Translations under genes and position numbers: made by a program
The notes under the pieces: model-generated
Databases searched by the model: none
Told to the model about the DNA's origin: nothing
The model's input: only the letters and a program-made list of their open reading frames with translations
Shown: positions 1 to 57,468 of the stretch, piece after piece
Layout of the letters: each line of letters starts with the position of its first letter
How positions within the stretch are numbered: position 1 is the first letter of the stretch
Assembly: GCA_003170475.1 (NCBI GenBank)
Contig: PMZI01000040.1
Location: forward strand, 1 to 57,468
DNA length: 57,468 nucleotides
Reading direction: 5' to 3'
Source: Ignavibacteriota bacterium
GTDB lineage: Bacteria; Bacteroidota; Ignavibacteria; UBA10030

Positions 1-510
1 TCAGCGACGAAGGACAAGCAACAAAACATAGGCACGAACCCCACGGTTGTGTTCAACACGGTGAATGCTACAGTACAACTAAAGAACAGTCTGGGAGCGT
101 TCATCGATCAAGGGACAGTGCAATACTACTTCAGCTCGTGGAAGGCGCTCGGCAACACAATGAATGCTGTGGCCAGCAAAGAACTGCTGCCTACGAGCTA
201 CACATTCCGAATGGCTTATGCGACCGTGACGAACGACAGGGTGCAGGACATCTCGACGAACAGCACGGTGAGCTTCTCCACCGTCCTGTGCACGGTGACG
301 GTTAAGAACGGTCAGGGGCAACCTGTCGATGGGGCCCAGGTGAGCTACTACTTCAGCTCCTGGGTGCCGATCGGGGCGACTGTCGGTGGTGAGGTAACGA
401 AAGAGCTGCTGCCTGCGAACCTGACATTCAGGGCAACCATCGGCTCGGCGACGCAGAACAAGGTGCAGAATATTGGCACGAATGCGTTGGTGGAGTTTAG
501 CGTACAGTAG
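1..510 (+). CDS. Tandem-repeat surface/secreted protein, C-terminal part (partial)
   Basis: The reading frame is open from the first base of the window, so this is the 3' part of a longer gene. The visible protein holds two full copies and the tail of a third copy of a repeat of about 75 residues. Each copy runs from a VTVKN/VQLKN-like strand through a YYFSSW motif, a KELLP motif and a closing QNIGTN or QDISTN motif. The alternating hydrophobic pattern suggests an Ig-like or carbohydrate-binding-like beta-sandwich. I infer an extracellular or cell-surface protein; the N-terminal domains are outside the window. No sorting domain follows the last repeat, and the protein stops right after the final strand at TAG (508-510). 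Function not recognised. Confidence 0.75.
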   Translation, partial: SATKDKQQNIGTNPTVVFNTVNATVQLKNSLGAFIDQGTVQYYFSSWKALGNTMNAVASKELLPTSYTFRMAYATVTNDRVQDISTNSTVSFSTVLCTVTVKNGQGQPVDGAQVSYYFSSWVPIGATVGGEVTKELLPANLTFRATIGSATQNKVQNIGTNALVEFSVQ

Positions 511-536
511 AATGGTCGGGCTCTAACGAATAACAA

Positions 537-685
537 GTCATCCTGAGCGAGTGAGTCATGACGCTTTGTGTCGGGACGAAGGAGTCGAAGGATGCAACAA
601 GCCAGCTAGGTGCACCCTTCGACGGAGTTTACCCCGGCCGACCCACCCCGAGTTCTGTTCTTGGGGAGGCGGGGCTCAGGGTGAC
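537..685. repeat. Inverted-repeat-bounded intergenic element
   Basis: The element is bounded by GTCATCCTGAGC (537-548) and GCTCAGGGTGAC (674-685), an inverted repeat matching at 11 of 12 positions. The inside carries further complementary pieces (TCGAAGGATG / CCCTTCGAC). It belongs with the CCTGAGCG elements near 26.8 and 35.7 kb. It contains no gene, but by chance it extends the frame of the next gene upstream. Confidence 0.6.
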
Positions 686-737
686 GCTGTTCTTTTTCTG
701 GCTTCTGTATTCTGACTCATTTCGGAAGGAAATGAAC

Positions 738-1373
738 ATGAGAACACTCGTTACGTTAATCCTATTCGTTGCCTCCGTCGCCATCGGTCAAACCACTTAT
801 CAACTACCATTCGCCTCATCAGGCAACACCATAGAGCTTGCGGTGGCGAACACGGCGGCGTTGGGTGTCGCGGGAGTGAAAGTCAATGCGACGAACGTCC
901 CGACCTGGCTCAAATTCGCGGGACTGGAGCAAAAAGTCGGAATGTTGAAGCCACAGCAGGAGGCACCGGCGACGTTTTCGTTTTCCGTGGATAAGATGGC
1001 TCCGGTAAAGCAGAACCAAACGCTAAAGTTTGTCATCTCTGCTCCGACTGGTGAAACATGGACAAAGGAGATCACGATTGCTGTCAGTTCTCCCGAGAAG
1101 TTCGAGGTGTTCCAGAACTATCCCAACCCGTTCAATCCAAGCACAACCATCAGCTACCAGCTCACGGCGAACAGCAAAGTGAACCTGAAGATCTTCAATA
1201 TGCTTGGCCAGGAGGTGGCATCTCTGGTCGATGGTGACCGACTGGCCGGATATCACCAGGAGGTGTGGGATGCGACGCGGTGCTCAAGTGGCGTGTATGT
1301 GTATCAGCTTGTTGCGTCGGATGATCACGGGATGAAGCAGGTTGCACGGAAGAGGATGATGCTGTTGAAATGA
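738..1373 (+). CDS. Small secreted protein with T9SS type A sorting domain
   Basis: A 211-residue protein with an N-terminal signal peptide (MRTLVTLILFVASVAIG, cleavage near GQ), a middle domain of about 95 residues rich in beta-strand residues, and a C-terminal sorting domain. The sorting domain opens with FQNYPNPFNPSTTISYQL near residue 130, has LKIFNMLGQEV, and ends KRMMLLK. In this lineage such domains direct export through the type IX system and cleavage or anchoring at the surface. I chose the start at 738 because GGAAGGA (724-730) lies 7 bases upstream; the frame stays open upstream only because it crosses a repeat element. The middle domain is not recognised. Confidence 0.85.
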   Translation: MRTLVTLILFVASVAIGQTTYQLPFASSGNTIELAVANTAALGVAGVKVNATNVPTWLKFAGLEQKVGMLKPQQEAPATFSFSVDKMAPVKQNQTLKFVISAPTGETWTKEITIAVSSPEKFEVFQNYPNPFNPSTTISYQLTANSKVNLKIFNMLGQEVASLVDGDRLAGYHQEVWDATRCSSGVYVYQLVASDDHGMKQVARKRMMLLK

Positions 1374-1401
1374 AATCGAGGTCTCGTTCTTCGATTTATC
1401 A

Positions 1402-1435
1402 CCAAGCCCTGGCAGAGCCCGGGGTTTGGCGTTTC
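1402..1435 (+). terminator. Hairpin terminator after the T9SS cargo gene
   Basis: CCAAGCCCTGG and CCGGGGTTTGG can form an 11-bp stem with two G-T pairs, followed by CGTTT. It sits between two convergent genes. The T tract is short. Confidence 0.5.
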
Positions 1436-1444
1436 TGAACAGGT

Positions 1445-1684
1445 CTAGGCCTTGAGCTTCAGCACTGCAAACAGCTCTTTGCGAACCTTGCCTGGTAACC
1501 GCGGTTTTGGCGTGGTGGAGTACAGCGTAATGGTTTTGCGCAGGCTATCGAGGTAGGCTGTGCAGTTCGGACATTTCTCAAGATGGCGTTTGAGCTCACG
1601 GCATTTGGCAGACGTGAGCTTGGTATCGAGCTCCTCGCAAATGTGGTTCAGGACGTCGTGGCAGCGAACAGTTTTATTTTTCAT
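1445..1684 (-). CDS. Zinc-finger anti-sigma factor (zf-HC2 type)
   Basis: A 79-residue soluble protein with the zf-HC2 signature HLEKCPNC (His-x3-Cys-x2-Cys) at about residues 34-41 and an upstream Cys in KCRELKRH. ZAS-domain proteins bind an ECF sigma factor and block its contact with core RNA polymerase. Its ATG overlaps the sigma stop as ATGA (1681-1684), so the two are translationally coupled, the usual layout for a sigma/anti-sigma pair. No membrane segment follows the zinc finger, so signal sensing, if any, is cytoplasmic, for example redox release of zinc (inference). Confidence 0.85.
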   Translation of the reverse strand: MKNKTVRCHDVLNHICEELDTKLTSAKCRELKRHLEKCPNCTAYLDSLRKTITLYSTTPKPRLPGKVRKELFAVLKLKA

Positions 1685-2277
1685 GCGGTCATGTAAGGAT
1701 TGAGTTGTTCGCGCAGGAAGACCCGGGCTCGTCGTAGTCGCGATTTCACCGCCGGCACACTCAGCTTCAGTATTTTTCCTGTTTCCTCAGCGGACATTCC
1801 TTCGACATCACGCAAAACAAAAACGACCCTGTACTCATACGGCAACCGTTGAATCGCTTCATCGAGCACGGTTCGCAGTTCCTTGTCCATCACGGAATCC
1901 AAAGGCGTCTCTTTCCATGAGGGAATGGTCTGCACAGAGTGATCGTGATCTGAACCATCGTGACTCTCCGGCGGCAGTTCGATGGACACGGAAGCCTGAT
2001 CCAGCTTGCGCCGTCGTCGTTTCATCTTGCAGCTGTTGGTAACAATGCTGTAAAGCCATGTTGTGAACTTCGACCTCCCGTCAAACTGATGGAGCTTCCT
2101 GAAGACATTGATAAACGTATCCTGCCACGTCTCGCTCGCCTTCTCCTCGTCCCTACAGACCTTGAACGCAAAGCTGTACACGAGGGACTCGTACCTCTTC
2201 ACAAGCTCCGTGAAGGCTCGCTCTTCGCCTTTCTTTGCTCGTTTGATCAATTCTTCGTCGGACACGTGTGTGGTCAT
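1681..2277 (-). CDS. ECF-family RNA polymerase sigma factor
   Basis: A 198-residue sigma-70 family protein. Region 2 is seen in ELVKRYESLVYSFAFKVCRD and FTTWLYSIVTNSCKMKRRRR; region 4 in LPYEYRVVFVLRDVEGMSAE followed by the helix-turn-helix KLSVPAVKSRLRRAR. An acidic, His-rich linker (ESHDGSDHDHS) joins them. I chose the ATG at 2277 because the longer frame runs back into the oxidoreductase gene, which ends 19 bases upstream; no strong Shine-Dalgarno is visible, consistent with translational coupling. It is the third gene of a four-gene minus-strand operon, directly followed by its anti-sigma factor. Autoregulation is likely but not shown. Confidence 0.92.
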   Translation of the reverse strand: MTTHVSDEELIKRAKKGEERAFTELVKRYESLVYSFAFKVCRDEEKASETWQDTFINVFRKLHQFDGRSKFTTWLYSIVTNSCKMKRRRRKLDQASVSIELPPESHDGSDHDHSVQTIPSWKETPLDSVMDKELRTVLDEAIQRLPYEYRVVFVLRDVEGMSAEETGKILKLSVPAVKSRLRRARVFLREQLNPYMTA

Positions 2278-2296
2278 GGGTGGTGGGAGCGATCGG

Positions 2297-3559
2297 TCAG
2301 GATGCGAAGTCTTCAAGAATTGCCTCGGCTGTTCTCCGACCCGAGACGAGAGCACCGTGAATGGAAGCAATATCGCGGTGATCGCCGCACACATACAATC
2401 CCGGCTGCATTCTTACGGGTTTCTGCGGCTGAGAGAGAGCTGGGAACGCCTGGCTCGGCAAAGCGTGATGAATCCTGTACGTTCGAAAGGACCTCCACGA
2501 GTCGACTTTCTGTCCAAACCAGGATTTGAGTTGAGAGCGAACGGGAACTTCGAGTGTCTTGTTGTCTTCTTTGGGGATCCCAAGAATCGAAACAGAAATG
2601 AGCGATGACCCTGCTGGCGCATACGTTGGTGCCACGGAACTGGGCACACAGAGGTTGTTGATGAGTCCGGATCCGTCGCCATTCAATGCTAGAATCGGTG
2701 AACCCAGAGGATCATAGTCCGCCACAAAATACATGCAGGTCGTGCCGCAAGAGACCACAGGTTTCAATCCGGGGATCAATCGGCATGCTTCGGGTCCTTC
2801 TGTCGCAACCACAACTGCGCGGGCTTTGAGCCGTTCGCCATACTCCAATGTCACTATGGTTGGGGAAACGCTCATAACTTTGGTATTCAATCGAACCGAG
2901 TCCGGAGGCAGCGCACTCGCCAGTTGATCCGGGATTGCTCCCATTCCATTCGCGGGAAGGGAAGCATTGCCATCGCAGAACATCTTGAAGGCGAATTCAA
3001 ACATTCTGCTGGAAACCTTCAGTCCCCTCTCAAGAAAAATGCCCCGGAGGAACGGGCGAAACAGTGTCGCAACGATCGTCGGGGAGAATCCTTGCTTCTG
3101 CAGAGCGTCGAGGGCGGTTCGTTCCTCGCGCTTGAAGATCGAGTCGATCGATTGTCTGTGAAGGCGCTGACGAAGTACGAGAAGCCGAAACTTGTCCCGC
3201 ATTGTCCCGATGGGAGTGAAGAGAGCTTCAAAAGCTTCAAGAGGTTTCCGAACAGGGTCCGCGACGCGGTAGGAATGATCGTCGATCCGAAGGAGAACTC
3301 CCGGGAAGAATGCGTGCAGGTCAAGCTTGGTGTAGTCCAGCACCCGCTGGGCTTCGGGATACGCAGTCTGCAGGACCTGGAAGCCGCGGTCCAGAAGAAA
3401 TCCTGATACTCGGTCTGTTCGTACCCGGCCTCCAACGCCGTCCGACGCTTCGATGATCTGGAATGAAATGCCATTCTGCTGGAGATGCCGTGCGCACGCC
3501 AGCCCTGCCAGTCCACCGCCGACAATCACGACATCCGGATCTGATCGCAGGGCAGACAC
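2297..3559 (-). CDS. FAD-dependent amine oxidase / phytoene desaturase-like oxidoreductase
   Basis: A 420-residue flavoprotein. The N-terminal Rossmann motif VVIVGGGLAGLACARHL binds the ADP part of FAD, then comes an Asp/Glu-rich IIEASDGVGGRVRTD typical of the amine oxidase/desaturase superfamily. The C-terminal LYVCGDHRDIASIHGALVSG is the second FAD contact. The substrate cannot be told; relatives include NAD(P)-binding proteins of carotenoid, polyamine and protoporphyrinogen chemistry. The GTG start overlaps the stop of the asparaginase gene (TAGTG), so translation is coupled. The gene sits upstream of the ECF sigma factor, which hints that the enzyme belongs to the response that sigma factor controls (inference). 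Confidence 0.85.
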   Translation of the reverse strand: MSALRSDPDVVIVGGGLAGLACARHLQQNGISFQIIEASDGVGGRVRTDRVSGFLLDRGFQVLQTAYPEAQRVLDYTKLDLHAFFPGVLLRIDDHSYRVADPVRKPLEAFEALFTPIGTMRDKFRLLVLRQRLHRQSIDSIFKREERTALDALQKQGFSPTIVATLFRPFLRGIFLERGLKVSSRMFEFAFKMFCDGNASLPANGMGAIPDQLASALPPDSVRLNTKVMSVSPTIVTLEYGERLKARAVVVATEGPEACRLIPGLKPVVSCGTTCMYFVADYDPLGSPILALNGDGSGLINNLCVPSSVAPTYAPAGSSLISVSILGIPKEDNKTLEVPVRSQLKSWFGQKVDSWRSFRTYRIHHALPSQAFPALSQPQKPVRMQPGLYVCGDHRDIASIHGALVSGRRTAEAILEDFAS

Positions 3560-4050
3560 TATTTTGTGATCTCCTCGAATTCACCTGTCTGTCTGTTCTT
3601 CCGAACATTGGTCCAGGGCAAGCACTTTCCGTTCATCGCAATGTACACTCCGTGGGGAAGCGTCTGAACAAAGGCAAGCGCGCTTCCGAGATTGAAAAGA
3701 CCGTCGGAACTCCCAAACTTGTACGGAATCATCGCTCCGGTCAGCACAATCGTCTTGTCCTTCAGTTTCTGCCCGAGGACGCGTGCCGTGACCTCCATCG
3801 TGTCGGTCCCGTGGGTGATCAGGATCTTGTCCTCGGTGGATTTCGAGCAATGGTCCAGAATGATTTGGCGGTCCTGCTCAGTCATTTCGAGACTGTCCAC
3901 CATCATCAGCGTCCTGATATCTACGGTGACTTTGGATCTGCCAAGGGACAGCATCTCTTTCAGGTGCGTGTCTTTGAAATAGAGCTTCCCGTCGAGTTCA
4001 TTGTATTCTTTGTCAAATGTGCCGCCTGTGACAAATACTCTGATCTTCAT
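3559..4050 (-). CDS. Short (single-domain) asparaginase-like protein
   Basis: A 163-residue protein carrying only the N-terminal domain of the asparaginase/glutaminase family. FVTGGTFDK holds the first nucleophile Thr, THGTDTM the second Thr/Asp pair, and LTGAMIP is also conserved. Full-length asparaginases are about 330 residues with a second domain; stand-alone N-domains of about 160 residues are known as a separate subfamily, so this need not be a truncation. Start 4050 is chosen because CAGGA lies 6 bases upstream. No signal peptide, so cytoplasmic. First gene of the operon with the FAD oxidoreductase, sigma and anti-sigma genes. Whether it hydrolyses asparagine is unproven. Confidence 0.85.
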   Translation of the reverse strand: MKIRVFVTGGTFDKEYNELDGKLYFKDTHLKEMLSLGRSKVTVDIRTLMMVDSLEMTEQDRQIILDHCSKSTEDKILITHGTDTMEVTARVLGQKLKDKTIVLTGAMIPYKFGSSDGLFNLGSALAFVQTLPHGVYIAMNGKCLPWTNVRKNRQTGEFEEITK

Positions 4051-4316
4051 GTTCATTCCTGAGAAAACCGCGGTCACTGTAATTGATGAGCCCAAATGTA
4101 GTGTTTTGAATTCAGAATAGCCAAGCCTCTGCCGATCCCCGCGCTGTTGCGTTTGTGACGCTCAAGAGCGAACTTAGGAAGAAGAATTCTGGCACCTCCC
4201 GATTAAACCGGCCTGGTGGTTTTAGCGTCGAATCACAGTCAGGCAACAAGTCAATGGTCTGACAAGGTGGGTTGAGGATGTTCAGCAATTGTCTGTCATT
4301 GAGAAGGGAATCACGT

Positions 4317-5282
4317 ATGAAAAAGTCACTGTTGCTCATCGCTCTGGTGGTGTTCGCCGGAAGCACGGCGTTTTCTCAGGGGAGAGTGATCGATCAGAAA
4401 ACGAAAGATGCGCTCAAGGAACTCTACAAGGGAGTCCGTGATTATGCTCAGGGGAACATCATCCCGAAAATGAAAGGTTGGAAAGGCACGCTGGACCATT
4501 CCATGACCGCGGACGACCTCGGTGCGATGAATCTTCTGCGTGATCGTGCCGCACAACTTAAAGTGAAAGGAAAGAGACTCACACTCGCTTTGAGAAACGC
4601 GGTGCAGAACAACAATCCGGGCGACATAAGGAAGTACCGGCAAATGATCACAGCCCTTGCTGCGGATCGGCAGGCGCTCCTCAAAGATCTCAAACCTCTC
4701 GGTGCCAAGTACAGAGCTACGCTGGTAAGTATCGGTACGGAAGCAAAGCCATACGGCACGGAATGGAAAGACGGCATCAAAAAAGTTGGATTGGCATGGT
4801 ATGCGACTCACAAAGACGATCTGAGCATAGGATTCAAGGCGGCTCTGGTGAAGGGGATCGAACGACTCAAGGCGCTCGGGGCGTTGCTCGGCGAAGATAT
4901 GAAAGGAAAGCTCGCTGTTGCCAAATTCATGCTTTGGGACGGACAGGATCTGCCGGAGACGAGCCAGATGTTGAGCGATGACACTCCCAATTCAGGAAGC
5001 TCAGACAATGTGACGCCGGAAGGCTACGCATTGGAGACCAACTATCCGAATCCATTTAATCCATCGACGAAGATATCGTTCACGATTCCAAAAGCGGATC
5101 ATGTTTACCTCGTTGTCTACGATATGCTCGGCAAAGAAGTCAGCACCCTTGTCGACTCTGATCTTGGTGCCGGGACTCACTCGATTACGTTTGAGGGAAA
5201 GAACCTCGCCAGCGGCACATACATTTACAGAATTCGCAGCGGTGAGTTTGTGCAGGAAAAGACGATGCAGTTGATAAAGTAA
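4317..5282 (+). CDS. Secreted helical protein with T9SS sorting domain
   Basis: A 321-residue protein: signal peptide MKKSLLLIALVVFAGSTAFSQ, then about 215 mostly helical, Lys/Leu-rich residues, then a C-terminal T9SS domain (LETNYPNPFNPSTKISF ... GTYIYRIRSG ... KTMQLIK). The helical part has no motif I recognise; its rhythm (YKGVRDY, LRDRAAQLK, RKYRQMITALAADRQALLKD) suggests a helical bundle. GAGAAGGGA (4301-4309) precedes the ATG by about 7 bases, which decides the start. A strong terminator follows, so it is probably a single-gene unit. Likely exported to the surface or medium. Confidence 0.85.
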   Translation: MKKSLLLIALVVFAGSTAFSQGRVIDQKTKDALKELYKGVRDYAQGNIIPKMKGWKGTLDHSMTADDLGAMNLLRDRAAQLKVKGKRLTLALRNAVQNNNPGDIRKYRQMITALAADRQALLKDLKPLGAKYRATLVSIGTEAKPYGTEWKDGIKKVGLAWYATHKDDLSIGFKAALVKGIERLKALGALLGEDMKGKLAVAKFMLWDGQDLPETSQMLSDDTPNSGSSDNVTPEGYALETNYPNPFNPSTKISFTIPKADHVYLVVYDMLGKEVSTLVDSDLGAGTHSITFEGKNLASGTYIYRIRSGEFVQEKTMQLIK

Positions 5283-5310
5283 TTTACGTTCGCCTCAAGT
5301 GAAGATCTTG

Positions 5311-5336
5311 AAGCCCCCGCGAGGGGGCTTTTTTAT
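5311..5336 (+). terminator. Rho-independent terminator
   Basis: AAGCCCCC-GCGA-GGGGGCTT followed by TTTT, a perfect GC-rich stem with T tail, about 30 bases after the T9SS cargo gene. Confidence 0.92.
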
Positions 5337-5458
5337 GTCAGTCGGGCTCTCATCTTCGCACTCCTTTTCGTATATTCTCACCACGGCAATCCCCGAGGCA
5401 GTCTGCGTGCTGTTTTTCTGGTTACGGTTTGCGCTCATGCTTTCTTAATCACTAGGAC

Positions 5459-5569
5459 TCATCTCAAAAACCGATGTCACTCCCGAATGTCCTTATCGGG
5501 AGTCCAGAACGCGCTGTCTGGATTCCCGCTTAAAACGAGCGGGAATGACTGTTGTCCTTTTTGAGATGG
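5459..5569. repeat. MITE-like nested inverted repeat
   Basis: Outer arms ATCTCAAAAA (5461-5470) and TTTTTGAGAT (5559-5568) are perfectly complementary; inside them GTCACTCCCG and CGGGAATGAC form an inner inverted repeat, with a further GGATTCCCGC...GCGGGAATGAC hairpin. About 110 bp, no gene. The inner motif recurs at 29829-29862. With the preceding terminator it fills the non-coding gap at 5283-5614. Confidence 0.65.
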
Positions 5570-5614
5570 TTTCTAATCACCACTCACTATTTGATGCTCA
5601 ACGCTTAGTACCTC

Positions 5615-7567
5615 TTGCTCTCCCTCGAACACATAGTGCTCCAATTCGGAGGTCGTGTCTTGTTCAGCGACCTTTCCTGCATGATCAGTCCACACGACCG
5701 CATTGGATTGGTGGGTTCGAACGGCACCGGGAAAACAACACTCCTCAAGATTATCACCGGCCTGGTGCAGGCCGATTCAGGTGCCGTCAGCAAGGCGAAG
5801 TTTGTGACGGTGGGGTATCTGCAACAAGAAGGAATCGCGGTCTCCGGAAAAACGCTCTATGAAGAGGCAGCCTCCGCTTTCGAGGATGTTCTTGAGATTC
5901 AGCAGGAACTCGAAGAGGTGCATCGGAGTCTTGAACGGCTTGATCCGAGATCGCCGGAGCACGCAGAAACGATTGAAATCTACGGCGAGCTTCAGCACAA
6001 GCTGGAGGACCTGGACGCCTTTCGGATGAAGTCAAAAGTCGAACGGGTGCTGATGGGACTCGGGTTCTCCGTATCGGATCTCACCCGCATGACGGAGGAG
6101 TTCAGCGGCGGGTGGCAAATGCGTATCGAACTTGCAAAGTTGCTGCTCCGTGAGCCTTCGGTGCTCCTTCTGGACGAGCCGACAAATCATCTCGATCTCG
6201 AAACCTTGCAGTGGCTGGAAGACTACCTGAGGAGCTACCACGGGGCTGTCGTCCTTGTATCACACGACAGGACATTCCTTGACAATCTCTGCTCAAGGAC
6301 GTTCGCGCTGACCATGACGAGACTCGAGCAGTATTCGGGGAATTATTCCTTCTACGAGACCGAAAGCGTGAAACGCCGCGAGCTTCAGATCCAGGCGATG
6401 AAGAACCAACAGCAGCGCTTGAAGGAGACGCAGGAGTTTATCGAGCGATTTCGATACAAGGCGTCCAAGGCGCGTCAGGTCCAAAGTCGTGTGAAGCAGC
6501 TGGAAAAAGTCGAGATCATCGAAATTGAACCCGAGGAGAGCGGCATCAGGTTCGAGTTTCCAAAGCCGCCACCGAGCGGCCGCGTGGTGATGGAACTGCG
6601 GGACCTTGGTAAGAGCTATGGACCGATCGAGGTCTTCGAAAGCCTCGATTACAAAGTCGAGCGAGGGGACAGGATTGCCGTGGTCGGACTCAACGGAGCC
6701 GGAAAGTCGACGCTCTCGAGGATCGTTGCGGGGACTGAGTCATTCAACTCCGGACATCGTATTGTCGGTCACAATGTAACGCTCTCCTATTTCGCGCAGC
6801 ATCAGGCCGAAGAGCTCGATCCATCCAAGGAAGTCCTTGATACCATCGAGGAGATTGCCGAAGGGGACATCCGGAGGCGACTCCGCTCGCTGCTCGGTGC
6901 GTTCCTCTTTCATGATGATGATGTGTTCAAGAAAGTCTCCGTTCTCTCCGGCGGCGAGAAAAGCCGGGTTGCCCTGGCAAAGATGCTCCTGAAGCCGGCA
7001 AACTTCCTGATCCTCGACGAGCCCACGAATCACCTCGACATGAAATCGAAGAAAGTCCTGCAGGAAGCCCTTCGCGATTATGACGGGACCTTCCTGATCG
7101 TCTCCCACGACCGGTCTTTCCTCGATCCGATTGTCAGCAAAGTGTTGGAGGTTGGGAATGGAACGGTGAAGACCTTCATCGGCAACATTTCGGACTACCT
7201 CGCCAAGAAACGGGAAGAAAGAGAAGCGTCGGTGAAAACCGAGGCCGCAGAAAAAAAGGCGTCGTCCGGATTCGAGATGAGCGAAAAAGACCGGAAACGG
7301 ATTGAAGCCGAGCACCGCCAGCAACTTTCCGTGAAACTCCGGCCGCTCAAACAAAAAGTCGAGACGATCGAGCGCGAGATTGAGAAACTTGAGGCGCGTC
7401 ATAAGGAGATTGAAACATCGATGCTCGATCCGGAACTTTACAAGAATGGCGCCGAAGCAAAGAGGATCTCTGTAGAACGGAAGGAACTCGAGCAACTCCT
7501 TGCAAGGGCTTATGATGCGTGGGACACACTTCAGAGCGAGATGGAAAGAGTGCGCACCGAGAGCTGA
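5615..7567 (+). CDS. ABC-F family ATPase (tandem ATP-binding cassettes)
   Basis: A 650-residue soluble protein with two ATP-binding cassettes and no membrane segment. Cassette 1 has Walker A GSNGTGKTT (about residue 35), signature FSGGWQMR and Walker B LLLDEPTNHLD; cassette 2 has GLNGAGKST (about 360), LSGGEKSRVALAKML and LILDEPTNHLD. The EQ2-type linker is basic, and a C-terminal coiled coil (about 560-645) follows, as in Uup/YheS-like members. ABC-F proteins act on the ribosome, relieving stalling or, in some branches, protecting against antibiotics. The start is TTG at 5615: a TAG stop lies three codons upstream and no ATG is available before the conserved MLSLEHIVLQFGGR opening. Confidence 0.93.
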   Translation: MLSLEHIVLQFGGRVLFSDLSCMISPHDRIGLVGSNGTGKTTLLKIITGLVQADSGAVSKAKFVTVGYLQQEGIAVSGKTLYEEAASAFEDVLEIQQELEEVHRSLERLDPRSPEHAETIEIYGELQHKLEDLDAFRMKSKVERVLMGLGFSVSDLTRMTEEFSGGWQMRIELAKLLLREPSVLLLDEPTNHLDLETLQWLEDYLRSYHGAVVLVSHDRTFLDNLCSRTFALTMTRLEQYSGNYSFYETESVKRRELQIQAMKNQQQRLKETQEFIERFRYKASKARQVQSRVKQLEKVEIIEIEPEESGIRFEFPKPPPSGRVVMELRDLGKSYGPIEVFESLDYKVERGDRIAVVGLNGAGKSTLSRIVAGTESFNSGHRIVGHNVTLSYFAQHQAEELDPSKEVLDTIEEIAEGDIRRRLRSLLGAFLFHDDDVFKKVSVLSGGEKSRVALAKMLLKPANFLILDEPTNHLDMKSKKVLQEALRDYDGTFLIVSHDRSFLDPIVSKVLEVGNGTVKTFIGNISDYLAKKREEREASVKTEAAEKKASSGFEMSEKDRKRIEAEHRQQLSVKLRPLKQKVETIEREIEKLEARHKEIETSMLDPELYKNGAEAKRISVERKELEQLLARAYDAWDTLQSEMERVRTES

Positions 7568-7788
7568 ATGCGCCTCTGCTCGCGCCCGTTGCGTGTAGGA
7601 CAGGATGTCATCTTCTCCTACAGTTGATTCTCACAAATGCCACGCCAAACGATATTCCGAATGATAGTCGTGCAGGTCTTGATTTTCTTTTATAGATTGC
7701 AGGCGATTCAGCAGAAACCTTTTCGACAATACACGCACCGAGTTACGTCAGAGCGATCCCAGTTCATCATCATTAAAGGTCTCCAACC

Positions 7789-9717
7789 ATGACGTCGTCA
7801 GAACAACGAACGATTCCGCGCCTTTTTGAAGACAGCGTCCAACAGTTCTCGCAGAAAGTACTGATGTGGGAGAAGAAAGAGTCGGCCTACAAAGGTGCCA
7901 CGTATCGCGAAATCCAGGAGTCCGTTCACCAATGTGCTGCAGGGCTCATCAGCCTGGGTGTGGAGAAGGGGGATCGCATCGGACTGATTTCTGAAGGGCG
8001 CAATGACTGGGTGATTGCTGAGCTTGGAATCCTCTTCGTCGGTGCCATCAATGTGCCTCTCTCCGTGAAGCTTGAAGAGCGGTCGGACTTGAAGTTCCGC
8101 CTCGCCCATTCAGGATGCAGGATGGTGGTCGTTTCCGGGGGACAAGCATACAAAGTTGCAAGAATGCGGGCTGACCTTCCCGACCTCGAAAAGATCATTC
8201 TTCTTGATCCGGAGGGAAAACTCGCCGAAGACGAAGTCGGATTTCCCGAGCTCTTTGAGCGGGGAACGGAATATCTCAGACGCCATCGCTCTGATTTCGA
8301 GAGGCGGTGGCAGTCGATTCAGGAGTCCGATCCCGCGACTATCAGTTATACCTCGGGCACGACGGCAGACCCGAAGGGAGTAACTCTCACTCATCGCAAC
8401 TACACGGCGAATGTCAAGCAATGCTCCAATCATCTGCCGCAGCCGGATTGGTACTGCTCACTGATCATCATCCCGTGGGACCACTCGTTCGGGCATACTG
8501 CGGGAGTCTATTTGCTCACGAGTATCGGGGCGAGTATGGCTTCCATTCAGACGGGGAAAACCGGGCTGGAGACGCTTCGAAACATCCCGACCAACATCAA
8601 GGAGATCAAGCCGACATTTCTCCTGAGCGTGCCTGCACTGGCAAAGAATTTCAAAAAGAATATTGAGAAAGGGATCAGCGAGAAGGGAAAGTTAGTCTGG
8701 AATCTCTTTCAAAAGGCATTGGAGATTGCGTACGCTCATTATGGTGACGGCTACAACGGCGGGAAGGATGTCGGCAAACCGAAACACCCGATATACACTC
8801 TTTGCGATGCGCTTATTTTCAGAAAAGTTCGTGCAAGCTTCGGGGGTCGGCTCGACTACTTCGTCGGTGGAGCGGCGCACCTTGACATTGAGTTGCAGCG
8901 GTTCTTCAACGCCATCGGCATCCCTATGTACCAAGGATATGGTTTGAGCGAGGCCTCGCCTGTGGTATCGTGCGATACTCCCACCAAGCACAAATTCGGC
9001 TCCTCCGGCACGGTGCTCCCCGGCATAGACGTCAATGTGTGTGACGATGAAGGCCACCCCCTGCCCGTCGGACAAAAAGGTGAAATCGTGCTGCGAGGGG
9101 AAAATGTCATGGCTGGCTATTGGAACAATCCGCGCGCAACGAGCGAGACGCTCCGCGATGGATGGTTACACACAGGTGACATCGGTTACCTGGATGCCGA
9201 TGGATTCCTGTTTGTGCTGGGACGCGAAAAAAGTGTTTTGATCAGTCATGACGGCGAGAAATACAGTCCTGAAGGGATCGAGGAGACGATTGTGGCGCAC
9301 TCTCCATTCATCGAACAGGTGATGCTCTACAATGACCACTCTGCGTACACGGTCGGTCTTATTGTGCCGAACAAAGATGCGGTCCTCGCGTACCTCAAGC
9401 ACCATCATTTCTCCTGTCACACCGACGAAGGGCAGACGGCGGCGTTGCGTCTTCTTCAATCGGAGATCGATCGGTATCGCGAAGGAAACAAGAGTGCGGG
9501 CATGTTCCCCGAGCGTTGGTTGCCTGCGGCCATTGCTGTCCTCGGCGAAGGATTCAACGAGCAGAATCGTCTGATGAACAGCACGATGAAGATTGTGCGC
9601 GGCCGGATTGCAGAATTCTACAAGAACCGCATCGACTATGCTCTCACAGCGGAAGGAAAAGACGCTTGCAACCACCAGAACAAGAACATCGTCAAGCGTT
9701 TTGAAGAAAGGAAATAG
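7789..9717 (+). CDS. Long-chain fatty acid-CoA ligase (AMP-forming)
   Basis: A 642-residue member of the ANL (adenylating) superfamily. The ATP loop YTSGTTADPKGVTLTHRNY lies near residue 187, the A5 motif is YQGYGLSEASP, the A7 motif WLHTGDIGYLD, and the A8 hinge GREKSVLISHDGEKYSPEGIE. Length and the large insertions fit FadD15-like bacterial long-chain acyl-CoA synthetases. It activates fatty acids to acyl-CoA through an acyl-AMP intermediate, in the cytoplasm or at the inner membrane. A 220-base leader precedes it; the gene appears monocistronic and ends at a bidirectional terminator. Confidence 0.92.
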   Translation: MTSSEQRTIPRLFEDSVQQFSQKVLMWEKKESAYKGATYREIQESVHQCAAGLISLGVEKGDRIGLISEGRNDWVIAELGILFVGAINVPLSVKLEERSDLKFRLAHSGCRMVVVSGGQAYKVARMRADLPDLEKIILLDPEGKLAEDEVGFPELFERGTEYLRRHRSDFERRWQSIQESDPATISYTSGTTADPKGVTLTHRNYTANVKQCSNHLPQPDWYCSLIIIPWDHSFGHTAGVYLLTSIGASMASIQTGKTGLETLRNIPTNIKEIKPTFLLSVPALAKNFKKNIEKGISEKGKLVWNLFQKALEIAYAHYGDGYNGGKDVGKPKHPIYTLCDALIFRKVRASFGGRLDYFVGGAAHLDIELQRFFNAIGIPMYQGYGLSEASPVVSCDTPTKHKFGSSGTVLPGIDVNVCDDEGHPLPVGQKGEIVLRGENVMAGYWNNPRATSETLRDGWLHTGDIGYLDADGFLFVLGREKSVLISHDGEKYSPEGIEETIVAHSPFIEQVMLYNDHSAYTVGLIVPNKDAVLAYLKHHHFSCHTDEGQTAALRLLQSEIDRYREGNKSAGMFPERWLPAAIAVLGEGFNEQNRLMNSTMKIVRGRIAEFYKNRIDYALTAEGKDACNHQNKNIVKRFEERK

Positions 9718-9792
9718 GCTGCATCAGGGTTGAATCCCCAAGAGAGTCAAGGGGTTCATCGAGGGGGCGGGTATAACGCTGGAAGTGAATGG

Positions 9793-9820
9793 AAGGCCGG
9801 GGATCAGTCCCTGGCCTTTT
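9793..9820. terminator. Bidirectional terminator between convergent genes
   Basis: AAGGCCGGGGA-TCAG-TCCCTGGCCTT with a short T run on both strands. It overlaps the stop codon of the minus-strand deacetylase gene and serves the acyl-CoA ligase on the plus strand. Confidence 0.75.
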
Positions 9821-10610
9821 GCTTTGTGGTGGCGGAGGGCTCCAATTCTGAAAGCAGTTCTCCAACGGTCACAAACGTGAACCCCCGTTTCCGGAGTCTG
9901 GATATGATCTCCGGAAGCGCCTCGGCGGTATGCCATCCACGCCGGTTGATGTGCATGACGATAATCGAGCCGCTTTTTGCCATCGAGGAGACATACTCAA
10001 TGAGCCTGTCTTTTGAAATGCTGGAATCCGGATCTCCCGAGGCGAGATCAAATTGAATTGTTCTTAGACCCATAGACGCTGCGATGCGTGCCACACGGTT
10101 GTCTTCTTCACCGTACGGCGGACGAAACAGCGAAGACTGTTTGCCGGTGAGTGAGTACATGATCTCCTGCGTCCACGCTAATTCCTGCCGGATACGGGCA
10201 TCCGACATTTCAAGAAGATGCGGATGGAGAAACGTGTGGTTGCCCAGTTCGAAGTAGGGGATGCTCGCGAGGTATTTCGTCTGCTCGACCTCTTCTTCCA
10301 TCCATTTGCCCCCCAGAAACAACGTTGCAGGAGTCTTGGTCTCCACCAGGATCTCCGTAATCCTTTCGTCGTACTGGCTCGGCTTCCGCGTTGAGCAGGC
10401 GTCAAAAGTCAGCGCAATCACTTTCCTGTCTCGGCGTCCGTGAAGTACGACGATGGAATCAACTGGTTGTAAGGGTGGTGGTTCCTTCAAGAGAAGTGAC
10501 GGCGGAGCATAGGGAATGCGGTCAACCGGGCGACGCTGAGCGTTCGGAGTCGATTCCTGAGATACCGCAAAAGTGATCACAGTGAGCAGCAACGCAATTG
10601 CCCGCGTCAT
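9804..10610 (-). CDS. Exported polysaccharide deacetylase (NodB fold)
   Basis: A 268-residue protein with an N-terminal signal peptide (MTRAIALLLTVITFAVSQ). NodB motifs: ALTFDAC (motif 1, catalytic Asp near residue 70), GNHTFLHPHL (motif 2, metal His pair), RPPYGEED (motif 3), and IIVMHINRRGWHT (motif 5). The second Asp of the usual TFDD is Ala here, a variant seen in some deacetylase subfamilies. It probably removes N- or O-acetyl groups from peptidoglycan or an exopolysaccharide in the periplasm. I chose the ATG at 10610 because GGAGA lies 8 bases upstream; ATG 10616 is also possible. Confidence 0.88.
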   Translation of the reverse strand: MTRAIALLLTVITFAVSQESTPNAQRRPVDRIPYAPPSLLLKEPPPLQPVDSIVVLHGRRDRKVIALTFDACSTRKPSQYDERITEILVETKTPATLFLGGKWMEEEVEQTKYLASIPYFELGNHTFLHPHLLEMSDARIRQELAWTQEIMYSLTGKQSSLFRPPYGEEDNRVARIAASMGLRTIQFDLASGDPDSSISKDRLIEYVSSMAKSGSIIVMHINRRGWHTAEALPEIISRLRKRGFTFVTVGELLSELEPSATTKQKARD

Positions 10611-10749
10611 CGGCATTCTCTCCAGGAGGATTTGCAGCAATGTCGGACCTGTGCTTCATGGATTCACGCCATTGTACGGAAAATCTTCCTGAATCCACAG
10701 ACTCCTCTTCTCTGGAGGTTTTGAATCCGGGGGATCGTCAGGCGGGTGT

Positions 10750-10793
10750 TCATAGAAACAACGAGCGGGTGACCCTTCGGCCACCCGCTTTGA
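10750..10793 (-). terminator. Hairpin terminator after the HEAT-repeat gene
   Basis: AGCGGGTG (10764-10771) and CACCCGCT (10782-10789) form an 8-bp stem; on the minus strand it is followed by CGTTGTTTC. It lies just downstream of the minus-strand gene ending at 10825. Confidence 0.6.
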
Positions 10794-10824
10794 GGTGAAT
10801 TTGATTTCGCCTGATCTCTGGAGC

Positions 10825-11283
10825 TTACCGCAACTCAGCGATTTGCGTCGGTGCGCTCGAGGAGGGATAGAATGCGAATGCCCCCTCGTTCACATAGGTG
10901 TTGTAGTACCATGCGCAGTGCATTTGCACCTTTGAGCTCTCATCAAACCGAACGGCCTGTTTCACCGCGTACTCTCCACGGGCATCGCCGATCTTGCACA
11001 GCGCCCAGGCAGCGGCGAGGCGGGATTTCTCGTCCGGACAAGAATGCAGAACTCTCATCAGGGGGATCACTGCTTCCGTTGCCTCAAGCTCTCCCAACAT
11101 GTAGATCGCACTTCTCCGCAGGCCGCAGTTGCTGCTTTCATCGCCTACTCCGACAAGCAGGTTTTTGACCGCCGTGTCGAATTTGGCTTCGCCAAGTTCT
11201 TTCCGCATGTCATGTGCTGTCGCTGGCAGGGCCATTGTGATCGCAAGGGCAATCACTCCGGACATCATTGCGCTCCTCTTCAT
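10825..11283 (-). CDS. Exported small HEAT-repeat protein
   Basis: A 152-residue protein with a signal peptide (MKRSAMMSGVIALAITMALPATA) and about two HEAT-like helical repeats: LRRSAIYMLGELEATEAVIPLMRVL and the LAAAWALCKIGD segment that follows. Such repeats make protein-protein contacts, so I infer a periplasmic adaptor, not an enzyme. The tail (CAWYYNTYVNEGAFAFYPSS) is not repeat-like. It appears to be a single-gene unit with its own terminator. Confidence 0.75.
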   Translation of the reverse strand: MKRSAMMSGVIALAITMALPATAHDMRKELGEAKFDTAVKNLLVGVGDESSNCGLRRSAIYMLGELEATEAVIPLMRVLHSCPDEKSRLAAAWALCKIGDARGEYAVKQAVRFDESSKVQMHCAWYYNTYVNEGAFAFYPSSSAPTQIAELR

Positions 11284-11741
11284 GCCGTCCTCCGTTACAG
11301 TTGTGGATTTGAGTTTCCGTCAAGGTCTCAATTCGGTGTTCACCATACTTTACGCCCTTGAGTTTCATAAGATCTGATAATGCGCTGAAGGGGACGAAAA
11401 GAGACGCAGAAGCGACGAAATCGGTGATGAAACGGGGGCGGGACAGAGGAACTTGAAGAGATGCTGTGGCGTCTACTGTATAGATGTGAGCCTCGGCTCA
11501 CGAAAGTGCTTATTTCAGGTGATTTGCGGTAGGTTTTCGAAAACCGTTCAAAAAAGGAAACACTCCTGGGATTCGGGTTTCTTTTGTGTTCTATACTATG
11601 CAACTTAGACAATCCGAGGGACCAAGACTCTGACTCGCTCTGATCGAGCGGCGCTGTCGCCAGCCACGGTTCGCAAAAAGGAAATTCAAACTCCTTCAGT
11701 ACTTCGCGGTGGGTTCCACAATCTCCCATGGCACTTCAAGA
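11284..11741. other. Intergenic stretch, no gene seen
   Basis: 458 bases between the divergent HEAT-repeat and zinc-ribbon genes. Frames here have poor amino-acid composition (long Ser/Arg-rich runs on the minus strand) and no ribosome-binding site. It must hold the promoters of both neighbours, but I could not place them with confidence. Confidence 0.5.
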
Positions 11742-11960
11742 ATGAATTCGCGCGTCGAAAAGACAAAGATCGATATCAGCTGCCCGCACTGTTTCAAGCG
11801 GATCAAATGGGCATGGTTGATACAGTACCATTCCTTCCAGTACACTCAGTTAGTCTATGTGTGCAGCGAGTGTGAAGAGGTCATCAGGATTGAAAACGCG
11901 CCGAAAGCTCCAAAGAATTCCGCCGCTCTTCCGGTTTCGCGTCCGCAGTCAAAGAAATAG
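11742..11960 (+). CDS. Small zinc-ribbon protein
   Basis: A 72-residue protein with two Cys pairs, DISCPHCFKRIKW and YVCSECEEVIRIE, about 28 residues apart, which should bind one zinc ion. The tail is Pro/Ser/Lys-rich. I take the ATG at 11742; a GTG at 11709 in the same frame is possible, and neither has a strong ribosome-binding site. Function unknown. The paired cysteines and normal coding composition are the main reasons to call it real. Confidence 0.6.
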   Translation: MNSRVEKTKIDISCPHCFKRIKWAWLIQYHSFQYTQLVYVCSECEEVIRIENAPKAPKNSAALPVSRPQSKK

Positions 11961-12231
11961 ACCCAACCTGTCAGATTCATCTCAGAGAGAATTCAAAAAA
12001 CGTGAGTGATGGAACGCGTGGGTTCGGCGTCATGCGAAGCCACGAATGCGTAGCCGCAGTGTGTGCTGGTCGCGAGAAGAATTCAGCTTTCGAAACGTGA
12101 GCGGGAAGGGTGGAATCGACAAGGGCGCCGGAATGTGGCGGATGACTTCGAGAGGATGGAGCAGAGCGATGCGAAAGACGTTGGACAGGTAACAAACGGA
12201 TGTTCTCGGAGAGCTTTTTGAACTCCCAGCA

Positions 12232-12996
12232 TCAGTTGGTCCGAGAGATTCCTTCGGGAGGCGTCTTCATTTTCTCGATCAGCTCAACTTCTGATTGATG
12301 CAGACTCTGCATTTTGAGGTAATGATCATTCACGACCCTGGAAAGGCTGACAATGGATCGGCCGATTGCGAGAAGAATTCTGTACTCCTCCCGGATCTTT
12401 CCAAGATAGGATTTGAAATGCTCTTTTCCCGGAGCGGGAAGGAGCGGATACAATGTTTGCTCGCTTTCATCTGTCAGCTGCGTTACATCCGACAGTGTCG
12501 CAGTTACATCCTGGGCGAACGTTGCAAGGGAATTGCTCAGCAGTTCAAATGCGGCAATATCTTTCTCGAGTTTGCGTGCTCTGATCTCTCGTTGGTCTTT
12601 GTCCTTCTTGAAGAGATAGCGCTCATAGACTCCATTCACGATGACGGGGAAATGATTTCTGTCGAAAGAGTCCTTCCGAAGGTAATCATACGCGCCGAGC
12701 TTCATCGCCTCAACTGCAATATTCTCGGATCCGGCACCAGTGAGCAGGATAACGGGAGTATCCAATTTTTGCTCATGGATCCACTGAAGCACATTGAGTC
12801 CCGACATGCCGGGCATCTTGTAGTCCAGGATGACGATGTCGAACTGAGACCTCTTGAGTGCCTCGACAGCTTCCTCGCCTCCTTCGCACGGGTACACGGT
12901 GAATCGTTTGGTTGATTCGAGGACCGTTGTCAGGACCCTGAGAAACGATTCCTCATCTTCTGCAACAAGGACACGAAGGACATCGGATTGATTCAT
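12232..12996 (-). CDS. Response regulator with a non-DNA-binding helical output region
   Basis: A 254-residue protein. Residues 1-125 are a receiver domain: acidic pair AEDEE, phospho-acceptor Asp in VILDYKMPGMSG, Thr in ILLTGAG and Lys in YLRKDSF. The C-terminal 125 residues are predicted alpha-helical with no helix-turn-helix, GGDEF, HD-GYP or kinase motif. It probably works through protein contacts. GGGGAG 5 bases upstream fixes the start at 12996. No histidine kinase is visible nearby, so it is an orphan. The next gene upstream (13462, divergent) also starts with a receiver-like domain, which hints at a shared pathway (inference). Confidence 0.85.
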   Translation of the reverse strand: MNQSDVLRVLVAEDEESFLRVLTTVLESTKRFTVYPCEGGEEAVEALKRSQFDIVILDYKMPGMSGLNVLQWIHEQKLDTPVILLTGAGSENIAVEAMKLGAYDYLRKDSFDRNHFPVIVNGVYERYLFKKDKDQREIRARKLEKDIAAFELLSNSLATFAQDVTATLSDVTQLTDESEQTLYPLLPAPGKEHFKSYLGKIREEYRILLAIGRSIVSLSRVVNDHYLKMQSLHQSEVELIEKMKTPPEGISRTN

Positions 12997-13286
12997 AGAA
13001 CTCCCCTCATCATCTGCGTTCGACTGACCCATTCCGTTCGATCAGAGATTGATACTACTGTTAGCAAAATAGCACGTGCAAGCTCGGCAGAGCGTGCTTG
13101 CCGTCACGTATAGAACACTCAATAATTGGCTGGGGTTTCCAGCCCTTAAGTCACCATGACATCACCGTGAGACTCATGGCGTGGTTCGGTGCAATCGAGA
13201 CAATCCAAAGTACGAACGACTGAATTCTCCTCCAAATTCCCTCCACTTTCAAGGTGAGAAACACTCAATTGCGTGAGCTCAGTCTT

Positions 13287-13315
13287 TGTTCATGAGCAAA
13301 GGTCAGAGTATATTA
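13287..13315 (+). promoter_or_regulatory. Candidate sigma-70-like promoter
   Basis: TTGTTC (13287-13292), a 17-base spacer, then TATATT (13310-13315), about 150 bases before the gene at 13462. The rest of the gap 12997-13461 shows no gene. Match to consensus is partial, and the main promoter in this phylum may differ. Confidence 0.3.
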
Positions 13316-13461
13316 TGAGGGATTTGTCACTGGATTCAGGCCTCCTGCCACCGAAAACGCTCAATTCGTCAGTTTTCGACGGTTCTTTGAGGGCTGAAGA
13401 TGTATCGTAACGCGGCAGGATAGTGGACATCCGTATTTCTCGAACCAATGAGTCTTAGCAG

Positions 13462-14244
13462 ATGCGAACTGTCAAGTTAATACTCTGGAATGCAGCCGAA
13501 GCGCAGAAGCGAGCTCTGAGCCTGGCGACAGCCGGCTACAAGGTCGATGCAACAATTCCATCAGGTGCGAGCTCCCTCCGGTCCTTTAAGCAGAGTCCAC
13601 CGGATGTTGTCGTGATCGACCTCTCGAGGCTTCCATCGCAGGGGCGTGACTTTGGACTGCTGCTGCGCCACTCCAAACAGACGAGAAACATCCCGCTCGT
13701 GTTTGTCGAAGGCGACCCGATCAAAGTTGAGGGCATCAGATCGTTGTTACCGGATGCTGTGTTCGCCCGATGGACAAACATTGTCTCATCGCTCAAAAAG
13801 GCGATCGATCACCCGCCAGCGCAGCCGGTAGCACCAAAGTCTGTTTTCGATGCTTACGCGGGTGCTTCGCTTTCCAAAAAGCTCGGGATCAAGCCGGGGT
13901 CCGTCGTTGTGCTCGCCTGTGCGCCCCGCGGCTTCAAAAAGAAACTCGGGCCTCTCCCCGAACACGTGCGGGTCACAAACCGTCCCTCGAAAGTCCGCTC
14001 TCTCACGCTCTGGTTCAATCGATCTCAGGCCGAGTTCACCAGAATGCTTGGCCCAATGATCGCGATGATTGGAGAAAGCAAGCTGTGGATTGTGTGGCCG
14101 AAGAAGGGCGGTCCGTTGTCGACGGATCTCACTCAACCCATCGTACGCGCTGCAGGTCTCTCAGTAGGTCTGGTGGATTACAAAATCTGCTCGATTGACG
14201 AAACCTGGTCGGCATTGCTCTTCACCAAAAGAAAAAAGCTGTAG
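13462..14244 (+). CDS. Receiver-like domain fused to a DUF3052-like domain
   Basis: A 260-residue protein. The first 115 residues have the receiver-fold pattern with a possible phospho-acceptor Asp in DVVVIDLSRLP, but the Thr and Lys positions are not convincing, so it may be a pseudo-receiver. A linker leads to a second domain (about 130-255) that starts GASLSKKLGIKPGSVVVLAC and contains LWIVWPKKGGPL and AGLSVGLVDYKICSIDETWS; this pattern resembles the DUF3052 family, whose role is unknown. The ATG at 13462 is the first in frame. It is divergent from the orphan response regulator gene. Confidence 0.7.
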   Translation: MRTVKLILWNAAEAQKRALSLATAGYKVDATIPSGASSLRSFKQSPPDVVVIDLSRLPSQGRDFGLLLRHSKQTRNIPLVFVEGDPIKVEGIRSLLPDAVFARWTNIVSSLKKAIDHPPAQPVAPKSVFDAYAGASLSKKLGIKPGSVVVLACAPRGFKKKLGPLPEHVRVTNRPSKVRSLTLWFNRSQAEFTRMLGPMIAMIGESKLWIVWPKKGGPLSTDLTQPIVRAAGLSVGLVDYKICSIDETWSALLFTKRKKL

Positions 14245-14275
14245 TCGTTTCCCTTCCGAGAAGCTCGGTTGAAGA

Positions 14276-14314
14276 CCTCTCGACGCGAAACGTGTGTGCG
14301 CGGAGAGGCGCTTT
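14276..14314 (+). terminator. Probable terminator after the receiver/DUF3052 gene
   Basis: CCTCTC (14276-14281) pairs with GAGAGG (14303-14308), with complementary CG-rich bases inside the loop, then CGCTTTT. Confidence 0.45.
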
Positions 14315-14441
14315 TCACTTCCTGTGATCCAGCGTGCTCAACCATTCCTCAACTTGCCTGATCCGGGATACTCCAGACTTCCTGTCGAAATTCCCATAGA
14401 ACCACGTCGATCCTTTGAAAGAGCATTCATGCATTTTCCAC

Positions 14442-14490
14442 TTGACTTTCTCACACTGTATATATAGCTTATATGCAGTATATACAGCGA
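14442..14490 (+). promoter_or_regulatory. GntR/YtrA operator overlapping the promoter
   Basis: CTGTATATA (14456-14464) and TATATACAG (14479-14487) form a perfect 9-bp inverted repeat with a 14-base spacer. A TTGACT hexamer (14442-14447) sits just upstream, so the operator covers the probable -10 region. It lies 40-70 bases before the GntR gene start, the expected place for autorepression by a YtrA-type regulator. Seen directly: the inverted repeat; inferred: its role. Confidence 0.7.
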
Positions 14491-14526
14491 CGAGATCCTG
14501 TCATTCTTTGCTAGTGGACACGTTCA

Positions 14527-14901
14527 GTGAAAATCCTGATATCCAACTCATCCCCAGATCCAATTTACGAGCAAATCAAATCCGAGATCGAGCATCAGAT
14601 CGTTACTGGCGAACTCTCTGACGGTGAAGTCCTGCCATCGATTCGCAAACTTGCGCTCGATCTGCAAATCAGTGTCATCACCACAAAGCGTGCATACGAC
14701 GACCTGGAGAAGGAGGGGCTGATCTTATCAGTTCCGGGGAAAGGGTCGTTTGTTTCGGCGAAGAATAAAGCACTCCTGAAGGAAAAGAAACTCAAACTCA
14801 TCGAATCGAAGCTTGCAGATGCGGTGGAAGCGGCGAAGATGCTTGGAGTGAAGAAAAAAGAACTCGAACGCATGCTCTCATTACTCCTGAAGGAAGACTA
14901 A
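14527..14901 (+). CDS. GntR-family (YtrA subfamily) transcriptional repressor
   Basis: A 124-residue regulator. The N-terminal winged helix-turn-helix runs from DPIYEQIKSEIEHQIVTGEL through LPSIRKLALDLQISVITTK to GLILSVPGKGSFV; the short helical C-terminus (about 40 residues) is typical of the YtrA subfamily, which regulates adjacent ABC transporter genes. The start is GTG at 14527. Its stop overlaps the ATG of the ABC ATPase (TAATG), so it is the first gene of the transporter operon and very likely binds the palindrome just upstream to repress it. The effector is unknown. Confidence 0.92.
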   Translation: MKILISNSSPDPIYEQIKSEIEHQIVTGELSDGEVLPSIRKLALDLQISVITTKRAYDDLEKEGLILSVPGKGSFVSAKNKALLKEKKLKLIESKLADAVEAAKMLGVKKKELERMLSLLLKED

Positions 14902-15767
14902 TGGAAAACGTCATCGAGATCGAATCGCTTCGCAAGAAATACAAAGATTTCATTCTCAAGAACATTTCACTCACGATCCCGAAGGGCTACATCACAGGAC
15001 TGATTGGTCCTAATGGCGCGGGGAAGACGACGATCATTAAACTGATTATGAGCTTGATCAACAGAGATGAAGGAACAATCAATATTTTCGGCCTGGATAA
15101 CAAGCAACATGAAGTTGAGATCAAAGATAGAATCGGCTTCGTGTATGATACACCCTATTTCTATGAAGACCAAAATCTGCTCACTCTCATGCGTTCTATC
15201 GGCCCATTCTATTCCAAATGGAACGAGAAACGGTTTCTCGATCTGCTTGACCGATTTGGACTTTCGCGCAAAAAGAACTTTGGCTCTCTTTCGAAAGGGA
15301 TGAAGACAAAATTCTCTCTGGCATTGGCCTTATCACACGATGCAGATCTCATCATCATGGACGAGCCGACAACTGGTCTTGATCCAATCTTCCGGCGGGA
15401 GTTCCTGGAAATGCTCAGCGAAATAATGCAGAGTGAACAGAAATCTGTTCTTTTCTCGACTCACATTACATCCGATCTTGACCGGATCGCCGACTATGTC
15501 ATCTTCATCGACAACGGCGACTTGCTCTGCTCCCTGTGGAAGGATGAGATACAGGAGAAATGGCGGATCGTGAAGTCACGCGAGGATTTTATCACCGAAG
15601 AAAACAAGCACTTCTTCAGAGGATGGAGGAAATCTCATTACGGGTTCGAGGCTTTGACATCGGATATGCCAGCGGTGCGGCAGATGGTGTCTTCAGATAC
15701 CATGACTGAAAAACCAACGCTGGAAGACTTGATGTTCTTCATGCACAAGGGAGGCAACCATGGCTAG
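14901..15767 (+). CDS. ABC transporter ATP-binding protein (YtrB-like)
   Basis: A 288-residue ATPase subunit. Walker A GPNGAGKTT (about residue 37), Q-loop region GFVYDTPYFYEDQN, a variant signature LSKGMKTKF in place of LSGGQ, Walker B LIIMDEPTTGLDP, and switch His in LFSTHITSDL. LSKGM signatures are common in exporters of the YtrB/ABC-2 type. A C-terminal extension of about 70 residues follows. It should power the membrane proteins encoded next; its end overlaps the first permease gene by 8 bases. Confidence 0.92.
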   Translation: MENVIEIESLRKKYKDFILKNISLTIPKGYITGLIGPNGAGKTTIIKLIMSLINRDEGTINIFGLDNKQHEVEIKDRIGFVYDTPYFYEDQNLLTLMRSIGPFYSKWNEKRFLDLLDRFGLSRKKNFGSLSKGMKTKFSLALALSHDADLIIMDEPTTGLDPIFRREFLEMLSEIMQSEQKSVLFSTHITSDLDRIADYVIFIDNGDLLCSLWKDEIQEKWRIVKSREDFITEENKHFFRGWRKSHYGFEALTSDMPAVRQMVSSDTMTEKPTLEDLMFFMHKGGNHG

Positions 15768-16431
15768 GTTGATCCTCAACGATATCAGATTGAATGCACT
15801 TGGGTTCATGGTGGTCTTCCTCTTGTTCAATCTCTTTCTCGACTTCTTGTCTGCACGCATGATCCTTCAATACAGCCGAACAGTAGGCGCGGGGGCGGGA
15901 CTCTATTTCGCATCGGTGATGGTGCTTTACATGTTTCTCCGCGAGGAACTCAACAAAGGGCAGCTCATGTACCGAAGCCTGCCGCTCAGCCACGCAATAA
16001 TTGTCACGGCGAGATATCTCTCTATCTTGATCATCGCTCTTGCCTGCATAGGGTACGGACTGCTGTTTCAGCAGGTCATGCTAGGGCTTGCTCCAGCGCA
16101 CCACTCTTGGCGGCTCACCGTTCAAATGGATCCGGGTTATGCTCTTGAGCACTCGTTGATCGCCCGCGGCTTTTCCGTCAGTTTCATCATGGCTGCTGCA
16201 ATACCTTTGCTGACACGATTCTCGATCCCGATCACAGGCATACTTGCCGGCTACGTTGCATCTCTCTTTGTTTGGTCGCGATTGGTCGATCATCTCATGG
16301 ATTATTCTCTCCACACGTCCTTCTTCCTCGGATTGTCGCGATGGTCTTGCTTCGCGATGGTTTCGATAGTAGTCATCAACGTCATCGCCATCAAGCTTTC
16401 CATATGGCTTTATGGGAAGAGACAATTGTGA
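15760..16431 (+). CDS. ABC-2 type permease, copy 1
   Basis: A 223-residue membrane protein with about six hydrophobic segments, for example MVVFLLFNLFLDFL, LSILIIALACIGYGLLF and AMVSIVVINVIAIKLSIWL. The cytoplasmic loop FLREELNKGQLMYRSLPLSH is typical of ABC-2 permeases, and the end is WLYGKRQL. It is closely related to the next gene (see copy 2). A GGGAGG ribosome-binding site lies inside the end of the ATPase gene. Substrate unknown; YtrB-like systems are linked to export or cell-envelope stress. Confidence 0.85.
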   Translation: MARLILNDIRLNALGFMVVFLLFNLFLDFLSARMILQYSRTVGAGAGLYFASVMVLYMFLREELNKGQLMYRSLPLSHAIIVTARYLSILIIALACIGYGLLFQQVMLGLAPAHHSWRLTVQMDPGYALEHSLIARGFSVSFIMAAAIPLLTRFSIPITGILAGYVASLFVWSRLVDHLMDYSLHTSFFLGLSRWSCFAMVSIVVINVIAIKLSIWLYGKRQL

Positions 16432-16563
16432 TTATCAATGGGCATTGAGTGAACCTCTGTGCGAGAGAGTGCCTGGTGAAGCTCAATGAGATAACGGAGA
16501 ATCGTGCAACACACACAGAATCGCTGAATACGCGGTCTTCATTCATGCACAAGGGAGGCAGTC

Positions 16564-17238
16564 GTGCTCAAACTCCTCGTCAATGACTTCAGGTTAAACG
16601 CGGTTTTCGTGTTTTGGGTGTTTCTTCTCTTCAATGTCCACCTGGTCCTAATGGCTTGCTTGGCAATGGGCGGCAGACCTGTCGTCGGCGGAATTCAGTC
16701 TGGAATTGTATTTGCCTCGGCAATCGCGGTTGCCGTGTTCATCAGGGAAGAGCAGAACAAAGGGCAAATTATCAATCGCAGTCTCCCCATCAGTCATTTT
16801 AAGGCAGTGTGCGCCAGATACTTATCGATTTCTCTTTTTGTTGTTTCGAGTGTGTTGTACGGGCTCTTTTTCTGGCTCATCATTGCACCATCGATCCATA
16901 GCACATATCTGCAAGAGCATTTCCTCCATTTGCTCGGTGATCGCTATGTTGCCCCGCAACATTTTTTTATGGCGCACGAGCTTGCCGTGGGCGTGACAAT
17001 TGCCATTGGCGTTCCCTTGATCTATCGCTATGGTACATTCTGGCGAATCGTGATCGGTTATCTCATTGTCTTTGCATGCTGGTCGCGAACCGTCACGTAC
17101 TTGCAGGAATGCTCGCACTCTATTATGCTCGAAATGGGGCTGCTAGGGTCGATTCTCTTCGCTATGATCTTCCCGATCGCAATCGTTACAGTCTCCATAC
17201 AGCTCTCGATACGATTTTACGGTCGAAAACAACTATGA
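16564..17238 (+). CDS. ABC-2 type permease, copy 2
   Basis: A 224-residue membrane protein paralogous to the preceding gene: matching LLVNDFRLNAVF opening, FIREEQNKGQIINRSLPISH loop, ARYLSISLFVV segment and RFYGRKQL end. The start is GTG at 16564 with GGGAGG (16553-16558) upstream. The 20 bases before this start copy the end of the ATPase gene, showing that the duplicated unit carried its ribosome-binding site with it. The two copies may form a heterodimeric permease (inference). Confidence 0.85.
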   Translation: MLKLLVNDFRLNAVFVFWVFLLFNVHLVLMACLAMGGRPVVGGIQSGIVFASAIAVAVFIREEQNKGQIINRSLPISHFKAVCARYLSISLFVVSSVLYGLFFWLIIAPSIHSTYLQEHFLHLLGDRYVAPQHFFMAHELAVGVTIAIGVPLIYRYGTFWRIVIGYLIVFACWSRTVTYLQECSHSIMLEMGLLGSILFAMIFPIAIVTVSIQLSIRFYGRKQL

Positions 17239-17250
17239 GGGGCCCCCGCA

Positions 17251-17643
17251 ATGGGACAGACGCAACTCCTGCTCGTTGTTTTGGCCGTGATCCTTGTCGG
17301 CGTTGCCATCTTTGTTGGTGTCAGCATGTTCACAGCTAATGCCATTGAGAATACTCGAAATGCAATCATCACCGACCTGCACGCCTTCTCTGCGAAGGCG
17401 CTCGCCTACTATTGGAAACCGGCGACGCAAGGGGGCGGCAACAGGAGTTTTACCGGCGTGACCATTGGACGAATTGCTGCGATGGGGGAAAACCCAAACG
17501 CGCGCTATTATGTTGAGAGCGCGCAAGATGACAACTGTGTCATTGTTGGCGTCGGAAAAATCGTGACAAGCGAGGGAGATTCAATTCTTGTCCGCGTACA
17601 AGTGTCGCCGACAAAGCGGGCGATCGTTGAGATCGTGCACTGA
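17251..17643 (+). CDS. Small single-pass membrane-anchored protein, unknown function
   Basis: A 130-residue protein with one N-terminal hydrophobic helix (LLLVVLAVILVGVAIFVGVSMF, about residues 6-27) and a soluble part of about 100 residues with mixed helix and strand. The layout resembles a type IV pilin-like protein, but there is no prepilin peptidase Gly-Phe site before the helix, so I do not call it one. It starts 12 bases after the second permease and probably belongs to the same transcript. Partner or substrate unknown. Confidence 0.7.
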   Translation: MGQTQLLLVVLAVILVGVAIFVGVSMFTANAIENTRNAIITDLHAFSAKALAYYWKPATQGGGNRSFTGVTIGRIAAMGENPNARYYVESAQDDNCVIVGVGKIVTSEGDSILVRVQVSPTKRAIVEIVH

Positions 17644-18194
17644 GGGTCGAGCCAAGACAGACGATCAAGTAATTCGAAGGTCTTTACGGAAATCGCCATG
17701 GCAGACTCATTGAAAAAACCCGGTCTCGTGTCTCACAAGTTCGTTGATGAGGTCCGAGGTATGACACACCCCTCTGCCACAAAGACGGTGGACAGGTAAA
17801 TCCCCTCTCGCCGACACGCGAGCCATCCCGCAGAGGGGACTGGCAAAGCCAAGCGAAGATCGTCCTCTCTCGTGTGTGGGCTTGAGCGTTGTGAGAGGGG
17901 AGCAGAGGTGTGTGTGTATTCTCCTCTGCGATGGAGGGCTTTTTCCAACTGCTTTCTGGCGACCTCAGTATCTCTTCTTCTTGCTGAGATACTTCTCTGC
18001 AATTGAACTTTCTGCAGTCTCATCCTGCCACACCACCGTTTCAATCCACCAGTCATCTTCCTTCATCTTGATGATAGAGTGAGTAACAAATTGAAGCCAC
18101 AGGCGGGTGAGCTTCTTCCCGAAAATGCTTGCGGTTTGTACGGTTCTTTTTATCTTGTGTAGTTCAAATTTCTCCTCAACCACAAAGGATTGCA
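17644..18194. other. Intergenic stretch, no supported gene
   Basis: 551 bases. The left half has repeated CCCCTCT / AGAGGGG strings that could form weak hairpins. The right half has a 76-codon minus-strand frame (17965-18195) with plausible composition but no ribosome-binding site and a start inside the SlyD-like gene's leader. The promoter of the SlyD-like gene should lie here. Confidence 0.45.
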
Positions 18195-18674
18195 ATGACG
18201 ATTCAGAAAAACAAAGTCGTTACGATAGAGTATACCCTGACGGACGAATCCGGTGCTCTGATCGAAAGCTCCGAAGGCCAGGAACCCCTCATTTACATTC
18301 ACGGTATAGGCAACATTATTCCCGGACTGGAGACGTCGCTGGAAGGGAAGACCGCCGGCGAGACTTTGAAAGTGTCCGTGCCGCCCGCAGATGCATATGG
18401 TGAATGGGATCAAGAGAAGATCATTGATATCCCGAAGGCCCAGTTCAGCGGTGTCGACGACATACAAATCGGAATGCAGTTTGGCGTCCACAGCAGCACC
18501 GGGGAGCAGATCGTCACGGTCACAAAAGTCGAAGCAGAGAGCGTGACCGTCGACGCAAACCATCCGCTCGCAGGCAAGACGCTGAATTTCGAAGTGAAAG
18601 TGGTCGGTGTCCGGGAGCCAACTCCCGACGAGCTCGACCATGGTCATGTCCATGGTCCCGGTGGGCATCACTGA
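18195..18674 (+). CDS. SlyD-like FKBP-type peptidyl-prolyl isomerase
   Basis: A 159-residue protein with the SlyD arrangement: an FKBP half (VVTIEYTLTDESGALIESS ... IHGIGNIIPGLE), an inserted chaperone-like IF domain (AYGEWDQEKIIDIPKAQF ...), return of the FKBP fold (NHPLAGKTLNFEVKVV), and a short His-rich metal-binding tail (HGHVHGPGGHH). It speeds prolyl isomerisation and chaperones folding; the tail can bind nickel or other metals. No signal peptide with the start chosen at 18195, which has AAAGGA 5 bases upstream. The upstream frame extension lacks support. Confidence 0.9.
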   Translation: MTIQKNKVVTIEYTLTDESGALIESSEGQEPLIYIHGIGNIIPGLETSLEGKTAGETLKVSVPPADAYGEWDQEKIIDIPKAQFSGVDDIQIGMQFGVHSSTGEQIVTVTKVEAESVTVDANHPLAGKTLNFEVKVVGVREPTPDELDHGHVHGPGGHH

Positions 18675-18739
18675 GTTGAGCAACTGGGTTTCGCAATTGT
18701 GGCAACGGTGTAACCGTTGAAATCATCACATCCTGAAGA

Positions 18740-18774
18740 AATGCGCTGAATCCGTTCAGCGCATTCGTGTTTTA
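18740..18774 (+). terminator. Terminator after the PPIase gene
   Basis: AATGCGCTGAA-TCCG-TTCAGCGCATT, a perfect 11-bp stem, followed by CGTGTTTT. Confidence 0.75.
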
Positions 18775-18881
18775 GGTCCGCTCTTCGATGCATTTTGGAT
18801 GAGAGGATTTCTGGAAAAGATGTTACATTCATTCACGAACACCTCATTGAACTTGTCGATGCACCAATCCTGGAGATTGTT

Positions 18882-19562
18882 ATGGCAACCGTCATGATGG
18901 ATTTGAACGAGATCATCACAAAGCCGAAAGAAGCGATCTATCAACGCAAGGCTGAATTCGTCATCGAGAACCTGAAGAAGCGGAACATCAACGCCTTCTA
19001 CCATCGCACTGCGGCAGAATCGATTGTTGAGATCTGTAAGTTGATACCGCAGAAAGCGACAGTAGCTCTTGGCGGCTCTGTTTCCGTGATGCAATCCGGC
19101 CTGCTCGTGGCGCTGAGATCGATGACTATCGAATTGCTCGACCGCTACCGTCTTGGTATCAGCAGTGAAGAAGTCGAGCGAATTATGCTTCGCGGCATGA
19201 CTGCCGACGTCCTGGTGTCGAGCTGCAACGCAATCACTGCCGATGGAAAGCTGGTAAACGAAGACGGCCGGGGAAACCGAGTCGCAGGACTTATCTTCGG
19301 TCCGAAGAAAGTCATTCTCATGGTCGGAGTAAACAAGATCGTTCCATCTCTGGAAGCAGGTCTGTCGCGCATCAAGGACGTTGCAGCACCATTGAATTGC
19401 ATCCGCCTGGGGTATGATACGCCGTGTACTCATACGGGTTTCTGCGATGACGAGAACTGTCACCCACCGGCGAGAGCGTGCAGCCAGATCACCATCATCG
19501 AGTCGAACCGGGTAAAGGATCGGCTGAACGTTTTCCTCGTGGGTGAAGAGCTGGGGTATTAG
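18882..19562 (+). CDS. LUD-domain (YkgG/LutC-like) protein
   Basis: A 226-residue protein of the LUD superfamily: LGGSVSVMQSGLL near the middle, RGNRVAGLIFGPKKVILMVG, and a Cys-rich C-terminal part (DTPCTHTGFCDDENCHPPARAC). LUD proteins occur in lactate oxidation (LutB/LutC) and in stand-alone forms of unknown role. No LutA or LutB partner is visible here. I chose the ATG at 18882 because GGAG lies 6 bases upstream; the longer frame from 18795 lacks such a site. The four to five conserved cysteines suggest metal or cluster binding (inference). Confidence 0.82.
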   Translation: MATVMMDLNEIITKPKEAIYQRKAEFVIENLKKRNINAFYHRTAAESIVEICKLIPQKATVALGGSVSVMQSGLLVALRSMTIELLDRYRLGISSEEVERIMLRGMTADVLVSSCNAITADGKLVNEDGRGNRVAGLIFGPKKVILMVGVNKIVPSLEAGLSRIKDVAAPLNCIRLGYDTPCTHTGFCDDENCHPPARACSQITIIESNRVKDRLNVFLVGEELGY

Positions 19563-19680
19563 CTGTCCGTCCGGACAAACAAGTCCCGATGGGATGGCTT
19601 CGCCAAATGTTTGTCCTACGAAGACTCATCGCGGTGGGTCGGACATTCTTGTCTGACCACAAAAGGACAAACAAAAAGTC
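19563..19680. repeat. Hairpin-rich intergenic repeat
   Basis: GGTCGGACA-TTCT-TGTCTGACC (19637-19658) is a 9-bp hairpin with one G-T pair. Its halves recur inverted in GTCCGTCCGGACAAACAAG nearby, and GGACAAAC occurs twice. No gene fits; it looks like a small dispersed element. Confidence 0.4.
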
Positions 19681-19723
19681 TTGCTCCACAGCATCAAACA
19701 TTTCACCATTTGAAAGAAACGCC

Positions 19724-21304
19724 ATGAAGAAACCCATTCATGTTTTCGGGTCCTTGATCATCATCGTACTCTTCTTCACGCTGAGCAGCACGTCGATCCG
19801 TCACGAAAACCTCGGTAACCGGCTGGATTTCGACGCCTGCACCAGCATCATCGTCGGCAAAGCTGCCTCGATCGACGGGTCAACGATGACCTCGCATTCA
19901 TGCGACTCGCAGTCGGACAGAACGTGGATGATTATTGTGCCTAACAAGAAGCACAAGTCGGGGGAAATGGCGCCTGTCTACATGAGTCCGAAAGAAACCA
20001 AGGGGCCGAACGATCCGGATGCGATCTCCGTCGGTGATATACCACAGGTTCCGGAGACCTATGCCTACATCAATGCAGCGTATCCGATTATGAATGAGCG
20101 CCAACTTGCCATCGGGGAGACGACCTTTGGCGGAAAAATTGGACTGAAGAGTGACGAAGGTATTCTCGATTGCCCTGAGCTTTACAGACTCGCACTTGAA
20201 AGGGCGAGCACGGCGAGGGATGCCATCAGGATCATCGACCAGCTCACGAAGCAGTATGGCTACAACGACTACGGAGAATGTTTCACGTTTGCAGACACGA
20301 AGGAAACGTGGCATTTCGAAATCCTTGGCCCTGGAAAGGGAAAGAAGGGGGCCGTTTGGGCAGCCGTACGAATACCCGATGATCATGTCGGAGTATCGGC
20401 GAACGCAAGCAGGATCCGTCAAATCAATCTGAAGGACCCGGAGAATTTCATGGCCTCCGAAAACGTATTCTCGCTGGCTCAGGAAAATGGATGGTGGAAG
20501 CCCGAGAGCGGTCAGCCGTTTGAATTCTGCTACGCGTACGCGGACCGGAACGGCATGTATGCCCGGCGAAGGGAGTGGCGCGTGTTAAGCAAAGCGGCTC
20601 CGACTCTGAAGTTGGATCCGAACTCGGAGAACTTTCCCTTCTCCGTGAAGGCGGAAAGGAAACTCTCGGTGAACGATCTGCTCGAAATGTTTCGTGACTA
20701 CTACCAGGACACTGATTTTGACATGACGAACGGGGTGATCGCGAAGGACAAGAGCGGAAAGGTCATCAAGAGTCCCGTGGCGAATCCCTTCATGAACAAT
20801 GACTACAAGCAATTATTCAACGTGAGGAGTGAACGAACGATCGCTTGCGCGCGTGCGACATATGTGCAAGTCACGCAATCAAGAAGCTGGCTGCCGGATC
20901 CTATCGGCGGCGTCGTCTGGCTGGGATACGACAATCCTGTCACGACTCCGCATACTCCATTCTATTGCGGGATCGAGAGTATGCCAAAAAGCTACATGGT
21001 TGACGGACGCGCAAAATTCCGACGGGACTGTGCATGGTGGGCATTCAGATCCGTCGGGCAATTGTGCTATCTGAGGTATCAGGACATGACGAAAGATGTC
21101 GAGCATGTTTGGAGGGAGATAGAAACCAGGGCGTTCAACAATCAATCTGAGTTCGAAGCGAAAATGCTCGCGATGTATAAGAAAGATCCTGCGCAAGCGA
21201 AACGGCTTCTCACAGAATACAGCCAGAAGATTGCCGACGATGCCGTGTCGCGATACTGGCAGTTGCAGGAAGAGCTCTGGACCAAATACACTTACAAATT
21301 CTAA
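19724..21304 (+). CDS. Secreted C69-family dipeptidase
   Basis: A 526-residue N-terminal-nucleophile hydrolase. After a signal/propeptide region (MKKPIHVFGSLIIIVLFFTL ...) comes DACTSIIVGKAASIDGSTM with the nucleophile Cys39. Peptidase family C69 (dipeptidase A, PepD) autoprocesses to expose this Cys. The NMYARRREWRVLS-like and DDAVSRYWQLQEELW segments fit the family. It probably releases amino acids from dipeptides in the periplasm or at the surface, working with the other exported peptidases in this window. Start 19724 is the first ATG with a normal signal peptide; the upstream frame crosses a repeat. Confidence 0.88.
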   Translation: MKKPIHVFGSLIIIVLFFTLSSTSIRHENLGNRLDFDACTSIIVGKAASIDGSTMTSHSCDSQSDRTWMIIVPNKKHKSGEMAPVYMSPKETKGPNDPDAISVGDIPQVPETYAYINAAYPIMNERQLAIGETTFGGKIGLKSDEGILDCPELYRLALERASTARDAIRIIDQLTKQYGYNDYGECFTFADTKETWHFEILGPGKGKKGAVWAAVRIPDDHVGVSANASRIRQINLKDPENFMASENVFSLAQENGWWKPESGQPFEFCYAYADRNGMYARRREWRVLSKAAPTLKLDPNSENFPFSVKAERKLSVNDLLEMFRDYYQDTDFDMTNGVIAKDKSGKVIKSPVANPFMNNDYKQLFNVRSERTIACARATYVQVTQSRSWLPDPIGGVVWLGYDNPVTTPHTPFYCGIESMPKSYMVDGRAKFRRDCAWWAFRSVGQLCYLRYQDMTKDVEHVWREIETRAFNNQSEFEAKMLAMYKKDPAQAKRLLTEYSQKIADDAVSRYWQLQEELWTKYTYKF

Positions 21305-21510
21305 GCAAGCCTCGTAACTGCTGAACACCGTTCCAGACCTATTGCCGGTTCTCCGTCAGACCCATGAATCGGATTCCTGTTTCCAGAAATAGGAATCCCG
21401 AGCCCGTGATCTACCTCCTGTAGGCAAATTTGCCGAAAACGGCCTGAATTGTGGTCGGCATGCAAATTGTATCATTTTTGAGACCCAAAAATCTATAAGG
21501 GAAGGTGGAT

Positions 21511-21774
21511 ATGGCTGAAGTGGCAGAACAAACAAAAAAGGCTGCTAAAGGGAGTGTCGTCATCTCTGCAGAACGATGCAAAGGGTGCGGTTTCTGCGTT
21601 GAGTTTTGTCCCCCCGAAGTGCTTGAGCTCGCCAGCGAATACAATTCGAAAGGCTACCACACACCGATTTTGGTGAAGCGTGAACTCTGCACAGGATGCG
21701 ACATCTGCGGGATGGTTTGTCCTGACTTCGCAATCTACGGCTACATTATGAAGAAGAAATCCAAGGAGGCTTGA
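21511..21774 (+). CDS. korD: 2-oxoacid:ferredoxin oxidoreductase, delta (ferredoxin) subunit
   Basis: An 87-residue protein with two [4Fe-4S] motifs, CKGCGFCVEFCP and CTGCDICGMVCP. It carries electrons from the catalytic subunits to ferredoxin. GGAAGG 5 bases upstream fixes the ATG at 21511. First gene of korDABC; the next gene begins within a few bases of its stop. The upstream region contains the perfect palindrome GGCAAATTTGCC (21423-21434), a possible regulator site. Confidence 0.92.
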   Translation: MAEVAEQTKKAAKGSVVISAERCKGCGFCVEFCPPEVLELASEYNSKGYHTPILVKRELCTGCDICGMVCPDFAIYGYIMKKKSKEA

Positions 21775-21776
21775 CC

Positions 21777-22940
21777 GTGCACGCAGATCCAATCGGAGTT
21801 CTTACTGGAGCTCATTTCATTGACGGTGACCACGCGTGCAGCGAAGGAGCCATCGCGGCAGGCTGCCGGTTCGTTGCCGGCTATCCCATCACACCATCGA
21901 CAGAAGTTGTCGAACGCATTGCGGACCGCTTTCCGTTCGTCGGCGGCGTCTTCATTCAAATGGAAGATGAGATCGCTTCATCCATCGCCATCCAGGGGGC
22001 AGTCTGGGGCGGCAAGAAAGCGATGACTGTTACGTCCGGTCCCGGCTTCTCGCTGATGATGGAACACATCGGATTCGCGGCCATGACCGAAACGCCGTGC
22101 GTGTTTGTTGACGTTCAGCGCGCAGGTCCATCGACCGGTTTGCCCACCATGCCGGCACAAGGCGATATGATGCAGGCACGGTGGGGTTCTCATGGCGACT
22201 ATCAGATTATTGCCATAGCGCCTAATTCTCCGCAGGAATGTTTCGACCTCACCATCCATGCCTTCAATCTCTCCGAGCGTTACCGAGTTCCGGTCATGAT
22301 GATGATGGACGAGTGCGTCGGTCACATGATCGAACGAGTAGTCATCCCGGAGGCAGAAAAGATCGAAGTGCATAATCGAAAAGTGTATGAAGGGCCGAAG
22401 GAGAATTACTTGGCATTTGAGGCCGGTCGGGACCTAGTTCCGACGATGGTGAAGGCCGGCGACGGTTACAAGATCCACGTGACGGGATTGACCCATGATG
22501 AGAAGGGATATCCCAACATGTCCGTGGCCACACAGGCAAAGCTTGTCCAACGTCTGATGGATAAGATCCGACTCAATGCTGATGACATCATCAAGTACGA
22601 AGAAGAGAATGTCGAAGGCGCGGATATTGTCGTTGTAACCTTTGGTATCACATCACGTACCGCTATACCGGCAATTGAGCAGGCGCGAGCCAAAGGGCTC
22701 AAGGTCGGACACCTCCGCCTCATCGTGTGCTGGCCGTTCCCCGAGAAACGCATCAGGGAGCTGGCTGGGCGTGTGAAGGCGATCGTCATGCCGGAATTGA
22801 ACATGGGACAGATGGTGTATGAAGTCGAACGCTGTGCAGCAGGGAAGTGCAATGTCGTTTCCGTGCCTCACGCCGGCGGAACAGTTCATCAGCCGAAGGA
22901 TATCCTGGCGGCAATTGAAAAATCTATTCGAGGGAAGTGA
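21777..22940 (+). CDS. korA: 2-oxoacid:ferredoxin oxidoreductase, alpha subunit
   Basis: A 387-residue subunit with the conserved GYPITPSTEVVE motif near residue 38, TSGPGFSLMMEHIG and a C-terminal transketolase-like domain (VVTFGITSRTAIPAIEQA ...). With KorB it binds thiamine diphosphate and decarboxylates 2-oxoglutarate (most likely) to succinyl-CoA, or runs in reverse as CO2 fixation in the reductive TCA cycle. I set the start at GTG 21777, with AAGGAGG 7 bases before it; the TTG at 21771 lies too close to the ribosome-binding site. The four-subunit D-A-B-C order supports KOR over pyruvate enzymes, but substrate is not proven. Confidence 0.92.
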   Translation: MHADPIGVLTGAHFIDGDHACSEGAIAAGCRFVAGYPITPSTEVVERIADRFPFVGGVFIQMEDEIASSIAIQGAVWGGKKAMTVTSGPGFSLMMEHIGFAAMTETPCVFVDVQRAGPSTGLPTMPAQGDMMQARWGSHGDYQIIAIAPNSPQECFDLTIHAFNLSERYRVPVMMMMDECVGHMIERVVIPEAEKIEVHNRKVYEGPKENYLAFEAGRDLVPTMVKAGDGYKIHVTGLTHDEKGYPNMSVATQAKLVQRLMDKIRLNADDIIKYEEENVEGADIVVVTFGITSRTAIPAIEQARAKGLKVGHLRLIVCWPFPEKRIRELAGRVKAIVMPELNMGQMVYEVERCAAGKCNVVSVPHAGGTVHQPKDILAAIEKSIRGK

Positions 22941-22942
22941 TC

Positions 22943-23839
22943 ATGCCAGAAGAACTTTATGAAATTGAAGCCAATATCCCGGCGAATCCCATTGAAGAGT
23001 ACCTTCGCATGGATCGGATGCCTCATATCTGGTGTCCGGGATGCGGTATCGGAACGACGGTAAACTGCTTCGTCCGTGCGCTGCAAACGAGTGGGCTGGA
23101 TCTAGACAAAGTCGCGGTGGTCTCCGGTATCGGCTGCACAGGACGCGTGGCGGGCTATATGAACCTCGATTCGTTCCATACCACCCATGGCCGTGCCATT
23201 CCTTTTGCTACGGGTCTCAAGCTGGCCAATCCGGAATTGAAGGTCGTGGTCTACAGCGGCGACGGTGATCTCACCGCCATTGGCGGCAACCATTTCATCC
23301 ACGCAGCCCGCCGCAATATGGATATCACAGTCATCCTCATCAATAACATGATTTATGGAATGACCGGCGGACAGGTTGCGCCGACGACGCCCGTAGGGGC
23401 GACAGCTTCCACGACACCTCATGGCAACTTTGAGGAAACATTCAACCTTCCGTTCCTCGCCGAGTCATGCGGTGCGGTGTATGTGGCTCGCTGGACAGCC
23501 CACCACGTCAGACATCTGACAAAGTCGATCAAAGAAGCGTTGGCCAAGAAGGGCTTTTCGTTCATCGAGATTCTGGCCCCGTGTCCGACGCTTTATAGCC
23601 GCCGTAACAAGCTTGGCGACGGTCTCGACCAGATGGAATTCTACCGTGATCACAGCCAGATCAAGAATGGTGCCGATACGAAGTCAGTGGCGATCGATTT
23701 CCAGGGCGACATTGTCGTTGGCAAGTTCGTCGACAAAGAGCGACCGACCTACCTGGAAGCCATGAACAACCACTATCAGAAGAAATATGGGGACCGTTAC
23801 GTTCCCTCTGAAGAAATGAGAAAGGTGTTCCATGCCTAG
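22943..23839 (+). CDS. korB: 2-oxoacid:ferredoxin oxidoreductase, beta (TPP) subunit
   Basis: A 298-residue subunit holding the thiamine diphosphate site: HIWCPGCGIG near residue 30, YSGDGDLTAIGGNH (the GDG motif for Mg and pyrophosphate) and ILINNMIYGMTGGQ. The Cys in CPGCG probably ligates a cluster. AGGGA 7 bases upstream selects the ATG at 22943. Its end overlaps korC by 8 bases, so subunits are made in coupled translation. Confidence 0.93.
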   Translation: MPEELYEIEANIPANPIEEYLRMDRMPHIWCPGCGIGTTVNCFVRALQTSGLDLDKVAVVSGIGCTGRVAGYMNLDSFHTTHGRAIPFATGLKLANPELKVVVYSGDGDLTAIGGNHFIHAARRNMDITVILINNMIYGMTGGQVAPTTPVGATASTTPHGNFEETFNLPFLAESCGAVYVARWTAHHVRHLTKSIKEALAKKGFSFIEILAPCPTLYSRRNKLGDGLDQMEFYRDHSQIKNGADTKSVAIDFQGDIVVGKFVDKERPTYLEAMNNHYQKKYGDRYVPSEEMRKVFHA

Positions 23840-24401
23840 GACTGAAATAAAAATCGGTGGATTCGGGGGTCAGGGAGTGATTCTCAGCGGATACATCCTT
23901 GGAAGGGCGGCTTCTATTTTCGACCACAAAAACGCGACTATGATCCAGGCATTTGGACCCGAGGCGCGAGGCAGTGCAACAAGTGCACAACTCATCATCT
24001 CAGACGAACCGATTACCTATCCCTACATCGTAGCTCCGAACGTGATGGTATTGATGTCGCAGGAGGCGTATTCGAAATTCTCTCCCGAACTCGCGCCGGG
24101 CGGTATGCTCCTGACGGAAGAAGACCTGGTGGCGACGCACAATCTTCGGAGCGACGTCAAGCACTATTCGATTCCGGCGACCCGGTTCGCGGAGGAACTC
24201 GGCAAACGACTCGTGTTAAATATTGTAATGCTCGGTTTCGCGACGGCAATCACGAACATTGTCGGACGCGAGGCGGCTCGCAATGCTGTGAAGGTCTCAG
24301 TCCCGAAAGGGACAGAGGAACTCAACTTCGCTGCTTTTGAGAAGGGGTATGAGTACGGACTGAAACTGCTCAAGGGAGAGCCAGAAAAAGTCATGGCGTA
24401 A
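23832..24401 (+). CDS. korC: 2-oxoacid:ferredoxin oxidoreductase, gamma subunit
   Basis: A 189-residue subunit with the family opening IKIGGFGGQGVILSGYILG and the conserved FGPEARGS segment, completing the four-subunit enzyme. The gamma subunit contributes to CoA binding. It ends the operon; a terminator follows within 80 bases. Confidence 0.92.
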   Translation: MPRTEIKIGGFGGQGVILSGYILGRAASIFDHKNATMIQAFGPEARGSATSAQLIISDEPITYPYIVAPNVMVLMSQEAYSKFSPELAPGGMLLTEEDLVATHNLRSDVKHYSIPATRFAEELGKRLVLNIVMLGFATAITNIVGREAARNAVKVSVPKGTEELNFAAFEKGYEYGLKLLKGEPEKVMA

Positions 24402-24446
24402 ACATGTTGCAGTCGCCGGTTCTAGTCGGCGGCTGGTCTGGTAGGA

Positions 24447-24479
24447 CAAAGGGCCTCGCAAGTGTGGGGCCTTTTTTTG
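24447..24479 (+). terminator. Terminator of the korDABC operon
   Basis: A stem made by GGCCTC and GGGGCC, extended by A-T pairs, around a GCAAGTGT loop, followed by seven T residues. Confidence 0.85.
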
Positions 24480-24506
24480 CGCTTCAGGAGAAGTGATTGC
24501 GTGCAG

Positions 24507-24564
24507 GAAATTCGAAGCACGAAATACGAAATCCTAAACAAATACGAAAGCACAAATTTGAAAC
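24507..24564 (+). repeat. Left inverted repeat flanking the four-helix-bundle gene
   Basis: A 58-base AT-rich sequence centred on ACGAAATCCTAAACAAATACG. Its reverse complement matches 25273-25330 across about 57 positions, best in the core TTTGTTTAGGATTT. Confidence 0.7.
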
Positions 24565-24607
24565 AGGACAAAACCGCATCGATATTCGTTCATCATGATA
24601 TTGAATA

Positions 24608-24970
24608 TCATCTGGATGAGTTGCGAAGGATCGCACCAAAAATCAACATAAGTTCTGTCGATTCCTGTATCAGGCCGACTCGCAAGGTCTCATTGCTCTC
24701 GTCACAAGATACAAGCTGCAACCAATATCGGCTTTCCTTCGATTCCTTTTTTGAAATTCGAACCTTCATCAAAAAGTCCTTTTTGCCCAAGGACTCATTT
24801 GCTTCGATGTAATTCGCTCCAACTGAGCCTGCAGATCTCACCAGTTGTCTTGCTATTTCCCCGTTGGGAATTGTTTTAGGCAGGGAATACACAAACGAAA
24901 TGACATTCTTTGTGAACGCCAAAGTCCGTTGTTCGAGATCATATTGTTGGAGGTGATCAGAGGTTGGCAT
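24608..24970 (-). CDS. Four-helix-bundle protein (23S rRNA intervening-sequence family)
   Basis: A 120-residue helical protein with the family pattern DLEQRTLAFTKNVISFVYSL ... ARQLVRSAGSVGANYIEANE ... KVRISKKESKESRYWLQL. The family was first found in intervening sequences of 23S rRNA genes, but here the gene is intergenic. Role unknown; it forms pentamers in known structures. The ATG at 24970 fits homologue length; a longer start at 25039 is in frame. It is enclosed by inverted repeats at 24507 and 25273, so gene plus repeats may move as a unit. Confidence 0.85.
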   Translation of the reverse strand: MPTSDHLQQYDLEQRTLAFTKNVISFVYSLPKTIPNGEIARQLVRSAGSVGANYIEANESLGKKDFLMKVRISKKESKESRYWLQLVSCDESNETLRVGLIQESTELMLIFGAILRNSSR

Positions 24971-25272
24971 AGCCTGCAGTCGCAGTGTGCTGGCAGGAAT
25001 ATACGACTCCTCATTTTGCCGAGCTAGAGCCAGAGGCAAAATGCAAAGCGATTGCCATTTGTGTGGCCCGGAGTGCAGAAGATGGTAACCGTGGTTGATG
25101 GCTCTTTGTGTGCCTTGTCTTTACGATCGGGTAGAAGGGATGTTCCTTCCACCTGATCGTTGAAATGTCACTGGGGAGACACCACAAGGAATAATTGTTG
25201 GCAGGGGGGCGACATTCGATGATCGGTGAGCTGGAGAATGACGAGTCCCAGCTTTTCGTCGGTTGCGCGGGG

Positions 25273-25330
25273 ATTTCGAATTTCTAATTTCGGATTTGTT
25301 TAGGATTTATGATTTTGGATTTCGAGTTTC
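25273..25330 (-). repeat. Right inverted repeat flanking the four-helix-bundle gene
   Basis: Inverted partner of 24507-24564, with the shared core GGATTTGTTTAGGATTT. It ends just before the 3' end of the YebC gene. The 300-base stretch 24971-25272 between the helix-bundle gene and this repeat shows no gene. Confidence 0.7.
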
Positions 25331-25336
25331 CACTCG

Positions 25337-26047
25337 CTATGCCATGGATGTAAACACCGACTGCACGTCGTCATCTTCTTCCAGCGCGTCAATCAACTCC
25401 TGCACTTCTTTTTCCTCTGCCTCGGAAAGCTCTTTTGTGGTCGTCGGCGTGTATTGAAGTTCGGTGTTCGTGACTTCGATCCTCTTCTCTTCCAGCGCTT
25501 TCGCCATCTTGCCGAAATCATGGAATGACGTGTAGATGAAGAAATCCTCATCCGCATGCACGAGTTCATCGAGGCCATGGTCGATCATCTCAAGCTCGAA
25601 CTCGTCGGGATTCGGGATGTGGGATGCTGCGATGCGGAAGACCCCTTTACGTTCAAACATGAAAGCGATGGAGCCGCTTGCTCCGAGTGTGCCATTGTGG
25701 CGCGAGAACGCATGACGTACGGTGGCAACCGTCCTGGTGGGATTATCGGTGGCACACTCAACGAGGATCGCGATGCCGTGCGGAGCGTATCCCTCGTAAA
25801 TCACTTCCACATAGCCTGCCGTATCTTTGGATACTGCGCGCTTGATCGCTGCGTCGATGCGGTCCTTTGGCATATTGACGCTTCGGGCGTTCTGGATCGC
25901 CATGCGAAGTCGGGGGTTCAGTTTCGGTTCAGCCGTCCCTGCCTTTACAGCGATTTCTATTTCTCTGCCGATGCGGTTGAACGCCTTGGACATGCGAGCG
26001 AATCTCGCAAACATCTTATACTTTCGTTTTTCGAATATTCTTCCCAT
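25337..26047 (-). CDS. YebC/PmpR (TACO1) family protein
   Basis: A 236-residue protein with the family core AGTAEPKLNPRLRMAIQNAR and VNMPKDRIDAAIKRA, EVIYEGYAPHGIAILVE and the DNPTRTVATVRHAF segment. The N-terminus (MGRIFEKRKYKMFARFARMS) is the Bacteroidota-type variant in place of MAGHSKWANIK. YebC proteins were annotated as transcription regulators; more recent work on the family points to translation at proline-rich stalls. The end (EDDDVQSVFTSMA) is also lineage-typical. Single-gene unit. Confidence 0.93.
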   Translation of the reverse strand: MGRIFEKRKYKMFARFARMSKAFNRIGREIEIAVKAGTAEPKLNPRLRMAIQNARSVNMPKDRIDAAIKRAVSKDTAGYVEVIYEGYAPHGIAILVECATDNPTRTVATVRHAFSRHNGTLGASGSIAFMFERKGVFRIAASHIPNPDEFELEMIDHGLDELVHADEDFFIYTSFHDFGKMAKALEEKRIEVTNTELQYTPTTTKELSEAEEKEVQELIDALEEDDDVQSVFTSMA

Positions 26048-26246
26048 GGTTCTGCTTCAGGTCTGATGAGGGTACGGTTTTGTGATGCTGTGGTTTCTAA
26101 GATACGCGTCTAATGTCACAAATGGAAGGGGACACCCCAAAGCAATCACCAGCCGTCTTGCTTTCAGTTCATTGTTTGAATATCATTGGTACGTCGTAAC
26201 GTTCCTCCCCAGCAGCCGATCGTCTCACCAAAAGAAGGGCATTCCA

Positions 26247-26696
26247 ATGGATGACAAACGGATTGAATGGCATGAGTATTTCATGATGATCGCCGAGCAG
26301 GTCGCCACGCGCAGCACCTGCGACCGAAAGCACATCGGTGCCGTGATCGTCAGGGATCGTACCATCCTCTCGACCGGATACAACGGCAGTTTACGGGGAG
26401 CGGCGCACTGCGACGATGTGGGGCATGACATCGACAACGGCCATTGTGTGAGGACGGTTCATGCCGAAGCAAATGCTATAGCGCAGGCGGCAAAAAACGG
26501 AGTTGCTATCAACGATTCCGAGCTCTATGTCACAGCTTCGCCATGCCTTGCATGCTTCAAGCTCGTGGTCAATTGTGGTATTAAGGTCATCTACTACAAA
26601 GAATTCTATAAGGATGAACGGATAACGTCGTACGCAAAAGAGATCGGCGTCACGCTCATCTTCATGGGCGAAGGTGGACTGGAGCGTGTGGTGTAG
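26247..26696 (+). CDS. Deoxycytidylate (dCMP) deaminase family
   Basis: A 149-residue zinc deaminase with the catalytic HAEANAI (zinc His and proton-shuttling Glu) and SPCLAC (two zinc Cys), plus the extra Cys/His segment HCDDVGHDIDNGHCVRTV typical of dCMP deaminases. The reaction is dCMP to dUMP, feeding thymidylate synthesis; ComEB-type homologues are alike. AGAAGGG 7 bases upstream fixes the ATG at 26247. Not part of an obvious operon. Confidence 0.88.
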   Translation: MDDKRIEWHEYFMMIAEQVATRSTCDRKHIGAVIVRDRTILSTGYNGSLRGAAHCDDVGHDIDNGHCVRTVHAEANAIAQAAKNGVAINDSELYVTASPCLACFKLVVNCGIKVIYYKEFYKDERITSYAKEIGVTLIFMGEGGLERVV

Positions 26697-26774
26697 AAAC
26701 TCTGTCGAAAAGGCGCGCCACTCCCGCGACAATTCTACTCGATGGAGCGGGACGCCGCCAGGCGATAGCAGACA

Positions 26775-26950
26775 ATGTCGTCCCGAAATGCAGTCACCCT
26801 GAGCGCAGTGAGTCTCGACGACAGTCGAAACGAACGAAGACGAAGGGTGTTCGGGACCTCGTTTTGAGACCCCGACCTAAGGCATGTCGGGATGACATGA
26901 GTTGTCGTCCCGATCAGAAAAGTATCGGGACAGGCATCTCGGGGTGACAT
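26775..26950. repeat. Inverted-repeat element, long form plus short unit
   Basis: The 124-bp unit 26775-26898 has terminal inverted repeats ATGTCGTCCCGA / TCGGGATGACAT (one mismatch). It carries CAGTCACCCTGAGCGCAG and GTTCGGGACCTCG. A second short unit (26902-26950) follows with the same ends. Near-identical copies lie at 35618-35930. No gene; fills most of the gap 26697-27052 before the GH2 gene. Confidence 0.75.
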
Positions 26951-27052
26951 GATTACTTTTTGCCTCAGTCACAGAGGTGGGTTTTCAACCGGATTTCTAG
27001 ACCCTCTTCCAGGATGCGTGCAGTGAACATTGTTGAGAAAGGCGAATGTGCC

Positions 27053-29569
27053 ATGACTTCCAACAACAGAAGAATCTGGTGTGATACCGCGATCTTGATG
27101 AGTCTCTGCTTCATCGTTCTCTTGCCATCCTTCCCTCAAAACAAAAGCGTATCCGGTGCCTTCGCACAAACTGTTCCTCATGCTGTCAGAGAAAAACTCC
27201 TTCTCGATCCCGGCTGGAAATTTCACCTTGGCGACGCTTCCGATCCAAAGAATGATTTTGACTACGGAGTGCAAGCGACATTTGCGAAGGCAGGGGAGAC
27301 TGCAGGCGTGATTCTTCCGGATTTCAACGACAGCACGTGGCGGACTCTCGATCTGCCGCATGATTGGGCGGTCGAGCTCGATTTTGTGAATGTGAAAGAC
27401 GAGGATGTCAAGAGTCATGGTTACAAACCGATCGGCCGCCAATTTGCGAAGTCGGCCGTTGGATGGTACCGACGTGCCTTTGTCGTTCCGAAGGAGGACG
27501 AAGGACGCAGGCTTGAAGTGAAATTTGACGGCGTGTTCCGGGATTGCATCGTCTGGCTCAACGGCCATTATCTGGGGAACAACCTGAGCGGTTATTCGGA
27601 GTTCAGCTACGATATCACCGACTATCTGCGCTATGGCCAAAAGAACGTTCTGGCGGTCAGAGTCGATGTCAGTCAGTACGAAGGATGGTTCTACGAGGGT
27701 GCAGGCATCTATCGTCACACCTGGTTAATCAAGACAGATCCTGTCCACATCCCTGACTACGGGGTCTTCATTCACACCGCAGTGGAGAAGAATGCGGCTC
27801 GTGTGTTTGCCCAAACTGGTGTAATCAACCAGTCTGAGTCTAGCTCCTTCTGCAGCCTGGCTTCACTGGTAGTCGACGAGCACGGAAAGATCGTTGCATC
27901 GTCGTCGCAGGAGGCTGCCGTTCCATCGCATGAGCAAAAGACCGTTCAACAGGAATTGACCATCAGTAATCCGCTCCTCTGGTCCATTGAGCAACCTCAC
28001 CTCTACACGCTCGTCTCAGTCGTCAAGTCAAACGGAAGGACGGTGGACAGTGTGGGGACTGCATTTGGCATTCGGACTGTCCGCTTCGACAAGGACAAAG
28101 GGCTCTTCCTCAACGACAAGCGCGTCGAGATCAAGGGTGTGTGCAACCATCAGGACCATGCTGGTGTCGGGTCAGCTCTGCCTGACCGGCTCCAGTATTT
28201 CAGGATAGAGCGGCTGAAGGAAATGGGAAGCAATGCGTACAGGACGAGTCACAATCCGCCGACGAACGAACTGCTCGAAGCGTGCGACAAGCTCGGTATG
28301 CTGGTGCTCGATGAGAACCGTTTGATGGGGAGCACGCCGGAACTGATCGGCCAATTCGAGAGACTGGTGCTTCGAGATCGCAATCATCCTTCTGTAATCC
28401 TGTGGTCGCTGGGGAACGAAGAATGGGTCATACAGAACACCGACGTCGGAAAGCGAATAGCGCAATCACTCATTGTGCGACTGAAACAACTTGATCCGAC
28501 GCGCCTGTACACCTATGCCGCGAACAATGGCAACACGTTTGAGGGCATCAACAGCATCCTGCCGATACGCGGCTTCAACTATATGACGATCAGCGATATC
28601 GACAAGTACAGAAAAGAACATCCCGAACAGATCCTGCTCGGAAGCGAAGAAGCGAGCACGCTCTGCACCCGGGGTAATTATGCACAGGATACGCTGCGCG
28701 GATACATGGTTGATTATGATCTTTATCCGCCGAGTTGGGGCGCGACCGCCGAGAAGTGGTGGAAGTTCTACGCTGCTAGGGAGTGGCTGGCAGGCGCTTT
28801 TGTGTGGACGGGCTTCGATTATCGCGGCGAGCCAACGCCCTACAGCTGGCCTTGCATTAACTCCCACTTTGGCATCATGGATATGTGCGGTTTTCCGAAG
28901 AACAACTTTTTCTATTACCAGTCGTGGTGGTCTGACAAGGATGTGCTTCACATTGCGCCGCATTGGAATTGGCGTGGAAAAGAGGGTCAGACGATCGATG
29001 TGTGGTGCCAGAGCAATTGTGAAAATGTGGAGCTCTTTCTCAATGGAAAATCCCTCGGGAAGAAGACGATGGAGGTCAATTCACATCTGGAATGGAAGGT
29101 ACCCTATCAGCCCGGAATTCTTGAGGCCCGCGGTAAGCGAAACGGGAAACAGATCGTCGCGAGAGTGGAAACGACCGGCGAACCCGTGAAAATAAAGTTG
29201 ACAGCCGACCGGACTCTCCTCCGGGCCGATGGCGAGGATGTTACTCTTGTGACCGTGAGTGCTCTCGACGACAAAGGAAGAGAAGTGTCAGTGGCGGATA
29301 ATCTTGTTCGGTTCGACGTCATCGGAAAAGGGAAGATCATCGGTGTGGGAAACGGCGATCCAAGCAGCCACGAGCCTGACAAGGTTCTTGTCGGTCAATA
29401 TCAACGACGGCTGTTTAACGGAAAATGTCAGGTGATTGTTCAGTCCCTGAAAGAGGCTGGAGCGTTTGAGCTGACGGCATCTTCTGAAGGGCTTAAAAGC
29501 GAATCGGTTTTCGTTAAAATGGAGGCCGTTCAGTTGCGGCCGAGCGTTGCGTCGATGCCTGTACATTGA
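27053..29569 (+). CDS. Exported glycoside hydrolase family 2 (beta-galactosidase-like)
   Basis: An 838-residue enzyme with a long signal region ending near GAFAQ. Domains: jelly-roll sugar-binding domain (about 60-220), Ig-like domain, TIM barrel (about 340-610) and C-terminal Ig-like domains (about 640-830) as in DUF4982-containing GH2 enzymes. The acid/base is Glu456 in SLGNEEW and the nucleophile is probably Glu532 in LGSEEAS; GVCNHQDHAGVG and YRTSHNPP are family motifs. It hydrolyses beta-galactosides or related sugars in the periplasm; exact substrate cannot be read. There is no T9SS domain. The ATG at 27053 gives the best signal peptide; upstream frame crosses a repeat. Confidence 0.9.
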   Translation: MTSNNRRIWCDTAILMSLCFIVLLPSFPQNKSVSGAFAQTVPHAVREKLLLDPGWKFHLGDASDPKNDFDYGVQATFAKAGETAGVILPDFNDSTWRTLDLPHDWAVELDFVNVKDEDVKSHGYKPIGRQFAKSAVGWYRRAFVVPKEDEGRRLEVKFDGVFRDCIVWLNGHYLGNNLSGYSEFSYDITDYLRYGQKNVLAVRVDVSQYEGWFYEGAGIYRHTWLIKTDPVHIPDYGVFIHTAVEKNAARVFAQTGVINQSESSSFCSLASLVVDEHGKIVASSSQEAAVPSHEQKTVQQELTISNPLLWSIEQPHLYTLVSVVKSNGRTVDSVGTAFGIRTVRFDKDKGLFLNDKRVEIKGVCNHQDHAGVGSALPDRLQYFRIERLKEMGSNAYRTSHNPPTNELLEACDKLGMLVLDENRLMGSTPELIGQFERLVLRDRNHPSVILWSLGNEEWVIQNTDVGKRIAQSLIVRLKQLDPTRLYTYAANNGNTFEGINSILPIRGFNYMTISDIDKYRKEHPEQILLGSEEASTLCTRGNYAQDTLRGYMVDYDLYPPSWGATAEKWWKFYAAREWLAGAFVWTGFDYRGEPTPYSWPCINSHFGIMDMCGFPKNNFFYYQSWWSDKDVLHIAPHWNWRGKEGQTIDVWCQSNCENVELFLNGKSLGKKTMEVNSHLEWKVPYQPGILEARGKRNGKQIVARVETTGEPVKIKLTADRTLLRADGEDVTLVTVSALDDKGREVSVADNLVRFDVIGKGKIIGVGNGDPSSHEPDKVLVGQYQRRLFNGKCQVIVQSLKEAGAFELTASSEGLKSESVFVKMEAVQLRPSVASMPVH

Positions 29570-29870
29570 CCCTCGAATAATCGTCTCGCCATCGACTGAA
29601 GTCGACGGCTTCAACAGGAGCAAAACCCAGAGGGTTTGATTTCAGCAAAGCCGTGCGTTTCAACGCACGGCCAAGGAGCGTGCATGAGGAAAATGTTGGG
29701 CGTATCAAACGAGCCTTTTCTCAAAGCCGTGAACAAAACCAATGGCAAGTCACCCCTGCACAAGCCTGCCCGACTACACATAGCGTTCATGGCAGGCGGG
29801 CAGGGGTCCAGAAACCAGCTTTGAGCATAGATCTGGATTCCTGCTTTCGCGGGAATGACGATGAAAAGCA
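29570..29870. repeat. Intergenic stretch with dispersed hairpins
   Basis: No gene seen. CCGTGCG-TTTCAA-CGCACGG (about 29648-29668) is a hairpin, AGTCGACGGCTTC precedes it, and GGATTCCTGCTTTCGCGGGAATGAC (in two halves, 29832-29860) is the same family as the inner motif of 5459-5569. Confidence 0.5.
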
Positions 29871-29899
29871 AAAGCCCTCGATTGCTCGAGGGCTTTTTG
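29871..29899. terminator. Bidirectional terminator
   Basis: AAAGCCCTCGA-TTGC-TCGAGGGCTTT with T tracts on both strands, between the convergent GH2 gene and the Lys/Asp/Arg-rich gene. Confidence 0.9.
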
Positions 29900-29925
29900 T
29901 TTGGGGCTGGTTTGGAAGAGAGGGA

Positions 29926-30363
29926 TTACAGCGTTTGTGAATTCTTTTTGATGACGTCCTGACGGAGATCCTTCTTGTCACTTTTCAGGTTTCTCACGTC
30001 GGTGCGGACATCCCGCCTGTCCAGGCGCACATCCCTGCGATCTTTGCGCAAATCACGTTTGTCTTTATGAAAATCGCGCCTGTCCTTTTGTAGTATGCGT
30101 TTCGCTTTCACGATAGCCTTCGGATCGCCTGAGACTTTCGCAGCACTCAGGGCTTTTGCATCACCGGCGATCTGACGCTTGTCCTGGCGAACGTCGCGGC
30201 GGTCATGCCTGATATCTTTCTTGTCTTTTGACAGGTCGCGGGCATCCTTGCGAAGTTCTTTCTTGTCCTTCGCAACTTCCTTCACATCCTGCTTGAGTTC
30301 CTGAGCGAGCAACCCGCCTCCCAGCAACATCATCGCCAACCCCACTATGATTGTCCGTTTCAT
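29926..30363 (-). CDS. Secreted Lys/Asp/Arg-rich repeat protein, unknown function
   Basis: A 145-residue protein: signal peptide (MKRTIIVGLAMMLLGGGLLAQ), then about 120 residues made almost wholly of short charged repeats such as KDRRDVRLDRRDVRTD and KDKKELRKDARDLSKD, with one break (SAAKVSGDPKAIVKAKRI). The seven-residue rhythm and alternating charges suggest a long single helix or coiled coil in the periplasm or on the surface. The DxR/DxK repeats could bind metal or phosphate, but nothing proves this. GGAAGGAG 8 bases upstream sets the start. Single-gene unit with a terminator. Confidence 0.8.
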   Translation of the reverse strand: MKRTIIVGLAMMLLGGGLLAQELKQDVKEVAKDKKELRKDARDLSKDKKDIRHDRRDVRQDKRQIAGDAKALSAAKVSGDPKAIVKAKRILQKDRRDFHKDKRDLRKDRRDVRLDRRDVRTDVRNLKSDKKDLRQDVIKKNSQTL

Positions 30364-30458
30364 GATTGAACTCCTTCCCCTGGTTTGTGAACGATCGTCG
30401 TCTTGAATGTTCTGCTTCGTCTGTATGTGAGACAATCGCACATCCGACGAGGTTTAAC

Positions 30459-30495
30459 AAAAAAAATCAGGATGTGCCGGCGAGCACATCCTGAT
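30459..30495 (-). terminator. Terminator of the tricorn-like gene
   Basis: ATCAGGATGTGC-CGGCGA-GCACATCCTGAT is a perfect 12-bp stem; on the minus strand it is followed by seven T residues. Confidence 0.92.
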
Positions 30496-30521
30496 CGACT
30501 TGTGTTTCTGAATCGCGCAGT

Positions 30522-33500
30522 CTACTTCTTGTTGTAATCAAATGCCTTGTTCGGGAACTTCGGAGCAGGCGGAACCTCCACCGGGTGAAGTTTGATTTGC
30601 TCCTGTAAATATTTGATCGCAGCATCCAGCTGGGCATCTTTGCCGTCAAAGCTCGCTCTCGGAAGATTATCCACCACCATGTCCGGATCGACCCCATGTC
30701 CCTCAATCAGCCATTCTCCTTCGGGTCCGTAGACGCCAGTCTCTGCTGCCGAAGCGAATCCTCTGTCCTGCAACCATGGCCGATTGGAAAGCCAAATCTC
30801 TCCTCCCCACGTTCGTGTGCCGATGACCTTTCCAAGTCCGAGCCTGCGGAAACCCTCGGTGAAGGCTTCGCCGTCGGAAGCTGTCCGTTCGTCGCAGAGC
30901 ACCACCAGATGTCCCCGAAATGCGTACTGCATATTCCACGTCGGCTGATTCTGTCGGTTCTTCCAATAGAACCACGCTTTGCGGATCAGTTTCTCCAGAA
31001 TCCAGCTGTCAATGTTGCCGCCGTTGTTGTGGCGGACGTCAATGATCAAGCCCTTGCGGTTGAAGACGGGATAAAAATTCTTCACCCACTCTGCGTGGTT
31101 GCCGCCCCCCATTGCGCGGAGATGAACGTAGCCGATATCTCCCGTGCTTGCCTCATCAACCAGCAGTCGCCGCGTATATTCCCATTCAGTGTAGCGAAGG
31201 TTGAATTCGTCGTACTGCGAAATCGGTTTCACGATCGCGTCGAACTCTTTGCCCGAACCGGCAGACGTAAGTCGGACGAGCACTTGCTGGTTGAGCTGAT
31301 TCCGAAGCAGGAGAGCCGGCGACTCGACTGACAGTGCTGGAATCCCGTTCACGGCTTTGATGACATCTCCGTCGTGGATGTCGAGACCGTTCCTGATGAG
31401 CGGGGACGACACCTCCGGATAGTCAGGGTCGCCCCGATAGATATGCTGAATGCGGTATCCGCCGGAGCTTTCATCACGGATGAGGACGGCTCCGAGAGAA
31501 GCCGGAGTGATCTGATCAGGTGCAACGCGACGATCCCCACCTGAGACGTATGTGTGAAGAGCGGAAAGTTCGCCGACGAGGCTTGAGATGAGATCGTTCA
31601 GCTCGTCGCGGTCCGTTACCCTATCGACGAGGGGCAAGTGCTTGTCGAGCAGCCCCTTGTAATCAACGCCATGGAGATTGGGGTCGTAGAAACTGTCGCG
31701 GCCGAGCCGCCACGCTTCGCGGAGCATCAGACGCCACTCATCCCGCGGGTTAATCGTCATCATCCAGTCATCGAGGTTCACCTTGCTCTTTCCGATGTCC
31801 GAGGGGGGCGTGGCAGATGCGTCGATTACATAGGCAGCTTTGCTCTTCCACACAAGGATCTTCTTGCCATCGCGTGAAATTTCGTATCCGCCGATATCGT
31901 CGACCAGCGTTTTGGAGGAGATCTCCTTGTTCTTTATTTCCAGAGCGACGAGCTTGGTTTTCGAGTCCTGAGAAAGATCCGACTCCTGCCAGAACAGGTT
32001 TTTCTCGTTCATCGTGAGGCTGCCGTAGTTGCCAGCGCTCACCGGAACTTCCCATATCCTGTCCTGCAGACCATCCAGATCGATGACGACATCAACGGTC
32101 GTTCCTTTTTTCTCGTCGTCTGCATCCTTCTTCTTGTCTTTCTCTTTTTCCTTTTCTTTCTCTTTGTCTTTTTCCTGCTGCACTGCAACGAGCTCATCGG
32201 TGGGTAGAAACGGCGAGCGCCCGTCTTTTCTCAAAGAAACGTGATAAATCTTTGTGGTCTTGTCGTAGAATGGTTCGGGTTGTCTCGGCCCCCACGGGCT
32301 CCAGACCAAGGGTTGAAAGTAACGGTCCGAAAGGAAGTAGAGCCATTTTCCGTCTTCGCTCCACGTTGGACTGTAGCTCTCGACCCTGTCTCTTGTGAGA
32401 ACAGTCGTCTTGCCATCAGCGACGTGGTAGAGCTTAATTTGTTGATTGAAATTGTCTGCAGATGAGACGAATGCAAGCCACTTGCTGTCCGGAGACCAAC
32501 TGAAATCACCGATGCCTCCGGAAATCGTCGAGGCAACGACCTCAGTCATCTTCTTCTGATCAATGGTGAAAATCCAAAGTTTTTGATCTTGATCAGTGAA
32601 CGCGAACATTTTGCCGTTCGGAGACGGGACACCTTCCGACCGAAACACCCTTCCGTCCCGCGTCAGTTGTTCCGGAGTGCCCACGCCGTTCGCAGGAACC
32701 TTCCAGAATTCAAGTTCACCGGTTTCATCCGAAAGAACCAGGAGTGACTTGCCGTCAGGCATGAACCGGGCATTGCGATATCGAACGGTGCTCTTTCGTG
32801 TGGCTTGCGCAAGTCTGCCTTGTTGGGCCGGTGCCACGAACACCTGTCCCCGTGCGGTAAGAGCGATCCTGTCGCCGTTCGAAGAGAGCGCGCTCGCTGT
32901 GAGATAGTCCATGGGCTTTTTGACCCACTTCTCGCGCTCCTGGTCAAAATCTGACGCGAGTGATATCGGTACGAGATTGTCGGCATCCGTCTTAAGATCC
33001 AGCAGATAGAGATCCGCTCCGGCCTGATAGACGATCTTTCCATCGCGCTGTGAAGGCGACTTTACGTCCCAGCCCTTGTGGAAGGTGAGTTGCTTCAAAT
33101 CTCTCCCACCCTCGTCCATCGACCAAATGTTCATCGTTCCATCGCGATCGCTGGCGAAATAGACGCGCTTGTGCCAGTACATCGGGGTCTTGCTCGTGCC
33201 GGCGAAGTCCGAAGTGAGCAGGGATGCTTCAGGCTTGCCGATTTCATATTTCCACAGATTCTGGGCTGTTCCGCCTTTGTAGCGTTTCGTGTGACTTCCC
33301 TGGAAGGGGAGACGCGTGAAGTACAGGGTCGTACCTTTCTCATCGAAGCAGCCGTCGCTTGCCTGGCTGAGCGGCAACATCTCTGCTTTTCCGCTCTTGA
33401 GATTGATGGTCAGGAGCTGACGATTCGGGAGTGTCGAGAAGTGTGAAGTCTGATACATGATCTTCCCATCAGGTGTCCATCCCACCACCGTCGCTATCTC

Positions 33501-33815
33501 GCCATCGAACGTCCGTCGGGTTGGAATGCCGCCGTCCACAGGCATTGTGTACACTTCGGTTGGTCCTTCATACTGGGCGGAGAATGCTATGAGGATGCCA
33601 TCCGGAGAGATTGCAGCGTTGGACTCCACGCCGAGGTGAGAAGTCAGCCGTTGAGCGATGCCTCCTTGAACGTCGACCTTCCAGAGATCACCTTCCGCAG
33701 TGAAAACGATTCTGTCGGCCGAGAGTGCCGGAAAACGGTAATATCCCTTGGGGGATTCAGCAAACAGGTTGAAGCTCACGAGTGCAACCAGAAGAATTGC
33801 GAACGAGCGTGCCAT
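30522..33815 (-). CDS. Exported tricorn-like serine protease (S41 family)
   Basis: A 1097-residue protein with signal peptide (MARSFAILLVALVSFNLFA). Two beta-propeller regions with many SPDG/SPDSKWLAFVS-type blades fill about residues 25-700, interrupted by a Lys/Glu/Asp run near 541-570. A tricorn C1-type helical segment follows, then a PDZ domain (about 755-850, RNGLDIHDGDVIKAVNG) and the S41 protease core with NNGGNIDSW and nucleophile Ser980 in TASDGEAF. Tricorn enzymes cut peptides to short products passed on to aminopeptidases. AGGAG 7 bases upstream fixes the start at 33815. Likely periplasmic and monocistronic. Confidence 0.92.
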   Translation of the reverse strand: MARSFAILLVALVSFNLFAESPKGYYRFPALSADRIVFTAEGDLWKVDVQGGIAQRLTSHLGVESNAAISPDGILIAFSAQYEGPTEVYTMPVDGGIPTRRTFDGEIATVVGWTPDGKIMYQTSHFSTLPNRQLLTINLKSGKAEMLPLSQASDGCFDEKGTTLYFTRLPFQGSHTKRYKGGTAQNLWKYEIGKPEASLLTSDFAGTSKTPMYWHKRVYFASDRDGTMNIWSMDEGGRDLKQLTFHKGWDVKSPSQRDGKIVYQAGADLYLLDLKTDADNLVPISLASDFDQEREKWVKKPMDYLTASALSSNGDRIALTARGQVFVAPAQQGRLAQATRKSTVRYRNARFMPDGKSLLVLSDETGELEFWKVPANGVGTPEQLTRDGRVFRSEGVPSPNGKMFAFTDQDQKLWIFTIDQKKMTEVVASTISGGIGDFSWSPDSKWLAFVSSADNFNQQIKLYHVADGKTTVLTRDRVESYSPTWSEDGKWLYFLSDRYFQPLVWSPWGPRQPEPFYDKTTKIYHVSLRKDGRSPFLPTDELVAVQQEKDKEKEKEKEKDKKKDADDEKKGTTVDVVIDLDGLQDRIWEVPVSAGNYGSLTMNEKNLFWQESDLSQDSKTKLVALEIKNKEISSKTLVDDIGGYEISRDGKKILVWKSKAAYVIDASATPPSDIGKSKVNLDDWMMTINPRDEWRLMLREAWRLGRDSFYDPNLHGVDYKGLLDKHLPLVDRVTDRDELNDLISSLVGELSALHTYVSGGDRRVAPDQITPASLGAVLIRDESSGGYRIQHIYRGDPDYPEVSSPLIRNGLDIHDGDVIKAVNGIPALSVESPALLLRNQLNQQVLVRLTSAGSGKEFDAIVKPISQYDEFNLRYTEWEYTRRLLVDEASTGDIGYVHLRAMGGGNHAEWVKNFYPVFNRKGLIIDVRHNNGGNIDSWILEKLIRKAWFYWKNRQNQPTWNMQYAFRGHLVVLCDERTASDGEAFTEGFRRLGLGKVIGTRTWGGEIWLSNRPWLQDRGFASAAETGVYGPEGEWLIEGHGVDPDMVVDNLPRASFDGKDAQLDAAIKYLQEQIKLHPVEVPPAPKFPNKAFDYNKK

Positions 33816-33941
33816 GGCGAACTCCTGACGAAGAGGGAAAAAGGGAATGGGTTTCGAAGCGTCGGATGGTGGGTGTTGAAGCGCCGATCGCTCCTGAGAC
33901 GGTACGGAAAAAAGGGGAGGTGCGCAACAACAACATACTCG

Positions 33942-34109
33942 GTCATCAAAAATGTCACGCAAAGGCGCCAAGACGCAAAGAATAGCTTGAAGAAAATAAT
34001 AAGATGTGAGTATCAAGTATTGAGTGAAATGAAAAAGGACTCATCTCTTCGCGACGTTGCGTCTTCGCGTGAGACTATTTTCTTTCCCCAATGTGTATTG
34101 AGATGGATT
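33942..34109. repeat. REP-like element A, abutting a TAG stop codon
   Basis: 168 bases beginning GTCATCAAAAATGTCACGC and ending TTTCTTTCCCC...TGAGAT...TT next to the GH3 gene's stop. The arms CACGCAAAGGCGCCAAGACGC and GCGACGTTGCGTCTTCGCGTG are inverted repeats. It is nearly the same as element B (44612-44780). It takes up the right part of the gap 33816-34109. Confidence 0.75.
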
Positions 34110-35504
34110 CTACTTCAGCAGCACCATTTTCAGGTTGTGAGCTTCCCTGCTGGTTCTCAGCTGTGCGATATAGATTCCAGAGGGAAGATTTGACGCATTC
34201 CACGTGACGAGCCTGGTTCCAGCCTGGACATCATCATCCAGGAGGCTGACAATCTCTCTTCCCAGTAGATCAAAGATCTTCAGGCTGAGGTGATCTTGCT
34301 GCGGGATCTGTATGGCGATCGTGGTGGATGGATTGAAGGGGTTCGGATAATTCCTCAGGAGGAAGTGGTCCGGCACTGCCGAGAGCGCAAACACCACACC
34401 ACTTGAGACCAGTCGGCTCTTGAGCGCCATAATCCTGTTGTAGGACTCATCGATCCTTCTGGCGTTGATGGTTCCGTCGCCAACTCTCTTCTCAATGAGA
34501 TCAACGACGTGTCGTGCTTGTGAAGAGCTGGCATCGTGCAGATTGCTGGTGTAGAGAAGTATGTCGAGGCCGGCGTTCACCGCCAGCGTTACCGCGTCGT
34601 CAAATCCATAATACGCGACGATGGCCTGCATGCTCATGTCGTCGCTCACAACAACTCCATTGTATCCAAGCTGAGTCCGGAGGATGCCCGTGAGGATTTT
34701 CTGCGAAAGAGTGGCGGGATACAGGCTGTCGAGTTTTGCATTGAACACGTGAGCCGTCATGATCGCGTCGATCTTTCCTGCACTCAAGAGCTGCCGATAC
34801 GGAGTGAGCTCTTGGTCGGACCATGTGTTTGTAATGTCGACGAGCCCGAGATGAGAATCCGTCGCTGCGCTGCCGTGGCCGGGAAAGTGTTTCAACGTCG
34901 TGAGGATGTTCTTCTTGTGGAACTCATCGATGAACCAGGAGGCATTGGTAGCGACGATGTCGGAATTCGACGAGAAACTGCGACCGAGGGCTCCTATCGC
35001 GGGACTATTGGGATTGACATTGACGTCGACGACGGGCGCCAGGTTGAGGTTAAGTCCGGTTTGCACGAACCAACTTGCCATGGTTGAGGCTGTCGCTCTG
35101 GTGCTCGACTCGTTGTTCGCGCTTCCCAACTGAAACTCTGATGGAGTATTGGCAAATCCGTTCGCGGCGCTGAGTCGCGCAACTTGCCCACCCTCTTCGT
35201 CGATGCAAATGAAGAGAGGAGTGAACGCTCGTTCCTGAAGTTTCTTCGTGAGATGGGCAATTTGGGGCGGATTGTTGAGGTTATTGCTCCAGGTGAACAT
35301 GATGACCCCGCCGATGAGGCCGTTCGCGAGATCAGATTTCATGGTGTCGACGCTGGGCGAGGACTTCCCGTCGAGAGAGTCTCCCGTCATGGTGACCATC
35401 ACCATCTGACCGATCTTTTGCCGGAGGGAAACTTGTGCTTCGCTCTCGCTGATGCAAAGGAGAGAGAGAAAGGCAATAAGGGAGGACACGGCGAGGCGTT
35501 TCAT
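34110..35504 (-). CDS. Glycoside hydrolase family 3 (beta-N-acetylhexosaminidase-like) with T9SS domain
   Basis: A 464-residue exported enzyme: signal peptide (MKRLAVSSLIAFLSLL ...), GH3 N-terminal TIM barrel with KHFPGHGSAATDSH (the His-Asp dyad loop of NagZ-type enzymes) and nucleophile Asp in VVVSDDMSMQAI, then a C-terminal T9SS sorting domain (LLRNYPNPFNPSTTIAI ... NLKMVLLK). It should release N-acetylglucosamine from chitin- or peptidoglycan-derived oligomers outside the cell. No GH3 C-terminal domain. Start 35504 fits the signal peptide; ATG 35528, with GGAAAG 7 bases upstream, is a real alternative that adds eight residues. Confidence 0.88.
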   Translation of the reverse strand: MKRLAVSSLIAFLSLLCISESEAQVSLRQKIGQMVMVTMTGDSLDGKSSPSVDTMKSDLANGLIGGVIMFTWSNNLNNPPQIAHLTKKLQERAFTPLFICIDEEGGQVARLSAANGFANTPSEFQLGSANNESSTRATASTMASWFVQTGLNLNLAPVVDVNVNPNSPAIGALGRSFSSNSDIVATNASWFIDEFHKKNILTTLKHFPGHGSAATDSHLGLVDITNTWSDQELTPYRQLLSAGKIDAIMTAHVFNAKLDSLYPATLSQKILTGILRTQLGYNGVVVSDDMSMQAIVAYYGFDDAVTLAVNAGLDILLYTSNLHDASSSQARHVVDLIEKRVGDGTINARRIDESYNRIMALKSRLVSSGVVFALSAVPDHFLLRNYPNPFNPSTTIAIQIPQQDHLSLKIFDLLGREIVSLLDDDVQAGTRLVTWNASNLPSGIYIAQLRTSREAHNLKMVLLK

Positions 35505-35617
35505 GCCCTCAAAAAAACATTCAATCATCTCTTCACTTTCCGTCCTTCCTGTGAGTTCCCAGTGCAACTATAAAGAAGGGAGAAATGTCTGCAACTGCAA
35601 TCCATGATTGATTTGCC

Positions 35618-35930
35618 GTGTCGTCCCGAATCGCTTTCGTTCAGGACCTCGTTTTGAGACCCCGACCTAAAGCATGTCGGGGTGACATACAGGTCTTCAT
35701 GTCGTCCCGAAATGCAGTCACCCTGAGCGCAGCGAGTCTCGACGACAGTCGAAACGAACAAAGACGAAGGGTGTTCGGGACCACGTTTTGGGACCCCGAC
35801 CAAAAGAGTGTCGGGGAGACGTACCGCCTACAATGTCGTCCCGAATCGCTTTCGTTCAGGACCTCGTTTTGAGACCCCGACCAGAAGTCCCGATCAGAAG
35901 CATATCGGGACAAGCGTGTCGGGGTGACAT
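35618..35930. repeat. Three tandem inverted-repeat elements
   Basis: Units at 35618-35688 (short form), 35699-35822 (long form) and 35833-35930 (short form with an extra segment). All open with TGTCGTCCCGA and two close with TCGGGGTGACAT. The long form matches 26775-26898 closely. Short forms lack the CCCTGAGCG middle. They fill the divergent gap between the GH3 and TonB-receptor genes (35505-36143); no gene is seen there. Confidence 0.75.
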
Positions 35931-36143
35931 GATGGGCTGACTGCGATCCTAAAATCTCTCATGAAAACCTCCTTTGCCTGCAAGAATCTGGCTTTCTCGG
36001 TGTCCAAAAATACACGCGCAGTGGCTACGTCTTGGCACTCTCCATGTGATCTGGCACGCTGCATTTGACTGAAGCCGCGCCGAAGGAAGTCGATCTTTGA
36101 TTTAGACAATTCATTCCACGAACGATGTGCTGAAGGGCCCGCT

Positions 36144-38591
36144 ATGACCAAACCTCTCAGTTTTCGAATAAGAGTATTGCTTCTGCTCACCGTTCTCTGC
36201 TGGGGAGCAGATTCGCTTGATGCTCAATCGCATGGCATCCACGGCGTCGTGAAGGATGCCAAGTCTGGCGAGAGGCTTCCGAATGCTCTGCTCATCATTA
36301 GGGGAACCTCGATCGGGGCGAAATCCAACCTCGAAGGCTACTTCGTTCTGACAAACGTGCCGGACACACAATTTGTTCTTCAGGCTCACTATGTCGGGTA
36401 TGAGGTTATGGAATTGCAGATCGATCCGGTCAAAGATCCTGACAACCTGATTATCAGCATGGTTCAACATGACATTGTTTTGGAGGGAGTTACCGTCGTT
36501 TCCCAGGAGTCGACGATTTTGAAGACGGAACACGAAACGAGTCTCCAAACGATATCGGCACGTCAGCTTTCCACGTTACCCAGTGCAGGACAGGCCGACA
36601 TTTTTCGATCCATGCAACTCCTTCCCGGCGTCAGCGGGACAAATGATCGGTCCTCCGGGCTCTATGTCCGGGGTGGCACGCCGGATCAGAATCTCGTCCT
36701 GTTCGACGGCATGACGGTCTATCACGTCGACCATTTCTTCGGATTCTTCAGCGCATTCAATCCGGATGCGGTGAAAGATGTTCAATTTTACAAAGGTGGG
36801 TTTCCGGCGCAGTACGGCGGTCGGCTATCGAGCGTCGTGGATATGGTTGGGAAGAGCGGTGATCCCGAAAATAGTCATGTCAGCGCAGGGATCAATCTGC
36901 TCAGTGCGAATGCACTCGTGGAGATCCCAATTTCAGACAAAATCTCTTTTCTAGCAGCCGGCCGCCGTTCGTATTCAGAAATCATGTCGACCGGAGCATA
37001 TTCATCCCTCTACAATTTCCTGACGGGAACATCTTCGTCCGGGAATGGTCCGCAGGGAGTGTTCGGCGGGAGAGGGGGTGGTGGATTCCGAGGAAATGCA
37101 TTTTCGACCCAACAAACCCCGACCCCGATGTTCTACGACCTGGATGCGAAGTTGACGTACAACATCGGAACAGATGATATCGCAGCACTGAGCATCTATA
37201 ACAGCATGGATGACCTGGACAAATCGCAGCAGGCGAGTTCCCAGTCGTTTGGCAACTCCAGCTTTCAGTTCAATCTTCCTTCGACAACCGACGATACACG
37301 ACAAGGAAATCTTGGCGGGAGCGCAAAGTGGTTCCACCAATGGAGCACGACGCTCTTCACCAATGCGGTCCTTGCTACCGCGAAGTATACAAGCGCCTAC
37401 CATTTTGAGGTCAGTCGGGTGAATCCAAACAGCAATAACCAGAACAGCCAGTCGACCAACGAGGACAATAGTATCAACGACAATACCTTCCGACTGGACA
37501 ACACCTGGATACTTGACCGAAGTCACGAGCTGGGTTTTGGAACAGAGATTTCCCTCATCAAGGTTGGATATACCCTTTCTGCAACAACGATCTTCAGCCA
37601 GTCCCAGGCGAATCTCCTGGATCTGAATCAGCAAGCGACGCAAAGCGCTTTGTATCTTCAGGACAAGTGGAAGCCGTTGGAGAATCTCGACATGATTCTT
37701 GGCGTACGCGGGATGAACTACTCACTCATGAACAAATCATATCTCGAGCCCCGATTCTCCTGGCGCTATGCGGTATCAGAGTACCTTTCCTTCAAAGGGG
37801 CGTACGGAATTTATCATCAGTTCACAAACCGGATCATCAACGAAGATTTGACCCAGGGCAGCCGTGATTTCTGGGTGCTGGCCCAGAACAATCTCCAGCC
37901 CGGGAGTGCCATTCACTACATTCTTGGCGCCTCGCTGGAGAATCAGGAATATCTCGCGGACGTTGAAGCATATTACAAAGTGCTCGGTAACCTTGTCGAG
38001 TTCAGTCAGCGATTCCGGCGAACGGCAGATGATGTGTACCGGTTCTTTTCCGAATCGGGCACGGCCAAAGGAATCGAAGTCCTCCTGCAGAAGAAACAGG
38101 GATCTCTGAATGGATGGATCTCTTACACGCTTGGCAGAGCTGAGGATACATTTGCGGATTTCAACAACGGGAGTCCTTTTCCGGCGGAACAGGATCAGAC
38201 ACACGAGCTGAAGATCGTGGGAAATTTGTCGCTGGGTGGGAGCTGGGCAGTGTCATCCGACTTTATTTTTGGATCCGGGACACCATACACGTCACCCATC
38301 AGCCAATACTCCATCGCCATGCTTGACAACAACTCATTTCAATACACACATGTCAGCGACAAGAACGCGTACCGGCTGCCCTCCTATCAAAGGCTCGACG
38401 TCAGCATTTCAAAACGGTTCGGCGATGAGACTTCTTCTCACTGGCTTGTTGGGATCTCGGCGTTCAATCTTCTCAATCACAAGAACATCTCATATTATCA
38501 ATACGATCTGAACTCGAATCCTGTTCACATCACTGAGGTGACGGGACTTGGTCTTACGCCAACGATTTTCGTTCAAGTGGATTTCCGATAG
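36144..38591 (+). CDS. TonB-dependent receptor with carboxypeptidase-like N-terminal domain
   Basis: An 815-residue outer-membrane protein: signal peptide, a carboxypeptidase-regulatory-like domain (GIHGVVKDAKSGERLPNAL ... GYFVLTNV, about 30-110), a plug domain (SAGQADIFRSMQLLPGVSG ... SGLYVRGGTPDQNLVLFDG) and a 22-strand barrel ending in VQVDFR with the C-terminal aromatic expected for BAM insertion. It is not of SusC type, and no SusD follows; a DUF4249 lipoprotein gene starts 12 bases after it. It imports a substrate with TonB energy, probably a peptide or metal complex, given the neighbouring peptidases (inference). Confidence 0.92.
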   Translation: MTKPLSFRIRVLLLLTVLCWGADSLDAQSHGIHGVVKDAKSGERLPNALLIIRGTSIGAKSNLEGYFVLTNVPDTQFVLQAHYVGYEVMELQIDPVKDPDNLIISMVQHDIVLEGVTVVSQESTILKTEHETSLQTISARQLSTLPSAGQADIFRSMQLLPGVSGTNDRSSGLYVRGGTPDQNLVLFDGMTVYHVDHFFGFFSAFNPDAVKDVQFYKGGFPAQYGGRLSSVVDMVGKSGDPENSHVSAGINLLSANALVEIPISDKISFLAAGRRSYSEIMSTGAYSSLYNFLTGTSSSGNGPQGVFGGRGGGGFRGNAFSTQQTPTPMFYDLDAKLTYNIGTDDIAALSIYNSMDDLDKSQQASSQSFGNSSFQFNLPSTTDDTRQGNLGGSAKWFHQWSTTLFTNAVLATAKYTSAYHFEVSRVNPNSNNQNSQSTNEDNSINDNTFRLDNTWILDRSHELGFGTEISLIKVGYTLSATTIFSQSQANLLDLNQQATQSALYLQDKWKPLENLDMILGVRGMNYSLMNKSYLEPRFSWRYAVSEYLSFKGAYGIYHQFTNRIINEDLTQGSRDFWVLAQNNLQPGSAIHYILGASLENQEYLADVEAYYKVLGNLVEFSQRFRRTADDVYRFFSESGTAKGIEVLLQKKQGSLNGWISYTLGRAEDTFADFNNGSPFPAEQDQTHELKIVGNLSLGGSWAVSSDFIFGSGTPYTSPISQYSIAMLDNNSFQYTHVSDKNAYRLPSYQRLDVSISKRFGDETSSHWLVGISAFNLLNHKNISYYQYDLNSNPVHITEVTGLGLTPTIFVQVDFR

Positions 38592-38602
38592 GGAGCATGA
38601 TC

Positions 38603-39418
38603 ATGAAAACAATATCCTTCGTCCTGATCACCATGACTTTCCTCTGGACCGGCTGCAACAATAATCCGGTGTTCCCCAATGATACTCAGGTTGTCCTCCA
38701 GGCTTATTTATACGCCAATCAGCCGGTCAAGGATATCCAGGTGATGTCGAGTATTGCCATCGGCAGTTCGGACACCACGAACACTCCGATATCAAACGCC
38801 TCCGTTGCTCTTATGAGGAACGGGCTGCGCTATCAGCTTTCGCCGAGCGTGGGGAGCCCCGGTTACTACAGCTATCAGGGGAACGACTTGACTGTAAATG
38901 CGGGGGACGATTTCAGAATTGAAGTCGTTGCCGGCGGTCAAACTTTGACGGCGGAGACCATCGTACCAAAAAAGCCTGAACAGATTAGCCTTTCGATTCA
39001 GACAGTTTCATTTCAGATGGACAGCGTCCAATCCAGGTTCGGTGCGCGAACCCGGGTCACGAGTTCCGATAGCGCCGTCGTGACCTGGAGCAATCCGAGT
39101 GGCGATTACTTCTTCGTCGTCGTGGAGAGCGTCGATGCCGGGAGACAACTCATCCGGCCAGATTCAACATTCACACGAAGATTTGTGTCAGACCCGACAA
39201 ACCAATCCAGTTTTCTTGTCAACGATAACTCCATCCTCTATACGGGAAAGCACGTTGTCAGGCTCTATCACGTCGATAAAGAATACGCGAACCTTTACAG
39301 ATCGCGGACGCAGGACTCGCGCACTCTTAACGAGCCTCTGACGAATGTCAACAATGGCCTGGGGATCTTCAGTGCGTTTGCGAGCGACAGTCTCTTCTTC
39401 AACGTGAAGCTCAACTGA
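38603..39418 (+). CDS. DUF4249-family outer-membrane lipoprotein
   Basis: A 271-residue lipoprotein with signal peptide and lipobox FLWTGC (lipidated Cys18). The start of the mature protein, VVLQAYLYANQPVKDIQV, and the NASVALMRNG and GDDFRIEV segments fit DUF4249, a family encoded next to TonB receptors in Bacteroidota and thought to be their accessory. AGGGAG 7 bases upstream selects the ATG at 38603. It is co-transcribed with the receptor. Confidence 0.85.
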   Translation: MKTISFVLITMTFLWTGCNNNPVFPNDTQVVLQAYLYANQPVKDIQVMSSIAIGSSDTTNTPISNASVALMRNGLRYQLSPSVGSPGYYSYQGNDLTVNAGDDFRIEVVAGGQTLTAETIVPKKPEQISLSIQTVSFQMDSVQSRFGARTRVTSSDSAVVTWSNPSGDYFFVVVESVDAGRQLIRPDSTFTRRFVSDPTNQSSFLVNDNSILYTGKHVVRLYHVDKEYANLYRSRTQDSRTLNEPLTNVNNGLGIFSAFASDSLFFNVKLN

Positions 39419-39731
39419 CCCGAACGCATTCGGACTGTGTTCTTCTGCTGATTTCCGAGATGTTGCCGGACGCTGATCACCCTTGCCTGTTGGGCTGGAT
39501 CCAGCGCGCTCTTTCATCACTCATTTCTTCCCGCCAACGGAGAACCCGCCTGCAGACTATTTCATGGGAATGAAATCTCCCTCTCGTCTTTCCCATTCAC
39601 TGGGAGGATTAGGTTGGGCCTGCAATCTCAGATTCAATTTGTATGAATTCGAGAATATTGGTATCATCGTTGCACGCCGACTTGTATGAGTCCCGTCAGC
39701 AATTCACCACAACCCGCCATCCGGAGTTCCC
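39419..39731. other. Intergenic stretch, no gene seen
   Basis: 313 bases between the DUF4249 and S9 peptidase genes, with no convincing frame, terminator or repeat. It should hold the promoter of the peptidase gene. Confidence 0.5.
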
Positions 39732-42584
39732 ATGAAATCTCGCACCATCATTCTCGTTATGCTCGTCGTTGCTTTTGCACAGACCGTGTTTGGCCAGACG
39801 ACAGCAAAAAAACCTCTGAGTCACGATGTCTATGACGGCTGGAAGAGGGTCAGCTGGGAATCGGTTTCGAATGATGGAAAGTGGGTCGTGTACTCCGCAG
39901 AACCTCAGGAAGGGGATTCGCATCTCGTTCTCTTTAACGCGGCATTGAACACATACGATACAATACCACGTGGAATAAACGAAAAGATCTCCGAAGCATC
40001 TGACTTTGTCATCTTCTCGATCAAGCCTTTCTACGCGGAAGTCAAAAAGCTGAAGATCGCCAAGAAGAAGGAGGACGATCTGCCGAAGGACTCTCTCGGT
40101 ATCTACAATCTGGCGACATCGAAACTCACGAAGATTCCTCGTGTAAAATCGTTCAAGCTTCCCGAGAAGGGATCAGGATGGCTTGCTTATCAGCTCGAAA
40201 AGGAGCCAGCGGACACTTCGAAGAAAGCGAAGAAGACTATCGAGAAAAAGGATGATGCGGCGGATCCGGCCGACGAGGAAACTTCAAAGAAAGAAGAAAA
40301 AGGAACAACGGTCGTGCTTCGGAATCTGCTCATGAACAAAGAATACACGTTTCCATTTGGTAGTGAATTCGCTTTCTCGAAAAACGGGAAACGGTTTATC
40401 GTGGCAACGACCGGAAACGACAGCACGATCAAGGCGGGTGTATTTACTGTGAACACGGAGAAATTAGCCGTTGATACTGCGAAGTTCTTTTGCGACACGC
40501 TTGCGTCGGGTAAAGGAAAGTTCAAAGGAGTGGTCTGCGATGAAGAAGGGACGCAAGCCGCTTTCGTCGCCGATCGGGATACATCCAAAACCAAGCAGCG
40601 TTACTATGCGCTGTTCTATTGGGCGGAAAATATGAAGTCTGCCGACCTGCTCGTCGATACTCTGACGCAGGGGATGCCGAAGAAATGGCTTGTGAGCGAG
40701 AACGGGCGAATCTTCTTTTCCAAGGACGGAAGGCGGCTGTTCTTCGGCACCGCTCCCGTTCCGATGCCGGAAGACTCGACGATGAACGATGAGGAAACCG
40801 CCAAATTGGATATCTGGAATTGGCAGGATCCCTATCTCCAGTCGCATCAGGTGAAGAACCTTGACAACGAAAAGAAACGTACCTATTCGGCGGTGGTTCA
40901 TCTGAAGAAAAAGAAATTCGTTCAGCTTGCAAACCCGGATCTGCCGGTTGTCACCGCCGGAGTCGAAGGGAACGCGGACATCGCTGTTGGCGTCTCGGAG
41001 ATTCCGTACCGTCAGCTCATTTCGTGGGATGCGGTGTATCGTGATGTGTATCTCGTCGATCTCCTCACCGGAGAGGCAAAGAAGATTGCGACGAAAACTC
41101 AGGGGAACGCTGCTCTTTCCCCCGGGGCGCAGTACATTGCCTGGTATGCAGAAGAAGATACATGTTGGCGAGCCTATTCCGTGAAGAAGGAGAAAACCGT
41201 CAACATTTCTGCGACGGTTCCATTCCCTGTCTACAATGAGCTCAATGACGTACCTGGCGATCCGCCGTCGCATGGAATGATGGGGTGGACGAAGGATGAC
41301 AAAGATGCTTTCATTTATGATCGTCACGACATCTGGCGGCTCGATCCGGAGGGGAAACGTCCGGCAGAGAACCTTACCCGCATCGGGCGCAAGGAGAACC
41401 TACGCTTCCGGTATGTCCGATTGGATCGCGAGGAGAAGTTTCTGAATCCCGACGCACAGGTGCTCCTGGATGGGTTCTCGTATGCCGACAAGTCGTCAGG
41501 CTTCTACACCCTGAAACTCAACGAGAGTCTCCCGCCGCGGAAGCTCGCATTGCAGCCCTATCTTTTCTCGGTCCCACAGAAGGCAGAGAAGAGTGACAAG
41601 CTGATCATGACGCGCAGCAATTTCCGCGAATGTCCCGATTTGTATATCACGAATATGACGATGACTCAATTCGATCGCATCAGCGACATCAATCCCCAGC
41701 AGAAGGACTATCTCTGGGGAACTGTCGAACTCGTTTCGTGGATAGCCGGAGATGGTAAGCCGATCGACGGACTTCTCTACAAGCCGGAGAACTTCGATCC
41801 GAAGAAGAAGTATCCGCTGATCTCGTACTTCTATGAACGGAACTCGGACCTTCTCCATCGATATATCGCTCCTGCGCCATCAGCGTCAACAGTGAATATC
41901 TCTCTGTTTGTCAGCCGCGGCTATGTGGTCTTTGTTCCGGATATCCGGTACAAAGTCGGCTATCCCGGCAAAAGCGCGTACGATTGCATTGTGCCGGGAA
42001 TCCTGAAATTGATTGAGGCGGGATTCATTGACAGCTCGAAGGTGGCAATTCAGGGGCAGAGTTGGGGCGGCTATCAGGTTGCATATTTGGTGGCAAACTC
42101 CACCATGTTTGCTGCGGCCGGAGCCGGAGCACCTGTGTCGAACATGACAAGCGCCTATGGTGGCATTCGTTGGGAGTCAGGCGTGAGTCGCATGATGCAG
42201 TATGAAAAAGAGCAGAGCCGTATCGGTGCCACGCTGTGGGAGAAACCGATGCTCTATCTGGAAAACTCTGCGCTCTTCCGAGCCCCTAACGTCACGACGC
42301 CTCTGCTGATCATGGCGAATGATGCAGATGGAGCAGTGCCGTGGTATCAGGGAATAGAATTGTTCACAGCATTGCGCAGGCTGCACAAGCCGGTGTGGAT
42401 GCTTACGTACAATGGGGAAGCGCACAATCTGGTTCAGCGGAAAAATAGAAAGGATCTTTCCATTCGCATGCTTCAGTTCTTCGATCACTATCTGATGGGT
42501 CAGCCGGCGCCGGTGTGGATGACGAAAGGGCTTCCGGCGATAGAGAAGGGGAAGACGCGGGCATATGAGCTGGAGAAGAAATGA
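39732..42584 (+). CDS. Exported S9-family (prolyl oligopeptidase-like) peptidase
   Basis: A 950-residue serine peptidase: signal peptide (MKSRTIILVMLVVAFAQTVFG), a long N-terminal beta-propeller region (about 30-650, with a charged KKAKKTIEKKDDAADPAD insert near 160) and an alpha/beta hydrolase domain. The triad is Ser777 in GQSWGGYQ, the Asp in NDADGAVPW, and His898 in NGEAHNL. It cleaves oligopeptides in the periplasm, complementing the tricorn and C69 enzymes. GGAG lies a few bases before the ATG at 39732. Confidence 0.92.
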   Translation: MKSRTIILVMLVVAFAQTVFGQTTAKKPLSHDVYDGWKRVSWESVSNDGKWVVYSAEPQEGDSHLVLFNAALNTYDTIPRGINEKISEASDFVIFSIKPFYAEVKKLKIAKKKEDDLPKDSLGIYNLATSKLTKIPRVKSFKLPEKGSGWLAYQLEKEPADTSKKAKKTIEKKDDAADPADEETSKKEEKGTTVVLRNLLMNKEYTFPFGSEFAFSKNGKRFIVATTGNDSTIKAGVFTVNTEKLAVDTAKFFCDTLASGKGKFKGVVCDEEGTQAAFVADRDTSKTKQRYYALFYWAENMKSADLLVDTLTQGMPKKWLVSENGRIFFSKDGRRLFFGTAPVPMPEDSTMNDEETAKLDIWNWQDPYLQSHQVKNLDNEKKRTYSAVVHLKKKKFVQLANPDLPVVTAGVEGNADIAVGVSEIPYRQLISWDAVYRDVYLVDLLTGEAKKIATKTQGNAALSPGAQYIAWYAEEDTCWRAYSVKKEKTVNISATVPFPVYNELNDVPGDPPSHGMMGWTKDDKDAFIYDRHDIWRLDPEGKRPAENLTRIGRKENLRFRYVRLDREEKFLNPDAQVLLDGFSYADKSSGFYTLKLNESLPPRKLALQPYLFSVPQKAEKSDKLIMTRSNFRECPDLYITNMTMTQFDRISDINPQQKDYLWGTVELVSWIAGDGKPIDGLLYKPENFDPKKKYPLISYFYERNSDLLHRYIAPAPSASTVNISLFVSRGYVVFVPDIRYKVGYPGKSAYDCIVPGILKLIEAGFIDSSKVAIQGQSWGGYQVAYLVANSTMFAAAGAGAPVSNMTSAYGGIRWESGVSRMMQYEKEQSRIGATLWEKPMLYLENSALFRAPNVTTPLLIMANDADGAVPWYQGIELFTALRRLHKPVWMLTYNGEAHNLVQRKNRKDLSIRMLQFFDHYLMGQPAPVWMTKGLPAIEKGKTRAYELEKK

Positions 42585-42616
42585 CGCCGTGCTGTAGTAA
42601 AATTACTTGAACGACA

Positions 42617-42640
42617 AAGGCCCGGGTTGCTCCGGGCCTT
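42617..42640. terminator. Hairpin between convergent S9 and SOD genes
   Basis: AAGGCCCGG-GTTGCT-CCGGGCCTT, a 9-bp GC-rich stem in the 85-base gap between two convergent stops. T tracts are weak, TTTG on the minus strand. Confidence 0.6.
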
Positions 42641-42669
42641 CCACATGTTTGGACCAATGCCATCGATCC

Positions 42670-43203
42670 CTACTTTGCAACTCCAATTACCCCGCATGCC
42701 TCTCTCGCTCCGGCATTGCCGGTAGGCTGAGTTTTCAAATCATCTTCTTTTGCATGCACGATGACCGCCCGGCCGATAATCGATTGAGGTCCGGTCAATT
42801 GCATCACGGGATCCAACCATTCCAGATCAGCGACACCCTTGTCGTCAGCAACGATATTGCCAAGGTCGCCGGAATGACGCGTGGCGTCGGTTGGCCCACC
42901 ATGTGTCATCTGTGTCGGATTGAAGTGGCCGCCGGCGCTGGTGGCATCCGGGGCACTGCAATCGCCGAATTCATGCACGTGAAAACCATGCTTGCCCGGG
43001 GTCAATCCCTCGAGGTGCGCAACGACCTTCACCCCTTTTTCCGTCTGTGTGAAGGTGATCATTCCCTTGACGGTCTTGTCCTTCGCAGGATAGACAATGG
43101 CGATGGCTTTGGCAGGGCTACTCGCCATCTTTTGCATGTCGTGCTGAGCGACGGCGCACGCAACGAGCACGCATGTCAACAATATTGTGATAATTCCTTT
43201 CAT
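42670..43203 (-). CDS. sodC: Cu/Zn superoxide dismutase, exported
   Basis: A 177-residue protein with a signal sequence that may be a lipoprotein signal (LLTCVLVACAVAQ). Copper/zinc ligands are seen in HGFHVHEFGDCSAPD and SAGGHFNPTQMTHGG, and in GRAVIVHAKEDD; the disulfide Cys recurs in GAREACGVIG. It removes superoxide in the periplasm. GGAGG 7 bases upstream sets the ATG at 43203. Confidence 0.93.
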   Translation of the reverse strand: MKGIITILLTCVLVACAVAQHDMQKMASSPAKAIAIVYPAKDKTVKGMITFTQTEKGVKVVAHLEGLTPGKHGFHVHEFGDCSAPDATSAGGHFNPTQMTHGGPTDATRHSGDLGNIVADDKGVADLEWLDPVMQLTGPQSIIGRAVIVHAKEDDLKTQPTGNAGAREACGVIGVAK

Positions 43204-43285
43204 CAAATGCCTCCAGAAGCTTGTCAGTTGGTGATTGGTTAATTGGTGATAAGCTAGTCGGTGAGCGGTGATGTGTTGTTCGGCC

Positions 43286-43329
43286 AACCAATTAACCAGT
43301 TAACCAGTTAACTAATTAACCAATTAACC
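43286..43329. repeat. Short tandem repeat, 8-bp period
   Basis: Five and a half units of AACCAATT / AACCAGTT / AACTAATT lie between the sodC and DUF1015 genes. Partly complementary GGTTAATTGGTGAT strings occur at 43236-43250, so the whole could fold into a hairpin. Confidence 0.8.
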
Positions 43330-43343
43330 CCCTCACAGATTCC

Positions 43344-44585
43344 CTAGTCCAAAAAATGCACAAAAAGCCCATCTCGCAGCTTTGGTTCGAACCAGGTGGA
43401 TTTGGGAGGCATGATCTTGCCGGCGTCGGCAATGGCGATGAGTTCGTGAATCGACGTTGGAAACATGCTAAATGCAGCTTTCATCTGACCGGAGTCAACA
43501 CGCTTCTCAAGTTCACCCATGCCGCGTATTCCGCCGATGAAGTCAATCCTCTTGTCCGTTCGGGGATCTTTGATTCCCAGGATAGGATTCAATATGTGAT
43601 TCTGAAGGATTGCGACATCGAGACGCTCCACCGGATCGCTCCTCTTCAGGAGATCATCCGCAGCCGTGAGCACATACCACGATTTCTCGAGGTACAAACC
43701 GAACTCGCCTTTCTTTGAAAGTCTTGGGCGGCCCTGAATGGACCGGACAGAAAAGTCCGCCTTGAGCTTGTTGACAAATTCCGTCGAGGAGAGGCCATTC
43801 AAATCTTTCACCCCTCTGTTGTAATCAAGAACCCTCAACTGGCTTGCCGGAAAACAGACTGCCAGGAAGAAGTTGTACTCCTCGTCTCCCCGATGCCCAG
43901 AATTTGCAAGTTTTCTTTCGCGTCCCACAATTCCCGCGGCAGCGGAACGGTGGTGCCCATCTGCGACATACAAATGAGGAGTTGCCGCAAAGAGCTGCTG
44001 AAGTTTCTGAATCGTAGACTTGTCCTTCACGACCCACGATTGGTGCCGTACACCGTCTGCTGCGACGTGGTCGTTCTCCGGAGGAGTGCTGACGACCTTT
44101 GACACGATGGCGTTGATCTCGGTATTATCCGGGTAGGTGAGGAAGATGGGACCGGAATGCGAGTTTGTTACGCGGACGTGATTGCAGCGATCTTCCTCTT
44201 TGTCCTTCCGCGTGAGCTCATGCTTCTTGATCGTATCGTTCCAGTATTCTTCCACCGATGCGCATCCGACAATGCCGTACTGAGTCCGCCCCTCCATGGT
44301 TTGAGCGTACACATAGAGAAAGGGTTCAGGATCTTGAACAAGCACATTCTGGTCGATGAGCTTCTGGAGATTTTCTTTTCCCTTTGCGTACACTGTTGGA
44401 TCGTGCACATCCGTTCCCGGATCGAGGTCGATCTCCGGTTTCCCGACGTGGAGAAACGAGAGCGGATGTCCTTTGACTTCCTCCCGCGCTTCGTCCGAGT
44501 TCAACACATCGTACGGTTTTGACGCGACTTCTCTTGCGAACTCGGGCTTTGGGCGAAACGCTTTGAACGGACGTACAGTCGACAT
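43344..44585 (-). CDS. DUF1015 family protein (serine-locus associated)
   Basis: A 413-residue protein with DUF1015 motifs: ASKPYDVLNSDEAREEV, YVYAQTMEGRTQYGIVG, LYVADGHHRSAAA and DFIGGIRGMGELE. Biochemical role unknown, but the family is encoded beside serA and serC in many bacteria and archaea, as it is here, so a link to serine metabolism is likely. I chose the ATG at 44585, preceded by AAGGAG at 12-13 bases, over 44615. Repeat element B separates it from serA upstream. Confidence 0.88.
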   Translation of the reverse strand: MSTVRPFKAFRPKPEFAREVASKPYDVLNSDEAREEVKGHPLSFLHVGKPEIDLDPGTDVHDPTVYAKGKENLQKLIDQNVLVQDPEPFLYVYAQTMEGRTQYGIVGCASVEEYWNDTIKKHELTRKDKEEDRCNHVRVTNSHSGPIFLTYPDNTEINAIVSKVVSTPPENDHVAADGVRHQSWVVKDKSTIQKLQQLFAATPHLYVADGHHRSAAAGIVGRERKLANSGHRGDEEYNFFLAVCFPASQLRVLDYNRGVKDLNGLSSTEFVNKLKADFSVRSIQGRPRLSKKGEFGLYLEKSWYVLTAADDLLKRSDPVERLDVAILQNHILNPILGIKDPRTDKRIDFIGGIRGMGELEKRVDSGQMKAAFSMFPTSIHELIAIADAGKIMPPKSTWFEPKLRDGLFVHFLD

Positions 44586-44611
44586 GCGGTCTTGGTACTC
44601 CTTACTAGAAG

Positions 44612-44780
44612 TCATTCAAAAATGTCACGCAAAGTCGCCAAGCCGCAAAGAGAAATAAGAAACTCATTAACAAAATCGTATTTCCGCGACTTTGCGCCCG
44701 CCTGCCGCAGTGAGTTCTACAGGGCGGGCAGGTCTTTGCGTGAGACGATTTTCTTTCCCCAGAGTGTTTTGAGATAAGTT
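44612..44780. repeat. REP-like element B, abutting the serA stop codon
   Basis: 169 bases with the same ends as element A: GTCATTCAAAAATGTCACGC at one end and TTTCTTTCCCCA...GTTTTGAGAT at the other, directly beside the serA TAG. Its middle carries a GCCCGCCTGCC / GGGCGGGCAGG hairpin that element A lacks. Confidence 0.75.
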
Positions 44781-45701
44781 CTAGTGAAATGCTTCCGGGT
44801 TAAAAGCCTTTACTACTTTTTGGGCGATCTCGATTCCCACGCGCTCTTGTCCCTCAACCGTCGACCCGCCGATATGCGGCGAGACGCTGACCCGCGGATG
44901 ATTGATGAGGGCCTTCTGGGCATCTGTGGGGGGCTCGTTCGTGAACACATCGATTCCCACGCCGCCAACTTTGCCGCTTTCGAGCGCTTCGAGCAACGCA
45001 ACTTCATCGACCACTCCGCCGCGAGCGCAGTTAACGATGATAACACCCTTCTTCATCATTTCGAATTCTTTTCGCCCGATCGCCGGACCGCCCTTTTTAT
45101 CGGCAGGAATATGCAAGGTGATGAAGTCGGATTCGGCGAGCAACTTCTCCCGTGTTGTGATTCGCACAACGAAATCCATCAGCGTGAAGGGCGGATCGTA
45201 CGCCATAACGTTCATGCCGAGGCCGAGAGCGCGTCGCGCTGTTTCCTTGCCAATGTTCCCGAATCCCATGACGCCGAGTGTTTTCCCGAACAGTTCAACG
45301 CCTTTGGAGTACTCCTTCTTCGGCCACTTCCCGGCCATCATTTCCATCTTGCTGATGTGCAGGAATCGACTGAGAGCAAACATATGACCGATGGCGAGTT
45401 CGGCAACGGAGATCGCGGATGCTCCCGGCGTGTTCAGCACGAGGAGTTTCTTTGCTTTGGCGGCCTCAACATCGATGTTGTCCAATCCAACTCCCCCTCG
45501 GGCGATGACTTTCAGATTCTTCCCCGCCTCGATTACTTCTTTGGTTACCTTGGTAGCCGAGCGGACGATGATCGAGTCGTACTTTCCAATATTGGCGAGG
45601 AGTTCTTCCGGTGTGTACTTCACCTGGTCAACATCATGACCCGCATCGAGCATGATTTTTGCGCCTTCCGGCGATATACCGTCTGTTACGAGTATCTTCA
45701 T
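44781..45701 (-). CDS. serA: D-3-phosphoglycerate dehydrogenase (short form)
   Basis: A 306-residue NAD-dependent dehydrogenase: GVGLDNIDVEAA, the Rossmann motif LGVMGFGNIGKETARRA, NCARGGVVDEVALLEAL (catalytic Arg region) and SPHIGGSTVEGQ (catalytic His). It makes 3-phosphohydroxypyruvate, the first step of serine synthesis. There is no C-terminal ACT domain, so it is probably not feedback-inhibited by serine in the usual way. AGGAGG precedes the ATG. Divergent from serC and followed by DUF1015. Confidence 0.93.
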   Translation of the reverse strand: MKILVTDGISPEGAKIMLDAGHDVDQVKYTPEELLANIGKYDSIIVRSATKVTKEVIEAGKNLKVIARGGVGLDNIDVEAAKAKKLLVLNTPGASAISVAELAIGHMFALSRFLHISKMEMMAGKWPKKEYSKGVELFGKTLGVMGFGNIGKETARRALGLGMNVMAYDPPFTLMDFVVRITTREKLLAESDFITLHIPADKKGGPAIGRKEFEMMKKGVIIVNCARGGVVDEVALLEALESGKVGGVGIDVFTNEPPTDAQKALINHPRVSVSPHIGGSTVEGQERVGIEIAQKVVKAFNPEAFH

Positions 45702-46019
45702 GACAGCCTCCTACAGGAAAACAATATTCGGATGGGAGATGAAGTTTCGGATGGGTTGCATCCGTTTTTCGAAATTCCTCCGCATCTCTTCATTTTATGG
45801 ACGAAACGTAAGAAAATTCTGAGCAAGTCACAACTGGAGAAACCCCTTGCCCAGGGAGGCAGATTCCTGATTTCGGAAACAACGGCGGCATCCAACGTTG
45901 TGATGTTGAGGAATTTGGGCGATCTCTCTCTTTCACTTCGATGCTCGATGAAATGAAAAATTTGTATATTGGCCGTGTACTATTCGATGCTCATTATCAA
46001 ATGACAAAGGAGACTTGCA
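45702..46019. promoter_or_regulatory. Divergent serA/serC promoter region
   Basis: 318 bases between two divergent starts, containing no gene. An AT-rich segment (AAAAATTTGTATATTGGC, about 45957-45974) 45-60 bases before serC is the best candidate for its promoter. Confidence 0.4.
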
Positions 46020-47108
46020 ATGCCAAATCGAGCACACAATTTCAATCCGGGTCCCGCCGTTCTTCCTGTCACGGTGCTCGAGGAATCACGGGATGCCGTA
46101 GCGAGCCTTGGTTCTCTCGGAATGTCCATTCTCGAAATCAGTCACCGCTCCAAGGACTTCGAAGCCATTATTCAGGATGCAGAGAAGGATGCGCTCGGTT
46201 TGATGGGCCTCTCCGCGCAGGACTATGCGGTGATATTCGTTGGGGGAGGAGCAAGTTTACAGTTCGCCATGGTTCCGATGAACTTCATGCAGACGAAGGC
46301 CGACTATATCGTCACAGGAGAATGGGCAACGAAAGCTGCGAAGGAAGCGAAACTGTTTGGCGCTGTGAACGAAGCCGCGAGTTCGAAGGACAAGAACTTC
46401 AACTATCTGCCGAAGCGTTTCAACTTCTCGCCCGACGCGGACTACGTCCACATCACGACGAATAACACGATCTACGGTACGGAATGGAAATCAGTCCCCG
46501 ATGTCGGCAGCGTGCCGCTGATTGCCGATATGTCGTCCGACATGTTTGGCATGAAACGAGACTGGAGCAAGTACAGCCTTATCTATGCCGGAGCGCAAAA
46601 GAATCTCGGACCCGCCGGCGTTACGATGATCGTCATCAAGCGTGCTTATGTCGAAACCAAAGCAAAGCAACAGGTTCCATCGATGCTCAAATACAAAACA
46701 CATGTCGACGGAGCGTCGTTGTATAACACCCCGCCGGTCTTCGCCATCTTTGTCGTCGGAAGAACCCTGAAGTGGATTCTCAAAGAAGGGGGGCTCGAAG
46801 CAGTCGAAGCCCGCAATCAGAAGAAAGCGAAGATGATCTATGATGTGATCGATGCGCATACCGGTTTCTACAAAGGCTCGGTGAGCGACAAGGCCGATCG
46901 GTCCATTATGAACCTGACGTGGAACTTGCCGACACCTGAACTCGAAGAAAAGTTTGTGGCAGAAGCAAAGAAGATGCAGCTGGTTGGTCTGAAAGGACAT
47001 CGGTCGGTTGGCGGAGTCCGGTCTTCACAATACAACGCCTGCCCGGTTGAATCGGTCGAAGCCCTGGCGAAGTTCATGGAAGAGTTCTACGCGGCGAACA
47101 AGCCGTAG
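46020..47108 (+). CDS. serC: Phosphoserine aminotransferase
   Basis: A 362-residue class V PLP aminotransferase. FNPGPAVLP opens the fold, ISHRSKDF and GGGASLQFAMVPMN bind phosphate, and the PLP Lys lies in YAGAQKNLGPAG. GLKGHRSVGGVRSSQYNA closes the active site. It makes phosphoserine from 3-phosphohydroxypyruvate and glutamate. AAAGGAGA 6 bases upstream supports the start. No serB phosphatase is in the window. Confidence 0.95.
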   Translation: MPNRAHNFNPGPAVLPVTVLEESRDAVASLGSLGMSILEISHRSKDFEAIIQDAEKDALGLMGLSAQDYAVIFVGGGASLQFAMVPMNFMQTKADYIVTGEWATKAAKEAKLFGAVNEAASSKDKNFNYLPKRFNFSPDADYVHITTNNTIYGTEWKSVPDVGSVPLIADMSSDMFGMKRDWSKYSLIYAGAQKNLGPAGVTMIVIKRAYVETKAKQQVPSMLKYKTHVDGASLYNTPPVFAIFVVGRTLKWILKEGGLEAVEARNQKKAKMIYDVIDAHTGFYKGSVSDKADRSIMNLTWNLPTPELEEKFVAEAKKMQLVGLKGHRSVGGVRSSQYNACPVESVEALAKFMEEFYAANKP

Positions 47109-47172
47109 CTTGCTCTAAGGTCAGCTTCAGCAGCCTTCAGCTTCGATGAGGGTGACCATCAACATGAAACGC

Positions 47173-47214
47173 AAAACCCCTTCTTGCACCGAGTGCATGG
47201 AAGGGGTTTTTGTT
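47173..47214. terminator. Terminator between serC and the zinc-ribbon gene
   Basis: AAAACCCCTTC and GAAGGGGTTTT pair over 11 bp, with a nested TGCAC-CGA-GTGCA stem, and T or A tracts on both sides; works for both convergent transcripts. Confidence 0.9.
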
Positions 47215-47239
47215 TTTGGATCAAGAGAGAGTCTAGTTG

Positions 47240-47434
47240 TCAGTGACCGTGTTCTGCGGCGTCCATGGATTCGGCGCCGGGGAGCTTTCCTGTCAGTTTC
47301 TGCGGCGAATGAATGAGAATGGGCAGACACTGGGGGCACATCCAGAGATTCCCGCCCATGATTTGCAGCGTAATGAGTGGGACAGCATCTTCGGTGCGCC
47401 TGCAGTTCAAACACTGTTTTGCTTCGACTGACAT
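47240..47434 (-). CDS. Small zinc-ribbon protein
   Basis: A 64-residue protein with CLNC (residues 8-11) and CPQC (33-36), which should form a zinc ribbon, followed by LPILIHSPQKLTGKLPGAES and an acidic/His end. GGGAG 5 bases before the ATG is a good ribosome-binding site. It begins 36 bases after the stop of the 606-residue protein gene and is probably co-transcribed with it. Function unknown. Confidence 0.75.
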   Translation of the reverse strand: MSVEAKQCLNCRRTEDAVPLITLQIMGGNLWMCPQCLPILIHSPQKLTGKLPGAESMDAAEHGH

Positions 47435-47470
47435 ACTACTCCCTGGAAAGGTCGATCTGAAAACTCTCCG

Positions 47471-49291
47471 TTACGCCTGGATGAGCACCGGCACGCCGGG
47501 GACAACAATGTCCATAAGTTCCTGCTCAAGCTCGAGCAACTGATTCCACATGATTTCACGGTACCGTTCAGTCTCCTGAGCGAGCTTCGGAACGAGGGAC
47601 TTGTAGTAGGTAATTCCATTCTGGAGATTTTCTTTGAACGTGTTGAAACGGTTCTGCTCCCGCGCTGTCAGGGAATCAAACCGGGTCTGGATTTCCTTCT
47701 TCAGGTAATCGATATAGAGCCGGAGTTCGTTGATGAACATGTTCGGTCTGTCTGTGGTCGTGATGAGCTGCATCCGGCCATAAATGTGTCCTACCATCTC
47801 CTCCAGCGAAACGATCTTCGAAAAGTACGCGAGGTTCGGACCGGGGCAAACCGCAACCGGGTGTTCGGAAGAACCGTTCATTCCACTATTAATGACCGCA
47901 GAAGCTGCAAGATCTTCGCACAGGCAGGATTTTTCAAGCAGTTTTCCAGTCGTCCGCTCTAACTCATCGGGCGTGAGATCCATACCCTGCAACTGCTTGA
48001 TCTTGAGTCGCTGGTATTGTGTCGAGGCAGTGCAGATTGGTTCCTTGGTGAACTCGGTATTACTGATGAGAAACTTCTTGGTGCAGGGACTTCCGGGTTT
48101 GCCGTCGAGCACGCGTCGCTTGACAAGCTGTTCGCTCGTTGTATCCCGAAGGTTATTGAACGGCACGCCGAGCGGCGAGACGTCGCTCAGGTAAAAATCC
48201 TCTCTCTTGGCTAACGCCAGCTTCTTTCTCGTTTCTTCGTCAACATTGGTCGCCTCGGGCACTAAAAGAAATGGCGATCCCCATCCCGTGCCGTCAACTT
48301 GGTAGTAGTCGATGAGGAATCTGTCCTCTTGCGTTGTACCGATGCCCCCCTGAACGGTGACGGAAACCTTGAGCGGTGATTCCGGCGGACGGACACCCCT
48401 CTCCTTCAAAGCAGCGCAGAAGAGTTCGTGGATCTCGCTGATGAGTTCCGATCTTTTTTCCTTGAAGACCTCGAGGATGGGTCCCAGCAGGTCACCTTCC
48501 GTTGCGAAGGCATGACCGCCGCAATTCAATCCCGATTCGATGCGATATTCAGATACCCAAATTCCCTTTTTTGCGAGTATCTTTCCCTGGATAATCGCTG
48601 AACGGTAATCGCTGACCTTCAGGGTTACCTTTTTTCGGAAATCGCCGTTTTCATCCGGGAGAAATTCGGTGAACTGTGCCATGTAGCTGAATAACCGTGA
48701 ATTCAGGCCCGCGGAAAGAACCACGGAGGAGTTAAGATCACTTTTTACGAATCCACGCAGTGACGAGAGAGCGTCTGAAAACTCTGCCGGAGGCTTTTCG
48801 TTATTCTTCCCCGGATGAAGGCGATCGATCTTCGTCATGATATTCACGTCGATGCTGCCCGCAACGATCTTTGCCCTCAGCTCCTTCTCAAGCGTTAGCT
48901 GTGTGGCTGCATCTTTTGCCTGTATCATCCGACGGTACATTGATTTCAGAGGGGACTGATCCGCCAGCATTTCAAAGTACTTTGCGATTTCACTCCCTTT
49001 CTCAAATGCAGACGCCTTCAACGATTCTATTTGCTCATGCACAATCCGATGAAGGAGATTGAGATATTCCGTGATTCTCCGAGCACGATAATCCTGATCG
49101 TTCGATGTTATCGGTTCATATGTCTCGCCTCGGGAGACGACATACTGCTTCCGCATTTGCTCGATCAAGACATCGTCGACGATCGAGATCACGGAGGAAA
49201 TCCCAAATCGGGCGACTTTGACCGGGGTATCAATCGAGAAAGCCAGTCCCATCACTGGAATGTGAAACGTATGAACTTTGTTCTCTTCCAT
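47471..49291 (-). CDS. Conserved 606-residue Cys-rich protein, possible FMN TIM-barrel enzyme
   Basis: No function recognised. Visible: an opening resembling a beta/alpha barrel strand (DTPVKVARFGISSVISIVDD), YRIESGLNCGGHAFATEGD (Cys257), VTVQGGIGTTQEDRFL and DGTGWGSPFLLVPEATNVD. These glycine-rich loops look like the phosphate-binding loops of FMN barrels such as nitronate monooxygenases or glutamate synthase (inference). Cys403, 420, 456, 458 and 482 could hold an Fe-S cluster (SPCTKK, EPICTAS, SCLCEDL, AVCPGPN). The last 100 residues are helical. No signal peptide; cytoplasmic. A zinc-ribbon gene follows. Related sequences appear to be uncharacterised proteins of Bacteroidota-like lineages (from memory). 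Confidence 0.85.
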   Translation of the reverse strand: MEENKVHTFHIPVMGLAFSIDTPVKVARFGISSVISIVDDVLIEQMRKQYVVSRGETYEPITSNDQDYRARRITEYLNLLHRIVHEQIESLKASAFEKGSEIAKYFEMLADQSPLKSMYRRMIQAKDAATQLTLEKELRAKIVAGSIDVNIMTKIDRLHPGKNNEKPPAEFSDALSSLRGFVKSDLNSSVVLSAGLNSRLFSYMAQFTEFLPDENGDFRKKVTLKVSDYRSAIIQGKILAKKGIWVSEYRIESGLNCGGHAFATEGDLLGPILEVFKEKRSELISEIHELFCAALKERGVRPPESPLKVSVTVQGGIGTTQEDRFLIDYYQVDGTGWGSPFLLVPEATNVDEETRKKLALAKREDFYLSDVSPLGVPFNNLRDTTSEQLVKRRVLDGKPGSPCTKKFLISNTEFTKEPICTASTQYQRLKIKQLQGMDLTPDELERTTGKLLEKSCLCEDLAASAVINSGMNGSSEHPVAVCPGPNLAYFSKIVSLEEMVGHIYGRMQLITTTDRPNMFINELRLYIDYLKKEIQTRFDSLTAREQNRFNTFKENLQNGITYYKSLVPKLAQETERYREIMWNQLLELEQELMDIVVPGVPVLIQA

Positions 49292-50054
49292 CGAGTACTC
49301 ACTTCAATATGGTTGATTCAGCGGCGAACACAAGAAATAACCGTCTCAGCGCAGGATGCCAAACTGCACAATCTGGATCTCTACGGTGCGGAATGCTCAA
49401 GCACAATGTTCAAGGACGGTGAAGCGGAAACTCGTGTTGAAGGCCAAGATCAACTCTGGAGAGGGGGGAGTCTCAGTACATCCAGAGGGTGGAGCCAGGA
49501 GTTGTTCTTCTGTCAATCACTTCTAATATAATGTGGCGAAAAAAAAGGAAAAAGCAAAGGAGGAAGAGAATTAAAGGTCGCGTGACGCGCCATAGGATAG
49601 CCAGACGTATGATCCCATGCTCTCATCCCGGGTCATCTGGAGTGAATTGAGTTGGTTGCATGCAGGTTTTTAGGACATTTTCCGTGCTTTTGTGCGCATA
49701 TTGTATCTCCCCGATGAGATGGAAGAACCGCACTTCTTCGTCATCAGACACTGAAACTTATCATTTTGCATCGGCATCTAGTGATTGCAGTCAGGGTCGT
49801 CTCGTTTCTTCACGCAATGATTCTCTTCACCTGATCTCTAGAATCATCAAGGATTCCGAGTCATCCACTGTCATTTGACTACAAAAAAGACGGTGATGTT
49901 CATAAAAAGAGACATTATTGCCTGATTTCGTTCGATGAGTCAGCGAAAATCGCAGAGAAAGCGACTGAAAAGATCCGGCACAGCGCTTGTATCACCATCT
50001 GGTTACTGACAAAGATTATTCTAGAACAACTTTAGGCGAGAGGAGAGAGGGAAC
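49292..50054. other. Long intergenic stretch, no gene seen
   Basis: 763 bases between divergent genes. Frames here are short, Ser/Arg-rich and lack ribosome-binding sites. No clear repeat, tRNA or hairpin with T tail was found. The right 100 bases probably hold the promoter of the lipoprotein gene, whose GAGAGGAGAGAGGG leader is visible. Confidence 0.5.
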
Positions 50055-50540
50055 ATGAAATACTCAATCATTCTGGCAGGCTTGGCGATTTGCCTGCTGA
50101 GTACTGGCTGCATGTCGCCTTATTATGCACATCGGGAGCGACGACATGTCGTGCAAGAAGACACCTTGATGGGCCCGGCAATGACCGTCGATGATGTCAT
50201 CGCAATGACCAAAGACGGCGTCGGCGACGACGTTATTCTCGCTCAGATGAATGCGACACACACGTACTTCCGGCTTACCAGCAACGATATTCGTGATCTC
50301 AAGAAGAGCGGCGTGAGCGATAAGGTGATTCACGCGATGATCAAATCGGCGGATCAAGCGAAAACCTCGACACAATCACAGCAGGTTGCCTACTCTCCGT
50401 CTCCCGATTACTATTGGGGTGCCTATCCGTATTTCTATGATCCATGGTATTCTCCGATCTATTACGGGTTCTCGTACAGAGGAGGTTACCGTGGTGGATT
50501 TGGCGGATGGCACGGTGGAGGATTCCGGGGTCACCGATGA
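50055..50540 (+). CDS. Lipoprotein with helical domain and Tyr/Gly-rich tail
   Basis: A 161-residue lipoprotein: lipobox LSTGC (Cys19), a helical domain of about 55 residues (TVDDVIAMTKDGVGDDVILA ... KKSGVSDKVIHAMIKS) with two similar halves, and a tail rich in Tyr, Gly and Trp (YWGAYPYFYDPWYSPIYYG, GGYRGGFGGWHGGGFRGHR). The helical domain recurs in exported proteins of this lineage; its role is unknown. The tail looks like a flexible, aromatic surface segment. Single gene with a terminator. Confidence 0.8.
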   Translation: MKYSIILAGLAICLLSTGCMSPYYAHRERRHVVQEDTLMGPAMTVDDVIAMTKDGVGDDVILAQMNATHTYFRLTSNDIRDLKKSGVSDKVIHAMIKSADQAKTSTQSQQVAYSPSPDYYWGAYPYFYDPWYSPIYYGFSYRGGYRGGFGGWHGGGFRGHR

Positions 50541-50561
50541 AATGAATAGTGGCTAGGACGT

Positions 50562-50600
50562 GCGAAGCCCTGACAACAATCAGGGCTTCGCTGCTTCAAC
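50562..50600 (+). terminator. Terminator after the lipoprotein gene
   Basis: GCGAAGCCCTGA-CAACAA-TCAGGGCTTCGC, a perfect 12-bp stem 20 bases after the stop; the T tail is poor. The rest of the gap 50541-50999 shows no gene. Confidence 0.75.
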
Positions 50601-50999
50601 ATTCGAGACCCACTCGATGTTCTTCATATCCCGAACACTATCAAGCAATAAAACAAGAAAAAGTAATCCTCATTGGGAACATTCCGAGGGTTCGATTCGT
50701 TATTATTTCATGGGTCATGTGCAGGATCAAGAACCCAATTCTTCTTTTCCTCATCTCACAAAGGAGCCACAGAGCCAACTCGAATTGATACGAACTCGTT
50801 CCAGAGATTTGCGTTCATCAAGAGCTCTGTGCGCTATCATTTCTTCCCGGCGTTTGTCAGTAGAATAACTGATTTCGAACGCCAATTTCCCAGATCGTAG
50901 GAATCTATTAGGCAGTGATATGCTCATTTCGACCGATGGCCGGGCCATGTTCTGACTGTATTCATCACCGAACAATCTCACACCAAGCAGGAGAGGTCT

Positions 51000-51416
51000 A
51001 TGGATCGTAAAGAATTCCTCGCTTCCCTCGGCATCGGCGCGGCATTCGTTGCCTATAGTTCTTGTCTAGAGGGATGCAATGTCGCAAACCCGGTGTCCTC
51101 TGCCCCCACGAATGTCGATTTCACACTCGACCTGACGGCCGCCGCAAACAATGCGCTTAAAACAAACGGGGGGTACGTCTACAATAATGGCATCATAGTA
51201 ACAAGGACGACGGCTGGGCAATATGTGGCTGTGTACAGCGTCTGTCCTCACGCCGGTGCAACGGTCCAGTACGATAGTAGAAACAATCGCTTCAACTGTC
51301 CGGCTCATGGGTCGAATTTTGGGACGGACGGATCATTGATCAATGGACCTGCGAACCAGGGGCTCACAAAATACAATACATCGCTCAACGGCACATCGCT
51401 GAGGGTCTACTCGTGA
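51000..51416 (+). CDS. Exported Rieske [2Fe-2S] protein
   Basis: A 138-residue protein. Cys82 and His84 (VCPHAG) and Cys100 and His103 (CPAHGS) are the Rieske cluster ligands. The N-terminus MDRKEFLASLGIGAAF resembles a Tat signal with Arg-Lys in place of Arg-Arg, which would fit export of a folded cluster protein; Cys22 or Cys26 could be lipidated. It is a small stand-alone Rieske protein, not a bc1/b6f subunit with its usual anchor. First gene of a probable operon with a His-rich membrane protein and a YceI protein. Confidence 0.9.
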   Translation: MDRKEFLASLGIGAAFVAYSSCLEGCNVANPVSSAPTNVDFTLDLTAAANNALKTNGGYVYNNGIIVTRTTAGQYVAVYSVCPHAGATVQYDSRNNRFNCPAHGSNFGTDGSLINGPANQGLTKYNTSLNGTSLRVYS

Positions 51417-51493
51417 TGTAGAAGAGGACAAGTGTCTGAGCAGCGCGCACACATGCTGTAGATTAAGAAATGTGATACCAGAGGAGGAAGGTT

Positions 51494-52228
51494 ATGAAAT
51501 ACATCGCAATGGTCGCCGTTCTCACTGTGCTGAGCATCCAGACAATGCTCGGGCAGGATGACCCGTTACCGCTCGTTCCAGAGGCGGCGCCACAATCGAA
51601 CCAAATGTTCATGCCTCAGCTTGACGTTCGGACTCAATTGGTGCTAGACCAGATATCCCGAGATCAGTTTCTTGCGCCTTCTGATTCTTTCCCTCGACCA
51701 ACAGCACGGAAGCTTTTGCCGAATAACATCAGTTGGATGGAAAAAGGCTTGTGGGGTGAGGACGGATTTCTCCGAACGAGTGGCATAGCGGCACCGCTAA
51801 CTCCCGAGTCTCGAACAAGCGAACTCAGCCTCCGAAGGGGTATGCTCGTCGCCCATCAGATCGGCGGGTTCGTGACTCTTGGATTGATGGCATCGGCCGC
51901 GTATGCCGGGCAAAAGATCATCGATGGGAACAGCGGGTATCGTCCCTATCACCAGGCGTTTGTCGCCGGGACGATTGCGACGTATTCTATCACCGGCTTG
52001 CTCTCGATTTTGTCACCGCCCCCTGTGATTCGGCGCGACGAATTCAGCACAACGACATTACACAAAACTCTGGCGTGGGTCCATGCTGCAGGGATGATCA
52101 TCACACCTATCCTTGGATCCATGATCGGTCGCCGATCATCAAGTACACAGAAAGAGCACATCCATCAGTTGTCGGGGTACATTACCTTGACGACATTTGC
52201 CGCATCCATGATTACGGTCACTTTCTGA
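51494..52228 (+). CDS. Membrane protein with four His-bearing helices (cytochrome b561-like?)
   Basis: A 244-residue protein: signal peptide (MKYIAMVAVLTVLSIQTMLG), about 90 exported residues, then four hydrophobic helices. His residues sit at helix ends or inside: His121, His153, His190, His197, His222 and His224 (for example LHKTLAWVHAAGMI and HIHQLSGYIT). Paired His in a four-helix bundle is the pattern of b-type heme proteins such as cytochrome b561; I infer, but cannot prove, heme binding. It lies between Rieske and YceI genes, which supports an electron-transfer role. Confidence 0.7.
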   Translation: MKYIAMVAVLTVLSIQTMLGQDDPLPLVPEAAPQSNQMFMPQLDVRTQLVLDQISRDQFLAPSDSFPRPTARKLLPNNISWMEKGLWGEDGFLRTSGIAAPLTPESRTSELSLRRGMLVAHQIGGFVTLGLMASAAYAGQKIIDGNSGYRPYHQAFVAGTIATYSITGLLSILSPPPVIRRDEFSTTTLHKTLAWVHAAGMIITPILGSMIGRRSSSTQKEHIHQLSGYITLTTFAASMITVTF

Positions 52229-52241
52229 ACGAGGAGCACTC

Positions 52242-52787
52242 ATGACAAGAATGAATCTTCTGGTGGCGTGGTTCCTGATTGCTGCTGCAGGCTTACTCGC
52301 ACAGACAAAGTCAGTTGATGTCCTCAAAGAGGAATCCTCGATCACCTACCGGATGAGCCACCCGCTTCATCACATCGAAGCGACAAGCAAAGACGGCTGG
52401 TTCCGCGTTGAGATCGATCCCGCAAAAAAGGAAATCAAGAGCGTGACGGCTCAGGTCGACGTCATGACCTTTGACGGAGGCAATTCGAATCGTGATTCGC
52501 ACGCGATGGAAGTCATCGAATCGATCAAGTATCCCGATGTCACCTTTGCAAGCACAGCCGTGAAGCAGCGCGCTGATAGCATCGAGATCTCCGGAAAGTT
52601 GACGTTTCATGGCGTCATCCAAGAGGTTTTGATGAGGGGTGTGGCAAAGTGGGAGGATCATAAGCTCAACGTGGATGGGGCATTCGAGCTCAGTCTCACG
52701 GCGTTTAAGATCGAACGCCCTGCGTTGTTGATGGTACCGGTAGAAGATGGTCTGAAGTTTTCCCTGAAGGCGGCGTTTGCGTTCTAA
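52242..52787 (+). CDS. YceI-family periplasmic protein
   Basis: A 181-residue protein with signal peptide (MNLLVAWFLIAAAGLLAQ) and the YceI lipocalin-like beta-barrel: VDVMTFDGGNSNRDSHAMEV, SIKYPDVTFAST and ISGKLTFHGVIQEVLMRGVA. YceI proteins bind polyisoprenoid chains, including isoprenoid quinones, and are often encoded with cytochrome b561. The gene begins 13 bases after the membrane protein gene. Here the TFHGV motif stands where most members have TIHGV. Confidence 0.88.
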   Translation: MTRMNLLVAWFLIAAAGLLAQTKSVDVLKEESSITYRMSHPLHHIEATSKDGWFRVEIDPAKKEIKSVTAQVDVMTFDGGNSNRDSHAMEVIESIKYPDVTFASTAVKQRADSIEISGKLTFHGVIQEVLMRGVAKWEDHKLNVDGAFELSLTAFKIERPALLMVPVEDGLKFSLKAAFAF

Positions 52788-52908
52788 AGGATGAAGGTTC
52801 GAACAGAGCGTGAGGGAAATCGAACTCGAGGGATGACGTCTCTGCTCTCCGACACTGTCTGAGTCATTGTTCCACTCGTTGCGTATGTATTCGCACGAGA
52901 ATTGAAAG

Positions 52909-52955
52909 CCCGTTGCACGGTGCGGCTCTTGGTGGGATGTGCAGCGGGTTTTCTT
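52909..52955 (+). terminator. Terminator of the Rieske/YceI operon
   Basis: CCCGTTGCAC (52909-52918) pairs with GTGCAGCGGG (52939-52948), followed by TTTTCTTG. The remaining gap to 53135 shows no gene. Confidence 0.75.
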
Positions 52956-53135
52956 GTCTTCCCTTTCGTATGATCGGTTGTTCCGCCCGTCTATTGAATC
53001 CCGTACTCAGCCACGCGTTTCACAGGGTGAAGATCGATATGCCGGTCTCACGGAACCCACAGTTGAACCAATCCAATTCCTTCGGGTCCGCCGTAGATTT
53101 TCACCCATTCGTTTGCCATGCCATTTTCGTCGTTG

Positions 53136-53717
53136 CTAGCCAAGGAATGAGATGACGAAGAGTACGATGCCTGAAAGTCCGACAACCATCGATCCGATCC
53201 ACAGTGCACGACTGCGTGAGAGAGCTGCAATAGCACCAAGTGCGATTGAGACCTGGAAGAGTGCGACGGTGTCGGCGAAGCGGTGATGCTTGTGAAGAAG
53301 ATGGTCAGCTTCTGATGACTTTTCGTCGCGTGCCTTCTCCAATTCCTCCGCATGTTTCTTTATCTCAACCTGCTCTTCGAGATAGCGTGCAGCCTTGTCG
53401 GAAAACTGCTGCGGTGCGGGTTTTCCGATCGCCTCCCAGGATGTCTTTGAAGCTTCCTGGACAGCGGCCTTCAGTCCCTTGGCCTGGTAATAGGCCCATT
53501 GGTCGGAGGCCTGTGCCTGGAGACGGGTAGATTCGGTCTTCAGAACGAGAGCTTCATTCACAGTGGAACCGGCTTTCAACGCCGCGACCGCGGCAAATAC
53601 CGCAAGGATCGCTGTTGTCAGTGCGATTTGCTTGAGAAAACGCCCCCCCTCTTTCTCCATTTCCTCATGGATGGCTTCGTTCAGTTTCTCCATTTCGATT
53701 TCCGGACCTTCGGGCAT
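53136..53717 (-). CDS. DUF4337-family membrane protein
   Basis: A 193-residue protein with one N-terminal hydrophobic segment (IALTTAILAVFAAVAALKAG, about 30-49) and two close C-terminal ones (VALFQVSIALGAIAAL; LWIGSMVVGLSGIVLFVISFLG), enclosing a helical loop with SDQWAYYQAKGLK, the family hallmark of DUF4337. Function unknown. GAGGAG before the ATG is a good ribosome-binding site. Single-gene unit. Confidence 0.85.
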   Translation of the reverse strand: MPEGPEIEMEKLNEAIHEEMEKEGGRFLKQIALTTAILAVFAAVAALKAGSTVNEALVLKTESTRLQAQASDQWAYYQAKGLKAAVQEASKTSWEAIGKPAPQQFSDKAARYLEEQVEIKKHAEELEKARDEKSSEADHLLHKHHRFADTVALFQVSIALGAIAALSRSRALWIGSMVVGLSGIVLFVISFLG

Positions 53718-53879
53718 ATTGAACTCCTCTTGTTGAATGTGAGATCATGCCAGCTGATGTGACACTTCGTAGCACCAATATAACAAAATCGGATCAGCTT
53801 TTGCTCAGCCGGCCTGCTCGGCTATGGGGACGACGTCGGCATGTTTGGCCGATCCTTAAGTCGTTCGAGAAAACACTGG

Positions 53880-54270
53880 AGCCTGTCTCAGAAATACTCA
53901 CGCAGAGCTACGCAGAGTTCTATTTTTTGACTTTTCTCTGCGATCCCGCTTTTGAGGCTGTCCAACAAGTCGTGTTTGTCACTTAGTAGGATCCCGACTT
54001 GTCGGGAGACTGAGAAATCTTGAAGGCTTGGATCAGATTTCTCTCCCGATTGGGAAACATCGGGATCGAAATGACAAGGGCTCCGCTTGTCATTTCGAGT
54101 CTCCGTCGTTTGGAGACGAGAAATCTTATCAAGGAAAGACTTCTCCCCGTGGGAAGCAGGATCGATATGACAATGGCACTTTTTGGACGGCTTCCAGACA
54201 GCGGGACTTTGTGACCCCGCTCCTCGGGGCGTGACATTTCTTCTTCTGTTCTTTGATTTTTGAGATGGCT
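53880..54270. repeat. Mosaic of dispersed repeats
   Basis: A gene-free stretch assembled from hairpin-prone segments: ACTCACGCAGAGCTACGCAGAG, CCCGACTTGTCGGGAG, TCATTTCGAGTCTCCGTCG/GGAGACGAGAAATC and a terminal TTTTTGAGATGG that matches the edge of 5459-5569. It fills most of the divergent gap 53718-54321. Confidence 0.55.
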
Positions 54271-54321
54271 TCAATTGAGAACAGATGCGACTTGAACTTG
54301 TGGCAGAAGAATTGTTGATTC

Positions 54322-55254
54322 ATGCTCAACCTGTACTCATATATTAACACCGAGAGATCAGTCATCGACCTGTACTATCACATACGGAATTGGCTTGAAG
54401 GCACCTACACGCTTCGGATCCTTGAAGACTTCTTCGATCTGTGGTGGAAGATTCTTCCCTATATCATCATCAGCATAGGACTGAATGTTGCAGGGGTTCG
54501 CTACATACGAACAAAGAAGCTGTTGAACCCCAATTTCAACGAACCTCTTTCCATCATTGTTGCAGCCCTGGTTGGACTTGTCTCTCCGCTACCTACATAC
54601 GCGGCTGTGCCCATCGGCCTTTCGATGATGGCAACGGGGCTGCCGTTCAGCGCGGTGATGGCATTCATTCTTTCGTCTCCTCTGATGAATCCGACGATCT
54701 TTTTTTTGACGGCGACGCAGATCAGCATGAGCATGGCCATCGCTCGGACCGTCGCAGCCTTCCTTCTCGCTGTCACCGGAGGGATGTTGACTGCAACACT
54801 CTTCAAGCGATTGTATCAGGAGCAGCCAGGAATGCGCTCGTTGCGGAACTCCGGCGAGAAAACGCTGGCCCAGGATATCGTGGCAAACTCGAAGTATATC
54901 CTGAAGTACTTCTCGATTGCGCTTTTGCTGAGTTCTGCCGTCCGTGCCTTGATTCCGCCGGAAACGATCGCGAGACTTCTTGGAGGAGACGGAAAAGTCA
55001 GTACGCTCGTTGCTATCGGTATGGGAGTCCCATTTTATACGTGTGGAGGTTCAGCAATCCCATTTATGGAAACATTAATGGAGATGGGGATGCAAAAAGG
55101 CCCTATGCTTGCGTTCTTCCTCGCAGGACCGGCAACAAAACTTGAGACCCTGTATGCCTATCGATCGCAGCTCGGCATTAGAGTCCTCGCATTTTATCTG
55201 GCACTTACACTTGTCTTCTCGTATGTTGCGGGTGTAGTGTATTCCCTTTTCTAG
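54322..55254 (+). CDS. COG0701 (ArsP/DUF318-type) permease, variant
   Basis: A 310-residue membrane protein with about eight hydrophobic segments and an internal repeat: PLPTYAAVPIGLSMMATGLP in the first half and VPFYTCGGSAIPFMETLMEMG in the second, each followed by AFILSSP or AFFLAGP. In ArsP-type permeases the first half usually has a CSCG-like motif; here it is TYAA, so only one Cys is left (Cys in TCGG). Substrate unknown; trivalent organoarsenical export is the known role of ArsP, but the lost Cys speaks against it. The DUF362 gene follows after 14 bases. Confidence 0.82.
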   Translation: MLNLYSYINTERSVIDLYYHIRNWLEGTYTLRILEDFFDLWWKILPYIIISIGLNVAGVRYIRTKKLLNPNFNEPLSIIVAALVGLVSPLPTYAAVPIGLSMMATGLPFSAVMAFILSSPLMNPTIFFLTATQISMSMAIARTVAAFLLAVTGGMLTATLFKRLYQEQPGMRSLRNSGEKTLAQDIVANSKYILKYFSIALLLSSAVRALIPPETIARLLGGDGKVSTLVAIGMGVPFYTCGGSAIPFMETLMEMGMQKGPMLAFFLAGPATKLETLYAYRSQLGIRVLAFYLALTLVFSYVAGVVYSLF

Positions 55255-55268
55255 CGAAAGAACAAGGA

Positions 55269-57377
55269 ATGAAAAGCCTTCAGTCGTGGAATAAGAGGAT
55301 CTCCCGTTCCGTCAAATTATGTGTGTATGTGATTGTGATTTTTGGATTCCTTGTATGGGACCTCACGCAGGCTCACAGTAAACTCGCAGTTGTCTATTCG
55401 TCCTTCTTCCCGGATTCGGAGTCCAAGGCGGCCGCGGCACAACCAGCGACGGTCTCGATCGTGCGATCCAATGATCCTGCGCTCGGATTAGATACGTGCA
55501 GCGTGACCTCTGAAGCGATTACCTACACCACTATTTCAAAAATGGTTCGACGTGCTGTGGATCTTGCCGGCGGATTTCGAAGCATCATCAAGAGCGGTGA
55601 TACAGTTCTGATCAAACCAAATCTTGTTCAGCAGGATTCCAGCGGAAGCGGCGGCATCACCGACGTGCGTGTGGTAAAGGCATTGGTCTTCCTGGTCGAC
55701 GAAATTGATCATGGCAGGATCAAGATTATCGTGGGCGATGGATCTCCAAGGCCCTACACGACTTTTGAGAAGGCAAGCGGCACGACGGCCGCTCCATGGA
55801 CGCAGCTCTTCGATGTCCCGGGATATCAAGGTCTCAAGACGGAAGCCCTCGCAGCAGGAGTCGATTTTCGCCTCTCGAACCTCAACGGCAATTCAGACAC
55901 CAACCCATGGCCAGAGCTGGACACGGTGGCAGTCCCCGGGGGAGGGCAAGCTCAACCGCAAGGAGGCAGATATTTCGTTCACCGGGATGTCACTCATGCG
56001 AGTGTGTACATCACGGTGCCGGTCATGAAAATTCACAAAGATCTCCGCTACACAGGCGCATTGAAAAATCAGATCGGGTTGGCGGCTTGCTCGCGCTATG
56101 GATTCAACAAAACGACCGGTGTAGCGCAGGACGGCAGAGCTCATAAGCTGCTTCACATGGGCGAGATGTCGACGACCTGGCATAACTGGCAGGACAAGGA
56201 GATCGTCGATCTGGCATCGATTGCCCGTATCCGATTCGCGGTTGTCGACGCCATTACGTGTCTCGATTCGACGAAGAGTCCAAACTATGACAGGTTCGAC
56301 AATTCAAACCTGAAGATCTCCAATCGCGTCAAAATGAATACCATCATTGCGGGAGCCGATCCCGTCGCTGTCGACAATGTCTGTTGCCGGATCATGGGTC
56401 TGAATCCGGACGACATCGATCATATCACGCTGGCGGAACGTGTCGGCCTCGGTACGAATAATTCCGGCAATATCACAGTTGTGGGAACAACGATCGAGCA
56501 AACCAAGAGGCTGTTTCGCTATCCTCAGCCTTTCGGTACTACGAACCCCTGTTCGTTTGGTCAAAGCAATAGAACATGGCTGCTGACCGGGTTCTTTCCT
56601 ACGAACGGGATCAGTTCTCCGATGGACCACGAGTTTGTTCCGAACGAAGCCTCTGCCGCTCCGACTGCGGGTGCCGGTGGATGGAGTCAGCCCGTCTACT
56701 TCATCGATGATCAAATTCTCTTAAGCGATTACTACTCGACGCTTGGGTCTCAGTCAGCTGTCAGCTATGCCTTCAGCTACTTCACTGCCCCGTCCGCACA
56801 GCAAGCTGAATTGTGGGTCGGATCGGATGAGGCGTTGAAGATTTATCTTAACGGCGGCGTCGTGTACAATTATGCAGGGACAAGAACGTTTGCAGGAACT
56901 GAGTTCTACAAAGAGATCGTCAACATCAATGTCCAGCAGGGAATGAACAGGCTCCTTGTCAAATCATATCAAAGCACCGGGAAATATACGTTCAGTCTGA
57001 ACATCTGCGAAGCACAAGCGAATACGCTCTATAAAGGGAATCGGATCCTGGGATTGAAATTCACCACCACAGGAACAACAACCGCTGTTCACTCTATGGG
57101 CGAATCAGTGATCACTTCCTATGCCCTTCATGATTGCTATCCGAATCCCTTTAATCCAGCAACGACCATCAGCTATCAGTTGCCAGCAAAGAACCGTGTC
57201 ACCCTGAAGATATACGATTCCCGGGGGCGCGAGGTAGCGAATCTCGTGAATGCTGAACAATCTGCCGGCGAATATTCCGTTACCTGGAACGCTTCCCAAA
57301 TCTCAAGCGGCGTTTATTTTGCACGATTGACGGCAGGAAGTTTTATCCAGACGCGCAAGATGTTGTTATTGAAGTAA
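55269..57377 (+). CDS. Exported DUF362 protein with T9SS sorting domain
   Basis: A 702-residue protein. A signal anchor or peptide (VKLCVYVIVIFGFLVWDL) is followed by a DUF362 domain (about 60-410: SGDTVLIKPNLVQ, GDGSPRPYTTFEKA, VPVMKIHKDLRYTGALKNQIG, IAGADPVAVDNVCCRIMGL). Next comes a beta-rich PA14-like or carbohydrate-binding domain (about 455-590, AELWVGSDEALKIYLNGGVV) and a T9SS sorting domain (CYPNPFNPATTISYQL ... TRKMLLLK). DUF362 proteins are usually cytoplasmic and of unknown function, so surface export is notable. The gene lies 14 bases after the permease and is probably co-transcribed. Confidence 0.9.
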   Translation: MKSLQSWNKRISRSVKLCVYVIVIFGFLVWDLTQAHSKLAVVYSSFFPDSESKAAAAQPATVSIVRSNDPALGLDTCSVTSEAITYTTISKMVRRAVDLAGGFRSIIKSGDTVLIKPNLVQQDSSGSGGITDVRVVKALVFLVDEIDHGRIKIIVGDGSPRPYTTFEKASGTTAAPWTQLFDVPGYQGLKTEALAAGVDFRLSNLNGNSDTNPWPELDTVAVPGGGQAQPQGGRYFVHRDVTHASVYITVPVMKIHKDLRYTGALKNQIGLAACSRYGFNKTTGVAQDGRAHKLLHMGEMSTTWHNWQDKEIVDLASIARIRFAVVDAITCLDSTKSPNYDRFDNSNLKISNRVKMNTIIAGADPVAVDNVCCRIMGLNPDDIDHITLAERVGLGTNNSGNITVVGTTIEQTKRLFRYPQPFGTTNPCSFGQSNRTWLLTGFFPTNGISSPMDHEFVPNEASAAPTAGAGGWSQPVYFIDDQILLSDYYSTLGSQSAVSYAFSYFTAPSAQQAELWVGSDEALKIYLNGGVVYNYAGTRTFAGTEFYKEIVNINVQQGMNRLLVKSYQSTGKYTFSLNICEAQANTLYKGNRILGLKFTTTGTTTAVHSMGESVITSYALHDCYPNPFNPATTISYQLPAKNRVTLKIYDSRGREVANLVNAEQSAGEYSVTWNASQISSGVYFARLTAGSFIQTRKMLLLK

Positions 57378-57410
57378 ACCGAACGTGGTCAACCCGCCAT
57401 GATCAACGAC

Positions 57411-57440
57411 AAGCCCCGAACGAACGTTTGGGGCTTTGTT
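57411..57440 (+). terminator. Terminator after the DUF362 gene
   Basis: AAGCCCCGAACG-AA-CGTTTGGGGCTT with TTGTTCTT after it, 33 bases past the stop. Nothing else is seen to the end of the window. Confidence 0.85.
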
Positions 57441-57468
57441 CTTGCTGTCTCGTCCTGAAATAGCTTTA

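Follow-up and report, generated by a model that had tools for sequence, protein, structure and literature searches.

A cysteine-rich protein and its small neighbour

What does a cysteine-rich protein of 606 residues do in an Ignavibacteriota bacterium, and does the zinc-ribbon protein encoded beside it serve as its accessory? These questions are raised by a minus-strand locus in the window, the whole stretch of 57,468 nucleotides of DNA that was analysed. ORF reading confirmed the gene pair described in an earlier note, in which an ORF with an ATG start is followed, 36 bases beyond its end, by a 64-residue ORF (Table 1). The larger protein contains the motifs VQGGIGTTQ and DGTGWGSPFLLVPEATNVD as well as the seven cysteines counted earlier (257, 292, 403, 420, 456, 458, and 482), five of which lie within residues 403–482. 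The neighbouring genes in the window, encoding SerA and SerC (named by reading) and DUF1015, Rieske, and YceI proteins, are not anaerobic genes.

Table 1 Features of the locus (positions in the window)
Feature	Position	Strand	Basis
606-residue predicted FMN/[4Fe-4S] TIM-barrel protein, new family beside the FabX/UfaA branch	47471..49291	-	fold and profile
TIM-barrel core with inserted helices, approximately residues 8-380	48152..49270	-	model, fold comparison
Mostly helical barrel insertion, approximately residues 37-145	48857..49183	-	model, alignment
GLNCGGH, residues 254-260	48512..48532	-	aligns with the FabX GGH bearing catalytic His182
QGGIG, residues 314-318	48338..48352	-	G315/G316 align with the GG of FabX G220/G221
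GTGWGSPF, residues 334-341	48269..48292	-	S/T339 versus FabX T243, matched by eye
Cysteine subdomain, residues 403-482, predicted Fe-S site	47846..48085	-	alignment, conservation
C-terminal helical extension, residues 518-593	47513..47740	-	without counterpart in aligned FabX-type proteins
64-residue CxxC...CxxC small protein, zinc-ribbon-like, not a conserved partner	47240..47434	-	ORF reading, genome survey

The protein belongs to a widespread family

The ORF of the 606-residue protein is a real gene, for matches to it occur in 112 of the 296 phylum genomes. The match covers at least about 555 residues in 111 of the 112 genomes and is partial in the remaining one (G290); a TAG occurs inside the frame of the family member in another genome (G062). 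At least 571 of 593 pattern-matched stretches in the species collection encode a relative. The family is common in Bacteroidota and present in several other bacterial phyla, the lineages recorded outside Bacteroidota being Omnitrophota, Planctomycetes, Sumerlaeota, Calditrichota, and relatives of sulfate reducers. The phages and plasmids searched gave no match, and none was confirmed in viral contigs.

No family in Pfam, NCBIfam, PHROG, or PADLOC covers the protein, and PDB sequence searches found no solved structure matching the family. Searches of Pfam, NCBIfam, and PDB sequences with the protein itself returned weak matches only, many of them to helical proteins; a PDB search with profile A1 and a Pfam scan of A2 likewise gave weak matches. 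FabX did not turn up in any of these searches. In a limited literature search, we recognised no publication describing the family.

The predicted fold relates the family to the FabX branch

In agreement with the flavin barrel suggested earlier from the glycine-rich loops, AlphaFold2 predicted a TIM barrel for the 606-residue protein (pLDDT 90.4, pTM 0.90), and the top fold match in the PDB was Helicobacter pylori FabX (HP0773; PDB 7e1q, 9jsy, 9lt5; Foldseek E 2.3e-9). FabX, which acts in the synthesis of unsaturated fatty acids (UFA), is an acyl-ACP dehydrogenase/isomerase containing FMN and [4Fe-4S]; its FMN barrel is joined to a [4Fe-4S] subdomain at the C-terminal end (PMC8626469). VIA superimposed FabX on the model with a Z score of 25.4 over 321 residues (3.0 A, 18% identity), and this alignment, between residues 2–506 of the model and 7–363 of FabX, takes in the barrel and the cysteine subdomain together. 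The Z scores of other folds were about 22–23 for FabK, 18–22 for NMO-type proteins, and about 20–23 for the range of FabK and PfaD; glutamate synthase, which the earlier note had named beside nitronate monooxygenase as a barrel for comparison, was absent among the best 50 matches listed in each of two fold comparisons. By hhalign, the family matched UfaA-like and FabX-type proteins with a pairwise E of 2e-9 (score 78.6), while 12 control families gave E values of 0.12–0.69. FabX was not retrieved from the PDB sequences by a profile built on 24 members of the family, even with an E limit of 10; the link to FabX rests on the fold and on the pairwise hhalign comparison.

Two other identities within the superfamily were weighed against these data. 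A nitronate monooxygenase, or a nitroalkane-detoxifying enzyme, would account for the NMO-type fold and the shared GGH motif, and the nosZ neighbourhoods described below would suit it. However, hhalign to NMO-like sequences (five proteins, named by reading) stayed at the control level with E 0.17, the 606-residue protein did not match PF03060 (nitronate monooxygenase) at E up to 5, and, to our knowledge, nitronate monooxygenases of solved structure have no cysteine subdomain; we consider this identity highly improbable. An NAD(P)H-using enoyl-ACP reductase like FabK, or a trans-acting enoyl reductase like PfaD, seems equally remote. FabK, PfaD, and DfnA/MlnA have folds like that of the family and FabK and PfaD are the next-best structures by VIA, but the E value of 0.13 against FabK-like sequences (sixteen proteins, named by reading) is not above controls, TIGR03151 (FabK) was not matched at E up to 5, and PfaD and DfnA/MlnA were missed by the family profile in the PDB search, as was FabX. 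In addition, the family has its cysteines where FabK has its NAD(P)H site, the place occupied by the Fe-S subdomain in FabX (PMC8626469). Within the NMO/FabK superfamily, the 606-residue protein is most likely an FMN-dependent relative of the FabX/UfaA branch, with an Fe-S cluster predicted in its C-terminal third.

Invariant cysteines distinguish the family from FabX

Conservation of the cysteines among homologues, on which the proposal of a metal or Fe-S centre depended, was examined in 102 aligned rows. The GGH motif with H260 is invariant in 102/102 rows, as are six of the seven cysteines, namely C257 and all five C-terminal to the barrel; position 292 is a cysteine in 7 rows. In FabX, the catalytic residue is His182, FMN is contacted by G220/G221 and T243 (PMC8626469), and the [4Fe-4S] ligands are C300, C304, C308, and C320. 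N150, H260, G315, and G316 of the family, which align with FMN or catalytic positions of FabX, are kept in every row, with S or T always found at position 339. In the alignment with FabX-type proteins, C403 falls on the first ligand and C420 on the last, with no cysteine in between, and C456 and C458 sit in an insertion relative to these proteins. Thus the FabX pattern C-x3-C-x3-C-x11-C is absent from the family, only two of the four ligand positions aligning with FabX-type proteins, and the family is therefore considered a new variant beside FabX.

This altered spacing could mean that the cysteines form a zinc site or structural disulfides and hold no Fe-S cluster. Their place, however, matches the [4Fe-4S] subdomain of FabX, six of them are invariant, and the CLC pair is common to UfaA-like proteins, so that we regard such a site as very unlikely. 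Kinship to FabX, in which the same region binds [4Fe-4S], and the invariance of the cysteines argue for the metal or Fe-S centre predicted earlier, and FMN and an Fe-S cluster are very probably the cofactors of the 606-residue protein.

The earlier statement that no characterised enzyme combines these elements needs qualification: FabX has both the FMN barrel and the [4Fe-4S] subdomain, so that the combination is known (PMC8626469), whereas the family has no name in any library searched and departs from FabX in ligand spacing and in size. The two share a TIM barrel with FMN and GGH motifs and a C-terminal cysteine subdomain in the same place, but FabX has 363 residues, and the family adds a barrel insertion, longer than the matching stretch in the aligned FabX-type and UfaA-like proteins, and a C-terminal helical extension. 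Identity to FabX is 18–21%, below the threshold of >50% by which homologues were counted in the FabX paper (PMC8626469). UfaA-like proteins were reached through Bacteroidota proteins of about 420 residues (A3), which we tentatively assign to the type of UfaA (NGO1024) of Neisseria gonorrhoeae after comparing one member with FabX (3e-28). Their barrel motifs and CLC pair align with those of the family (hhalign E 3.6e-4), whereas identity is about 20–21%, lengths differ, and the family has extra insertions.

FabX also has a basic ACP-binding helix with K152, K159-R160, and R164, and replacement of R164 by alanine abolished acyl-ACP binding (PMC8626469). A basic helix lies at the matching position of the family by eye, with R230 (R in 82/83 rows) against K152 and K237 (K or R in 80/83 rows) against K159; R164 has no clear counterpart in the family.

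The small zinc-ribbon protein is not a conserved partner

The 64-residue ORF has a GGGAG four bases 5' of its ATG, and its product matches Pfam Zn_ribbon_TFIIB only below the cut-off. The proposed role as an accessory did not survive the co-occurrence test named in the earlier note itself: the ribbon was found in 15 of 296 genomes, of which 10 also have the large protein, and by position it adjoins the gene of the large protein only in the genome of the window. One further adjacency, in a near relative (L031), was found among 80 loci. Given this rarity of the ribbon and its near lack of adjacency in other genomes, the accessory claim fails, and the small protein looks like a bystander. When the translations around eleven other ribbon loci were read, no common neighbour was found beyond near relatives; two pairs of these loci had like neighbours.

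A possible oxygen-independent route to unsaturated fatty acids

With an even chance in our estimation, the 606-residue protein serves UFA synthesis as an acyl-ACP dehydrogenase/isomerase that does not depend on oxygen. We infer the following cofactors, substrate, direction, and electron acceptor for such an enzyme. An acyl chain carried on acyl carrier protein would enter the barrel, where FMN would take two hydrogens off the chain to give the trans-2-enoyl form, and the motif histidine H260 would aid the shift from trans-2 to cis-3; the cis-3 chain would then be elongated into unsaturated membrane fatty acids. The electrons would leave singly via the Fe-S cluster to an acceptor that, in contrast to the case of FabX, is likely not O2. 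The family would thereby provide an oxygen-independent UFA route in bacteria without FabA or FabX/UfaA.

Among the 296 genomes, 112 have the family, 64 a FabX/UfaA-like protein (A3), and 3 FabA (counted by reading matches against the genome lists), and no genome has two of them; FabX/UfaA and FabA were the other oxygen-independent enzymes sought. As only 6 of 140 genera account for the 64 FabX/UfaA-like genomes, their non-overlap with the family is confounded by taxonomy. In the genome of the window, neither FabA nor the A3 model nor FA_desaturase was matched at the thresholds applied. FA_desaturase was matched in 87 of 112 family genomes versus 85 of 184 others (p 7.5e-8), and in 87/112 versus 84/120 when FabX/UfaA-like genomes were left out (p 0.23); the family is therefore often not the sole possible UFA route. 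A desaturase as the complementary gene was rejected, being commoner in family genomes.

Of the 55 genomes having both genes, 16, in four taxonomic families, have the family gene no more than 16 kb from nosZ, against an expectation, only roughly estimated by us, of about 0.4 in 55 genomes (16 kb on either side, 4 Mb). Co-occurrence with nosZ had a p value of 1.3e-5, which became 0.064 when FabX/UfaA-like genomes were excluded. The neighbours in some other genomes include NosZ, a COX1-family oxidase, HemN, NadA, and NadB, whose genes suit low-oxygen life. Against the UFA function, none of the recurrent neighbours was recognised as a fatty-acid gene, and those in the window are not anaerobic genes.

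Upstream palindromes were scanned in 75 regions preceding the family gene, mostly intergenic, and in 894 controls whose starts were set mechanically. With at most one mismatch, FNR-like sites showed no excess (4/75 versus 33/894), and the counts were 2 versus 7 for CRP-like, 4 versus 16 for TTGTA, and 0 versus 5 for a fourth palindrome. With two mismatches, FNR-like sites (37/75 versus 280/894) and CRP-like sites (18/75 versus 119/894) were more frequent upstream, and TTGTA and the fourth palindrome were not above controls. This excess could arise from composition, and since composition was uncontrolled, no regulatory site is claimed.

These neighbourhoods also bear on a different reading, in which the FMN/Fe-S barrel acts on another substrate, such as acyl-CoA, a quinone or carotenoid precursor, or a nitrogen-oxide adduct, and, in low-oxygen growth, takes over some other biosynthetic or detoxifying step that depends on oxygen. 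The respiratory and oxygen-sparing character of the recurrent neighbours, the insertions and altered cysteine pattern relative to FabX, and the desaturase-family gene already present in most family genomes are consistent with it, but profile kinship to the FabX/UfaA branch, the non-overlap with other oxygen-independent UFA enzymes, and the basic helix matched by eye to the ACP-binding position argue against it; we judge it rather unlikely. Returning to UFA synthesis, we suggest tentatively, at less than even chances, that the family could constitute a further widespread class of oxygen-independent UFA synthase apart from FabA, FabM, and FabX/UfaA, passing Fe-S electrons to a protein or respiratory acceptor and not to O2.

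Possible implications for bacterial membrane lipids

More than a third of the phylum genomes sampled carry the family, yet it has no name in the libraries searched. If the proposed function is true, it would supply an oxygen-independent UFA enzyme for many bacteria in which FabA and FabX/UfaA were not found, and a single deletion mutant together with a single assay of the enzyme would suffice to test their lipid physiology. As a further class of UFA synthase, the family would explain oxygen-free unsaturated membranes in much of Bacteroidota and, likewise, in the other lineages recorded. It would then also connect membrane desaturation with the gene clusters for denitrification and microaerobic life in which the gene is often located. 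If the substrate differs, a predicted FMN enzyme with unusual invariant cysteines, often near nosZ and genes of microaerobic respiration, would still be a good target.

A cysteine-rich protein family in the phylum

Rereading the window sequence confirmed the two open reading frames of the earlier note, with their sizes, spacing and ribosome-binding site and with seven cysteines in the large protein (257, 292, 403, 420, 456, 458 and 482). The genome that contains the window has 85 contigs (4.08 Mb, 96% completeness), of which the window is C52. In a whole-genome search, the large-protein family was present in 112 of 296 phylum genomes (67 of 140 genera), nearly always as one copy, with 46-66% identity to the window protein outside the window's own genome; one match was partial and one (in genome G062) contained an in-frame TAG. 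In the species collection, at least 571 relatives were encoded among the 593 pattern-matched stretches listed. Titles among the best 80 of these named Bacteroidota, Omnitrophota, Sumerlaeota, Pirellulales, Phycisphaerae, Cloacimonetes, Calditrichota, Syntrophobacteraceae, Desulfocapsa and Rickettsiales, although many of these records come from metagenome bins and may be mislabelled. The phages and plasmids searched gave no match, and the viral contigs searched gave no confirmed match. A second, apparently pseudogenic copy accompanies the full copy in genome G095, and single in-frame stops in homologues at L086 (Cloacimonetes title) and L029 (genome G062) may reflect error, decay or recoding.

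Coordinates of the features discussed
Feature	Location	Strand	Remarks
Large ORF, 606 aa	window 49291-47471	minus	read from window sequence
Small ORF (zinc ribbon), 64 aa	window 47434-47240	minus	CxxC...CPQCLPxLIH; 36 bases past large ORF; GGGAG Shine-Dalgarno
YceI-domain protein	window 52242-52787	plus	about 3 kb from large gene
Second family copy in G095	G095:C1:4371173-4372856		in pieces, two with TGA stops
Homologue with single stop	L086:4637-6433

The predicted fold and its closest branch

An AlphaFold2 model built from A2, one of our family sequence sets, reached pLDDT 90.4 and pTM 0.90. The flavin barrel supposed in the earlier note was supported by structure comparison. The top Foldseek match in the PDB was the flavoenzyme FabX of Helicobacter pylori (9lt5, E 2.3e-9), followed by the PfaD, DfnA and MlnA enoyl reductases, FabK and nitronate monooxygenases (NMOs), and VIA-align superposed the model on FabX with Z 25.4 (321 residues, 3.0 A, 18% identity), compared with Z of about 22-23 for FabK, about 20-21 for PfaD, 18-22 for NMO-type proteins and 15.7 for IMPDH.

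Profile searches had been put forward as a check in the earlier note. Pfam, NCBIfam, PHROG and PADLOC held no family meaningfully matching the large protein, nor did PDB sequences, where FabX was absent even from the profile-search listing, whereas hhalign linked the family to the FabX/UfaA branch. Bacteroidota encode two other FabX-related types with cysteine sets unlike each other: UfaA-like proteins of about 420 aa (L150-L157; set A3, n=8) with several conserved cysteines including a CLC pair, and FabX-type proteins of 355-361 aa (L180 in G172, L181 in G238) with C-x3-C-x3-C. One A3 protein searched against PDB sequences found FabX best (3e-28), and L180 matched FabX at 4e-74 over nearly its full length. 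The family aligned with A3 alone at E 3.6e-4 (Prob 36.9), with the two FabX-type proteins alone at 4.8e-4 and with both jointly at 2e-9 (Prob 96.3, score 78.6), compared with 0.13 for FabK-like and 0.17 for NMO-like sets and 0.12-0.69 (scores at most 21.9) for twelve control families from the same loci; these are pairwise E-values from sets of unequal depth, and the FabK-like and NMO-like proteins were identified by reading. From this contrast between profiles we conclude that the family is best placed beside the FabX/UfaA branch rather than with FabK or NMO. A distant NMO or FabK may be encoded elsewhere in the window's genome, where PF03060 gave no match at 1e-15 and only short ones below that stringency; the best of these (1.2e-8) fell in a 506-aa frame, and some exceeded the curated cut-off.

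Conserved residues and a putative cluster site

Conservation was assessed in sets A1 (24 sequences) and A2 (59) together with 20 low-scoring full-length relatives (43-47% identical to the window protein), giving 102 rows, a few of which may derive from the same genome in A1 and A2. The conserved cysteines expected from the earlier note were found for six of the seven, C257, C403, C420, C456, C458 and C482 being invariant (102/102), but position 292 was cysteine in only 7 rows. N150, E252, G258, G259, H260, G315 and G316 were likewise invariant, and position 339 was S in 75 rows and T in 27. A2 was gathered with the patterns ESGLNCGG and VNIM[TSA]K[LVC]D, so that conservation in those stretches is partly built in there; A1 and the added sequences were gathered without them, and neither pattern covers H260 or the five clustered cysteines.

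As described in PMC8626469, FabX contacts FMN through N99, E175, Q240, T243 and several glycines including G220 and G221, uses His182 as catalytic residue, binds [4Fe-4S] through C300, C304, C308 and C320 in a C-terminal subdomain that replaces the NAD(P)H site of FabK, and docks ACP on a basic helix. When the family was aligned with UfaA-like and FabX-type members (A4), N150, G258-G259-H260 and G315-G316 fell in columns that were invariant throughout; E252 matches FabX E175 only after a one-residue shift, and S/T339 was matched to T243 by eye. The first and last cluster ligands of FabX-type proteins align with C403 and C420, but their two middle ligands have no counterpart in the family, and the UfaA-like CLC pair aligns with C456-x-C458. 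On these alignments, which disagree between the two comparisons in the cysteine region, the family is predicted to have a cluster site at the same place as that of FabX with a changed ligand set.

The zinc ribbon

The earlier note had suggested that the zinc ribbon could be an accessory of the large protein. We rejected this role because the ribbon is rare (15 of 296 genomes, 10 of them with the large gene), was not found at E 0.001 in 102 of the 112 genomes with the large gene, and adjoins it, by position, only in the window's genome among the 296 and in L031 among 80 named loci. The ribbon belongs to an unnamed conserved family (also L182-L192; 35-60% identity outside the window) whose genes mostly adjoin unrelated-looking genes, and its Pfam matches were all below cut-off.

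Co-distribution and gene neighbourhood

Across the 296 phylum genomes, the A3 model (E 1e-20) detected 64 genomes in 6 genera and FabA was found in 3 genomes (1 above the curated cut-off), neither overlapping with the family. FA_desaturase occurred in 172 genomes, including 87 of the 112 family genomes, and was missing from the other 25, the window's among them. NosZ was present in 99 genomes, 55 of which also had the family; the two genes share a contig in 25 of these and lie within 16 kb in 16 (taxonomic families f20, f28, f29 and f30). The association gave Fisher p 1.3e-5, or 0.064 without the 64 FabX/UfaA-like genomes. All these co-occurrence comparisons ignore relatedness of genomes.

Neighbourhoods were sampled over as much as 10 kb per side of the gene in 80 named loci, and in the window. 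Most recurrent were response regulators (20 loci) and sensor kinases (19), genes that are common in any setting, followed by a COX1-family oxidase subunit (17), ABC ATPase (10), HemN (9), cbb3 assembly-type genes (8 each), NosZ (7), NosD/NosY-like proteins (7), NorC-like cytochrome (6), 2-oxoacid:ferredoxin oxidoreductase (6), tyrosine phenol-lyase/tryptophanase (6), ThiC (5) and NadA/NadB (3); a good part of the loci had no recurrent neighbour. One representative each of COX1, HemN, NosZ, cytochrome, ferredoxin oxidoreductase, lyase, ThiC, NadA and NadB was profile-checked, NadB falling just under its cut-off, and the remaining names are from reading. In the window, the large gene neighbours SerA and SerC (both by reading) and DUF1015, Rieske and YceI proteins, and a small secreted protein resembling the YceI one by look occurs at L046, L096, L097 and L104. 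In L060 and L100 the family gene is immediately followed downstream by NadA and NadB, which in L062 come three genes on. NadA/NadB can spare oxygen-dependent steps, and together with HemN elsewhere they have the look of an oxygen-sparing biosynthetic gene set.

Proposed function

The family is new as a family, known in its fold and probably known in its class of chemistry. Its likeness to FabX, its non-overlap with the other oxygen-independent unsaturated fatty acid enzymes sought and its frequent low-oxygen neighbours (denitrification, terminal oxidases, oxygen-independent HemN, NadA/NadB) together suggest an oxygen-independent acyl-ACP dehydrogenase/isomerase, a function that we offer as a testable proposal and not as a result. 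In such an enzyme, the insertions and C-terminal helices could, speculatively, dock the electron acceptor or ACP.
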